A stretch of DNA of 56,144 nt, taken from the NCBI GenBank assembly GCA_024684675.1, contig JAIKWO010000107.1:1-56144 (forward strand). Reading direction: 5' to 3'. The translations under genes were made by a program, and so were the position numbers. Of this stretch, positions 1 through 56,144 are shown one piece after another. The DNA is from Lachnospiraceae bacterium (lineage in GTDB: Bacteria > Bacillota > Clostridia > Lachnospirales > Lachnospiraceae). Each line of letters begins with the position of its first letter. Positions within the stretch are counted from its first letter, which is position 1. The notes below the pieces were generated by a model. It was not told where the DNA came from. It ran no database searches and saw nothing but the letters and a program-made list of their open reading frames with translations.

Positions 1-1361
1 GCATATTCGGACCCGTTGTTTGGCGTGTAGATCCTGATCCCTGTTTTCAGGAAGTAGATCGCATTCAGGATCGTACTGATCGCCAAAACGATCATCGTCG
101 GCAGCAGTTTTCCCGTATTGAGAACTGCTGCTCTGGCAAACAGAAGCTTACTAACGAATCCGGCAAAGACCGGAACGCCGATCATAGACAGAGACGCAAC
201 GATAAAGCCGATCCCGGCTACTTTATTTCGAAATCCCGCTCCGGTCAATTCGGAAAAACGTCTGTTAAAACCGGAAGCATCCGTCAAACCGATGATTCCG
301 ATAAAGACAAGCGCCTTTGCGCAGGAATGTGCAAAAATATGGAACACGCTGGCAATCATACCTTCCTGAGTCCCCAGTCCGATGCCCATATAGATGTAAC
401 CGATCTGTGCAACCGAAGAAAATGCTGCCATCCGTCGAATATCCTGCTCTTTGATCGCGCTCGTCGAGCCGAAGATCATACCGGCTAAACCGAAAATGAA
501 TAATATATCGATGATATGTGTGCTTCTGAACACTTCATAACCGATTACGCGATAAATGATCTTAATCAGTAAAAATATATATCCCTTTGAAACAAGACTC
601 GACAAAATTGCCGCCGATGAAATGGTTGAATAACCATATGCATCCGGAAGCCAGGCATGAAACGGAAACAGAGCACTCTTGATCGCAAGGCCAATGACAA
701 GCAACGTGATTGTTACAAGAAGCGGGACATGGTATGCCTCCACCTCCATAACCTTCTGTACGGATTCCTGAATATTGCTCATCAGCAGGTGCCCTGTCAA
801 ATCATAGAGCATGCAAAGCCCGAACAGAATCATACCGGAGCCAACCAGGCTCATGATCATATAGCGAACTGCTGCCTCAAATGTTCGCCCTATCCGACGA
901 ATCATGATAAGACCGCATGCAGAGATTGTGTTAATCTCGACAAAAACGTACGCCGTAAAAAGGTCATTCGTATAGACAAGCGCAAGAAGCGATGTCAACA
1001 TGAGATTGACAAGAATATAGAAAAGATTATGCTTACTCTCTATGATCTCTTCGTCAACTTTCTTCCTTCCACCAAGCATCGAAAGAAGCATAACAAGGCA
1101 AAAGAACAACGCCATCAATGCTTCCAGAACACCGGCACGGATCTCATTACCCCATGGTGCAGGAAAATGCCCCATCATGTATACAAAACATTCTCCCGTT
1201 TGAAGCACATAATAAAGCGTTGCACCGGATAGGATCGCACAGATCACAATAACAAACGTATTAACCCATCTTGCAGCTTTAGCCGGCAGTACGGAACAGA
1301 TCGATCCGGAGAAAAGCGACAGAATGATGGAGAAAAAAGGAAAATTACGAATAAAATCCAT
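1..1361 (-). CDS. mnhD: Mrp/Mnh-type cation:proton antiporter subunit D-like (NuoN/MrpD proton-translocating subunit), truncated by window edge
   Basis: My reverse translation from ATG at 1361 gives MDFIRNFPFFSIILSLFSGS...LALVYTNDLFTAYVFVEINTISACGLIMIRR...IKSALFPFHAWLPDAYGYSTISSAAILSSLVSKGYIF..., typical of MrpD/NuoN; open at the window edge so absent from the ORF track. Confidence 0.88.
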   Translation of the reverse strand, partial: MDFIRNFPFFSIILSLFSGSICSVLPAKAARWVNTFVIVICAILSGATLYYVLQTGECFVYMMGHFPAPWGNEIRAGVLEALMALFFCLVMLLSMLGGRKKVDEEIIESKHNLFYILVNLMLTSLLALVYTNDLFTAYVFVEINTISACGLIMIRRIGRTFEAAVRYMIMSLVGSGMILFGLCMLYDLTGHLLMSNIQESVQKVMEVEAYHVPLLVTITLLVIGLAIKSALFPFHAWLPDAYGYSTISSAAILSSLVSKGYIFLLIKIIYRVIGYEVFRSTHIIDILFIFGLAGMIFGSTSAIKEQDIRRMAAFSSVAQIGYIYMGIGLGTQEGMIASVFHIFAHSCAKALVFIGIIGLTDASGFNRRFSELTGAGFRNKVAGIGFIVASLSMIGVPVFAGFVSKLLFARAAVLNTGKLLPTMIVLAISTILNAIYFLKTGIRIYTPNNGSEY

Positions 1362-1735
1362 TATCTTCCCTCCTTGCGAAGCTGCGCTGATATTTCATCC
1401 AGATCAAGCGTGCGATAGCGCCCATAAAGCCTGATCGTCAGTGACAACATCAATGCCGTTACCGAAACAGAGACAACGATACCGGTCAGAACGAGACCTG
1501 CGGGAATCGGATTAATATAAGCCTCCATATCCTGAACGCCGTTTACAACGATCGGCGCTACTCGCCCCGTAATGTATCCCTTTTCGGCTAGAAACAAATA
1601 TACTGCCGTATCCATGATATTCAGGCCAATAATCTTTTTAATAAGGTTCTTATGAAGAAGCAGATTCGTAAAACCGATCCCGAACAGAATCGCCGCTGCC
1701 ACTTCTCCGTAATTCGCCAGAAGATTACTTCCCAT
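1361..1735 (-). CDS. mnhC: Mrp antiporter subunit C (NuoK-like)
   Basis: 124 aa, three predicted TM segments, NuoK/MnhC-like 'LIKKIIGLNIMDTAVYLFL'; TAATG overlap with downstream mnhD. Confidence 0.85.
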   Translation of the reverse strand: MGSNLLANYGEVAAAILFGIGFTNLLLHKNLIKKIIGLNIMDTAVYLFLAEKGYITGRVAPIVVNGVQDMEAYINPIPAGLVLTGIVVSVSVTALMLSLTIRLYGRYRTLDLDEISAQLRKEGR

Positions 1736-2710
1736 TTAGAAACCTCCCTTGCGAAACATTGCATAAAATGCATACATCGTACATGCTACAACCAGTCCGA
1801 CCGCAATATTAAGCGGCAAGATCAAACCGGAAGAAAGAATATCACCCGGTGTTCCTTTCGGGATCACACTCTCTAAATGGTTCGCACCCGTAAAGAATGA
1901 ATAACTTTTAGCAAGACAGTAGAACGATAACGCTCCGAAACTAACCCACTTATACGTACCGGCTGTAAAAAACCGCCCCGTCTTCCGAAAACCAAACGCA
2001 TTCTGGTATAAAATCAATCCTGCACCGATCACTGCGCCGCCGGAAAAACCGCCGCCGGGTCCCAAATGTCCGTTTAAGATCACATAGATCCCGAAGATTA
2101 CAATTGCCGGCATTAAAAACTTTGTTACCATCTGCAAGACAATATCATCCTTCGGCTCATAATAATAATCGCTTACCTTTCCGTCTTTGCGCTGCGTATC
2201 ACGCCGAAGTAGGATCAAAACGGTGATCGTCGCGACAAAAAGAACGTGCGACTCACCAAGCGTATCAAATGCTCTGTAGTCAAGGATCATACCACCGACA
2301 ATATTAACCGCACCCGTCTCTTGAAGACCGCTTTCGATATATCGTAGCGAGACCTCATTGTTCACGGGTCTGTCTGCTGATCCGACGGGCGGCATATATG
2401 AAATTGCCATAGTCAACACGGCAACCAGAATAATACAGAAAACGATCGATGAAAAATTAAACAATGCATTGAATTTTCTGTATTGCCTATTATGTTTGAT
2501 GTCGTAAATATGTTGAATCTTATAAAATACTTCTTCTTTATGACGGCTCTTTGCCTCAAGGATACCTTCCGGCTCTTTCTGTGGCTTCATTTCCACAACG
2601 CCGATGTACGGATCCTCCTCTCCGTTTAACCAACGGAAAAAGCGAGAGGCAAAACTCTTATTATATTGCTCGTCAGTCTTCTTCCTGCTCATCCGGTTTT
2701 TCCTCCGCAT
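1736..2710 (-). CDS. MbhE/MrpA-C-terminal-like domain fused to MrpB (MnhB) domain
   Basis: N-terminal half 'ETGAVNIVGGMILDYRAFDTLGESHVLFVATITVLILLRRD' is MrpA C-terminal/MbhE-like; C-terminal half 'PAIVIFGIYVILNGHLGPGGGFSGGAVIGAG' is MrpB. Confidence 0.8.
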   Translation of the reverse strand: MRRKNRMSRKKTDEQYNKSFASRFFRWLNGEEDPYIGVVEMKPQKEPEGILEAKSRHKEEVFYKIQHIYDIKHNRQYRKFNALFNFSSIVFCIILVAVLTMAISYMPPVGSADRPVNNEVSLRYIESGLQETGAVNIVGGMILDYRAFDTLGESHVLFVATITVLILLRRDTQRKDGKVSDYYYEPKDDIVLQMVTKFLMPAIVIFGIYVILNGHLGPGGGFSGGAVIGAGLILYQNAFGFRKTGRFFTAGTYKWVSFGALSFYCLAKSYSFFTGANHLESVIPKGTPGDILSSGLILPLNIAVGLVVACTMYAFYAMFRKGGF

Positions 2711-2942
2711 CGATTGCCTGAATCTTTTTTAATGTCGCAAAAAACAAAACACTGGTTACGCCCGCTCCAACCGCTGCTTCGGTAATGGCCAGATCGGGAG
2801 ATTCAAGTAACATCCAGATAACTGACATAATCAAACTGTACGACATAAAGATCACGACAGACTTAAGCAAATTTTTGGATAAAGAAACAAAAATCGCGCA
2901 TATGATTAAAAAACAGAGCAATATGACCATAAACGGATTCAT
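2673..2942 (-). CDS. DUF4040/MbhD-like antiporter subunit
   Basis: MNPFMVILLCFLIICAIFVSLSKNLLKSVVIFMSYSLIMSVIWMLLESPDLAITEAAVGAGVTSVLFFATLKK matches the DUF4040 pattern; start chosen at the internal Met. Confidence 0.8.
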   Translation of the reverse strand: MNPFMVILLCFLIICAIFVSLSKNLLKSVVIFMSYSLIMSVIWMLLESPDLAITEAAVGAGVTSVLFFATLKKIQAIDAEEKPDEQEED

Positions 2943-3262
2943 TCTTCCTTCACCTCCATATGTTCGTGCAGATCTTTTGCGGTCTCCACTTCCATTAACG
3001 TGATCATATGCGATGAAACAGGTGATGAAAACCACAAAAACAGAACAACAAAAAACATTTTTAATGATGTAAAATTCAGGCCGCTGAAGATGATCAGTCC
3101 GATCATAGATGCCCCAATTCCAAAAGTATCTCCGAAAGCTGCCATATGCATTCGATTCAACACATAGCGGTAGCGGTAAACGCCAAAAATCTCAATCCCG
3201 AAAATCACGATTCCCAATAACAAAAAAGCAGTCCCGGCAATAAATCGAATCCATTCAATCAT
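2939..3262 (-). CDS. mnhG: Mrp antiporter subunit G
   Basis: MIEWIRFIAGTAFLLLGIVIFGIEIFGVYRYRYVLNRMHMAAFGDTFGIGASMIGLIIFSG; MnhG-like 'RMHAAAxGDTxG' motif. Confidence 0.85.
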   Translation of the reverse strand: MIEWIRFIAGTAFLLLGIVIFGIEIFGVYRYRYVLNRMHMAAFGDTFGIGASMIGLIIFSGLNFTSLKMFFVVLFLWFSSPVSSHMITLMEVETAKDLHEHMEVKEE

Positions 3263-3590
3263 GTTTCCGCTCCTCCTCTTTAATCGCTTCCTTTTCAACA
3301 TGTACGCCGATATATACCTTCGTAATTACGACAATCGCAAGAAAGCTGATCAACGCATAGATCAGGCAGATATCGGTTAGGTACCCCTCATTTAGCTGAA
3401 GCGCCAGAATGGAAACCATAACCATAACGATTGTTCCCATCATATTTCCGCTCATCAGACGATCCGCTATTCGCGGTCCCTTGATCGCACGAATCAGACA
3501 AAGTAAAAGCATGAGTGCCAAAATAATAAGTGCCGCTCGATAGACAAACAGATATGCAGCCGCCAACGTTACCGTCCCTTCTCCACTCAT
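3255..3590 (-). CDS. mnhF: Mrp antiporter subunit F
   Basis: 'CLIRAIKGPRIADRLMSGNMMGTIVMVMV' MnhF signature, about 3 TM. Confidence 0.85.
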   Translation of the reverse strand: MSGEGTVTLAAAYLFVYRAALIILALMLLLCLIRAIKGPRIADRLMSGNMMGTIVMVMVSILALQLNEGYLTDICLIYALISFLAIVVITKVYIGVHVEKEAIKEEERKHD

Positions 3591-3591
3591 A

Positions 3592-4056
3592 TCATTTCAC
3601 CTCTTCCAACTTTAAAAGCTTCTGAACAAAAATGCCGTCAGAAAGACCTTCTGCCATCTCTTTGTCCAGACAATATACTGTAAATCGGTCTCCCTCAACG
3701 GAAACCGTGATCGTCCCCGGTGTCAACGTAATGGAATTTGCCAGAAGAACACGCCCGATCTCCGTTTTCAGTGGAACCCGGAACGTAATAAGAAGCGGCT
3801 CAATCTCCGTTTTTTGAGAAAACAAAAACCGCATAGACGCGATATTGGCCTTAATGACCTCAATCACAAGAATGCGCACATAGTTCAAAAAGGCAAGCGA
3901 TTTGCGGAAATAGATAATATCCTTATGAATACTGTAATCCATAAACTTGCAGATAAATGCATACATCAGTGCTGCAATCACAACACCAAACCAAAAGATC
4001 TCCCATGTAAACTGACCGTTAAAAACGATCCAGATGAGCAAGAAGAAAAAATACAT
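3592..4056 (-). CDS. mnhE: Mrp antiporter subunit E
   Basis: 154 aa; 'LLANSITLTPGTITVSVEGDRFTVYCLD' MnhE signature. Confidence 0.88.
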   Translation of the reverse strand: MYFFFLLIWIVFNGQFTWEIFWFGVVIAALMYAFICKFMDYSIHKDIIYFRKSLAFLNYVRILVIEVIKANIASMRFLFSQKTEIEPLLITFRVPLKTEIGRVLLANSITLTPGTITVSVEGDRFTVYCLDKEMAEGLSDGIFVQKLLKLEEVK

Positions 4057-4071
4057 GCCCGTTTCCTTTCC

Positions 4072-4710
4072 TTATCGATAAATGATATATTTACAGATCG
4101 GATTTCCTTTTGCCGAAAATTTCTCTTCGTATTCCGTCATAACATTACCGCGGCAAAGCTCTTTATCCGCATGCAGATCATACGTAATGACTCTTGCCTT
4201 CCAACCGGCAGGTTCCAATTCACTCACCGCAAAGTCGAATAGTCCCCGATTATCGGTCTTAAACTCCAGGTCGCCTTCTTTTTTCAAAACATGATCAAAA
4301 CGGGCAAGAAATCTTGCGGACGGCAAGCGCCTCTGCGCATGCCGATCCTTCGGCCAAGGATCCGAAAAATTCAGATAAATCTTGTCGATCTCCTGCTCAC
4401 CGAAAACAAGCTCAATATCGGCTGCTTCTATACAAAGAAAAACCAGATTGGGAAGTGGCTTTTCTTCTATTTTCTGTACGGCTCTGAGCAAAACACTTGT
4501 ATATCGTTCAATTCCGATATAGTTGATATCGGGATTCTGTTCTGCCATTGTCATAAGGAAGCGACCCTTACCCATCCCGATCTCGACATGGATCGGATGG
4601 TCATTTCCGAACAATTCTTTCCAGAGCCCGCGTGTCTTCTCCGCTTCCTTTATCACATAGGGACTGTTTTCGATTACCGCATCCGCCCCGGGTATGTTTC
4701 TTAATCGCAT
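4072..4710 (-). CDS. trmB: tRNA (guanine-N7-)-methyltransferase
   Basis: 'VEIGMGKGRFL...YIGIERYTSVLLRA...LNFSDPWPKDRHAQRRL' signature. Confidence 0.95.
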   Translation of the reverse strand: MRLRNIPGADAVIENSPYVIKEAEKTRGLWKELFGNDHPIHVEIGMGKGRFLMTMAEQNPDINYIGIERYTSVLLRAVQKIEEKPLPNLVFLCIEAADIELVFGEQEIDKIYLNFSDPWPKDRHAQRRLPSARFLARFDHVLKKEGDLEFKTDNRGLFDFAVSELEPAGWKARVITYDLHADKELCRGNVMTEYEEKFSAKGNPICKYIIYR

Positions 4711-4893
4711 ATATATTCTGACCTCTAAAAAACTTCGGTTTCCAGCATATGATACTACGATGTTACACCTTTATTTGTCAAATGAAAACAGCAAACAAGG
4801 CGAATTCGGTTAAGTATCAGCAAATATTATTGGCTTTGAATAACCTGCAAAATAGTGTAGAATGGATACGAAATAACCGCTTGAGGAAAGAAA

Positions 4894-6357
4894 ATGATCC
4901 ATTACAACAATCGGCTCATGCGTTTTACCATGAGCGCTTTTTTATTTTTATATATGGCAGGAACTTCTATGCTCCCTGCTCTGGCAGCAGCGGATCCCCG
5001 TGCCGACGCTGAAGCACGCAAGTCACTTCCCGTTGAAACGAACAGCTACGAAAACTGGCCGTACGGCCCTGCTATCGGTGCTGAAAGTGCGATCTTGCTA
5101 GAAGCAAATACCGGAACAATCCTGTATGCCAAGAATATTCACGAGCATCTCTATCCCGCCAGTACAACCAAGATCCTGACTTGCCTGATCGCATCCGAAA
5201 AGTGCAAAATGGATGAACGGGTAAAAATGTCTCATAAAGCCGTTTTCACAATTCCGCGCGACAGTTCCAACGTTGGTCTCGACGAAGGAGAAGAAATTTC
5301 CGTTGAAGAATGCTTATATGCCATCTTAGTCGGTAGTGCGAACGAAGCGGCCAACGCGATCGGCGAACATATCAGTGGCAGCATGGAAGATTTCGCTGTT
5401 CTGATGAACGAACGTGCTAAAGAACTCGGCTGTGAAGACTCCCATTTTGTGACCACAAACGGTCTGCACGATGATGAGCACTACACTTCCGCCTACGATC
5501 TGGCACTAATTGCAAAGGCATTCTTTTTAAACGAGCTCCTTTGCAAGATGTCATCCACGACCACCTATCATATTCCTCAATCTGCAACGCAACCGGATGA
5601 TGATCTCTACATCCACTCTAAAAATAAACTCTATGCCGGTGCAACCTATGCATATGAAGGACTTCTTGGAAGCAAGACCGGATACACAGACATTGCCCGT
5701 CAAACGCTCGTTTCCTGTGCACAACGTGGCAACATGAAATTGGTCTGCGTCATTATGAAAGAGGAATCGCCTGAACAGTTCACAGACACCGTATCCTTAT
5801 TTGATTATGGCTTTGACAAGTTCCAGGCGCTTACCGTTTCAGAATACGAGACATCCTACAGCGTCAGTGATCATGATCTTTTCCCGTCCGAAAACGCAAT
5901 ATTCGGATCTTCTACACCGCTTCTTTCATTGAATGGAACGGATACTGTTGTCCTTCCGATCACTGCCGTATTTGATGACCTCGACTCAACGCTCTCATAC
6001 GATACCGATAAAGAAGATGCAATCGCCGAGATTTTCTATACTTACCACGGTATTCCGGTCGGCAGCGCTACAATTGATGTGGCTACATCCGAGAAAAAAG
6101 TCGCATTTGATTTCAGTAACCAGAAAGAGAATCAAAAACCCGATCTTTCAAAAGTACACAGAGAAGAAACTCCTGTCATTTTTATCAACGTGCGTCAGGT
6201 AATTTTCTATGTCTCGATCGGGGCAGCAGGCTTAATCCTGCTCTGCGTCATCCATTCGATAATTAGCAATTATCATTTTGCCAAAAGGAGAAAATCCAAG
6301 CTTCGCCGGAAAAAAAGAAAAAGGGTCCACTCGCCCTTTGATGATTTTGATTTCTAG
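4894..6357 (+). CDS. dacA: D-alanyl-D-alanine carboxypeptidase (PBP5/DacA family)
   Basis: Signal peptide; SxxK 'PASTTKILT', SxN 'VGSANEAAN', KTG 'GSKTGYTDIARQT'; C-terminal TM with basic tail. Confidence 0.92.
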   Translation: MIHYNNRLMRFTMSAFLFLYMAGTSMLPALAAADPRADAEARKSLPVETNSYENWPYGPAIGAESAILLEANTGTILYAKNIHEHLYPASTTKILTCLIASEKCKMDERVKMSHKAVFTIPRDSSNVGLDEGEEISVEECLYAILVGSANEAANAIGEHISGSMEDFAVLMNERAKELGCEDSHFVTTNGLHDDEHYTSAYDLALIAKAFFLNELLCKMSSTTTYHIPQSATQPDDDLYIHSKNKLYAGATYAYEGLLGSKTGYTDIARQTLVSCAQRGNMKLVCVIMKEESPEQFTDTVSLFDYGFDKFQALTVSEYETSYSVSDHDLFPSENAIFGSSTPLLSLNGTDTVVLPITAVFDDLDSTLSYDTDKEDAIAEIFYTYHGIPVGSATIDVATSEKKVAFDFSNQKENQKPDLSKVHREETPVIFINVRQVIFYVSIGAAGLILLCVIHSIISNYHFAKRRKSKLRRKKRKRVHSPFDDFDF

Positions 6358-7325
6358 CTCCGACCCTTTTTCACTTCTTTTTCGCGTATTCTTTTTATTT
6401 TACGAAACTCCCGCGCCTTGTCTCTCTTGGCGCGGATTTCTTTTGCTTCTTCTTCGGAAATAAACTTTAAAGTCTTTACCGCATAAACACGATCATCTTC
6501 TGCTTTGCGGATTCTGATCTTTCCTTTCATGTATCCATGCTGATCGCAATATGACACGCTGTAGTAATGTTTGCCGTTTGGCGTAAACCATCTGATCTTC
6601 CGCCTGATGTTACGACGACAAAGATAGCATTTGGTGCTGCAAACTCTCCTGTCCATGACCGCTTCTTGTTTATCATCAAAGACACGGGAGATGTATTTTG
6701 CATACGTGTCAAATACCGCAAAAATTTCATCTTCACGCTTTTGCGGCAAAACATAATAATCGAATGAGTAATTCTTTTCAATGGACGGATCCGGAAACTC
6801 CTGTAACACTTTAGCCGTATAATACGCATCGCTGAATGCACGATGGAACGGAATGTCCTTTTCAATCTTGAGAAAATCAACCGCAAATTCCAGGGAGCGT
6901 CTGCTTTTCCGATCTTCATAGGCAATACTAAAAAGTTTCTGCACATCCAAAAAGCGAAGTGTCTTTTGCGAGAGCGTACCCATCTTGTAATAGGTCATAT
7001 TGCGTTGAAGTTCGGTCAGATCCAACGGTCCCCAGGTACAGAACCGTACATCCGGCCCGCACCAATCCAAAAAACGCCTCATGACTACAGGAAACGGATC
7101 ACCTTTTTCCAACTCTTCCATTTGCAGGTGGATCAGTTTCCGGGTAACAGAATGCATCTCTTTGTATACAGACGGTTTGATCAGTTCACTGAATTCCGCA
7201 ATCATTTTCTTTTGCGCGTTCAGTTTGATCGCTCCGATCTCAATGATCTCAAACGGGATCCCCTTTACTTCGTTTGCCGGCTTTGCACTCTGGTTCCATT
7301 CCAGATCCAGCACGATATAATTCAT
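6354..7325 (-). CDS. DEDD-family 3'-5' exonuclease with Cys-rich C-terminal extension
   Basis: 'MNYIVLDLEWNQ...FEIIEIGAIKL', 'FHRAFSDAYYTAKVL' exonuclease motifs; C-terminal 'CSTKCYLC...YCDQHG'. Confidence 0.85.
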   Translation of the reverse strand: MNYIVLDLEWNQSAKPANEVKGIPFEIIEIGAIKLNAQKKMIAEFSELIKPSVYKEMHSVTRKLIHLQMEELEKGDPFPVVMRRFLDWCGPDVRFCTWGPLDLTELQRNMTYYKMGTLSQKTLRFLDVQKLFSIAYEDRKSRRSLEFAVDFLKIEKDIPFHRAFSDAYYTAKVLQEFPDPSIEKNYSFDYYVLPQKREDEIFAVFDTYAKYISRVFDDKQEAVMDRRVCSTKCYLCRRNIRRKIRWFTPNGKHYYSVSYCDQHGYMKGKIRIRKAEDDRVYAVKTLKFISEEEAKEIRAKRDKAREFRKIKRIREKEVKKGRS

Positions 7326-9443
7326 TTATTGCTTTCTCCTTCCGACAAAGATCACAACGCTTCGATCTTTTACAACAAAATGACTTTCTATGATCGGTGC
7401 TTTGTCCGGCTCAAAGAAGGCCTGCTCTCCATCCGGAAGTCCTGTGTTCACGGCAACGATCCAGTCGTACCGGTCACCCAGTTCAGGGAGCTTGACAGAG
7501 GCATCTTCCCAATAGGGGTTGATCACCACATAAACAGGTTCATCCTGCATCTTGCTGCGGTCAAAACCCGCATACAAAATGCCAAGCATTTTCGTTTGCG
7601 CATTCGTCTCCGAATACCACGGCGATCCGTTATGAATACTGATAAACGGATAACCGATCGCAGACTTTTCCAAATCCTCTCGTATGTTTGCATGCGCTTT
7701 TCGGAATGCGATCATATACTTGAAAAATTCAAATATATCCCGATTGGATTCCAGTCTGTCCCAATTGATCCAAGAGATCGCATTATCCTGACAGTATGCA
7801 TTGTTGTTACCGTACTGCGTATTGCCAAACTCATCACCTGCCAGGAACATCGGAATCCCACGACTGCACATCAAAACAGCGCAGGCGTTTTTGATCAGTT
7901 TCTTACGAAGTGCGATGATCTCCGGGCAATCCGTATCGCCTTCCACACCACAGTTCCAGCTTCTGTTATCATTCACTCCGTCCGTGTTGTCCCAGCCGTT
8001 CTTCGCATTATGCTTATCGTTGTAAGCATACATATCGTAGAGCGTGAAGCCGTCATGACATGTCAGGAAATTGACAGATGCATTGTGTCCCATTTTGTGA
8101 TCGCCATAAAGATCCGGAGATCCGATGATCCGATTCAGCGCTTCCGGCGCCTCCCAATAATCGCCCTTGAGAAAACTGCGCATGCAGTCACGATACTTAC
8201 CGTTCCACTCTGCCCAATGGTCCCAGGACGGAAAACTGCCGACCTGATACAGTCCGCCGGCATCCCACGCCTCAGCAATCAATTTTGTGTTTCCAAGGAT
8301 CGGATCGTATGCCAGTTGCTTTAAAAGCGGCGGATTGCTCATCGGTGATCCGTCTTCACATCGGCCGAGGATCGTTGCAAGATCGAAACGGAATCCGTCA
8401 ACACGATAATCCGTAACCCAATATCTAAGGCATTCCAATATCAGATTCTGTACAATTGGATGATTGCAATTCAGTGTATTACCGCATCCGCTGAAGTTGT
8501 AATAGAATCCTTCCGGCGTCAGAAGATAATAGATATTGTTGTCGATTCCTTTAAATGAAATGAACGGTCCCTTTTCGTTGCCTTCCGCCGTATGATTAAA
8601 GACAACATCCAAAAATACTTCGATTCCGTTTGCATTCAGTTCGCGGATCAAACCTTTCAGTTCCGTTCCTTCACGGTTGTATTCCGTATTAGCTGTATAA
8701 CTTGTGTTGGGCGCAAAAAAGCTGACTGTATTGTAGCCCCAATAATCAATGACATCTTCACCATCGACATTACGGTAGCCCATTGTTTCATCAAATTCAA
8801 AGATCGGCATCAACTCAACCGCATTGACACCAAGTTCCTTTAAATATGGGATCTTCTCGCGGATCCCCTCAAAAGTTCCGGGGAATGTGACACCGGATGA
8901 AGGATCTTTTGTAAATCCTCGCACGTGCATCTCATAAATGATCAGATCACTCATCGGAATCAGCGGCTGTCTGGCTGTGCCCCAATCAAAGTTGTTCCGT
9001 ACGACGCGGGCATGGTAACATCCGCCGTAGTCAGCCGCCTTCTTTCCCCATACACTTTGACCGGTAACCGCTTTTGCATAAGGATCCAACAGGACATGCG
9101 TTTTATCAAAAAGAAGACCTTTCGAAGGATCATACGGTCCGTCGAAGCGATACGCATATTCAAACTCTTCAATATTCAGTCCAAATACCATCATGGAGAA
9201 AACATGACCGATACGATAATGCTCCGGAAAGGGCAGAACTGCATACGGATCCTTGCATTCTCTCTTAAAAAGCAACAATTCGCACGATGTTGCACCCGCA
9301 GACTGCACGGTGAAATTCACGCACGAATTGGAAAGAGCGGTCGCACCGTTTTTTTCATAAAAACCGGGTCTCACCTGAAAACCGTTGATCACATCCAGCA
9401 CCTTCAGTTCATATACATCATTCGATGTTACCAATTCTGCCAT
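7326..9443 (-). CDS. glgX: Glycogen debranching enzyme / isoamylase-type alpha-glucosidase
   Basis: GH13 motifs 'DVVFNHT', 'DGFRFDLA', 'LIAEAWD', 'FLTCHDGFTLYD'; N-terminal isoamylase domain. Confidence 0.9.
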   Translation of the reverse strand: MAELVTSNDVYELKVLDVINGFQVRPGFYEKNGATALSNSCVNFTVQSAGATSCELLLFKRECKDPYAVLPFPEHYRIGHVFSMMVFGLNIEEFEYAYRFDGPYDPSKGLLFDKTHVLLDPYAKAVTGQSVWGKKAADYGGCYHARVVRNNFDWGTARQPLIPMSDLIIYEMHVRGFTKDPSSGVTFPGTFEGIREKIPYLKELGVNAVELMPIFEFDETMGYRNVDGEDVIDYWGYNTVSFFAPNTSYTANTEYNREGTELKGLIRELNANGIEVFLDVVFNHTAEGNEKGPFISFKGIDNNIYYLLTPEGFYYNFSGCGNTLNCNHPIVQNLILECLRYWVTDYRVDGFRFDLATILGRCEDGSPMSNPPLLKQLAYDPILGNTKLIAEAWDAGGLYQVGSFPSWDHWAEWNGKYRDCMRSFLKGDYWEAPEALNRIIGSPDLYGDHKMGHNASVNFLTCHDGFTLYDMYAYNDKHNAKNGWDNTDGVNDNRSWNCGVEGDTDCPEIIALRKKLIKNACAVLMCSRGIPMFLAGDEFGNTQYGNNNAYCQDNAISWINWDRLESNRDIFEFFKYMIAFRKAHANIREDLEKSAIGYPFISIHNGSPWYSETNAQTKMLGILYAGFDRSKMQDEPVYVVINPYWEDASVKLPELGDRYDWIVAVNTGLPDGEQAFFEPDKAPIIESHFVVKDRSVVIFVGRRKQ

Positions 9444-9476
9444 GCCACCACTCCTTATTATGATCTCACTCTGTCG

Positions 9477-10436
9477 TTACAGATTGACGATGTTTCTGTC
9501 TTCTCCTTTGAAGAAAGCCTCCAGATTCTTGCAAGTCTCTTCAACGATTCGTTCTCTTGCTTCTGTACTCGCCCATGCCATGTGCGGTGTGATCAGAAGC
9601 TTGTTACTGTCCTTGATCTCTCCAAGCGGGTCATCTGATGCGATCGGTTCCGCCTCCAGAACATCCAGGCCTGCTGCCAGAATCCCTCCGGCACTGAGTA
9701 CCTTAGCAAGCGCCCGCGTATCAACAACTCCACCCCGCGCTACATTCAGGAGAATCGCCGTCTTCTTCATCTTTGAGAGTGCCGTCTCATCAATCAGGTG
9801 CCTGGTCAAGTTACTTAAAGGACAATGAAGTGAGAGAAAATCCGATTCGTGTAGAAGCGTATCAAACGGCACCTTCTCATATTCTGTACAGGTACTCTTT
9901 CCCGTAGGAGAAGAGAAAATCACACGACATCCGAACGCTTTTGCCACCTTTGCCACAGCTTTTCCGATATTACCCATTCCAACTATGCCCCACGTCTTTC
10001 CATCCAGCTCAACAAACGGCAAGTCAAAATTGGAAAAACGATCCTGCGCTCCATATGTACCGCCTTTAACATATTGATCATAATGCGGCAGGTGTTCCAA
10101 CAGATAAAACAGAAGCGCAAAAGTATGCTGTGCTACAGCAGCAGTACTGTAATTGCGCGCATTTGCGACTTTGATGCCGCGCTCTTTACAATAGACAATA
10201 TCCACATTATCATAACCCGTCGCAAATTCGCAGATCAACTTCACATTCGGAGCATCCTTTAACGTCTCCCGATCAAGCGGTGCCTTATTGTTGATGATGA
10301 TATCGGCATCCTTAATCCGCTCCGCCACCTGATGGCGCACGGTATTTCGATAAAATGTCACATCCCCATATTGCTTTAAGCAGTCTACGGAAATATCTGT
10401 TCCTACACTATCTCTTTCCAAAACAACTATCTTCAT
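9477..10436 (-). CDS. D-isomer-specific 2-hydroxyacid dehydrogenase
   Basis: NAD-binding 'WGIVGMGNIGKAVAKVAKAFG', 'LHCPLSNLTRHLID', 'TPHMAWAS'; start chosen at MKIVVLERD. Confidence 0.88.
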   Translation of the reverse strand: MKIVVLERDSVGTDISVDCLKQYGDVTFYRNTVRHQVAERIKDADIIINNKAPLDRETLKDAPNVKLICEFATGYDNVDIVYCKERGIKVANARNYSTAAVAQHTFALLFYLLEHLPHYDQYVKGGTYGAQDRFSNFDLPFVELDGKTWGIVGMGNIGKAVAKVAKAFGCRVIFSSPTGKSTCTEYEKVPFDTLLHESDFLSLHCPLSNLTRHLIDETALSKMKKTAILLNVARGGVVDTRALAKVLSAGGILAAGLDVLEAEPIASDDPLGEIKDSNKLLITPHMAWASTEARERIVEETCKNLEAFFKGEDRNIVNL

Positions 10437-10612
10437 CCGCACGCTCTCTTTCCTTGGTTTTCCGGTTCGGAAGTTGCTATCAGTATAGCAAAGAGACCGC
10501 TTTTTTTCAAGATTTGCGGGCTTTCCGGATCTGGAGGGGTAGAAAGATGAATGCAATTTTGATATACTACGCATTAGTAATAAGAAATAAGACTATGAAA
10601 GAAGGAAACGTC

Positions 10613-10849
10613 ATGAGATATCAGCCGAAAGGAGTCTGTTCTTCCGCTATTGACATTGAAGCGGAAAACGGAATCATTCAAAGTGTACAATTCACCGGTG
10701 GATGCAACGGTAATCTAAAAGGAATCGCTGCGCTTGTTAAAGGCATGTCTGTCGAAGATGCGATCTCCCGTTTAAAAGGAATCACCTGCGGATTCAAACC
10801 CACCTCCTGTCCCGATCAATTGGCACAGGCACTTGAATCCATGAAATAA
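10613..10849 (+). CDS. TSCPD-domain protein (TIGR03905-like)
   Basis: MRYQPKGVCSSAIDIEAENGIIQSVQFTGGCNGNLKGIAALVKGM...GFKPTSCPDQLAQAL; start set to internal Met. Confidence 0.85.
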   Translation: MRYQPKGVCSSAIDIEAENGIIQSVQFTGGCNGNLKGIAALVKGMSVEDAISRLKGITCGFKPTSCPDQLAQALESMK

Positions 10850-10868
10850 ACTGCGGGAGGGATCGGTC

Positions 10869-11951
10869 ATGAAGAGAATCGTTTTGACGGGCGGAGGCAC
10901 CGCCGGGCATGTTACACCCAATATTGCTTTGATCCCCGCCTTAAAAGAAGCAGATTACGATATACATTATATCGGATCGTTTGACGGTATCGAAAAAAGA
11001 CTTATTGAAGACTTTGACATTCCATATTACGGAATCTCTACCGGCAAGTTCCGTCGATATTTTGATCTGAAGAATTTCACGGATCCGTTCCGTGTCATGA
11101 AGGGCTATGCAGAAGCAAAGAAGATCTTAAAACAGATCTCACCCGATATCGTCTTTTCAAAAGGCGGATTTGTATCCGTTCCCGTTGTTCGCGCGGCGCA
11201 TGCTCTTCACATTCCCTGCATCATTCATGAATCCGATATGACGCCGGGGCTTGCCAATAAAATCTGCATCCCCGTCGCAGAAAAGATCTGCTTAAACTTC
11301 CCTGAGACCATGCAGTATATCCCGGAAGGCAAAGGAATCTTAACCGGATCACCGATTCGAAAAGAACTTTCGGAAGGTGATGCTGACCGAGCAAGAAAGC
11401 TTTGCGGATTCAATGCAGATAAACCTGTCGTGATGGTTATGGGCGGAAGCCTTGGGGCGGCTGCAATCAACAAAGCGATCCGAGAAGCATTAAAATACAT
11501 TCTGGAGGATTTTCAGGTCATCCACATCTGCGGAAAAGAAAAAGTGGATAATCTGCTCCTAGGTGTAGAGGGTTACAAACAATTCGAATACGTAAAAGCA
11601 GAATTGAAAGATCTGTTTGCTCTTTCAGATGTGATCGTATCAAGAGCAGGCGCAAATGCGATCTGCGAATTGCTCGCCCTGAAAAAGCCGAATATTCTGA
11701 TTCCTCTGTCTCCTAAAGCGAGTCGCGGTGATCAAATGCTCAACGCACAGTCTTTTGAAGCACAGGGATTCAGTATCGTCATTGATGAAGATGATTTGAG
11801 TGATTCTCTTCTTGTTGAAAAGATCCGAGAGTTGTACTGTTCCAGACATATCTACACGGAAGCTATGGAGCGAAGCAACCAACTGAATTCCATTGATACC
11901 ATCATCAAATTAATTCAAGATACAACATCACTTGACGGAGAGACAGAATAA
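10869..11951 (+). CDS. murG: UDP-N-acetylglucosamine--N-acetylmuramyl-(pentapeptide) pyrophosphoryl-undecaprenol N-acetylglucosamine transferase
   Basis: 'VLTGGGTAGHVTPNIAL', 'VMGGSLGAAAIN', 'SRAGANAICELLALKKPNILIPL'. Confidence 0.95.
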   Translation: MKRIVLTGGGTAGHVTPNIALIPALKEADYDIHYIGSFDGIEKRLIEDFDIPYYGISTGKFRRYFDLKNFTDPFRVMKGYAEAKKILKQISPDIVFSKGGFVSVPVVRAAHALHIPCIIHESDMTPGLANKICIPVAEKICLNFPETMQYIPEGKGILTGSPIRKELSEGDADRARKLCGFNADKPVVMVMGGSLGAAAINKAIREALKYILEDFQVIHICGKEKVDNLLLGVEGYKQFEYVKAELKDLFALSDVIVSRAGANAICELLALKKPNILIPLSPKASRGDQMLNAQSFEAQGFSIVIDEDDLSDSLLVEKIRELYCSRHIYTEAMERSNQLNSIDTIIKLIQDTTSLDGETE

Positions 11952-11960
11952 ACAATTAGA

Positions 11961-11990
11961 AAAGGAAGTGCACGTAGCACTTCCTTTTTT
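11961..11990 (+). terminator. Intrinsic terminator downstream of murG
   Basis: AAAGGAAGTGC-acgta-GCACTTCCTTTTTT, 11-bp stem plus T-run. Confidence 0.9.
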
Positions 11991-12002
11991 GATCATTTCG
12001 GA

Positions 12003-12413
12003 TCACTCGCTGATTGCTTTGCGAATCGCCTCAAGCTCCTCGTCAGAAGGCTTCCCGGGTTTCCAGCCGATCGTCTGACCATCGCCTTTATAGCGCGGAA
12101 TCAGATGCATGTGAAAGTGAAAAACTGTCTGGCCGGCAACTTCTCCGTTATTCTGAACCAGATTAAATCCATCCGCATGAAGCTTCTCTGTCATCACAGA
12201 TGCCATCTTCTTCGCAAGGCAGATTACTTTCTTTGCGGTTTCTTCCGGTAGCTCATAAAGATTTGCATAGTGCTCTTTCGGAAGAATCAGGGCGTGTCCT
12301 TTTGTTGCAGGTCCAAGATCAAGGATTACACGGAATTCATCATCTTCATAAATCGTCTTGCTCGGGATCTCTCCCGCTGCAATCTTACAAAATATACATT
12401 GATCGTTCTTCAT
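12003..12413 (-). CDS. HIT family hydrolase
   Basis: 'CIFCKIAAGEIPSKTIYEDD' and HIT motif 'VFHFHMHLIPRY'. Confidence 0.93.
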   Translation of the reverse strand: MKNDQCIFCKIAAGEIPSKTIYEDDEFRVILDLGPATKGHALILPKEHYANLYELPEETAKKVICLAKKMASVMTEKLHADGFNLVQNNGEVAGQTVFHFHMHLIPRYKGDGQTIGWKPGKPSDEELEAIRKAISE

Positions 12414-12426
12414 ACTGCCTCCTCAT

Positions 12427-13425
12427 CTACTCCTGAAAGACGAACAGTTGATCCAGCATACGCATCAAGCCGAAATCGCCTTTTGTCTTCTTCATATTGC
12501 CACTCATAAAACATCTCTGGAACGTGATCCGCCCGGATGTGATATCACGCATCATCGCATCGCTGATCCAAATGTCCACATCCGCTTTCTGAACTGTGCC
12601 GTAGTAACAATTCAGATCCTTTGTGTTAACCGAGATGATCAGCGTCTTTTTTCTGTTTTCAATGTGGATACGATAGACTGCTTTGACCCCGGGTTGCGGT
12701 TTAAAGTGCTCCGTCAATTCTTTGATGTATGCACTATCCTCGTCAAGTTCCCGATTCTCAAGCATACCTTTGAACATACTGGTCAGCTCTTGGATATCCT
12801 CCTTCTGACGCTGTACATAGTTTTCATCGGATGCAAGCTGTGAGAGCTGCTCAGATTCCTGCGGTGTAAGGTCGGTATTCTTCGTAACGGATACCATCTT
12901 CTTGATCGCTTGGTTGCTGGCAGGAAGAGACGGGGTCTTCTGATTGATCGTGCGGTACATATTCTCAGCTTTCTTCTCGATCAACTTGGAATAGTCCTTG
13001 TTCATCTCAAGATTTACAATATCCGCAATGTATCCGCATATGCCGCTGCATGGACGTCCGCCCAGAATCTCCCATGCCACGGAAAGATTGAGCTTTCCTT
13101 CGCGCTCACCGTATGTGGTGGACATGACGATGGGGCACATGTAGATCTTGCTGATCTTTTCCTTGTCACCGTACAGCCAAAGCGCATCCAAAAACTGCAT
13201 CATGTAACCGCCGATCCCATGCCACTCCACAGTCGAGGCGAGAATGATTCCATCTGCATCTTTGATCGTCGATGGTAGCGTCGTGATACTGCTCTTCAAC
13301 TCATAGAGGTTAAAGCGCTCAACTGTCACACGGAGCTCTTCCAAAACCTCCTGCATTTTATTGATCACAAACAATGTCGGGTCATCCATTAACCCACGGC
13401 CGCCATAGTAAATGTTGATCTTCAT
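12427..13425 (-). CDS. Flavodoxin-like oxidoreductase with C-terminal SCP2-like domain
   Basis: N-terminal flavodoxin-like fold sequence ('ASTVEWHGIGGYMMQFLDALW'); C-terminal 'ADVDIWISDAMMRDITSGRITFQRCFMSGNMKKTKGDF' resembles SCP2. Confidence 0.7.
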   Translation of the reverse strand: MKINIYYGGRGLMDDPTLFVINKMQEVLEELRVTVERFNLYELKSSITTLPSTIKDADGIILASTVEWHGIGGYMMQFLDALWLYGDKEKISKIYMCPIVMSTTYGEREGKLNLSVAWEILGGRPCSGICGYIADIVNLEMNKDYSKLIEKKAENMYRTINQKTPSLPASNQAIKKMVSVTKNTDLTPQESEQLSQLASDENYVQRQKEDIQELTSMFKGMLENRELDEDSAYIKELTEHFKPQPGVKAVYRIHIENRKKTLIISVNTKDLNCYYGTVQKADVDIWISDAMMRDITSGRITFQRCFMSGNMKKTKGDFGLMRMLDQLFVFQE

Positions 13426-13472
13426 TGCCGATCTCCCCTCGCCTAATATTCGCTAAAATTATACAACATCTC

Positions 13473-14759
13473 CTATCGGAATACAAACTCGGAGGAGCCA
13501 AGGATCAGAATATCTCCGCGGTGCAGGATCTTCTTTTCATGTGGTTCGATCAGGAAGTCATTGATGAACGTTCCATTTACGGAACAGAGGTCTTCGAGAA
13601 ATATTTCGTTGTTTTCCATGAGAAGACGTGCATGAACACCGCTCACGCCGCGATCTTTAATGGCAAGATGAACGCGGCTTTTATCCTTTCCGATCACATA
13701 GGGATATTTTTCAATATAATGTGTGATCTCTTGTCCTTTCCTAATCTCTGCCAGCGAATGATTCTTATGAAACTCTGCCTTATCCACATAGACGGTATCG
13801 GTATCGTCCTCCGGATCAGCCGGCTCTTCGCTTCGTGTGTCAGCATCGTCACACTCTGGTTGAAGTGACTGCCCTTCATCATCCCACAAAAAATCTTCCT
13901 CAGAATCAACGGAATCGGAACTGCTTCTCAATCGGTAAAGCATTAGACTTGCTCCACCGATCGCACAGATGATCATGCTCCCGAGCCAGAAAAACCTTTC
14001 CATTCGAGTATACAAATACCATATTCCCGTAATCTTATATGCCGCGAACACAAAAACGCAAAGAGCAAGCAAAACACTGCCTGCTTCTCTTGCTTTATCC
14101 CTAAAAAAGACTTTAACAACATCAAACGTTTTTAAATGCTTTTCTTCTTTCTCTTCTTCCGTTAAATACCATTCCTTCTCCAACGCAGGTAACTCTTCCG
14201 TTTTTACCGGAATCTCGACCTCTTCTTTTTCCAGATAATGATCCAGAAGATCCAGCGAGAGTAGTTGCGCCTCCGTTTTATCGTAAAAGTCATATGCGAT
14301 CTGCGTTGCCTTTTCGTCTGATGGATCACATCGCTCGATCAGAAACTCCGCAAGTGGTCGCATAGAATGTATCTCTCCAGAAAAATCATACAGCATTTTC
14401 CAATCCGACTTCACATGATCATAGAAGATATATGACGGTGCAAAAACGATCCGGTCACTTTCAAGAAGATATTTTTCTGTCTCACGAAGAAGCTTTGCAA
14501 TATGAAACATAAGTTTGCGCACATCTTCCACCTTTAATTCACAAGCAGAAAAAATACTCTCCATACTCTGCATCCCGGTTATATCATAATGAACTTCCAT
14601 AACGCCATCTACCGCAATAAGAGACGGTTTGATCAGCCCGTCAATCGTATTTTGAAGAACGGTTCTTCCAAAATAATTCTCTGTCTCGTCTGGTAAGATT
14701 CCTTTTAAGATCGCGTATGTATTTCTGTAATTCCGTTTAAACTGTATATTATTCATCAT
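13473..14759 (-). CDS. DUF6382-like / FHA domain membrane protein (Tad cluster associated)
   Basis: C-terminal FHA 'YVIGKDKSRVHLAIKDRGVSGVHARLLMENNEIFLEDLCSVNGTFIN'; two central TMs; N-terminal region like DUF6382. Confidence 0.85.
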   Translation of the reverse strand: MMNNIQFKRNYRNTYAILKGILPDETENYFGRTVLQNTIDGLIKPSLIAVDGVMEVHYDITGMQSMESIFSACELKVEDVRKLMFHIAKLLRETEKYLLESDRIVFAPSYIFYDHVKSDWKMLYDFSGEIHSMRPLAEFLIERCDPSDEKATQIAYDFYDKTEAQLLSLDLLDHYLEKEEVEIPVKTEELPALEKEWYLTEEEKEEKHLKTFDVVKVFFRDKAREAGSVLLALCVFVFAAYKITGIWYLYTRMERFFWLGSMIICAIGGASLMLYRLRSSSDSVDSEEDFLWDDEGQSLQPECDDADTRSEEPADPEDDTDTVYVDKAEFHKNHSLAEIRKGQEITHYIEKYPYVIGKDKSRVHLAIKDRGVSGVHARLLMENNEIFLEDLCSVNGTFINDFLIEPHEKKILHRGDILILGSSEFVFR

Positions 14760-14764
14760 AGCTC

Positions 14765-15193
14765 CTATTTCAGCCCGCTTTTGATCTTTTCCAATTGGCG
14801 ACAGTTTCGAATAAAATTAACCGGCCGGTAGCCATCGACTCGTTTCTTCTGTTCGGCGCCCCAGTTACTGTTATAAAATGCTGACCCCGGTCCTGTCAGA
14901 GAAAGTTGTGTCTCCACTTCTGTCTCTTCATCTGTGACCGTCTGCTTCATCGTAACGGATCCGATCACAATCCGATCCTTGACATCATTCTCATATTTCA
15001 TTTCTGCTATGCCTGATTTTTCGTTCAAATCTCCAATGTGTCTCTCTGCCTTCAAGGCCGTCGTATAACTTCCCTGTGTCAAAAGTGCCTGATCATATAC
15101 AAAGAATGAAACATACAGGATATTCCAAATCAGGAAGATCGCAAATGGCAGGATAAGTGAAGCCTCAATCGTAACACTCGCTTTTACATCCAT
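14765..15193 (-). CDS. TadE-like pseudopilin
   Basis: N-terminus MDVKA|SVTIEASLILPFAIFLIWNI with Glu at +5 and a hydrophobic helix. Confidence 0.75.
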   Translation of the reverse strand: MDVKASVTIEASLILPFAIFLIWNILYVSFFVYDQALLTQGSYTTALKAERHIGDLNEKSGIAEMKYENDVKDRIVIGSVTMKQTVTDEETEVETQLSLTGPGSAFYNSNWGAEQKKRVDGYRPVNFIRNCRQLEKIKSGLK

Positions 15194-15612
15194 CCGCTTA
15201 CCATCCTCACAAGATATGCCCCTGTTATAAACGGTATAAACGGGAGGGATGCTCGTTTCTCACATTTTTTCAGTATAAGAAGTCCTATCGACAGGATCGT
15301 GCAGAAAAAAAGTGACAAAAGCAGAATCCCCATCAGCTCCATAATCGATGTATGCATCCCGACAAGCAAAAAGATAAGACCATCCCCGTAACCAATCTGC
15401 TCATTGGTAACATACGCAACAAACAATATGATCAGTCCCGGGATCATCGAATACAGTCTTTCCTTCTCCATACACCCGCCAATGAGTGCAAGAAGAAAAA
15501 GGATCAACGCAATTGCCGCGACCTCCCACACGGAGATTCTTCTTTTTCTGATATCCGTATATGATGCTTTTATCAGATATAGCATTATACCTAAGCTGCA
15601 CACCTGCTGCAT
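15184..15612 (-). CDS. A24-family prepilin peptidase (second copy in cluster)
   Basis: 'ASYTDIRKRRIS' and 'IGYGDGLIFLLVG' catalytic Asp motifs; multi-TM. Confidence 0.8.
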   Translation of the reverse strand: MQQVCSLGIMLYLIKASYTDIRKRRISVWEVAAIALILFLLALIGGCMEKERLYSMIPGLIILFVAYVTNEQIGYGDGLIFLLVGMHTSIMELMGILLLSLFFCTILSIGLLILKKCEKRASLPFIPFITGAYLVRMVSGWM

Positions 15613-16562
15613 GGTCCTCGTCCTCCAACTTCCGATAACGGTACTTTATAAATTGATCTCTTTAATCCTTTACAGTTCAGAGAGGCATGATAACGATCTC
15701 CCTGCGTTGTAATATAAACAACCGTGCCTATCATCTTCCCGCAGTATTCGCATGGATAGTATTTTCCACCATCTTCATTTCTGTGCGATCCGACTGTCGC
15801 TTTCTGAACAGGCTCAATGGAAAGCTGAAGATATGTACAGTCATAATCCATATGATAGACTGTTCCGCTTTCTGTAATATAAACACTAGGTTCGTCCGTT
15901 TCCGTATAACCGCCGATGCCACAAGGGATATAACCTGTCCATGGCTTTACGCGACAATGATTTCCCATTAGCATACCGGGAAACCCAAACCAACCGATCA
16001 GCGGTTTTACATAATAGGAAACTGAAATATCAAGCACATCCTGCCCGTTTCGTTTCTGCGGATCTTTACTAACAACAAGCCCGCTGCTGCCACCGACGAT
16101 CATGGAATCATCCAGATTCTTTTTTCCAATATACGAAACGATATCACTGCGGATCGCTACATCTGATGCCAGCACACCCACTGCATTATCCGGTTCAACT
16201 CCCGCACTGTCTGCCAGATACTCCCTTATTGCCCACTTACTTACCGATTGATGCAGTGCTGCTTCAATATTGCTATGTAACTGTATAAGTGAGATCACGC
16301 AGATCAATTGCATACAAAATACCAGGAACATCGGGAAGACGATCGAACACTCGACCGTGATACTTCCTCTGGCAGAAAGAAACGGAGACATTCCCTTTTC
16401 TTCATGAAAAAGAGATGATAACCGATTGCTTTGAAAACCGATTTGATTGATATGAATTGTTTTAGGTGATTTGACAAAAGCTAGGGGATAGCTTTTGCTT
16501 AGGAGATATGGATAAAGTCGTTCGCTTCTTCTTCGTTCGATATCATTCCAAAAAGGGAACAT
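15591..16562 (-). CDS. TadE-like pseudopilin with two C-terminal tandem Cys/His cassettes
   Basis: 'LSARG|SITVECSIVFPMFLVFCMQLICVISLIQ'; C-terminal two repeats VYITxxGxxYHxxxxCxxLxxSI...GxxPCxxC; SD AAAGGAGG upstream of ATG at 16562; alternative start at 16391. Confidence 0.72.
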   Translation of the reverse strand: MFPFWNDIERRRSERLYPYLLSKSYPLAFVKSPKTIHINQIGFQSNRLSSLFHEEKGMSPFLSARGSITVECSIVFPMFLVFCMQLICVISLIQLHSNIEAALHQSVSKWAIREYLADSAGVEPDNAVGVLASDVAIRSDIVSYIGKKNLDDSMIVGGSSGLVVSKDPQKRNGQDVLDISVSYYVKPLIGWFGFPGMLMGNHCRVKPWTGYIPCGIGGYTETDEPSVYITESGTVYHMDYDCTYLQLSIEPVQKATVGSHRNEDGGKYYPCEYCGKMIGTVVYITTQGDRYHASLNCKGLKRSIYKVPLSEVGGRGPCSRCAA

Positions 16563-16582
16563 CTCCGTTTCCTCCTTTCCTG

Positions 16583-17995
16583 TTATTTTTGATAACCTAC
16601 CAGTCGTTCAATCCGAATATGGTGACCCCATCCGGATTTCACCGTGATCACCGCCTCCAGATCATGAATGCAGCGATCAATGCGAAACAGGTCGTTCCCG
16701 CTTATGCAACGGACATCCATTTCCATAATGTCCAAAAAACGCATGTTTCTCTCCTCTTTGTTTACAAAGAGCATCAGTATTTGTAAATAATCGCGATATG
16801 TCAGTCCGGATGCATTGTCACCACCAGGCGTTTTCATTCGAAGACCATTAAGAAGACCAAGCTTCCATTGCTCATCAGTTTTCATCAGCGCAACCTTCCC
16901 GCCTGACAGCAGAATGCGAATATCATTGACGGCTTCTGAATACGACCACGCTAAAATGATCGACCACTTTATAATCTTTCCGAGTTCAGGCAATAGACAG
17001 ACCGCTGCTACCGTATCCGCTAGTGCCTCTGCTTCTGCACATCTGCGCGTATCACAGGATAAGTACAGAAAATTTGCAGTTTCACGAATAAGCAGTAGTC
17101 TAGTCACCACACTATCCAAGTTGTCCTTGTCACTGTCTTTTCCACAAAGTACATATTCGAGTTCATAACCCAACTCGGAATTATTCTTTCGCGTTACATA
17201 GTTCCCACATCGCTCGACTAGATACCGTTGAAAGATCAGATCTTCCGTTTTCGTTGCTGCGGTTTCACCATGAAGAAAACCATCGCCCTCCTCGTAATTC
17301 CGAGATGAAACATATTCCGATCCGGCAATGCTCTTAGCAGATAAAGCATCCGACCCTGTCACCTTGGTAAGTACAATGCCGGGATCCATCTGATCAAAAA
17401 CTGCGTCTGCCGGATTATCAATCGAAAAATGTTTGAATTTCTTTTTGCCCTTCCTTCGATAGCGGGCGATCCGCTCTTTGTTTTTTGCTTTCTCTTCCTC
17501 GAACCTGTTTCCAAGGAGTCCTTTTTGCTCGATCACGGATCTCTCATTTGAAAAAAAGGGGATCTCATCCAATTCGTATAGATCAAGCATGTAATCGACA
17601 GCATACCTCTCGACTACATCACCCAGCATATCCGATGCTTTGCAGGTTTCTGTGATCACAACCGATTCACATGATGCGTTATAAAAATCCTTAGCAATGC
17701 GTCCGGCACCTTCTCCCATTCCAAGATTATCATCCAGATAATCTGTCAGATGTCCTTCAAGCGGCGTATTGGTTTCATATGAAGAGCCATATGCACTGTC
17801 AATAAAAAACAGATCATACTGCTTTAAAAGTTCTCGGTTGTACTCCGCTAAAACAGACTGAAGTGCCATATCGGCGGCGCATTCTGTCATAAAGCGTACA
17901 CCGTTTGTCCTTGCTGCTTCGATCACCTGAAACAATAAGCCCACCATCACTGTCATCATGAGTGATAAGAATACCGTGATCTCGCCTTTTTTCAT
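16583..17995 (-). CDS. DUF5702-like Tad-cluster protein
   Basis: N-terminus MKKGEITVFLSLMMTVMVGLLFQVIEAARTNGVRFMTECAADMALQSVLAEYN pseudopilin-like; position in Tad operon. Confidence 0.75.
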   Translation of the reverse strand: MKKGEITVFLSLMMTVMVGLLFQVIEAARTNGVRFMTECAADMALQSVLAEYNRELLKQYDLFFIDSAYGSSYETNTPLEGHLTDYLDDNLGMGEGAGRIAKDFYNASCESVVITETCKASDMLGDVVERYAVDYMLDLYELDEIPFFSNERSVIEQKGLLGNRFEEEKAKNKERIARYRRKGKKKFKHFSIDNPADAVFDQMDPGIVLTKVTGSDALSAKSIAGSEYVSSRNYEEGDGFLHGETAATKTEDLIFQRYLVERCGNYVTRKNNSELGYELEYVLCGKDSDKDNLDSVVTRLLLIRETANFLYLSCDTRRCAEAEALADTVAAVCLLPELGKIIKWSIILAWSYSEAVNDIRILLSGGKVALMKTDEQWKLGLLNGLRMKTPGGDNASGLTYRDYLQILMLFVNKEERNMRFLDIMEMDVRCISGNDLFRIDRCIHDLEAVITVKSGWGHHIRIERLVGYQK

Positions 17996-18166
17996 TTAAT
18001 AAACGCTTCCGGTCTTGGACACGATATGCGAAAAAATATCATTTACAAGGCTTGTCAGCTGGTTCTTAAAGATAATGACCAGACTGATGAGAACCACCAG
18101 GATCAGGATCATCTCAACTGTTCCGATACCATCTTCCTCTTTTAAAAATCTTCTTAATGTTTTCAT
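17996..18166 (-). CDS. Flp1-family type IVb pilin
   Basis: My translation: MKTLRRFLKEEDG|IGTVEMILILVVLISLVIIFKNQLTSLVNDIFSHIVSKTGSVY* (56 aa); below ORF-track cutoff; G|xxxxE cleavage motif. Confidence 0.88.
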   Translation of the reverse strand: MKTLRRFLKEEDGIGTVEMILILVVLISLVIIFKNQLTSLVNDIFSHIVSKTGSVY

Positions 18167-18176
18167 CTTTTCCTCC

Positions 18177-19436
18177 TTACATTTGAAATGTATGAAATGC
18201 CGGAACGATAATGATGACCATCACGATCACCAGCATCATGATCATAGGAACAAGAAGCTTGGTTCCTGCTTCCTCACCCATCTTTTTTGCCCGGCTTTTT
18301 CGCTCCTTTAACGCAGTCTGCACTTCTTCCTGAAGCGCGCGCTTTAATCCGTTTGCACCGCTTTTTGTATATTGTATGATGAACGAAGTCCATTTCTTGT
18401 ATTCTCCGCTTCTCGTTCTTTCACCCAAATGAAACAATGCATTTGATTCCGAAATGCCACTTTCCATCTCGCGACATGCAAGCCGCATTTCTCTATATGC
18501 TGCATTCTTTCCGGCAGTGACAAAATCTCCCTCTTTGGCAATTTTTGCAAATGCGCTTTTAACTGTCATTCCGGCTCCGATCAGCATTGCCATTTTTGAA
18601 ACGATCTTCGGATATTCACGCATAAGTTGCTGCATTCGCTTTTCTTCTTCTTTCTTCTCACGATCTCTCTTTGCACAGACCAGACCTCCGGATAATGCAA
18701 TCGTCAAAAAGAAAACGGCCATATACGGAACCGATCGCTCTTCATAAAACGAAAGTTGCCTGTTTTCAAAAGTCGAAGGCAATATGAAAGAACCTTCTCC
18801 TGCCTTTAATTTCTGTAGTTTAATCAGATCTTGTTCCAATCTTGCGAAAAACGCCTCATTTTGATCTTTTGGACATGCTCTGACATAGAACTGTTCCTCC
18901 GCTTCAAATCCGACACTCTCATCCCGGACCACGGCGCGAATCCTGACAGGAATCCCACTTTCGGGAAGAGCCGTCCCCAGCCTTCCGTCATAACCAATCA
19001 CATCCGTGTTGTCTGTCTGCCATGCAATCTCAAAAGGATATCGATCAAGATTGTCAGGGAAATGAAGATCTTCCGTCACATGATCTGCTAGCGTATTCTC
19101 TCCCATCATTTCTTTCTGCAGCACTTCTATGAATTCCGGATAGATCTTTTTTACATCGTCGTAACAATAAGACTTTGGAAAAAGTTTCAAATTCACTGAT
19201 CGATCCTCAGATTCGGAAGAAACATTCAAAACCATATTTTTTTCTTTTCCGAATCGATCATCTCTTGCAACCTCTTCGATCGGAATACGCATCATTGCAA
19301 ACAGGCTGTAAATATACAATCCTAAGGCGATAAGGCTCCCGATGAGTAAGATTTTGGATGCTTCCGGATATTCCTTTTTTCGGGCAAGTCGATGTATGGC
19401 ATACCCTGCCCCCGCCAAAAATAGTATTGCTCCCAT
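18177..19436 (-). CDS. tadC: Type II secretion F-domain protein (TadC-like)
   Basis: 'REYPKIVSKMAMLIGAGMTVKSAFAKIA' T2SSF domain, TM helices. Confidence 0.8.
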   Translation of the reverse strand: MGAILFLAGAGYAIHRLARKKEYPEASKILLIGSLIALGLYIYSLFAMMRIPIEEVARDDRFGKEKNMVLNVSSESEDRSVNLKLFPKSYCYDDVKKIYPEFIEVLQKEMMGENTLADHVTEDLHFPDNLDRYPFEIAWQTDNTDVIGYDGRLGTALPESGIPVRIRAVVRDESVGFEAEEQFYVRACPKDQNEAFFARLEQDLIKLQKLKAGEGSFILPSTFENRQLSFYEERSVPYMAVFFLTIALSGGLVCAKRDREKKEEEKRMQQLMREYPKIVSKMAMLIGAGMTVKSAFAKIAKEGDFVTAGKNAAYREMRLACREMESGISESNALFHLGERTRSGEYKKWTSFIIQYTKSGANGLKRALQEEVQTALKERKSRAKKMGEEAGTKLLVPMIMMLVIVMVIIIVPAFHTFQM

Positions 19437-19445
19437 ATTTCTCCT

Positions 19446-20216
19446 TTACGCTTCGATCGTCACAAGACGATATGACATCCATACAGAAAATCCATAGAGG
19501 CCCAAACAGATTGTCATCACTAAGATCCCTAAAGGATTGTGATACAACGGATCAAAATATCCGGGTGAAGTGATCCGAATATAGAAGATCATCCCAAACG
19601 GGATTAGACACATGATCCTCTGTTCTGCCTTTCTTCCATGCAGCATTGTTTGGATCTCTCTCTCCGTATCGATCTTCATCAAAATGATCTCTGCCGTTGC
19701 CAAGATCATCTCACACATATTTCCACCGCTTCGCTTGGCTGCCGCAAAAACTTCTGAAAAGTCTCGGATGTTTTCTGTCCCACTTCGTTTTCCCAGATCG
19801 AACAAAATCCGTTCGATCGTGACATTATTCCCGATAAGTCTTTCCATATTCTCTGCTTCTCTTCGAATATCCGATTCTTTTCCGTATAGATTCGCAAGTT
19901 CATGTCCACCCCTGATAAATGCATTCTCCACGGCATATCCTGCCTGCAGTTTGGATGAAACTATTAAAATCCACTCTTTGAACTCTGTTTCCAACCTGTC
20001 ACATCGTTTTTTCTTCAACACCTTTTTTCGATATCTGCAGAACAGATAACCGCATACAATTCCCGGAATCAATACATAAAGTGAATCATAAAAGAAAAAC
20101 AGAATCACAGATGCACCCAGCGTTCCCATCAGATAGTATTTAATCCATTCCGTTTTGGAAAAAGAGTAAGTCCGATAATCCTGCTGCCTCGATCTTTTCT
20201 CTTGAGAAAAGGTCAT
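19446..20216 (-). CDS. tadB: Type II secretion F-domain protein (TadB-like)
   Basis: 'EFKEWILIVSSKLQAGYAVENAFIRGGHELANLYG', 'EVFAAAKRSGGNMCEMILATAEII'; start assumed at MTFSQEKR; longer ORF reaches 20375. Confidence 0.8.
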   Translation of the reverse strand: MTFSQEKRSRQQDYRTYSFSKTEWIKYYLMGTLGASVILFFFYDSLYVLIPGIVCGYLFCRYRKKVLKKKRCDRLETEFKEWILIVSSKLQAGYAVENAFIRGGHELANLYGKESDIRREAENMERLIGNNVTIERILFDLGKRSGTENIRDFSEVFAAAKRSGGNMCEMILATAEIILMKIDTEREIQTMLHGRKAEQRIMCLIPFGMIFYIRITSPGYFDPLYHNPLGILVMTICLGLYGFSVWMSYRLVTIEA

Positions 20217-21378
20217 TCTTTTTAACCAGCTTCCCTTCGACGTTCCCTTTTCCTCTCCCGCTGCTTTCAAATTTATAAAGCGTTTGTGTTTCAATTTCAT
20301 CGCCGGATATTCCCAAAACCTCCACGATCTCCAATACTTTTCTTGTTTTGTCCCTAAGTCTTCCCAGATGCACAATCAGATCAATCCCGGATGCGATCTG
20401 CCTTCGAATCGCCGAGATCGGAAGATCCATTCCCATGAGTACCATTGTCTCCAATCGATACAACATATCTCGCGCACTGTTTGCGTGTCCTGTCGATAGC
20501 GATCCGTCATGCCCCGTATTCATTGCTTGCAAAAGATCTACCGCCTCAGCCCCTCTGACCTCACCGACAATAATGCGGTCCGGTCTCATACGAAGGGAAC
20601 TTTTGATCAGATCACGGATCGTTATCTCATTGCAATTCTCTGCCGTTCTTGCACGAGTTTCTAATCTGACGAGATTCGGCGCATTCTGAATCTGCAACTC
20701 CGCGCTGTCTTCGATGGTAATGATTCTCTCCTCTTTCGGAACAAAATCCGAGAGTGCATTTAAAAAGGTTGTCTTTCCGGATCCGGTTCCGCCACTGATC
20801 ATAATGTTATAACCGGCATGAACCATGATCTTTAACCAGGAAGCGACATCTTCCGTGATCGACCCCAAAGCGATCAGATTCTCGATCCGAATCGGTTTGT
20901 CAGGAAATCGACGAATTGTCAGGATCGGACCGTTTAAAGCGATCGGCGGTAAGACAACATTGACACGCGATCCGTTTTCGAGTCTGGCGTCTGCAATCGG
21001 AGAAGCTTCATTCACAGTTCGATTGCATTTTCCGACGATCTGCTGAATCACATCTTCCAACTTCTCAACAGACGAGAAGCTGTTTTCCCATTCTTTCAAC
21101 CGCCCGTTTTTTTCAATAAAGATCGCTTTCGGGCCATTGATCATGATCTCCGTGATCTCTTTGTCTTCCAATAGTTCCTGCAAAATATCCAATTTGCGGA
21201 TCGAATAAAACAATTCTTTTCCCAGCTGTTGCTTCTCTTCTAGGCTTAGATAATGCTCTCTTCCATATTCAATCAGAGATTCTCCGATCAGCTGCCTGAC
21301 CGAGATCTCATCATTCTCCACTGAATAGTCCATCTTGGCATAGATCAGAGACAGTACATCTTCTTTTTTAGAATTCAT
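20140..21378 (-). CDS. tadA: Pilus assembly ATPase TadA/CpaF
   Basis: Walker A 'ISGGTGSGKTTFLNALSDF', 'RIITIEDSAELQI', 'MRPDRIIVGEVRGAEAVDLLQAMNTGHDGSLSTGHANS'. Confidence 0.95.
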   Translation of the reverse strand: MNSKKEDVLSLIYAKMDYSVENDEISVRQLIGESLIEYGREHYLSLEEKQQLGKELFYSIRKLDILQELLEDKEITEIMINGPKAIFIEKNGRLKEWENSFSSVEKLEDVIQQIVGKCNRTVNEASPIADARLENGSRVNVVLPPIALNGPILTIRRFPDKPIRIENLIALGSITEDVASWLKIMVHAGYNIMISGGTGSGKTTFLNALSDFVPKEERIITIEDSAELQIQNAPNLVRLETRARTAENCNEITIRDLIKSSLRMRPDRIIVGEVRGAEAVDLLQAMNTGHDGSLSTGHANSARDMLYRLETMVLMGMDLPISAIRRQIASGIDLIVHLGRLRDKTRKVLEIVEVLGISGDEIETQTLYKFESSGRGKGNVEGKLVKKNDLFSREKIEAAGLSDLLFFQNGMD

Positions 21379-22360
21379 ACAGCTCCTTTCGGATCAGATT
21401 CTTTGCAAAATCCGCCAATTCGCCGTACACAAGCTGCTCTGGGGCAAACGGAAGATCTCTGATCAAAGACAGGTCACATTGTTTCGTCTTTTGAAGGACA
21501 TCTTCATAGTCCGCTCTTTCCAAAAGCAATTTGTATTGCTCCATTTTTGCCATTGCCATCCCATCGTCTTTCACAATCGTAAAGACTTTTCTACAGCACC
21601 TTAAAATATCCGGTAAGCCCTGGATATTATCCGAAAGATCAAGCAAAATATATTCATAAGCAGAATACTTTTCTATCTCTTCAATCATCATCATCCATTG
21701 CTCTTTTGTAATCCGGTTGATATCCATATAGGAAAATGCCGGTGGAATGAAATCCATGTTCCCGACGCTTTGCGTCATCGCCTGCAGCTTATAAAACAGC
21801 GCCTCCTTCGCATTCGTAATATAATAGATTAAATCCGTGATATCACACATAAACTCTTTTCCGAACCGAATGTTCAGTCCGGAGAAACTTTCAAAATTGA
21901 GATAGAGTACTTTATGCTTTTTCGCCAGCATCTGTCCCATCGACAGTGCCAGTGAAGTTTGAAGTCCTCTTTTGATCGGGGAATAAAATCCTATGAGGTT
22001 TAATCCCTTTTCTCTGATTACCGGTCTTTCTTTTTCTTGTATCTCAAGCCGGCCCATGACTTCTTTCATGACCGTCTCACATGATTGATATTTGTAAACA
22101 CCTCCGTTTGGTTCATTTAAAGACTCGCGATCCGGTTCCAGGATCACAATCTGTGCGCGCATATTCTCTTCCAGTTGTTTTGAATATTCCTCTTTTGCAA
22201 TCAGAAGAATATCGATCTTGTCTTTTGTTTCGTTTTGTTCTAAGTTTTCCCTCGATGTGAATACAGCGACATCAAAAGGAAATTCCTTTGCCACGTACTC
22301 ACAGAATTTTGATGCATATACCGCCTCTCTATCGCAGACGGCCAGCAGTTTTTTCCTCAA
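21368..22360 (-). CDS. TadZ/CpaE-like protein with degenerate P-loop
   Basis: MinD/ParA-like order; 'IGFYSPIKRGLQTSLALSMGQMLAKKHKVLYLNFE'; start taken as TTG with AAAGGAGGT SD overlapping upstream TGA stop; ORF extends to 22405. Confidence 0.72.
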   Translation of the reverse strand: MRKKLLAVCDREAVYASKFCEYVAKEFPFDVAVFTSRENLEQNETKDKIDILLIAKEEYSKQLEENMRAQIVILEPDRESLNEPNGGVYKYQSCETVMKEVMGRLEIQEKERPVIREKGLNLIGFYSPIKRGLQTSLALSMGQMLAKKHKVLYLNFESFSGLNIRFGKEFMCDITDLIYYITNAKEALFYKLQAMTQSVGNMDFIPPAFSYMDINRITKEQWMMMIEEIEKYSAYEYILLDLSDNIQGLPDILRCCRKVFTIVKDDGMAMAKMEQYKLLLERADYEDVLQKTKQCDLSLIRDLPFAPEQLVYGELADFAKNLIRKELYEF

Positions 22361-22782
22361 ATTACCTCCTTTAGGCATACTAATAGCGCGGCTACCATAA
22401 AACACGGCGCCATCGGTATTCTAGTATTCTTCATATTCTTTTTTGCTATGATCATTTGTGTTAGGGGAAGTAGGGATAGAAAAATCCCTAGTATGAAAAT
22501 CTGAAACACTTTTTCTAAGGAGAGATAGATTGCTATGACTGAGATGAGTTTGACGTCTCCGGCGCCCAGACTTTTTACAATAAACAGCGGAAGCAAGATC
22601 ATAATCACTAACGCTGCCCGTATCATTGATGCAGTAACGTAAGACATGCCTTGTCGTTCATAACAAAAAATCAGTCCTGCCACTGCGGCTATTAAGTTAT
22701 GTGTGTTGGGGATTTTGTGTGTACGGTAATCGTACAGGGACACAATGCTTAAGAACAAAAAAAGACTTACAATGTTACTCAC
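22357..22782 (-). CDS. A24-family prepilin peptidase (first copy)
   Basis: 'SLYDYRTHKIPNTHN' and 'SLGAGDVKLISVIAIYL' motifs. Confidence 0.88.
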   Translation of the reverse strand: MSNIVSLFLFLSIVSLYDYRTHKIPNTHNLIAAVAGLIFCYERQGMSYVTASMIRAALVIMILLPLFIVKSLGAGDVKLISVIAIYLSLEKVFQIFILGIFLSLLPLTQMIIAKKNMKNTRIPMAPCFMVAALLVCLKEVI

Positions 22783-22813
22783 CTCTTTCGAGCGCGCAAC
22801 AACTGTAAGTCGA

Positions 22814-22842
22814 ATTATAGGATGCGATTCTTTACTTGTCTA
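22814..22842 (-). promoter_or_regulatory. SigA-type promoter of the Tad operon
   Basis: Minus strand TAGACA-17 nt-TATAAT upstream of the first Tad ORF. Confidence 0.7.
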
Positions 22843-22901
22843 GTACTAATTTCCTTATTTTTGTATTTTTAGTAAATATTCACAAATATTCATTGTTGGT
22901 T

Positions 22902-23369
22902 TTATGCAAAATAACCACGGTTCACTACAGAATAGCAGTTCTCATTCAAGGAACTTCTGCCGTAAGTAAGCCCCGCATACACGGTCTGCGCATTCTCCAT
23001 GACGGATCCGGAGTGATCCTGACCGCTGATCTCACTGTATGCATCATGCAACTTTCCGACGATCGAACGTACGCCTGCAAGCGGTTCTTTCACGTGATGA
23101 GAGACTGCTGCCGTCAGCGTCTTTCCGATAAAAACATACAGACCGAATAACATATGGGACAACTCAAAATGATAATCGAGCGAATTCATAAGTTCATTCA
23201 TGCATTCTCTGGTCTTCTTGATGCTTTCTTTAAATGCTTCACGATCTTCAAATGAGTCTTCCGCATCATCCAGATACGCCAGTACCATTTCATACAGGAT
23301 GACGATCATCTCTGTTTTATTGGCCTGCGTGATGCGCATCGTAAAATCTTTCTTGCGTTCGTTTGTCAT
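22902..23369 (-). CDS. fliS: Flagellar export chaperone FliS
   Basis: 'TQANKTEMIVILYEMVLAYLDDAEDSF' FliS-like; immediately downstream of flagellin. Confidence 0.78.
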   Translation of the reverse strand: MTNERKKDFTMRITQANKTEMIVILYEMVLAYLDDAEDSFEDREAFKESIKKTRECMNELMNSLDYHFELSHMLFGLYVFIGKTLTAAVSHHVKEPLAGVRSIVGKLHDAYSEISGQDHSGSVMENAQTVYAGLTYGRSSLNENCYSVVNRGYFA

Positions 23370-23383
23370 ATAATGCTCCTAAA

Positions 23384-24586
23384 TTACTGTAATAACTGAA
23401 GTACCTGCTGCGGTCTCTGGTTTGCCTGTGCCAGCATGGATGTGCCTGCCTGGCTGAGTACCTGCAGTGTCGTATAATCTGTCATCTCTTCCGCCATATC
23501 TACATCCATGATCCGGGAGTAAGCTGCCGTCATATTTTCGGATGTGATATTCAGACTGGAAACCGTATGTTCCAGGCGGTTCTCATATGCACCGAGTCTG
23601 GATCTTGCTGCCGATACAAGTGAAAGCGCTTCGTCAACAAGTTTAATGCCCGCTGTGGCAGTTTCCTCGGTTGTCAGATCAAGATCACGAATGCCGAGAG
23701 TTTTTGTAGAGATAGAAGGGATCCTTACTTCCAAGATCTGATCCTCGTTCGCACCGATCTGCAGTGTCATCGCACCGATTCCGGTTGCTTCCACTTCATA
23801 TTTGATCGTCTGAAGACCGCCAACAGCATCATCATATTGTTTGATCAGATTTGCTTTGTCATAAACAAGCGTCATGGAAAAACTGTCATCGCCGACATAT
23901 TTTACTGTAAAATCACCGATCGAGTCATGATCCGTAAACGTAACCTCATTCTCCGGATAAGCAATGATTCCCTGTGCAAATTTGTAATTGGGATCATAAG
24001 TTGTTGGGTCACTTGGATCATTCTTGTATGAATCTTTAAGACTGCTTACCTTATATCCATCGGTTGTCTTTTCAATCTGAAGTTCCATCTTGTAGAAACC
24101 AACCGGCGTCTCATCCGTATAAGTTTCTACCTTGACCGCAAGATTGTTCGTATAGCCTTTGAGATCAAATCCGCCACTTAGAAGAGAAGTCCCGTTAAAA
24201 TCGGTGTTCTCCGCAATACGGTTGATTTCTGCCTGGAGCTGCTCCACTTCTTCCTGGATTGCTAATCTGTCGCCATCGGAATTTGTTCCGTTTGCGGACT
24301 GGATTGCCAGTTCATTGAGACGTTGCACCATTTCCTGGATTTCGGTCAGTGCACCTTCTGCTGTCTCAATAACGGAAATGCCATCGCTTGCGCTCTGGTT
24401 TGCGCGCTTTAAACCACGAAGCTGCGCATGCATTTTTTTCGAGATCGCCATTCCGGACGGATTATCTTTTGCTTTATTGATCTTATAGCCGGAAGATAAT
24501 CTTCCCATGGAAACCGAAAGGCTGTTATCTGTTCTGTTCAGACAGTCATTGGCACGGATTGCCGTCAAATTGTAATTAACGTTCAT
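23384..24586 (-). CDS. Flagellin
   Basis: N-terminal D0/D1 'LTAIRANDCLNRTDNSLSVSMGRLSSGYKINKAKDNPSGMAIS', C-terminal 'LGAYENRLEHTVSSLNITSENMTAAYSRIMDVDMAEEMTDYTTLQVLSQAGTSMLAQANQRPQQVLQLLQ'; start MNVNYN. Confidence 0.96.
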   Translation of the reverse strand: MNVNYNLTAIRANDCLNRTDNSLSVSMGRLSSGYKINKAKDNPSGMAISKKMHAQLRGLKRANQSASDGISVIETAEGALTEIQEMVQRLNELAIQSANGTNSDGDRLAIQEEVEQLQAEINRIAENTDFNGTSLLSGGFDLKGYTNNLAVKVETYTDETPVGFYKMELQIEKTTDGYKVSSLKDSYKNDPSDPTTYDPNYKFAQGIIAYPENEVTFTDHDSIGDFTVKYVGDDSFSMTLVYDKANLIKQYDDAVGGLQTIKYEVEATGIGAMTLQIGANEDQILEVRIPSISTKTLGIRDLDLTTEETATAGIKLVDEALSLVSAARSRLGAYENRLEHTVSSLNITSENMTAAYSRIMDVDMAEEMTDYTTLQVLSQAGTSMLAQANQRPQQVLQLLQ

Positions 24587-24587
24587 G

Positions 24588-27485
24588 TCAGTCCCTTTCC
24601 GCATTTTCTCTAATCGCCGTGACCAGAGCTTTTGCTGCTTTGTATAATTGTACCGTCGAGACCGACGCGGCATCCGTGCTTGTCGTATCTGTTCGTCTTA
24701 TGGTCAGTTCTGTATTGATTCCCGTTTGCATCTCCTTGACCGCGAGATTCAACTGACTGAGTTTTGTTGTAATGGATTCGCCGATGGCTTCGAGCTTTTC
24801 GCTCCCTTCTTCCTTCGATGCGATCAGAAGTCCGGTCACGCCGTCTTCTCCAGCCAGCAGTTTGAAGGAGCACTTTCCGAGAGACTCTGTTTCCATGAAG
24901 CCGTCAACCCTTCCGTTATTTATATCGGAGTGTTTTATGGTTAAATGAAGAGCGACACAGCTATTTTCCGTCATAACCGGAATATCATATTCACGGCTCT
25001 CTGCCCGCTTTGCCGCAAAACTAAGCTGTTTGTAGCAATAAGCAAGCTGTCTGATATCGTCAGATGTCAGCGTATGATCCGCCTCCATGACCTTCTCAAG
25101 TGCCGCAGTCTCCTTTTTGGCAAAATCCTGATATGCCTGAAGTGCTTCCTCTTCACCGATCATGGATTCATCAAGCAAGTGCAGGTTCTCTTTCAGATCC
25201 TCGCTTCCCGTAAAGCGACGGATCCTTCTTCCGAGAACGCCGCCGTCAGCAAGATATTCCGATGCCGCAAGGATATTTTCTGCCGTTACCGGCATTTCCA
25301 TCTCTTCCAAAATCTTTTCAACAGATGCATCACTACTGTATTCCCGATAAATAGCTACTCGCTCTTTTTCATATTCGTCGAAATTGCGAAGTCTTTCGTA
25401 TTCTTCTGCTGTTGCCTGAAAATGCTGCGCATCAAAAGCGGTCTTGATCTGGCTGTCAATCGATGTGCCGCGGAAGGTAACTTCTTTGATTCCGCCGTTT
25501 TGATCATCTATTCGCCAATCGATCCCGCGTGCCTTACGTGAACGAAGTGCGGATAGGAGATTATCTACCGTCAGTTCCGCTCCCTGGTTTACAAGGCTCC
25601 CGATCACTGCCCCATCTGATTTTTCGATCTGACGAAGCAGTCTGTAGATACCGATATAGCTCTCTTTTTCTTCGGGTGTAATCTCTCCCTTGTGTTCGAG
25701 CTTATACAAAAACTTGCTGTATTTCTCAGCATCTTTTTCACGGTCATTCTCTCGATCCGACAGTTCGTTATGTAGCTGCATAACCGTCATTTCAAGCGGA
25801 TTCTTGCCGTCCCGGATCAGTCCAAGTGTTGCAGCGGGCGTCATTTTTTCAATCGTACTACGAAGCAGACTGTCCGCTTCGGTTACGACAGCGATGGAAT
25901 CCTCCGAGATCTCCATGCGATTATAGCCAAGGATCCTGACAGCACGACAATTCTCTTCCGTCGGTTCCATTCCCATTTCTATGAGAAGATCCTGCGCATT
26001 GCGAAAAGCCGTTTTGATCGAATCGCCAAGATCTGCTCGCGGCGTGGTCATAAAGGTTTCATACTGCGTATTCGCTTCTCTTAATACGCGAAGTCTGTTT
26101 TCGCCTTCTTCCCGAATGGCGGGAAGCGTCATCTCACCGTTTGCATCAGCCAGATCTTTTACCGTTTCAATCGGCATATGCGGAATGAAATGAAGAATCT
26201 CAGCTGTTCTTATAAGCTGCTCTTTTCTTTCAGTGATAACCGATTCGTCCTGCGCATCGTATAAAACGGCACTTTGCTCCCTGTCCGCTTCTACCAGAAG
26301 GTCAACCAGTTTTTCCATCTCGGTTGTTTCGATCTTATACCCACTCTTTAATAGAACACGATTTGCTTGAATTGTCATTTGCAGACGCACTTCTTCGAGC
26401 ACACGTCTTGCATGGATATTCTGACGGGACGGCATCTTCTCTCCGCAGTCGATCGCCTGTTGAGCTTCTGACATTCTGGCTACGGAAAGTGTGGAGTGCT
26501 CTTCTGCCGTAAGATCTGCTGCCTCAGGTGTCAGTTCCTGAACGACTGCATAGACCTCTGCAGCCTGCTGCCATGCGGTTTCTGTTTTCCCAAGGATCGC
26601 GTCTTTTGCCTGCTTCCCGTCTGCGATTGCGACCATAACAGATTTTATGATCAGCGCTTCATCCATCGGAAGCTTGATCTCGTTAAGTGCAAGCTTTGTC
26701 TGCATCGTCTCTTCTGTTAAGGGGATCTCTTTGCGAACAAGATCTTCCGCAGCTTTTATGGTTTCTTCATCTTTAATGATGCCTGTTCTATCTATGATCT
26801 CGTCAATCTGCGCTTTCATGTCAGCTGGATCGATCTGCATCGATGGCTCCATATCGATCGGCATACTGCTGTGCTGCGCAAAATAAAGATTCTCAATCGT
26901 GGGCTGCTGCCCTTTTTCGATCATCATATCTTTTGTTGCATCCGAAAGCGGTTCGATCTCCTGTGCCATCTTGATCGCCGCTGTTGCCTCCTGTGCGATG
27001 GGCACCGTAAGCACGACACCTGTTTCTTCCGCCGATTTGATCATCTCATTCGCAAGGTTCTCGGATCCTGTGATTTTTGTCAGAGTTTCTTTATCAATCG
27101 TATCGGTATATCCGGGGATATTGACGCCTGCCTCGATCATTTTCGCCTTGATCTCGTCAACAACCGTAACGGCAACATCTACCGGCGTATTACCCGGCTG
27201 ATACCCTTCTTCCTGCAGTTTGGCAAAATCCGCATCTGACATACATCCGGACATAACGGCCATATAGTTCTTGGTCTGCTGCACATTTTTCCCTGCCAGG
27301 GATTTCTGCACATCATCCTTTGTCATGCCCTGCTGCGTATAGGTAAGACCTTCCCGCTTCTTTTCCGCATGCTCTACCGTAAATGCACTTTGGCCGCCAA
27401 CTTTTTTCAAGGATTCTTCCTTAGCTGCGGCCTTTGTGTTTAAATCTGTTTGATTGATATATGATTCGTTAAATGTAATCCTCAT
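24588..27485 (-). CDS. DUF6240-like large protein coupled to flagellin
   Basis: 965 aa from MRITFNESYINQ; degenerate G-x-PT-x-EN repeats; stop lies 1 nt before the flagellin ATG. Confidence 0.72.
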   Translation of the reverse strand: MRITFNESYINQTDLNTKAAAKEESLKKVGGQSAFTVEHAEKKREGLTYTQQGMTKDDVQKSLAGKNVQQTKNYMAVMSGCMSDADFAKLQEEGYQPGNTPVDVAVTVVDEIKAKMIEAGVNIPGYTDTIDKETLTKITGSENLANEMIKSAEETGVVLTVPIAQEATAAIKMAQEIEPLSDATKDMMIEKGQQPTIENLYFAQHSSMPIDMEPSMQIDPADMKAQIDEIIDRTGIIKDEETIKAAEDLVRKEIPLTEETMQTKLALNEIKLPMDEALIIKSVMVAIADGKQAKDAILGKTETAWQQAAEVYAVVQELTPEAADLTAEEHSTLSVARMSEAQQAIDCGEKMPSRQNIHARRVLEEVRLQMTIQANRVLLKSGYKIETTEMEKLVDLLVEADREQSAVLYDAQDESVITERKEQLIRTAEILHFIPHMPIETVKDLADANGEMTLPAIREEGENRLRVLREANTQYETFMTTPRADLGDSIKTAFRNAQDLLIEMGMEPTEENCRAVRILGYNRMEISEDSIAVVTEADSLLRSTIEKMTPAATLGLIRDGKNPLEMTVMQLHNELSDRENDREKDAEKYSKFLYKLEHKGEITPEEKESYIGIYRLLRQIEKSDGAVIGSLVNQGAELTVDNLLSALRSRKARGIDWRIDDQNGGIKEVTFRGTSIDSQIKTAFDAQHFQATAEEYERLRNFDEYEKERVAIYREYSSDASVEKILEEMEMPVTAENILAASEYLADGGVLGRRIRRFTGSEDLKENLHLLDESMIGEEEALQAYQDFAKKETAALEKVMEADHTLTSDDIRQLAYCYKQLSFAAKRAESREYDIPVMTENSCVALHLTIKHSDINNGRVDGFMETESLGKCSFKLLAGEDGVTGLLIASKEEGSEKLEAIGESITTKLSQLNLAVKEMQTGINTELTIRRTDTTSTDAASVSTVQLYKAAKALVTAIRENAERD

Positions 27486-27566
27486 TCTGTCCTCTTTATG
27501 GTGGTTCACATTTTTTCGTTCATTTTATATTTCGGCTATTTTGTTTCTAATCTGAATCCCACAACG

Positions 27567-27598
27567 AAAAAACGCACCCAGCTTTTGCCGGATGCGCC
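27567..27598 (-). terminator. Intrinsic terminator downstream of the 27622-27936 gene
   Basis: Minus strand CGCATCCGGC-AAAA-GCTGGGTGCG-TTTTTT (two G-U pairs). Confidence 0.75.
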
Positions 27599-27621
27599 CT
27601 ATCTATCAAGCGTTCTATATT

Positions 27622-27936
27622 TTATGCTAATTTCTTTTTTTCGGAGTTGATCACAAACTGGATTGTATCCTTTGCAATCTTACAATATTCTGCACGAAGC
27701 ATATCGTTCGCTACATCACTACCGCCACGCTGAACTGCTGCAAGCAGGCTGTTGTAGGAGTTGGAAAAATACCGCAGAGCATCCTGCATTTTATCCCGCT
27801 CCTCAACTACTTTGTGACAGTAAAGCGTATTCGTTGCATCATCAAATTTGGAATCCGTCATAACAGCATCCGGAAGTCCAGTATTGTCATTTTTAAAAGC
27901 ACTGTTCAGTGACATGATCAAACTTTCTTTGTCCAT
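27622..27936 (-). CDS. Hypothetical protein upstream of flagellin locus
   Basis: 104 aa ORF, helical, downstream terminator, genomic context. Confidence 0.6.
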   Translation of the reverse strand: MDKESLIMSLNSAFKNDNTGLPDAVMTDSKFDDATNTLYCHKVVEERDKMQDALRYFSNSYNSLLAAVQRGGSDVANDMLRAEYCKIAKDTIQFVINSEKKKLA

Positions 27937-28199
27937 TTCTTCTCCTCACTTTTCATACATCTCTTCACACAATATTTAGATAAAATCAAAAACATAATCC
28001 TCACGAGTCGCGAGTCACTTGTACTAGAGTATTGCGTGGCTAACTATTTTGCAACCCTTTTTTTGCACTATTTCTAGTACATAAGTCACGGGTTTTGTTC
28101 TTTTCTGCGTGCAAACATGACGTTATTCAGACAATGCTCTTTTTGTTGAGAAAATCTTTGCAAAAGGATATAGTTATAATAAGAAATGGAGGTGTGTAT

Positions 28200-28736
28200 A
28201 TGAAAATTGCAATTCTTTCCGGTAGTCCTCACAAAAATGGGACAACCACACGACTTATCGAATGTTTTTCTGACGGTGCCAAGGCATCCGGTCATTCCGT
28301 AAGACGATTCGATGTTGCATTTATGAACATTCATCCCTGCACTGCCTGTGATGCTTGCCATCGAGACGAACATACCGGCTGTATTTTCCAGGATGACATG
28401 ACTAAGATTGCCGCTGGTCTGGCTGATGCGGACTGCATTGTCTTCGCCACACCAATTTATTATTTTGGAATGAACGGACAGTTGAAAACAGTGATCGATC
28501 GCTTTTATGGAATCGAACCGACAATTCGTAAAGGGCAGAAATCGATGCTCATTACCGCAATGTCCGATAACAGCGAAGCAACCATCGCACCAACCAATGA
28601 GACCTATAAATCCATTGTAAAATGGCTCGAGTGGAATAATGTCGGAATCCTCAACGCTTACGGATGTGAGACTCCGAATGATCTGAAAGGTACTGATTAC
28701 GAAGCTAATGCATATGAACTCGGTAGGGGTTTATAA
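28200..28736 (+). CDS. Flavodoxin/NADPH-dependent FMN reductase family protein
   Basis: 'MKIAILSGSPHKNGTTTRLI', 'CTACDACH', 'FATPIYYFGMNGQLKTVIDRF'. Confidence 0.88.
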   Translation: MKIAILSGSPHKNGTTTRLIECFSDGAKASGHSVRRFDVAFMNIHPCTACDACHRDEHTGCIFQDDMTKIAAGLADADCIVFATPIYYFGMNGQLKTVIDRFYGIEPTIRKGQKSMLITAMSDNSEATIAPTNETYKSIVKWLEWNNVGILNAYGCETPNDLKGTDYEANAYELGRGL

Positions 28737-28773
28737 GCTTTGATTAGTTTTTTCCAATGTATACCTTTAAACT

Positions 28774-28808
28774 AAAACTGTTCATACCGAAAGTGTATGA
28801 GCAGTTTT
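28774..28808 (+). terminator. Intrinsic terminator downstream of flavodoxin gene
   Basis: AAAACTGttCATAC-cgaaagt-GTATGAgCAGTTTTT. Confidence 0.75.
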
Positions 28809-28989
28809 TGCTATATATTTCTTATATTTTGACATTTCAGATATTTAATCATTTTTATAAATTATTGTTCATATTTTCCATTATTTTTTGTATAATTATA
28901 GGAAATCATCTCTTACTCGTTGATTCTTTTGTAACGTTTCCAAATATTAGCCCGATAGCGCTCAATATTCAATTGAAAGGAGAATTCAA

Positions 28990-30750
28990 ATGAAGGTAAT
29001 CAACAATCTCAATCTTAGAATTAAATTACTTTTGCTCACCATTCCCCTCACTGTATGTATCGTTGCAGCAGTTGTTTTTGCCGGCATCGAAATCAACAGT
29101 ACGCAAGAGCAAATGACGGATGTATATTACGATACGCTCTATACCGTTAACAATGCGCTTGTAAATGCTGACAGAGATTACTATCAGGCACTGGTCGGCG
29201 CAACCGTGTATTATGATATTTCCAACGGCTTCACCTCCATGCCGCCCAAATTACAGGCTGAAATGGGTCCGGGCTATCTGGATGATTATCACAACAATGC
29301 AAAACAGGTTGCGGATCGTCTCGCAGAAGTGATTCCCGTTGCAAGCAAGAACCCTAGCCTGTACTCTTCCATCAAAGCATCTGACGGTATGACATTCAAA
29401 GATGCTGCGGACAAATTCAACGGCTATTTGTCCTCTTGGGGTTCTATATATGATGTAGACAACAATACCGGTGATTGGAGTGCTTTCAACTCCACTTTTG
29501 ACGAATCCCGTGATCTTCTTGATGATATGGAAGAAATTACGGAGCTTTGGGCTAAAGAAGAACAGAAAAACATCTCTGCACGGATCACATCCCTGATTGT
29601 TGTATCTATTGTGGTCTTCGCTATAATCATTGTTCTGATGCTTGCCTTCGCTGTATATCTGATCGTCAGCATCACCAGAGGAATCCGGCTTGCAAAGAAC
29701 AGCCTTGACAGCCTTGCCGACGGTGATCTTTCACTGCAGTTCCCTGATGACAAGGCGATTGCAAAAGATGAAATCGGTCAAATCCAACGTAGCACGAAAT
29801 CTTTGTCTCTCCGTCTGAAGGATATTATTGAGAAAACAAAAGAGATGGCCGATGAGCTCGCTCAGGCAGGCGCAAGTCTTGCTTCCTCTGCTTTGCAGGC
29901 TTCGGAAGCTTCCAATCAGGTTACAACGGCTGTTTCCGAAATCTCCAAAGGTGCCGTATCACAGGCAGAAAGCGTTGAACAATCTGCAAATAATACAGGA
30001 AATATCGGTGACAATATTGAAGATATTGCAGCAGGTGTCAATGAAATGGATACCTTTGCTCTCGACATGACTTCATCATGTGAAAAAGCGATGGGTGCAC
30101 TGAATGCTCTGATCAAACAAAGCGATGCCGTGACCACATCTGTCAGTGAAATCGGCAAGACCATCAACTCTACAAATGAATCCGCTCAATCAATCTCCAA
30201 CTTCACGCAGGCGATTACTGACATTGCCAGCCAGACTAACCTGCTCTCCCTAAATGCTTCCATCGAGGCTGCCCGTGCAGGCGAGGCAGGAAAGGGATTC
30301 GCAGTCGTTGCGGATGAAATCAGACAGCTTGCCGACCAATCGAGGGCAAGTGCAGATGAAATCAAGAGCATCGTTGATAAGCTTCTGGAAGACTCCGCGT
30401 CCTCCGTGGAAGTACTTGAGCGGCTGAATGACAGTTTCTCGCAGCAATCTACACAGCTTGATTCAACGAAAGAAGATATGCAGCAGATGTCAGCAAATGT
30501 CGGCAGCGTAAAGACTACATCCGGAAATATAGCAGGAAGAGTTTCTTCCCTTACAAGTGCCAAGAATGCTCTTATGGAGATTATTTCCGATCTGTCTGCT
30601 ATTTCTGAAGAGAACGCCGCATCCACGCAACAGACTAATGCTTCTATGAGTGAGCTGAACAATACCTTTGGTACAATCAGCGACTCGGCAAATAGGCTGA
30701 ACACAATTGCGGCTGACCTTGCTGATACTATCAGCTATTTCAGAAGCTGA
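28990..30750 (+). CDS. Methyl-accepting chemotaxis protein
   Basis: Two TMs, HAMP, signalling hairpin '[43 protein letters not shown]'. Confidence 0.95.
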
Positions 30751-30784
30751 ATCTCTTATATTTGCTTAAAGATTATATTAAAAA

Positions 30785-30816
30785 AACAGGAAAGCAAAAC
30801 TGCTTTCCTGTTTTTT
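30785..30816. terminator. Bidirectional intrinsic terminator between MCP and tRNA-Arg
   Basis: AAACAGGAAAGCA-aaac-TGCTTTCCTGTTTTTT with A-run before and T-run after. Confidence 0.88.
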
Positions 30817-30818
30817 AA

Positions 30819-30890
30819 TGTTCCCGACGGGAATCGAACCCATAGCTAGCGCTTAGGAGGCGCTTGTTTTATCCGTTAAACTACGAGAAC
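30819..30890 (-). tRNA. tRNA-Arg(CCU)
   Basis: GTTCTCG..AGCGC-CTCCTAA-GCGCT..ATGGGTTCGATTCCCGT-CGGGAAC-A; cloverleaf folds by eye, anticodon CCT; CCA not encoded. Confidence 0.93.
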
Positions 30891-30936
30891 ATATGAAATG
30901 TCCGATTGTCGCGAGGACTACTCGGACATTATACCA

Positions 30937-31827
30937 CTAAGCCGGAAAATTAATAAAGCCCTGCATCCAAAGAGTTCCCTTAAATCGACGTCCCACTTCC
31001 GGCTCGCCAAGTAAGTCTTCTTTATTAATACAAATATCAAAGATCAATTCATTACAGTTAACTGTCATGCGATGAATCTCTTCACTAGTCATTTTATTTC
31101 GGATCAACTCACAAGCCGTGATCTCTCCGAGAACGGAATACTGATCACATTCTACACCGTATGGCATAAAATATGTGTCTACGATACTAAACACATCTTC
31201 CTTTTGAATCTTTCTGGAGATGGTCGTATATGTATCCATATCTTCAAGTGTCAGACTCTCAATTGCTTCTTCATCGCCTTTTCTTGCTTCTGCAATCAAA
31301 TGATTCCGATCACGTGCTACTTTTTTTACTTTTTTCTTTTCTTTTTCGTTCTTAATAATGGGAAGCATAATGCTCCCACTTGTCGAAAGACCGGATAAGA
31401 TCAGTGTTGTCCCTTTTATTGGCAACCTGTCTTCCCGCCTAAGTTTCAGATACGGTATAATATTTTGAAAATAAAAGATCAACGTAACGCCGATACGCAG
31501 ATCGTCGCATACACCGGCATAAGATTCCTTTTCCGCATGACGTTCTATGGTCACATCCTCTTCGGAAGAAACGCCACTCCCTTTCAAATACGGAAAATAG
31601 TAATCATAGGAAAAATTGTTTTCTTCATCGAATTCCCCTCTGACAACAATGCCCATGTCTGAAGCAAATTCTTTGGTACACTCAACAAAAATCCCGTCTT
31701 CTTCCGTTTCCATCGTGATATACTCACGCTTCTCGGAGTTTTTGACGCATTCTGTGATCAATTCTTCCAACTGTTTTCGGGTTTTGATCTTACTGAAACC
31801 AACAGCTCGTAAGTATTTATGAAGCAC
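30937..31827 (-). CDS. DUF3881-like family protein
   Basis: 296 aa; MLHKYLRAVGFSKIKTRKQLEELI...; located after serS. Confidence 0.7.
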   Translation of the reverse strand: MLHKYLRAVGFSKIKTRKQLEELITECVKNSEKREYITMETEEDGIFVECTKEFASDMGIVVRGEFDEENNFSYDYYFPYLKGSGVSSEEDVTIERHAEKESYAGVCDDLRIGVTLIFYFQNIIPYLKLRREDRLPIKGTTLILSGLSTSGSIMLPIIKNEKEKKKVKKVARDRNHLIAEARKGDEEAIESLTLEDMDTYTTISRKIQKEDVFSIVDTYFMPYGVECDQYSVLGEITACELIRNKMTSEEIHRMTVNCNELIFDICINKEDLLGEPEVGRRFKGTLWMQGFINFPA

Positions 31828-31838
31828 AAAAACTACCT

Positions 31839-33119
31839 CTATTTAATCTCTGTCTGTCCACCCATATAAGGCTGCAGTACCTTCGGAATTCTTACGGAAC
31901 CGTCCGCCTGCAGATTATTTTCCAAAAATGCGATTAGCATTCTGGGCGGTGCAACAACAGTATTGTTCAGTGTATGCGCAAAATATTTCTTTCCGTCCTC
32001 ACCATTCACGCGGATTTTTAATCTTCTGGCCTGTGCATCGCCTAAGTTAGAGCAACTGCCGACTTCGAAGTATTTTTTCTGGCGAGGGGACCATGCTTCT
32101 ACGTCAAAAGATTTTACCTTTAAGTCTGCAAGATCGCCGGAACAGCATTCCAGGGTTCTGACAGAAATATCCATCGAACGGAACAGATCAACGGTATTTT
32201 GCCATAATTTATCAAACCATACCTTGGATTCTTCCGGTTTGCAAACTACTATCATCTCCTGCTTTTCGAACTGATGAATACGATACACGCCTCTTTCTTC
32301 GATACCGTGCGCACCCTTTTCTTTACGGAAACAGGGAGAGTAGCTGGTTAAAGTTTTCGGAAGTTCGGCCTCAGGAATGATTGTATCAATAAATCTTCCG
32401 ATCATGGAATGCTCACTTGTTCCGATCAGATACAGATCTTCACCTTCGATCTTATACATCATGGCATCCATCTCATCAAAACTCATAACGCCTGTAACGA
32501 CGTTGCTTCTGATCATGAACGGCGGAACACAATATGTAAAACCGCGTCCGATCATAAAATCACGAGCATATGCAATCACCGCTGAGTGAAGTCTTGCGAT
32601 ATCACCCATCAAATAATAAAATCCATTTCCGGCAACTTTTCTTGCGCTGTCGAGATCAATTCCGTTAAACCGTTCCATGATTTCCGTGTGATACGGGATT
32701 TCAAAATCAGGAACCACCGGCTCGCCATACTTTGTTACCTCTACGTTTTCCGAATCATCTTTTCCGATCGGTACGCTGGGATCAATGATGTTCGGAATCG
32801 TCATCATGATTTTTGTGATCTTTTCGTTTAATTCTTTTTCTTTTTCTTCGAGTTCAACAAGTTTCTTGGCGCCGGCTTCTACTTCGGCTTTTTTCGTCAT
32901 TGCTTCTTCTTTCTTGCCCTGCGCCATCAGGCTGCCGATCTCTTTAGAGATCTTATTTCTTTTGGAACGGAGATCATCCGCCTCCTGCTGCGTTTTACGA
33001 CTTTCCGAATCAAGAGCGATCACTTCATCAACCAGACCGAGTTTTCGATCTTGGAATTTTTTCTTAATGTTTTCCTTTACAATATCCGGATTTTCTCGTA
33101 AAAACTTAATGTCGATCAT
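31839..33119 (-). CDS. serS: Serine--tRNA ligase
   Basis: 'MIDIKFLRENPDIVKENIKKKF', 'RGVYRIHQFEKQEM', 'EVGSCSNLGDAQARRLKIR'. Confidence 0.97.
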   Translation of the reverse strand: MIDIKFLRENPDIVKENIKKKFQDRKLGLVDEVIALDSESRKTQQEADDLRSKRNKISKEIGSLMAQGKKEEAMTKKAEVEAGAKKLVELEEKEKELNEKITKIMMTIPNIIDPSVPIGKDDSENVEVTKYGEPVVPDFEIPYHTEIMERFNGIDLDSARKVAGNGFYYLMGDIARLHSAVIAYARDFMIGRGFTYCVPPFMIRSNVVTGVMSFDEMDAMMYKIEGEDLYLIGTSEHSMIGRFIDTIIPEAELPKTLTSYSPCFRKEKGAHGIEERGVYRIHQFEKQEMIVVCKPEESKVWFDKLWQNTVDLFRSMDISVRTLECCSGDLADLKVKSFDVEAWSPRQKKYFEVGSCSNLGDAQARRLKIRVNGEDGKKYFAHTLNNTVVAPPRMLIAFLENNLQADGSVRIPKVLQPYMGGQTEIK

Positions 33120-33133
33120 GAAACTATAGCCTC

Positions 33134-34204
33134 CTAGGTTAACACATCAGTAATGAATACTGTTTTTTCTTTTATCAAATCAAGGATCTTCTCTTCGGAA
33201 ATATCTTTTCCGTCTTTATCCCGAATGATCTTAATAACCGGACGATCAACAAAACCCTTATTCTGTCTCTGAACAACACCAACCTCTCCCTCATTGGTCA
33301 TAACTTGACAACCATTGGGGTAGGGCGTCGTAATCTTCAAAAATTCCTCTACTATTTTAGCATCAAATTTTTCTTTTTCAAATGCTTTCAGATATTCGAT
33401 AGCTTTATACGGTTTAACCGGATTGCAGCCAATACCGGTAATTAGCTCGTCATATGTATCGCAGATGCTGACCAGTTTAATCTCGGCCTCGATCTCTTTC
33501 CCTTTTCTGCGAAAAGGAAAACCGCGTCCATTCAATCGTTCATGATGATATAAAATGATCTCTTTACTGAGCTCATCAAGCCAATTCTCATCTTTTAGAG
33601 AAAAGTAACCGTTTACCGGATGTTTCTTGTATTCGCTTTTTTCTTTATCCGTCATCTCTTTAAATGACTTGTTTACATAAAACGGCTCCATGTAACGCAA
33701 ACCGATATCATGTAACAGACAACCAATGCTGATAGAACGGATGGCTTCCGTCTCATAATTCAGATGAAGCGCTGTTATGGTTGACATAATACAGCAGTTG
33801 ATCGCATGCTCATAGAGATCCGCACTTCGATCCTGGATCGTCATAATCTCTTCAACGATTTGTTCTTCATCAAGCACATTACTGATGATCTCGTCGGCTG
33901 TTTTGCAAAGACGCTGGAGACTGGTATTATTCTTGTAAATATGTGTTTCAAGTACGCTTTTAACCTGCTCTTTGGTCTTTTCTTTAAAAGTCTCACGTGC
34001 TTTTACCGTATATGTTTTTTCTTTAGCAGTAGAAGAAATCTCCGACTCCCGCACTGAAACATGGGTAATTCCGAGAAGCTTCATCTTATCGATGTAATCT
34101 TTTTTAAGGACAGTTCCCTCCGCCAGCAGTACTTTATAATCCGGTGTCATCACCGCCGATGCTAGGATATCGCCATCCTGTATATCTTCGATGCGTTTTT
34201 TCAT
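33134..34204 (-). CDS. HD-domain (HD-GYP-like) phosphohydrolase
   Basis: 'CLLHDIGLRYMEP', 'YHHERLNGRGFPFRRKGKEI', 'SICDTYDELITG'. Confidence 0.85.
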   Translation of the reverse strand: MKKRIEDIQDGDILASAVMTPDYKVLLAEGTVLKKDYIDKMKLLGITHVSVRESEISSTAKEKTYTVKARETFKEKTKEQVKSVLETHIYKNNTSLQRLCKTADEIISNVLDEEQIVEEIMTIQDRSADLYEHAINCCIMSTITALHLNYETEAIRSISIGCLLHDIGLRYMEPFYVNKSFKEMTDKEKSEYKKHPVNGYFSLKDENWLDELSKEIILYHHERLNGRGFPFRRKGKEIEAEIKLVSICDTYDELITGIGCNPVKPYKAIEYLKAFEKEKFDAKIVEEFLKITTPYPNGCQVMTNEGEVGVVQRQNKGFVDRPVIKIIRDKDGKDISEEKILDLIKEKTVFITDVLT

Positions 34205-34210
34205 GCGTCA

Positions 34211-34726
34211 TCAATCCTCTTCGCCGATTGCTAACTTCAAAGCTTCCGCTTCCTCTTCACCGAGTGTTATACTGCATTTTCCCGCTTCGATTTCTTTGCT
34301 GTAAAAATAGCATCCATCACTTCCGTGAACCGAATTCAGAATTACGCCATCATTACGTTCATTAAGAAGAGCCAGACAGAAGCTCAGTTTACCTCCCATC
34401 TGGTTAAATGCGTCATATTTTACAATGCCGCATTTCTGATATGCAAATTCCATATTGTGGAACAATGTGCGTATGTCCTTCTTATTCTTCTCGGTTGCCT
34501 GCTTTAAAAATGTATTATCTTCAAACAAAGCAGCAATCTCTTTTTCCATGCTTTTTCCGTTGCGCCCCTGCGTGAACTTTTCAAGTCGTTTTTTGAGCGA
34601 ACGAGCTTTGCATAGTGCAATGATCACAAGAATCAATAATATGACAATCAGTCCAAGAAGCCCCAGCAAAAAGTAAGCTGGATCAATCCAACCGATTCCT
34701 ATATAATCCATCAATTCACTTGACAT
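34211..34726 (-). CDS. DUF4446-like membrane protein
   Basis: N-terminal TM; 'GIVKYDAFNQMGGKLSFCLALLNERNDGVILNSVHGSDGCYFYSKEI'. Confidence 0.82.
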   Translation of the reverse strand: MSSELMDYIGIGWIDPAYFLLGLLGLIVILLILVIIALCKARSLKKRLEKFTQGRNGKSMEKEIAALFEDNTFLKQATEKNKKDIRTLFHNMEFAYQKCGIVKYDAFNQMGGKLSFCLALLNERNDGVILNSVHGSDGCYFYSKEIEAGKCSITLGEEEAEALKLAIGEED

Positions 34727-34738
34727 AGAATCCTCCGT

Positions 34739-35641
34739 TTATGCTTTCATGATCAATTCAGTCACCCTGTCAAAGTCCTCATTCGAGAAAAATTCAATCT
34801 CAATCTTCCCGGCGCCATTCTCTTTGCTGACAATGTTGACCTTTGTGCCAAGTGTACGTTTCATCTTCTCGGCGATCTCTTCATAAATATGCTCAAGCTC
34901 TTCGTTTTTCGCTTTTGTGGATTTTTCTTTCTTTGGCTGGCTAAGCGTTTTGATCAGCTTTTCAACTTCTCGAACGGAAAGGTTTTCCTTCACGATCTTC
35001 TGTGCGATCTGAAGCTGCTGTTCCACGTCTTCGATCGTAATGATCGCTCTGGCCTGACCTGTTGAGAGTTCTCCCGCAATGACCATTTTCTGTACTTCAT
35101 CACATAGTTTTAAAAGACGCAGGAAATTTGTAATAGCGGTTCTGCTCTTTGACACACGTTCCGCTACTTCTTCCTGTTTAAGATTGAACTCTTCAATTAA
35201 GCGCTTGTAAGCAAGCGCTTCTTCGATCGGGTTTAAATCTTCACGCTGCAGATTTTCGATCAAAGCGATCTCAACCTGCTGCTGATAAGTCAGATCACGA
35301 ATGATGACAGGAACTTCCTTCAAACCGGCCAGTTTTGCAGCTCTCCATCTTCTCTCACCGGCAACGATCTCATAATGATCCTTTTTATCAATGACAAGAA
35401 TCGGTTCGAGAATGCCCATTTTCTTAATGGAATCTGCCAATTGCTGTAATGGCTCTTCTTCGAAGGTCTTTCTTGGCTGTTCACGGTTCGGCTCAACTTT
35501 CGTGATCTTAACCATTGAAACATTTCCTTCGATCTCTTTTGCTGCTTCTGCTTTGCCCGCAGCGGTCGGAGCTTTTTTGGAGACGCCCAGACTGCTTGGA
35601 ATCAAGGAATCTAATCCCTTACCTAATCCTCTTGCTGCCAT
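34739..35641 (-). CDS. parB: Chromosome partitioning protein ParB/Spo0J
   Basis: 'REQPRKTFEEEPLQQLADSIKKMGILEPILV', 'YEIVAGERRWRAAKLAGL', 'LIENLQREDLNPIEEA'. Confidence 0.96.
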   Translation of the reverse strand: MAARGLGKGLDSLIPSSLGVSKKAPTAAGKAEAAKEIEGNVSMVKITKVEPNREQPRKTFEEEPLQQLADSIKKMGILEPILVIDKKDHYEIVAGERRWRAAKLAGLKEVPVIIRDLTYQQQVEIALIENLQREDLNPIEEALAYKRLIEEFNLKQEEVAERVSKSRTAITNFLRLLKLCDEVQKMVIAGELSTGQARAIITIEDVEQQLQIAQKIVKENLSVREVEKLIKTLSQPKKEKSTKAKNEELEHIYEEIAEKMKRTLGTKVNIVSKENGAGKIEIEFFSNEDFDRVTELIMKA

Positions 35642-35642
35642 A

Positions 35643-36410
35643 TTATCGATCCTTTCTTCGAATCACTTCTTCCGCGAGTTGTCTATATGCTTCTGCACCT
35701 GCCGATTTTGGATCATAGATTTGGATCGGAATGCCGTAACTCGGCGCTTCAGCAAGGCGAATGTTCCTCGGGATGATCGTATTGTAGACCGTTTGCTGCA
35801 AATTTACTTTTACATTTTCAACAACCTGATTCGAAAGATTTGTTCTCGAATCGAACATTGTGAAAACAACACCTTCCATATCCAGATCAGGATTCAGCCG
35901 TTCTTTAACAAGATTTACCGTATGGATCAATTGGCTTAAACCTTCCAGCGCATAGTATTCGCACTGGATCGGAACCAAAACCGTATCTGCTGTTGTCATT
36001 GCATTTACTGTCAACATACTGAGCGACGGCGGACAGTCAATGATGATATAGTCAAAAGAATCTTTGATATAATCTATTTCGTTCTTTAATATGAATTCTT
36101 TTTGATCAACACCAATCAACTCAATTTCAGCAGCTGCAAGATTTACGTTGGATGGAAGAATCGATACACCGGGGATGACTTCCTTTAATATACAGTCTTG
36201 AATGGAACACTCTCCGAGAATCAGTTCATAGATGGTGTTTTCCAGTTCGTTTTTGTTAATTCCGTAGCCGCTCGTTGCATTCCCCTGTGGATCGGTATCA
36301 ACAAGAAGCACTTTTTTTCCTTCTGCCGCCAAAGCTGCAGACAGATTAATGGAAGTGGTTGTTTTACCAACCCCTCCCTTTTGGTTTGCGATAGCAATTG
36401 TTCTACTCAT
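35643..36410 (-). CDS. parA: Chromosome partitioning ATPase ParA/Soj
   Basis: 'IAIANQKGGVGKTTTSINLSAALA', 'DPQGNATSGYG', 'IIDCPPSLSMLTVNA'. Confidence 0.96.
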   Translation of the reverse strand: MSRTIAIANQKGGVGKTTTSINLSAALAAEGKKVLLVDTDPQGNATSGYGINKNELENTIYELILGECSIQDCILKEVIPGVSILPSNVNLAAAEIELIGVDQKEFILKNEIDYIKDSFDYIIIDCPPSLSMLTVNAMTTADTVLVPIQCEYYALEGLSQLIHTVNLVKERLNPDLDMEGVVFTMFDSRTNLSNQVVENVKVNLQQTVYNTIIPRNIRLAEAPSYGIPIQIYDPKSAGAEAYRQLAEEVIRRKDR

Positions 36411-36445
36411 TACTGTTTTTGGAGCCTTTCCTATTGTATTACTTA

Positions 36446-36569
36446 TGTTTCACACGGTTTAACAGAATATGTTTCACGTATTTTCACCAATATCTTGGGC
36501 AAATGTTTCACGTGAAACATCTATATCTTGTAAACCATGTTGAAATATCAAAATGTTTCACGTGGAACA
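36446..36569. promoter_or_regulatory. parS cluster: 36504-36519 TGTTTCACGTGAAACA (perfect palindrome), 36554-36569 TGTTTCACGTGGAACA, plus half-sites near 36446 and 36470
   Basis: Direct match to the ParB-binding palindrome; next to parA. Confidence 0.92.
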
Positions 36570-36610
36570 TAGATAAAACATAATCAAAAGTATTTTGCGC
36601 GATCTTTATG

Positions 36611-37255
36611 TTAAATCTCAACAATACCACACTTGATTGCAAAGATTGCAGCCTGCGTACGATCAACAACATCGATCTTTTTAAAAATATTAGAAATATG
36701 ATTCTTTACAGTACGTTCACTAATATCAAGCGCATCTGCAATTTCTTTATTAAACATACCTTTTGCAACACAGATCAAAACATCATATTCTCTTCTGGTC
36801 AAAGAATCAAGCTTATCCTTTGTCTCATCTCTGGAAACCAAGCGAAGGTTTAACGCAGGAATCAAATCAGACTGAATAAAAGTCTCTCCGTTATATACAG
36901 ATGTAATCGCCCTCTTTAACTCATCGGACTCAGAATTCTTGAGAAGATATCCATCTACACCGATATCAATTGCCTTAACAAGATAATCAATCTCATTATG
37001 AACAGTAAGGATTAATACCTTAATCTTACGCTTGGAATCACGTAAAAGCTTTAAAACCTGCAAACCGTTCAACTTCGGCATATTGATATCAAGAAGCAAA
37101 ACATCAACATCTGTATGCTGAAGTTCAGCAATACATTCCTCGCCATCACCGGCTTCAGCAACAACTTTCATATTGCCTTCAAACTCGATCAGACGGCGAA
37201 TACCTTCTCGTATCATTGCATGGTCATCTGCGATCATAACATGAATGCTCATCAT
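36611..37255 (-). CDS. NarL/DegU-type response regulator
   Basis: 'IHVMIADDHAMIREGIRRL', 'DVLLLDINMPKLNG', LuxR HTH 'LTRREYDVLICVAKGMFNKEIADALDISERTVKNHISNIFKKI'. Confidence 0.93.
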   Translation of the reverse strand: MMSIHVMIADDHAMIREGIRRLIEFEGNMKVVAEAGDGEECIAELQHTDVDVLLLDINMPKLNGLQVLKLLRDSKRKIKVLILTVHNEIDYLVKAIDIGVDGYLLKNSESDELKRAITSVYNGETFIQSDLIPALNLRLVSRDETKDKLDSLTRREYDVLICVAKGMFNKEIADALDISERTVKNHISNIFKKIDVVDRTQAAIFAIKCGIVEI

Positions 37256-37317
37256 TCTCTCCCTCAAAATACCAGTTAATAGCCTGCGCTCATTATAGCA
37301 TAGCAAAGGGTAAAAAT

Positions 37318-37968
37318 CTATTTCGGAATTCGAACAGTTACCGATGTACCTCCATTTGGAGGGGAAACAATCATAAATTGCCCAGCAAGAGAATCTACTC
37401 TTTCTTTTAATATTGAAAGACCATAGTGATTCTGCTCATCAGGAGGACAGTCAACATTAAACCCCACACCGTCATCGCGGATCTCAATACAAAAACCTTC
37501 TTCATCGTCATAAATGGATAGAAACACATTTTGACAATGTGCATGCTTTTTAATATTTGTAAAGCATTCCTGTAGAATACGAAAGATCATAAGCGATTCA
37601 TATTCATTAAAATCCAAAGAGGATTTGATATCTCTACGAATCATAAAATCAGATTCCAACGTAACTGAATCTAAAAAACGAAGAATACACTCCTTCAATC
37701 CAAGATCATCAAAAGCCATCGGTCTAAGATCAAAGATCGTCTTGCGAATCTCATCAATCACTTCATTTAATTCTTTTCTGACAACAGCCAATTCCAGCTT
37801 TGCATTTGCAGGGTCTGAATCAATATATAATGAAGCAAGCTCAATCTGGTGACCCAAATGCGTAAGCGTCTGCAAAGAAGTATCATGCAATTCGCGCGCA
37901 ATTCTCTTTCGATCCATTTCCTGGATAGAACATTCTTTTTGGATTTCAGTAAGTGTGTTCTTAGACAT
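37318..37968 (-). CDS. Cytoplasmic DegS-like sensor histidine kinase
   Basis: HisKA_3 'DRKRIARELHDTSLQTL'; HATPase 'ILQECFTNIKKHAHC', 'IRDDGVGFN'; no TM segment. Confidence 0.92.
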   Translation of the reverse strand: MSKNTLTEIQKECSIQEMDRKRIARELHDTSLQTLTHLGHQIELASLYIDSDPANAKLELAVVRKELNEVIDEIRKTIFDLRPMAFDDLGLKECILRFLDSVTLESDFMIRRDIKSSLDFNEYESLMIFRILQECFTNIKKHAHCQNVFLSIYDDEEGFCIEIRDDGVGFNVDCPPDEQNHYGLSILKERVDSLAGQFMIVSPPNGGTSVTVRIPK

Positions 37969-38056
37969 TTTGACCCCTATTGTACCATTGCAACGTTTCG
38001 ATTATAATGAATCTCAAAGAGATCATGAACGATTATACAAAAGAAAGGCAGATCAT

Positions 38057-39004
38057 ATGAACAAAAAAATGAAAGTACTGATCACTTTGACCGGCATGAC
38101 AATCACAACCCTACATGTAATCAATAAAATCCAGTATATGACTGCAACCGTAAAAAATACGCTCGGTGGATCCGAAAACCACTACTATGAATGGAGATTT
38201 GGTAAGATTCGCTACACAAAAAAAGGAAACGGATCTCCACTCTTACTGGTTCATGACTTAACACTTGGAAGTTCCGGATACGAATATCACCGATTAATCG
38301 ATCAACTGTCTAAGACACATGAGGTATATACAATTGATTTTATCGGTTATGGTCTATCCGATAAACCGAACATGACATACACTAATTTCCTGTATGTACA
38401 AATGCTTACTGATTTTGTTAAAAATGTGATTGGACGGAAAACTGACATTATCGCATCTGGTGACAGCGCACCGATCACAGTGATGACATGCCATAACGAT
38501 CCGGAAGTATTTAACAGAATCATATTAATCAATCCGCAGAGCATTGAACATCTCGGACAGATTCCTTCAAAACAGACCAAAGCATTAAAACTTCTGATCG
38601 AATCTCCAATCGTCGGAACGTTTGTTTACACGCTGGCCTCAACAAAATCGGCATTTATCAATCTTTTCCAGAATAAATACTTTGCAAATCCGGGGAAGAT
38701 CAAAGACGAATACATTACAGCTTATGTAGAAGCAAGCCATACACCGGATTACAATTCGAAGTATTCTTTCGCAAGCTACATCGGAAGATACACCAATTCA
38801 AATATCATCCATTCTCTGAAAGAAATCAACCACGCCGTTCTGGTTCTTGCAGGAGAAGAAAAAGAGGGTGGTCAGGAGATCGTTGATACCTATCTTTCCT
38901 ATAATCCTGCATTAGAAACCGCATTCATCAGCGGTGCAAAACAATTGCCGCAAATCGAAGAACCGGAACAATGCCTGCAGCACATCGGATTATTCTTGAA
39001 TTAA
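38057..39004 (+). CDS. Alpha/beta hydrolase
   Basis: 'GSPLLLVHDLTLGSSGYEYHRLIDQLSKTHEVYTIDFIGYGLSDKP'; start at MNKKMKVL. Confidence 0.85.
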   Translation: MNKKMKVLITLTGMTITTLHVINKIQYMTATVKNTLGGSENHYYEWRFGKIRYTKKGNGSPLLLVHDLTLGSSGYEYHRLIDQLSKTHEVYTIDFIGYGLSDKPNMTYTNFLYVQMLTDFVKNVIGRKTDIIASGDSAPITVMTCHNDPEVFNRIILINPQSIEHLGQIPSKQTKALKLLIESPIVGTFVYTLASTKSAFINLFQNKYFANPGKIKDEYITAYVEASHTPDYNSKYSFASYIGRYTNSNIIHSLKEINHAVLVLAGEEKEGGQEIVDTYLSYNPALETAFISGAKQLPQIEEPEQCLQHIGLFLN

Positions 39005-39741
39005 ACTAAAGGTTCTTTGGAAGGAAGCCCTGCTTTACGAGGAAAACGTGAAGGGGTTTCCTTTTTTTTATGTATAAAGATAAGTGAACGCGACAGATCG
39101 GAAGAAGGAAGCATAAAACGCTCGACCTTAAAAACTTCACCGCCAAGAACATCGATCGCATGAGCAGCAGCATTCAACTCTTCATCCGTTTTTTCGGATT
39201 TAAATGCAATGAACATGCCGTCGGTCTTCACAAAAGGAAGACAGTACTCCGAAAGCGTCGAAAGATTAGCAACCGCTCTGGAAACAGCAAGATCATATAT
39301 AGCTCTTTTCTTTCCTGTTTTGGCAAAATCTTCCGCGCGCCCATGGATCGTCTCGATCCCGGAAAGAGAAAGCTCATCGATCAACGTGTTCAAAAAATTG
39401 ATCCGTTTATTAAGTGAATCAAGCAAAGTAACTTGAAGATCGGGAAAAAGGATCTTAAGCGGAAGACCGGGGAATCCGGCTCCCGTTCCGACATCGATCA
39501 AAGAATAACCTTTTTCAGGATTGAAAAAAGAAGCAAGCGAAAGTGAATCGATAAAATGCTTCTGCATTACTTCACGATAATCCGTGATCGCAGTCAGATT
39601 CATAAAACCATTCCATTCAACCAAAAGCTCATAGTATCTTAAAAACTGACACATCTGTCGTTTATTTAAAAAAACACCAAGTTGCTTAAGATCTTCTATA
39701 AAAGGCACTATATCATAACGACTCAAGATTTCTTCGTTCAT
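39001..39741 (-). CDS. rsmG: 16S rRNA (guanine-N7)-methyltransferase
   Basis: 'NLTAITDYREVMQKHFIDSLS', 'LIDVGTGAGFPGLPLKI'; start at MNEEILSRY. Confidence 0.95.
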   Translation of the reverse strand: MNEEILSRYDIVPFIEDLKQLGVFLNKRQMCQFLRYYELLVEWNGFMNLTAITDYREVMQKHFIDSLSLASFFNPEKGYSLIDVGTGAGFPGLPLKILFPDLQVTLLDSLNKRINFLNTLIDELSLSGIETIHGRAEDFAKTGKKRAIYDLAVSRAVANLSTLSEYCLPFVKTDGMFIAFKSEKTDEELNAAAHAIDVLGGEVFKVERFMLPSSDLSRSLIFIHKKKETPSRFPRKAGLPSKEPLV

Positions 39742-39751
39742 AAATTCCCTT

Positions 39752-41668
39752 CTAGGATCTTGTCTTCTGAAAATGTTCCAAATATACAAGAAGCACGGAA
39801 ATATCAGCAGGAGATACACCTGAGATCCTGGAGGCCTGTCCGACGGAGATCGGATGGAATTTGATCAGTTTCTGGCGAGCTTCCAATCGAAGAGAAGGAA
39901 TATCATTATAATTAATATCATCCGGGATCTTCTTTTTTTCCGTTTTCTTAAACTGTTCAACCTGTCGGCGCTGCCGTTCTATATATCCTTCGTATTTGAT
40001 CTCGATCTCAACCTGTTCGATCACATCGGCCGATAAAGAAGGACGATCCGGATCAAGAGGTGCAAGTGTATGATAATCAAGTTCCGGACGACACATCAAC
40101 TCAGCCAGAGTAAAACCGGTCTTTAAAAGCGTGCTGCCATGGGCTTCCATAAAATCCTGAACGGATTTGGAAGCACCGACTCTGACGGATTTTAATCTGG
40201 AAACTTCCGTTTCGATCGCCTTTTCCTTCTCGCAAACCTTCTCATACTCTTCTTTTGAAACAAGACCGACTTCGTACCCATGCTTTCTGAGACGAAGATC
40301 GGCATTGTCCTGCCGAAGGAGCAAACGATATTCAGCTCTGGAAGTCATCATACGATATGGCTCAAAGTTTTCTTTTGTAACAAGATCATCAATCAAAACG
40401 CCAATATAACTTTCGGAACGATCCATGATCAGCGGCTCTTTATTCAGGATCGACATCGCCGCATTGATCCCGGCCACAAGTCCCTGCGCCGCGGCTTCTT
40501 CATATCCGCTACTACCGTTAAGCTGTCCGCCGGAAAAAAGTCCTTTGATATTCTTGAACTCAAGCGAAGGAAAAAGCTGTTGCGGATCGATACAATCATA
40601 TTCGATCGCATAAGCATTACGAACGATCTTACAATTTTCAAGTCCGGGAACCGTTCTGTACATCGCAAGCTGTACATCTTCCGGAAGAGAAGATGACATA
40701 CCGCCGACATACATTTCATTTGTATAAAGTCCTTCCGGCTCAATGAAAACCTGATGCCTGTCCTTATCGGCAAACTTCACGACTTTATCTTCGATCGAAG
40801 GACAATACCTTGGACCGGTTCCTTCAATAATACCTGCATAGATCGGGGAACGATCAAGGTTATTGCGAATAATCTCATGCGTTTTTTCGTTTGTATATGT
40901 TAACCAGCAGGATACTTGATCGATCTGAACGTCATCCGGATCTGTGGAAAAAGAAAACGGAACAACTCTTTCATCGCCGAACTGCTCTTCCATTTTCGAA
41001 AAAACGATCGATCGCTTATCCATTCTTGCAGGCGTTCCGGTTTTAAAACGTCGAACCGCAACGCCAAGAGATTTCAAAGAATCCGTCAAATGTGTCGCGG
41101 GCATCAATCCGTTCGGTCCTGTATATGTAATTGCTTCACCACAAAGACATCTTGCATTCAGATAAGTACCGGTACAAAGAACAACGGCTTTACAGGAATA
41201 CTCACCGCCTGTCAGAATTCGTACACCGGTAATCTTCTTTTTTGATCTACCGAAAGCATCGATCACATCTTCCGTAAGAAGTTCGCAAACTTCAGCCTGC
41301 TTAATAGTAAGATGTTCCTGATTCTCCAAAACACGGCGCATTGATCTGCTATACTCTGCTTTATCAGCCTGCGCACGAAGAGAATGCACTGCCGGTCCTT
41401 TTGAAACATTAAGCATCTTAGACTGGATAAACGTTTTATCAATATTCTTACCCATCTCACCGCCAAGCGCATCAAGTTCTCTTACAAGATGACCTTTGGA
41501 AGAACCACCGACATTCGGGTTACAGGGCATAAGTGCAATACTATCTACGCTAACCGTGAAGATCACGGTCTCAAGTCCGAGTCTTGCACATGCAAGTGCC
41601 GCTTCACAACCGGCATGACCGGCACCAACAACACAAACATCAACATTTTCATGAAATCCAGGCATCAT
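39752..41668 (-). CDS. mnmG: tRNA uridine-5-carboxymethylaminomethyl modification enzyme
   Basis: '[22 protein letters not shown]', '[20 protein letters not shown]', '[16 protein letters not shown]'. Confidence 0.97.
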
Positions 41669-41676
41669 AAAACCTC

Positions 41677-43059
41677 TTACTTACCCATACAAAATTTTGA
41701 AAAAATCTCATTTACGAGATCTTCTCCTATTTCTTCACCAATCACAAAACCAAGCGATGTATATGCATGCATGAGATCAATGGAATAAAAATCTTCAGGC
41801 ATATCATCATCAAGACTCTTCTTCACAAGCTTTAAAGCTTCGATCGATTCACTGATCGCTTCCTTATGCCTGATATTGGTAACATATATTTCATCGGAAG
41901 AAGAGATCTTTCCTTCAAAGAACATCTCCTTCACAAGTCTTTCAAATTCATCAAGTCCAACATTTTCTGTGGCAGATACACGGATCAGGGGAAATTTCTT
42001 CCCAATATGAGCAAAAATTTCCTCCTCTGTAACAGCTGCATGCAAGTCGGTCTTATTATACAGAATGATCGCACGCTTGTCGCGAATCATTTCACAAATT
42101 CGATGATCATTTTCATCGAGCGTACGTGAAGAATCCACTACATATAAAATCAAATCTGCATCATTTGCAAAACGGATGGCTTTCTCAACACCGATTTTTT
42201 CAACAACATCATCTGTAGAACGGATTCCTGCAGTATCGATTACTTTTAATGAAACACCGCAAACTTTTACATATTCCTCCAAAGCATCTCTGGTCGTTCC
42301 GGCAACATCCGTAACGATCGCTTTATCCTCTCCGACAAGAAGATTGAGAAAAGAAGATTTTCCGGCATTTGGTTTTCCAAGAATAACAGTACGGATCCCT
42401 TCACGCAAGAGTTTCCCTGTATCAAAAGAATCAACAAGGCCTTGAAGTGATGATAAAAGCTCATTCAAAACACCACGAAGTCTTTCTGAATAACCTTCTA
42501 AAGAAATATGTTCCGGATCATCAATCGCAGACTCAATAAATGCAATCTCATAAAGAATCTTTTCACGTAAAGAACGGATAGAAGAGGAAAGAGAACCACG
42601 AAGCTGACTAACGGAGCTTTTTAAAAATAATTCATTTTCGGAATGGATAACATCCATAACAGCTTCTGCCTTAGAAAGATCGATCCTTCCGTTTAAAAAA
42701 GCACGCTTTGTGAATTCACCGGGCTCTGCAAGACGTGCACCGTTTTGCAAAACAAGTGAAAGCACCCTGCGACTCATTAAAATGCCGCCATGACAGTTAA
42801 TCTCAACGGTATCTTCCGTTGTATAACTTTTCGGTGCTTTCATCACAGAGACCATGACCTCATCGATCATTTCTTTACCGTCAAAAAGAAAGCCATAGTG
42901 AATGGTATGGCTTTTCACATTTTTCAAAATATGCTTTTGATCTTTTGTAACAAAAATACGATCTGCAACTTCGATTGCTTCATCACCACTGATCCTGATA
43001 ATACTGATCCCGGCATCTGACAGAGCGGTTGCGATCGCAGTGATCGTCTCTGTTTTCAT
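41677..43059 (-). CDS. mnmE: tRNA modification GTPase
   Basis: '[33 protein letters not shown]', C-terminal '[10 protein letters not shown]'. Confidence 0.97.
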
Positions 43060-43070
43060 GTATTTTCCTT

Positions 43071-43107
43071 AAAAAAAGGTGTATAACCATTCGGATATAC
43101 ACCTTTT
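43071..43107 (-). terminator. Intrinsic terminator downstream of jag
   Basis: Minus strand AAAAGGTGTATA-tccgaatggt-TATACACCTTTTTTT. Confidence 0.85.
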
Positions 43108-43122
43108 CAAGTAACAATGCTG

Positions 43123-43746
43123 CTATTTCTTTAAAGTAACGACTACTCTTCGGAAAGGTTCATCTCCCTCACTGTGTGTAGTTACATATTTATCATTCTG
43201 CAAAGCAGAGTGAATGATCCTTCTTTCATAAGGATTCATCGGCTCAAGAGAAACCGGACGTTTTGTTCTCTTAACCTTGAAAGAAATATTTCTTGCAAGA
43301 TTCTCAAGTGTGTCTTTTCTTCTTTTGCGATAATCTTCTGTATCAACTTTAACACGAATGTATTTTTCAGCGTCTTTATTTACAACTAAAGAAACAAGAT
43401 ACTGAAGAGAATCAAGCGTTTGTCCTCTCTTGCCTATCAAGACACCCATTTCATCACCGGAAAGATCGATATCCATTGCGCCTTCAACTTCATCGAATTT
43501 AACATCGATAACAACTGTCATATGCATTGCATCGAATACTTCTTTTAAGAAATCTTTTGCTCTGTCCTTAACAGAGCATTTTACTCTAGCTTTAATAACA
43601 GCTTCTTTGGAACCGATTCCGAGAAATCCGGAAGATCCTTCTTCTACAACTTCATATTCAAGCTTATCACTGGTAACGGTCAGTTTCTGGCACGCTTCCG
43701 TGATCGCATCATCAACAGTTTTTGCAGAAAATTCCATATATTCCAT
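43123..43746 (-). CDS. jag: RNA-binding protein Jag/KhpB (Jag-N, KH, R3H)
   Basis: 'GSSGFLGIGSKEA', 'IGKRGQTLDSLQYLVSLVVNK', 'MNPYERRIIHSAL'. Confidence 0.95.
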   Translation of the reverse strand: MEYMEFSAKTVDDAITEACQKLTVTSDKLEYEVVEEGSSGFLGIGSKEAVIKARVKCSVKDRAKDFLKEVFDAMHMTVVIDVKFDEVEGAMDIDLSGDEMGVLIGKRGQTLDSLQYLVSLVVNKDAEKYIRVKVDTEDYRKRRKDTLENLARNISFKVKRTKRPVSLEPMNPYERRIIHSALQNDKYVTTHSEGDEPFRRVVVTLKK

Positions 43747-43763
43747 AACTGATCACTCCCCCA

Positions 43764-45050
43764 TTATTCGTGACTTTCGTTGTAACGCTTTACCATATTC
43801 GCTTTTGCAGCAATACTTCCGGGCTTAGCATTATTCTCATAATATGCACTTGCCTTTTTCAGCGCTTCTTCTTTTTCCGCTTCTGAATATTTTGAAACGG
43901 AACTGTTCATTTTCTTGGTATTCATAGAAGCATAATTATTCATTTGCTCCTTGGAAATACCCTTTTTCTCTTTCTTCTTTTCGAACTTCTCGGCATTCTT
44001 TTTTATCAGACTGTCAAGATCCATTTTATCGATGTGCTTATTGATCAGAATTTGCTGAATCGTACGAACAACAGCACCGGCGATCCAGTAGATACCCATA
44101 CCTGCGGGAAGCGTAAAACAAAATACAGCGGACATGATCGGCATCATCATATTCATGGTCTTCATGGACTGTGCCATTGTATTCTGACCGTCACCGTTAT
44201 TCTGCGCAGGCTGCGGCATTAGTTTGATGTTGATCCACTGTGTCAATGCTGCAAGAAGCGGAATCATTACTGCTCCAACGATCAAAAGATACTGACCGGC
44301 AGAAAATGCATCGGAGATCATAAAGGAAGGCGAATTCGCTATATTGATTCCGAGAAAATTATTGTAATGCTCAAGCTTTTCAACCGTATCGGAAATCTCG
44401 CCGCTAATAGAAGGAAACTGAGCGGAAAGACTCGACCAATCAGCGGAAGATGCCCTGTTCAAGCAATCAATAAACGTATTCTTAATATACTCAAGATTTC
44501 CGCCTGTAAATGCTTCATTAGTGAACTGATCAGCAAACATCTTTGAGTTTGAAAGATTCTTTACAAAATCAGCACTTCCCGTAAGATCGATTAAATGATC
44601 GACCATCGGAGAAAAAGCTTCTTTAATCATGCCTACATAAGCGGGCATGGAATAAATTACACGATAAAGTGCAAACAAAATCGGCATCTGGATCAAAAGC
44701 TGCAGACAACTGCCTGTAGGAGATACGCCGTATTTTGCATAGATGGCTTTTGTTTCCTGATTCATCGCCATCATAGATTCATTATCTTTTTTACCTTTAT
44801 ATTTTTTCTGAACCGCCTGAATTTCCGGATTCATTTTTGCGGAAAGCTTTGAAAATTTCTGTTGCTTTACCGTAAGAGGAGTTAAACAAGCATAAATGAT
44901 AATGGTAAAAATAATGATAGCCAGACCAACATTCGGAATACCCATTTTATCAAGAACGACAAAAATGCCGTCCATCAGATATCCCAATACGACAGCAATC
45001 GGTCTAAGTACTCCATCCGATTGTGTCAATAATATACCACCTGACAACAC
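43764..45050 (-). CDS. yidC: Membrane protein insertase YidC
   Basis: 'IIFTIIIYACLTPLTVKQQKFSKLSAKMNPEIQAVQKKYKGKKD', 'CLQLLIQMPILFALYRVI'. Confidence 0.95.
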   Translation of the reverse strand: MLSGGILLTQSDGVLRPIAVVLGYLMDGIFVVLDKMGIPNVGLAIIIFTIIIYACLTPLTVKQQKFSKLSAKMNPEIQAVQKKYKGKKDNESMMAMNQETKAIYAKYGVSPTGSCLQLLIQMPILFALYRVIYSMPAYVGMIKEAFSPMVDHLIDLTGSADFVKNLSNSKMFADQFTNEAFTGGNLEYIKNTFIDCLNRASSADWSSLSAQFPSISGEISDTVEKLEHYNNFLGINIANSPSFMISDAFSAGQYLLIVGAVMIPLLAALTQWINIKLMPQPAQNNGDGQNTMAQSMKTMNMMMPIMSAVFCFTLPAGMGIYWIAGAVVRTIQQILINKHIDKMDLDSLIKKNAEKFEKKKEKKGISKEQMNNYASMNTKKMNSSVSKYSEAEKEEALKKASAYYENNAKPGSIAAKANMVKRYNESHE

Positions 45051-45082
45051 AAGATCCTCCTTAAGAAAAAAAATACATTGAT

Positions 45083-45292
45083 TTACGGAACAGGATCATA
45101 TCCGCCTTTTGAAAAAGGATTACATCGCAAAATCCGCCATGCTGCCATAAGACCTCCTTTAAAAGCACCATATTTTTGAATTGCTTCAAGGCCGTACTCG
45201 GAACAGGACGGAAAATAAGGACATTTTGTTGATTTCATCGGGGAAATATATTTCCTGTATATTTGTATAATGAAAATCAATATTTTTTTCAT
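45083..45292 (-). CDS. yidD: Membrane protein insertion efficiency factor
   Basis: '[60 protein letters not shown]'. Confidence 0.96.
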
Positions 45293-45308
45293 AACAAAAA
45301 CCGAACGC

Positions 45309-45656
45309 TTATAAAATAGATGAATTCACTATTTTATGAAGCTTTCCCAAATGTAACAAGGCACTCTCAATCTCACTGTAAGAAGAAGATGCCGCATTCT
45401 TTCGAGCAACGACTACGATATCTAAACCACTATTAAATATACTCTCATGTAATCGATAACTCTCTCGTAACAATCTCGTGATATGATGACGCACGACACT
45501 GTTTCCGACTTTTTTACTAACAGATATACCCAATCTGTTTATTTGCTGACTATTTTCCACGACATACATAACCAACAGACGGTTGGCATAGGATTTACCG
45601 TGATCGTAAACAAAACGAAAATCCCTATAACTTTTAAGTGATTCCGAAAATTTCAT
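45309..45656 (-). CDS. rnpA: Ribonuclease P protein component
   Basis: '[22 protein letters not shown]', '[26 protein letters not shown]'. Confidence 0.95.
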
Positions 45657-45674
45657 ATCTCTTGTTTTTCAGAG

Positions 45675-45701
45675 AAAAATAGGCCACAAAATTGCGGCCT
45701 A
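45675..45701 (-). terminator. Intrinsic terminator/attenuator between rpmH and rnpA
   Basis: Minus strand TAGGCCGCA-ATTT-TGTGGCCTA-TTTTT; stem begins with the rpmH stop codon. Confidence 0.72.
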
Positions 45702-45833
45702 TGCTGATAAAATCTTTCTTCCTTTTGCTCTTCTTGCAGCTAAAACTTTTCTTCCGCCGGGAGTACTCATTCTCGCTCTGAAGCCATGGACTTTAGATCT
45801 CTGTCTTTTCTTGGGTTGGAAAGTCATCTTCAT
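45699..45833 (-). CDS. rpmH: 50S ribosomal protein L34
   Basis: My translation: [44 protein letters not shown]; below ORF-track cutoff. Confidence 0.98.
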
Positions 45834-45878
45834 AGAAAAACACCTCCTTTACATTCTTCTATGGAAAATATCAGACCA

Positions 45879-45907
45879 ATTATAAAAGAAAGAAATCGGC
45901 AAGTCAA
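45879..45907 (-). promoter_or_regulatory. SigA-type promoter of rpmH operon
   Basis: Minus strand TTGACT-17 nt-TATAAT. Confidence 0.8.
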
Positions 45908-45939
45908 GCAAATTATAGGATTTATAATAAACAAAGATG

Positions 45940-46060
45940 TTTATAAATCCACTATTTTATCCACATATGATAATAAAATATGTGGATATTATGTTTATTC
46001 AATGTGGATAAATAATTTGAATTTTTTTCTATTTTAAGGTAAGATATTTTTGAGTTATTT
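45940..46060. other. oriC: oriC, rpmH-dnaA part (DnaA boxes and dnaA promoter)
   Basis: TTATCCACA at 45957-45965; TGTGGATAT at 45981-45989; TGTGGATAA at 46003-46011; dnaA promoter TTGAAT-17-TAAGAT at 46017-46045; divergence of gene strand. Confidence 0.88.
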
Positions 46061-46078
46061 TGTGGTTGGGAGAAGTTC

Positions 46079-47443
46079 ATGAATCAGCTTAAAGACAATT
46101 GGGAAACCATTAAAGAGTCTATCAAAAAGGAATACGAGATCACAGATATTTCTTATAATACATGGATTGCTCCGCTTAAATTCTATAAGGTAGAAAATAA
46201 TACTGTCATTATTATCATTCCTTCCGATCAATCCCACGCTCTCACTTATATTTCTAATAAGTACAGCAGCTATTTTAAAGTCATGATTTCTGAAATGATG
46301 GATCATGAATATGATGTTTCTTTTGTGTTGGAAAAAAATATTGAAAATGATAATGAGTTATCCACAAACAGTAATGCTTCTTTTTATCATATCAACTATG
46401 AAAATGCGAATCTGAATCCTAAATATACATTTGATACGTTTGTAGTGGGAAGCAATAATAAATTTGCTCACTCAGCAGCACTTGCTGTTGCCGAATCACC
46501 GGGAGAAACATACAATCCTCTTTATTTATATGGAGGAGCAGGTCTCGGTAAAACGCATTTAATGCATTCAATTGGGCATTTTATCTTAAAACAAAACCCA
46601 AACAAAAAAGTTTTGTATGTTACAAGTGAACAATTTACAAACGAAGTGATTGAATCAATCAGAGGCGGTAACGCAGCTGCCATGACCAATCTTCGTGATA
46701 AATACAGAACTGTTGATGTTCTTTTGATCGATGATATCCAATTTATAATAGGAAAGGAAAGTACACAGGAAGAGTTTTTTAATACTTTTAATGTACTTCA
46801 CGGATCTAATAAGCAACTTGTTCTTTCATCCGATAAACCACCTAAAGATATGGAAACATTGGAAGAGAGACTGCGATCCAGATTTGAAATGGGTTTAATT
46901 GCTGACATTCAGGCACCGGATTATGAAACTCGTGTTGCTATTCTTTTGAAAAAAGCAGAAACAACAGGAAAGATCATAAATGATCAAATTTTAAACTATA
47001 TTGCTGAAAACATCAGTTCCAATATCAGAGAACTGGAAGGTGCTTTTAATAAGATCATTGCATTTTCAAAATTAAACAGAATTGATCTTTCCGATATGAC
47101 ACTAAATGATGCGGAAGAAGCTTTAAAAGATATTATTTATCCGGATAAGCCTGTTGAAGTGACACCCTCACTTGTTATCAATACAGTAGCAGAACATTTT
47201 AATTTAAGTCCGGATGATATCACTTCTAAAAAAAGAAACGGAGATCTGATCACGCCGAGAAATATCGTTATGTATATTTGTAGAGAAAAGATCGGCATGA
47301 CATTACAGGCAACCGCAAATGTATTAAATAAGAAAGATCACACAACGATCATGAGCGGATGTAAGAAGATTAAGAATGACATTCTCAATAAAAAAGATAT
47401 TGAGGAAAATGTGGATAAGATCATTAAGAAACTAAATCTTTAA
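46079..47443 (+). CDS. dnaA: Chromosomal replication initiator protein DnaA
   Basis: 'PLYLYGGAGLGKTHLMHSIGH', 'LLIDDIQFIIGKESTQEEFF', domain IV 'KKDHTTIMSGCKKI'. Confidence 0.98.
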   Translation: MNQLKDNWETIKESIKKEYEITDISYNTWIAPLKFYKVENNTVIIIIPSDQSHALTYISNKYSSYFKVMISEMMDHEYDVSFVLEKNIENDNELSTNSNASFYHINYENANLNPKYTFDTFVVGSNNKFAHSAALAVAESPGETYNPLYLYGGAGLGKTHLMHSIGHFILKQNPNKKVLYVTSEQFTNEVIESIRGGNAAAMTNLRDKYRTVDVLLIDDIQFIIGKESTQEEFFNTFNVLHGSNKQLVLSSDKPPKDMETLEERLRSRFEMGLIADIQAPDYETRVAILLKKAETTGKIINDQILNYIAENISSNIRELEGAFNKIIAFSKLNRIDLSDMTLNDAEEALKDIIYPDKPVEVTPSLVINTVAEHFNLSPDDITSKKRNGDLITPRNIVMYICREKIGMTLQATANVLNKKDHTTIMSGCKKIKNDILNKKDIEENVDKIIKKLNL

Positions 47444-47668
47444 TTTTTATAAAAAAATTATAAACGAATTATTCACAAATTATAAACTATAATCACATAA
47501 TAATCTCATACTATTCACAGCTAAATATTAGCGATTATTCCAGTAATAGTAAGGCTTACAGGAGATATCAACATATTCGCAACCTATAATACTATGATTA
47601 CTAAATATTATTATTAATATATATAATTGATTGATTTTGAATTCATTAAGAAAAGGAGCACTTAAAAG
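47444..47668. other. oriC: oriC, dnaA-dnaN part (AT-rich, DnaA-box-like sites)
   Basis: TTATTCACA at 47469-47477, CTATTCACA at 47511-47519, direct repeat AAATTATAAAC at 47455 and 47477, very AT-rich tract before dnaN. Confidence 0.68.
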
Positions 47669-48778
47669 ATGAAGATCGTATGTAACAAATCAAATTTATT
47701 AAACGGAGTACAGATTGTATCAAAAGCAGTTTCAAATAAAACAACGATGTCTATTCTTGAATGTATCCTTGTTGATGCAAGAGGCGGTGAGATTACACTG
47801 ACTGCTAATGATATGGAACTTGCTATTGAAACAAAGATTGAAGGAGAGATTTTAGAAAGAGGTATGATTGCACTGGATGCAAGAATCTTTCTTGAGATCG
47901 TAAGAAAACTTCCTGAAAATGAAGTTACGATTGAAACTGATTCTTCTTACAGAACAACGATCACCTGTGAAAAAGCTGTCTTTAATATCATAGGAAAAGA
48001 CGGAGAAGATTTTTCATTTCTTCCGGAAGTAGAAAGAAATGATTCTGTGATCATTTCCCAGTATTCATTAAAAGAGATTGTTAGACAGACAATCTTTTCG
48101 ATTGCTGATAATGACAACAATAAATTAATGACCGGTGAATTATTTGAGATAAAAGATGACAATTTGAAAGTCGTATCTCTTGACGGTCACAGAATTTCCA
48201 TCAGAAACATTAAATTAAAGAATTCTTACGGTGAAAAAAAAGTAGTAGTTCCGGGTAAATCTTTAAATGAAGTGATTAAAATCCTTGGTGATGATGTCAA
48301 TAAAGATGTATCTCTTTTCTTTACACATAAACACATTGTATTTGAATTTGATAATACAACCGTTGTTTCAAGACTGATAGAAGGTGAATATTTTAAGGTA
48401 GATCAGATGCTTTCAAATGATTATGAAACGAAAGTAAAGATCAATAAAAAAGAATTTTTAAACTGTATAGACAGAGCTACTCTTCTTGTTAAAGAAGGAG
48501 ATAAAAAGCCGATCATTGTTACCATTACGGATGAAGGTCTTGAATTAAAGATCAATTCTGCAATCGGTAGCATGGACGAGGAGATCGATATCGAAAAGAT
48601 AGGTAAAGATATTATGATCGGGTTTAATCCTAAATTCCTGATTGATGCATTAAAAGTAATTGATGACGAAGAAGTTGAACTTTATATGGTTAATCCTAAA
48701 ACGCCTTGCTTTATCAGAGATGCAAACGAAAAATATATTTATCTTATCCTTCCCGTAAACTTTACAACAGTATCATAG
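47669..48778 (+). CDS. dnaN: DNA polymerase III beta sliding clamp
   Basis: 'MKIVCNKSNLLNGVQIVSKAVSNKTTMSILECILV...', 'FNPKFLIDALKVIDDEEVELYMVNPKTPCFIRD'. Confidence 0.97.
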   Translation: MKIVCNKSNLLNGVQIVSKAVSNKTTMSILECILVDARGGEITLTANDMELAIETKIEGEILERGMIALDARIFLEIVRKLPENEVTIETDSSYRTTITCEKAVFNIIGKDGEDFSFLPEVERNDSVIISQYSLKEIVRQTIFSIADNDNNKLMTGELFEIKDDNLKVVSLDGHRISIRNIKLKNSYGEKKVVVPGKSLNEVIKILGDDVNKDVSLFFTHKHIVFEFDNTTVVSRLIEGEYFKVDQMLSNDYETKVKINKKEFLNCIDRATLLVKEGDKKPIIVTITDEGLELKINSAIGSMDEEIDIEKIGKDIMIGFNPKFLIDALKVIDDEEVELYMVNPKTPCFIRDANEKYIYLILPVNFTTVS

Positions 48779-48791
48779 TTAGGTAATAAAA

Positions 48792-49004
48792 ATGGAAACT
48801 TTTACAATCAATGATGAATTTATAAAACTCGGCCAGGTGCTTAAAGCTGCAGGTCTTTGCGGTAGCGGTGTTGATGCAAAATATGCGATCATTGAAGGAA
48901 ATGTAAAAGTAAACGGTGTCCAAGAATTGCAACGCGGTAAAAAAATAAGACCCGGTGATGTTGTTGAATTTAACGGAAAACAGATCAGGATTGAAAGTAA
49001 GTAA
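48792..49004 (+). CDS. yaaA: S4-domain RNA-binding protein YaaA
   Basis: 'EFIKLGQVLKAAGLCGSGVDAKYAIIEGNVKVNGVQELQRGKKIRPGDVVEF'. Confidence 0.92.
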   Translation: METFTINDEFIKLGQVLKAAGLCGSGVDAKYAIIEGNVKVNGVQELQRGKKIRPGDVVEFNGKQIRIESK

Positions 49005-50089
49005 TGATCATCAATTCACTTGAATTATCCAACTTCAGAAATTATAGATCATTAAATATCAATTTTGATCACGGAACCAATATTCTATATGGTGATAACG
49101 CACAAGGAAAAACCAATATTCTTGAAGCGATTTATCTTTCTGCTACAACAAAATCGCATCGCGGAACAAAAGATGCGGATATGATCCGTTTTCATGAAGA
49201 AGAGTCTCATATCAGAACTTATCTTCAAAAAGAAGAAATGGATTATAAGATCGATATGCATCTTCGAAAATCAAGATCAAAAGGAATTGCGATCAACGGA
49301 CAGAAGATCAAAAAAGCAGCAGATCTGTTAGGAATAATGAATGTTGTTCTGTTTTCTCCGGAAGACTTAAGTATTGTAAAAGAAGGACCTTCCGAAAGGC
49401 GACGTTTTGTGGATATGGAGCTATGCCAGCTTGATCCATTTTATTTATATAATCTGAATCACTACAACAAAACGGTTAATCAAAGAAACAAGCTTTTAAA
49501 AGATATTGTACAAAACCCATCCTTAAAAGAAACATTATTGATCTGGGATCAGCAGCTTATTTCGTATGGTAGTAAGATCATTGAGAGACGTATGAATTTT
49601 ACGGATCAGCTGAATTCCATCATTCATGATATTCATTACAAATTAACCGGTGAAAAAGAAGACCTTGTGATCCGTTATGAACCTGATGTTTCAATTGAAA
49701 CATTTGAAAATAAATGTTTGTCCCGCAGAGAAAAGGACATCGCGTTAAAGCAGACAACAACCGGTCCGCATCGTGATGATTTTTCATTTTATGTAGGGAA
49801 TATCGATATCAGAAAATTCGGATCTCAGGGACAGCAAAGAACGGCGGCACTTTCATTAAAGCTGTCGGAGATAGAACTTGTAAAAAAGATTGCAAAAACC
49901 ACACCCGTCTTACTTTTGGATGATGTTTTATCGGAACTTGATTCAAACAGACAAAACTATCTTCTAAACAGTATAGGTGATGTACAGACGATTATCACCT
50001 GTACGGGACTTGATGATTTTATCAATAATCGTTTTCAGATCAATAAGATTTTCAAAGTAACGGAAGGAATCGTTACCGGAGAGAATTAA
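49004..50089 (+). CDS. recF: DNA replication/repair protein RecF
   Basis: 'LSNFRNYRSLNINF...LYGDNAQGKTNILEAIY', 'FGSQGQQRTAALSLKLSEIEL', 'LLLDDVLSELDSNRQ'. Confidence 0.97.
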   Translation: MIINSLELSNFRNYRSLNINFDHGTNILYGDNAQGKTNILEAIYLSATTKSHRGTKDADMIRFHEEESHIRTYLQKEEMDYKIDMHLRKSRSKGIAINGQKIKKAADLLGIMNVVLFSPEDLSIVKEGPSERRRFVDMELCQLDPFYLYNLNHYNKTVNQRNKLLKDIVQNPSLKETLLIWDQQLISYGSKIIERRMNFTDQLNSIIHDIHYKLTGEKEDLVIRYEPDVSIETFENKCLSRREKDIALKQTTTGPHRDDFSFYVGNIDIRKFGSQGQQRTAALSLKLSEIELVKKIAKTTPVLLLDDVLSELDSNRQNYLLNSIGDVQTIITCTGLDDFINNRFQINKIFKVTEGIVTGEN

Positions 50090-50103
50090 TTTTCGGATTC
50101 TGA

Positions 50104-52056
<1,953 letters not shown>

Positions 52057-52091
52057 GGAGATATTCTTACCTATCCGTTGGAGGAAACACA

Positions 52092-54662
52092 GTGGAAGAT
52101 ACAATATTTGACAAAGTCCACGAAGTAGATCTAAGAAAAACGATGGAAAGTTCCTACATCGACTATGCAATGAGTGTTATCGCATCTCGTGCATTACCCG
52201 ATGTAAGGGATGGTTTAAAACCGGTACAGAGAAGAGTTCTCTACTCTATGGTGGAACTTGGCAATACACCCGATAAGCCGCACAGAAAAAGTGCACGTAT
52301 CGTCGGTGATACAATGGGTAAATATCACCCGCACGGTGACAGTTCCATCTATGGCTCGTTAGTTAACATGGCGCAGCCCTGGTCGATGAACCATGTACTC
52401 GTCGACGGTCATGGCAACTTCGGTTCCGTTGACGGTGACGGTGCGGCGGCAATGCGTTATACCGAAGCAAGACTTTCCAAAATCTCTCTGGAGATGATCG
52501 CGGATATTAATAAAAACACCGTTGATTTTGCGCCGAACTTTGATGAGACGGAAAAAGAACCCGTTGTGCTTCCGAGCCGTTTTCCGAATCTGCTTGTAAA
52601 CGGAACGACCGGTATTGCCGTAGGTATGGCGACCAACATTCCTCCGCATAATCTTCGCGAAGTGATCGCTGCGGTTGTCAAAATCATTGACAATCAGGTA
52701 ACGGAGGACAGAGAGACAGAGATTGAAGAGTTACTTGATATCGTGAAAGCTCCCGATTTTCCGACAGGCGGTGTGATCCTTGGAACAAGAGGAAGCGAAG
52801 AAGCTTACAGAACAGGACGCGGTAAAGTAAAAGTCAGAGCGGTAACGGATATTGAGACACTTCCGAACGGAAAGAACCAGATCATCGTTTCGGAACTGCC
52901 TTATCTTGTTAATAAAGCAAAATTGATCGAAAAGATTGCGGAACTGCATCGCGATAAGAAGATCGATGGAATTACGGATCTTCGTGATGAATCCGATCGT
53001 GACGGTATGCGTATCGTGATCGAACTTCGGAGAGACGCGAACGCAAATGTCATCTTAAATCAGCTCTACAAACATACGCAGATGCAGGATACATTCGGTA
53101 TCATCATGCTGGCACTTGTCAACAATGAGCCGAAGATCTTGAATATCCTTGATATGCTGAAGCTTTACCTGCTTCATCAGAAGGATGTCGTTACCAGAAG
53201 AACAAAATACGATCTCAATAAAGCGGAAGAGCGTGATCATATCTTACAGGGATTATTGATCGCACTCGATAACATCGACGAAGTGATCGCGATCATCAGA
53301 GGCAGCGCCAATACGCAGGCGGCAAAAGATGCGTTGATGGAGCGTTTCGGTCTAACCGATCCGCAGGCGCAGGCGATCGTTGATATGCGTTTGAAGACAC
53401 TGACCGGCTTAGAGCGCGAAAAGATTGAGAATGAGCACCAGGAACTCTTAAAGAAGATCGAAGAATTAAAGTTGATCCTTGCCGATGAAAAAGTTCTCCT
53501 TGGTGTAATTCGTACAGAGATCATGACGATCTCTGATAAATACGGTGTCGACAGAAAGAGCAAGATTGGATTTGACGCATATGATATTTCCATGGAAGAT
53601 CTGATCCCGAAGGAAAACACCGTGATCGCACTTACAAACCTCGGATATATCAAACGCATGACGGTTGATAATTTCAAGAGCCAGAACCGTGGAGGTAAGG
53701 GCATCAAAGGCATGCAGACCATCGAAGATGATTTCATCGAAGATCTTCTGATGACAACAACGCACAATTATCTGATGTTCTTTACGAATTTCGGTCGTGT
53801 ATACAGAATGAAGGCGTACGAGATCCCCGAAGCGAGCAGAACCGCGCGCGGAACGGCGATCGTGAATCTCCTTCAGCTCAATCCGGAAGAAAAGATCAGC
53901 GCGATGATCCCCGTTCAGTCCTTCTCCGAAGAGAAGAATCTGTTTATGGTCACTGCAAAGGGTATCGTTAAGAAAACATCTATTCAGGAATACAGTCATA
54001 TCAGAAAGAACGGTCTGAATGCGATCAATCTTCGTGATGATGATGAGCTGATTGAAGTAAAAACAACCGATGCCGAAACGATCATCTATCTGGTAACGCA
54101 GAAAGGTATGTGTATCGCATTTAAAGAGACTGATGTCAGAAGAACGGGTCGTGCATCCATGGGTGTCATCGGTATGCACTTAAATAAAGATGACAGGATC
54201 GTCGGCATGCAGCTCGATCACCAGGGTGATTCCCTTCTGATCGTATCCGCAAACGGTATGGGTAAGAGAACGGAATTATCCGAATTTAATATCCAGAACC
54301 GTGGTGGGAAAGGTGTGAAATGCTACAAGATCACGGAGAAGACCGGTGATGTAGTCGGCATCAAAGCGGTAAACGACGAGCATGAGATCATGATGATCAC
54401 GACAGGCGGTATCATTATTCAGATCAGAATGGCGGATGTTTCGGTCTTAAAGAGGATTACATCGGGTGTTAAACTGATCAACCTTGATAAAGACGTTACG
54501 GTTGCTAAGATTGCAAAAGTACGTGAGAAAGTATCCAACGGAGATCAGGAATTTGACAACGTGGAAGATGCAATGGAGGAGATTCCTGAAGACGAGCGTG
54601 GCGGTATCATTGATGACGATGATGAAGAAGTAACGCTGCCCGTTGAAGAAGACGAAGAGTAG
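52092..54662 (+). CDS. gyrA: DNA gyrase subunit A
   Basis: '[33 protein letters not shown]', '[19 protein letters not shown]', GyrA box-like '[11 protein letters not shown]'; acidic C-terminal tail. Confidence 0.98.
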
Positions 54663-54675
54663 TTATTATCAACAG

Positions 54676-54707
54676 GATGCGAAAGGGATGAGGGGCCCTT
54701 TCGCATC
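54676..54707 (+). terminator. Perfect 12-bp hairpin between gyrA and antiporter gene (terminator-like but no U-tract)
   Basis: GATGCGAAAGGG-atgagggg-CCCTTTCGCATC. Confidence 0.5.
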
Positions 54708-54729
54708 TATGATTATGAAAGGATTTATC

Positions 54730-55905
54730 ATGGAAGCGTATTTGGTATTCAGAGACCTGGCGATCATTATCATCGCCGCAAAATTTATGGCGATCGTTGC
54801 ACGTAAATGTAAAGCGCCGCAGGTAGTAGGTGAGATCCTGGCGGGTCTCATTATCGGTCCTTGTCTTTTGGGATTCGTGCAGCAAACTGATTTTCTCACA
54901 CAGATGGCAGAGATCGGTGTAATCCTTTTGATGTTCTCAGCCGGACTGGAGACAGACTTAAAGGAACTCTTAAAAACCGGACCGATCGCATTTTTGATCG
55001 CTTGTTGCGGTGTTTTTATTCCGCTTGTTTGCGGTGCGATACTGTATTTTTGTTTTTACGGGACTCAGCCGTGGGGTAGCGATGGCTTTTATAAAGCAGT
55101 CTTTATGGGCACGATCCTAACGGCGACATCTGTCAGCATCACGGTTCAGTCATTAAAAGAGATGGGCAAGCTGAAAGGAAAAGTCGGAACGACGATCTTA
55201 AGCGCCGCGATCATCGATGATATCATCGGCATCATCGTTCTGACATTTGTTATCGGATTTAAGAATCCGGATTCCGACCCGATGCTTGTGATCGTTCATA
55301 CGGTTCTGTTCTTTGTATTTTCGATCGTAGTCGGATTCATTGCTTATCATGTATTTAAATGGGTTGATAAGCGCTATCCACATACGAGACGTATCCCGAT
55401 CGCCGGTCTGGCGTTTTGTCTTGCAATGGCATATGTTGCGGAAGAGTACTTTGGGATTGCTGATATCACCGGTGCATATTTTGCCGGGATCATCTTATGC
55501 TCATTGAAGGACTCTGATTACATTGATGAAAAGATGGATATCAATTCCTATATGCTGTTTGGCCCGATCTTCTTTGCGAGCATCGGCTTAAAGACCAATA
55601 TCAGTAATCTTGATATGGATATCCTGCTGTTCTCGATCGGATTTGTAGTGGTAGGCCTTTTGAGCAAGATCATCGGATGCGGTCTGATGGGTAAACTGTG
55701 TCGATTCTCCAATCAAGATGCTTTGAAGATCGGCGTCGGCATGATGACGCGAGGTGAAGTAGCATTGATCGTGTCGCAAAAAGGATTGTCGGTCGGAATG
55801 ATGGAGCCGGTATATTTTACATCAGTTATCCTGCTGATCATCGTTTCATCCATATCGACACCGATCATCTTAAAGATCTTATATTCAAAAAATCCGGAAG
55901 ACTGA
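54730..55905 (+). CDS. CPA2-type cation:proton antiporter (Kef/NapA-like)
   Basis: 'CKAPQVVGEILAGLIIGPCLLGF', 'AEIGVILLMFSAGLETDLKEL', 'LSAAIIDDIIGIIVLTFVIG', 'MMTRGEVALIVSQKG'; start at MEAYLVFRD. Confidence 0.9.
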   Translation: MEAYLVFRDLAIIIIAAKFMAIVARKCKAPQVVGEILAGLIIGPCLLGFVQQTDFLTQMAEIGVILLMFSAGLETDLKELLKTGPIAFLIACCGVFIPLVCGAILYFCFYGTQPWGSDGFYKAVFMGTILTATSVSITVQSLKEMGKLKGKVGTTILSAAIIDDIIGIIVLTFVIGFKNPDSDPMLVIVHTVLFFVFSIVVGFIAYHVFKWVDKRYPHTRRIPIAGLAFCLAMAYVAEEYFGIADITGAYFAGIILCSLKDSDYIDEKMDINSYMLFGPIFFASIGLKTNISNLDMDILLFSIGFVVVGLLSKIIGCGLMGKLCRFSNQDALKIGVGMMTRGEVALIVSQKGLSVGMMEPVYFTSVILLIIVSSISTPIILKILYSKNPED

Positions 55906-55916
55906 TCGAAAAAAGA

Positions 55917-55944
55917 AAGGCGAGAGGAATGCTCCTCTCGCCTT
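55917..55944. terminator. Intrinsic (bidirectional) terminator
   Basis: AAGGCGAGAGGA-atgc-TCCTCTCGCCTT, 12-bp perfect stem. Confidence 0.82.
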
Positions 55945-56000
55945 AATTGTTATATTAGAGTGTAAACAACACTCCTCAGAAAAGAAGGGTAAAAAAAAGA

Positions 56001-56073
56001 TGCGCGATCAGGGGTTCGAACCCTGGACACCCTGATTAAGAGTCAGGTGCTCTGCCAGCTGAGCTAATCGCGC
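56001..56073 (-). tRNA. tRNA-Lys(CUU)
   Basis: GCGCGAT..CCTGA-CTCTTAA-TCAGG..CAGGGTTCGAACCCCTG-ATCGCGC-A; anticodon CTT; T-run immediately downstream; boundaries good to about 1 nt. Confidence 0.94.
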
Positions 56074-56144
56074 ATTTGCACTGTATTGATTTACAACGCA
56101 AGAATGATTATAGTATAATATCATTTAGTTTGCAAGGACTTTTT

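Follow-up and report, generated by a model that had tools for sequence, protein, structure and literature searches.

What does a pair of Cys/His cassettes do at the C-terminus of a pilin? The question is raised by a gene in the window, the whole 56,144-nucleotide stretch of Lachnospiraceae DNA analysed here. The open reading frame (ORF) at 15591..16562 (minus strand) translates into a TadE-like minor pilin of 323 amino acids with two C-terminal Cys/His cassettes. The segment of interest, 15591-15884 (minus strand), corresponds to residues 227-323 and the stop codon, the residues being the last 97 codons of the ORF. The reading that we consider reasonably likely is a predicted Zn(Cys3His)2 cassette head on a Tad/Flp minor pilin.

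A class III prepilin signal, G66|S-I-T-V-E71, together with a hydrophobic helix, is located at 16294..16367 (minus strand); the motif is shared with the aligned orthologues, and E71 is kept in 124 of 125 distinct sequences. Beyond G66|SITVE71 and the hydrophobic helix, the protein continues with about 110 residues of stem and a largely acidic linker before the two cassettes. A good ribosome site (SD aaaggagg) lies upstream of the ATG at 16562, and an internal ATG at 16391, nearer to the prepilin motif, is an alternative start. The TadE model PF07811 matches the window protein weakly (13 bits; Pfam curated cut-off, 22.9). PF07811 is matched by 29 of 36 orthologues at E ≤ 1 (best, 2e-7), and its cut-off is exceeded by several cassette-less homologues.

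The gene is embedded in a complete tad/flp operon, all on the minus strand. The operon begins with a candidate A24-type prepilin peptidase (TadV-like; 22357..22782), which has a GAGDVK motif and matches NCBIfam PrePilPeptEppA at E 0.058 only. It is followed by a TadZ/CpaE-like protein (21368..22405), assigned from operon position, a weak BcsQ-type match, and matches to the syntenic TadZ proteins of two other loci (L214 and L216). Next come the TadA ATPase (20140..21378; T2SSE, 1.1e-58; TadA TIGR03819, 8e-84), TadB (19446..20375; T2SSF, 1.7e-4, and synteny), TadC (18177..19436; T2SSF, 3e-12), and a 56-aa Flp major pilin (17996..18166) that matches the Flp pilins of syntenic loci. A DUF5702 protein (16583..17995; 9.4e-80, and synteny) immediately precedes the cassette gene, an arrangement found in the operons inspected. 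Downstream are an A24 prepilin peptidase that overlaps the 3' end of the cassette gene (15184..15612; 5.2e-9), a second TadE/F-like pseudopilin (14765..15193; TadE, 0.0045), and a DUF6382-FHA protein (13473..14759; 6.6e-35 and 3.9e-15). The presence of the prepilin signal and of TadA, TadB, TadC, and Flp in the same operon upholds the first-pass annotation, which had called the protein a TadE-like pseudopilin of a Tad cluster.

Several further features of the locus were observed. A24-type peptidase genes, one of them the candidate at 22357-22782 and the other at 15184-15612 (minus strand), stand at both ends of the operon, and the 56-aa Flp pilin between TadC and DUF5702 falls below the size at which ORFs are usually cut off. 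Directly before the tad operon, at 22902-24673 (minus strand), lie two genes read from their translations alone as flagellin and FliS-like. The closest match was in a GenBank record named 'Bacteriophage sp.' (MT835706); for this match a phage origin was rejected, as what stands there is a bacterial tad operon. In that operon (MT835706.1, 13524-25817), an IS607-like insertion with a serine recombinase and TnpB separates the cassette gene from the prepilin peptidase.

Cassette 1 (15738..15884, minus strand) contributes H237, C242, C271, and C274, and cassette 2 (15594..15719, minus strand) contributes H292, C297, C318, and C321. The two copies had been read from the sequence as aligned repeats; the sequence is exactly as quoted at the time, and the copies are homologous. 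Local alignment of cassette 1 with cassette 2 of the window protein gave a score of 62, which none of 5000 shuffles attained (mean 20.7, sd 4.3, maximum 52), and a profile-profile comparison of the two cassettes over 35 orthologues gave E 9.4e-16. A chance repeat is ruled out by these two results. Cassette 1 has an 8-residue insertion (RNxxGGKYY) ahead of its CxxC that is absent from cassette 2. Poor conservation of the Cys/His residues would have spoken against a metal site; all eight are unchanged in every distinct orthologue (125/125), these coming mostly from different genera, and each was present in at least 38 of the first 39 orthologues. Among the positions tested, only G210 equals the ligands in invariance (125/125). 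Because the two His residues are as invariant as the six Cys residues, the pattern argues for metal and against plain disulfides.

Direct searches of Pfam, NCBIfam, and PDB sequences with the window protein or with the cassettes alone returned eukaryotic zinc-finger noise and no relevant cassette match, and using the TadE cassettes to scan viral contigs brought up no relative. The cassette was identified through intermediates, using a DNA pattern for YHxxxC...GYxPCxxC that was run on viral contigs. This pattern yielded 117 distinct cassettes, and in 106 of 129 viral-contig ORFs the cassette lies within 10 residues of the C-terminus. The single cassettes from viral contigs fall into two types. 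The profile of type 1 (VYITKTGxKYHRxGCxYLxKSKIxISLxxAxxxGYxPCxxCxP) matches the cassettes of the window family at E 2e-12 (cassette 1) and 2e-14 (cassette 2), and matches the profile of type 2, the Ada-like type, at E 1e-21. When the two types were aligned together, PF02805 was matched at E ≤ 1 by 42 of the 43 members (best, 3e-11), and the resulting profile finds the solved N-Ada structures 1adn, 1u8b, 1zgw, and 1wpk at 1-3e-6.

In the DNA-repair protein Ada, one zinc is coordinated by residues 38, 42, 69, and 72, of which Cys38 is also the methyl acceptor. The profile alignment to N-Ada places the cassette His on Cys38, the Cys on Cys42, and the CxxC on Cys69 and Cys72, so that the four ligand positions occur in Ada order, ending in CxxC, in 125 of 125 sequences. 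The window cassettes themselves score no Pfam match, and the intermediate sequences do match PF02805. The reactive, methyl-accepting Cys38 is absent, every sequence having His there. Ada-type methyl transfer is ruled out because the acceptor position is occupied by His, and with this constant His the site is expected to hold a structural zinc of the Cys3His kind.

Structural models were built for the window protein, one relative, and the viral-contig cassettes. An AlphaFold2 model of the tandem (45 sequences) had a pLDDT of 65, with about 80 over cassette 2 and about 55 over a poorly modelled cassette 1. Among 350,542 chains compared with the tandem model by Foldseek, the four Ada entries took ranks 1, 3, 4, and 10, and with the model of cassette 2 (pLDDT 81.6) an Ada entry came first (TM 0.54 by query length); the E-values of 2.2-7.3 are each non-significant alone, and the weight of these searches rests on the repeated ranking of Ada. 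Judged by the linked profiles through which it was reached, the cassette is a relative of the Ada zinc domain PF02805. The earlier guess of an Ada-like four-ligand site is thus supported, by PF02805 and N-Ada through these profiles and by a Foldseek ranking led by Ada at non-significant E-values.

A search for TadE together with this module across genomes had been proposed. With roughly one genome sampled per genus of the family, the combination turned up in 149 of 150 genomes and 148 of 149 genera; the assignment of these genomes to Lachnospiraceae rests on one named close relative. The remaining genome (G016) is the only one of the 150 with no match to the cassette TadE. The gene is usually present in one copy per genome, as it is in the genome of the window, which is 83% complete. 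A scan of genome contigs gave one relative, from a Lachnospiraceae metagenome-assembled genome, at 89% identity. An oddity of a single lineage is ruled out by this distribution together with the invariance of the ligands in 125 of 125 sequences. The pseudopilin had been described as unusual, and that description did not hold: the gene is nearly universal in the family, and the cassettes are a near-universal family trait with an Ada-like zinc module that lacks a Pfam or NCBIfam model, rather than an isolated curiosity.

Outside this family, the same protein ends differently. In about a dozen other clostridial families, the orthologous TadE ends in PF21111, a CDI EC869-like restriction-endonuclease domain, and not in cassettes. 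The domain scores 59.8 bits on a TadE orthologue (cut-off, 27), and the PF21111-type gene occupies the same operon position (loci L057, L059, L060, L061, L063, and L335-L362), beside DUF5702 where inspected. In a class-wide sample, 28 of 30 PF21111 ORFs match the TadE stem profile and none of the 30 contains cassettes; conversely, PF21111 was found in none of 13 members of the cassette family. These sequences show clostridial TadE to end in a slot whose domain can be exchanged. Five additional loci (L067-L069, L071, and L072) encode TadE orthologues whose C-terminal domain has no Pfam match in those scanned and shows the LIVIIPE...YAxxxxI pattern of the PF21111 versions.

The single-cassette proteins provide a second view of the module. 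Among 71 of them, 16 are SNase/thermonuclease-like and 13 are ComEC/Rec2-type MBL proteins, so that about 40% act on nucleic acids; others carry wall or surface modules (SH3, choline-binding, and Cu_amine_oxidN1 domains) beside the cassette. The suggestion that Ada-like modules sit at the C-termini of other secreted proteins was therefore correct, the carriers being thermonucleases, ComEC-type MBL proteins, and others. One protein (L224; G037:C11:21536) consists of a signal peptide, a ComEC-type MBL domain, and one cassette at the end. Thermonucleases ending in one cassette are common in viral contigs. The NCBIfam model 'sunset' (NF051437) matches 7 of the 71 single cassettes and is not among the matches of the TadE family; no paper on NF051437 was found. 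The Fusobacterium phage FNU4_51 encodes a secreted protein with one cassette (L073:2426-2638; annotation, 'Metal binding domain of Ada') that is without the last Cys; it looks frameshifted, as the cassette match continues into the next frame.

In class III pilins, the N-terminal helix assembles into the pilus. For this reason, and because TadE/F/G proteins probably form the pilus tip, leaving their C-terminal domains exposed (PMC12075869), the cassette head is probably displayed outside the cell. The prepilin peptidase would likely cleave after G66, and the N-terminal helix would then likely pack into the pilus, probably into its tip complex. Each cassette would likely fold round one structural zinc through its His, its Cys, and its CxxC, and the pair would make a rigid extracellular head.

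The step from this head to a ligand is weaker: that it binds nucleic acid is a tentative proposal, to which we give somewhat less than an even chance. Several observations suggest nucleic acid: secreted thermonucleases and ComEC-type MBL proteins carry single cassettes, the related N-Ada domain works on DNA, a CDI nuclease-type domain fills the orthologous slot in other Clostridia, and the genome of the window has ComEC and ComEA with no ComGA/PilB detected, as in Micrococcus luteus. In M. luteus, tad genes are essential for transformation, and Flp pili are the transformation pili (PMC4322843). The genus of the window has ComEC and ComEA; a search for a ComGA/PilB-size match in this genus found none, and only a PilT-size match was obtained, a lone ATPase at G000:C15:16055-16852. 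The proposal is held at this level because ComEC and ComEA occur nearly everywhere in the sampled genomes, so that their presence does not discriminate, because cassette 1 of the window protein is not basic, and because wall and surface partners (Cu_amine_oxidN1, SH3, and others) exist and were counted against it, as was the 83% completeness of the window's genome. DNA binding by cassette 1 is not obvious, as its net charge is -3 in the window protein and the family mean is only weakly positive. The fuller version, in which a tandem Ada-type zinc head captures DNA in nearly all of the family, the Tad pilus serves as a DNA-uptake or extracellular-DNA-binding pilus, and sister lineages put a nuclease-like CDI domain into the same slot, making an exchangeable nucleic-acid-directed tip, is doubtful.

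A ligand of another kind is possible, if somewhat unlikely: the tandem zinc cassettes may bind a conserved non-nucleic partner, such as a cell wall polymer, mucin, or glycan, as the head of an ordinary pilus-tip adhesin. Tad pilus tips are formed by TadEFG minor pilins with variable C-terminal domains (PMC12075869), and the pairing of cassettes with SH3, choline-binding, and Cu_amine_oxidN1 modules fits such a role. However, the cassettes are more conserved than the whole protein (mean column identity across the family, 43% and 24%, respectively), unlike a fast-changing receptor adhesin, and the nucleic-acid enzymes among the single-cassette proteins also point away from it. Rather unlikely as well is a structural zinc plug with no ligand of its own, which would cap and stabilise the exported C-terminus or a tip complex shared with DUF5702 and the second TadE. 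Such a plug would agree with the invariance of the ligands, the conservation of fold residues, the usual single copy per genome, and the adjoining DUF5702 gene in the loci inspected, yet a plug needs neither duplication nor replaceability by a CDI nuclease-like domain.

The first-pass annotation had also offered a redox sensor or a metal scavenger, and a thiol/disulfide switch belongs to the same group; we regard these as improbable. Eight invariant Cys/His residues and CxxC motifs on a probably extracellular domain would suit them, but a disulfide pair needs no His, and each site has one His as constant as its three Cys residues; moreover, the homology is to a structural zinc domain, the reactive Cys of Ada is replaced by His, and the operon contains no metal-transport or thiol-redox gene. 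About as improbable is a degenerate or active toxin/effector slot, delivered or displayed by the pilus against competitors like the PF21111 version, for although at least 28 loci from other families have PF21111 (CDI toxin, EC869-like) on the same gene in the same place in the operon and a Tad system kills prey in Myxococcus (PMC12075869), no enzymatic motif was recognised in the cassettes with Pfam or NCBIfam, no variable alleles and no immunity-like gene beside the cassette gene were seen, and the extreme conservation is unlike that of polymorphic toxins.

The literature searches made turned up no paper on the cassettes and nothing specific on Lachnospiraceae Tad pili. The cassettes are without a Pfam or NCBIfam model despite the near-universality of the gene in the sampled genera (149/150 genomes), and the predicted Zn(Cys3His)2 head offers a single clean target for learning what the Tad pili of this family hold on to. 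If the head does bind DNA, natural transformation or the use of extracellular DNA in these bacteria would be directly testable.

Compared with known systems, the cassettes share with N-Ada of Escherichia coli (PF02805) four ligands in the same order and the G-x-x-PCxxC motif. They differ in having His at position 38, one extra residue between the His and the Cys, and a score under the Pfam cut-off for the window copies; in addition, they are duplicated, C-terminal, and probably extracellular, without the helix-turn-helix or the methyltransferase domain. In Bacillota, Fusobacteria, and phages, the cassettes found singly at the C-termini of secreted thermonucleases and ComEC/Rec2-type MBL proteins have the same VYIT..G..YH...C..L...G(Y)xPCxxC pattern; most stand at the very end of the protein, and a hydrophobic segment often precedes them. 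They are present in one copy, on enzymes and not on a pilin, with H-x3-C, whereas the TadE cassettes are present in two copies with H-x4-C. TadE proteins with PF21111 (CDI_toxin_EC869_like; L057, L060, and L063) have the same stem and operon position but carry a restriction-endonuclease-like domain in place of the cassettes of this family, the two never occurring together (0/30). The Kil Tips of Myxococcus, which are TadE/TadG-type tips (PMC12075869), resemble the window protein in their class III prepilin signal, tad locus, extra C-terminal domain, neighbouring prepilin peptidase, and second pseudopilin; the C-terminal domain here, in contrast, is a putative zinc cassette pair kept family-wide and not a variable domain.
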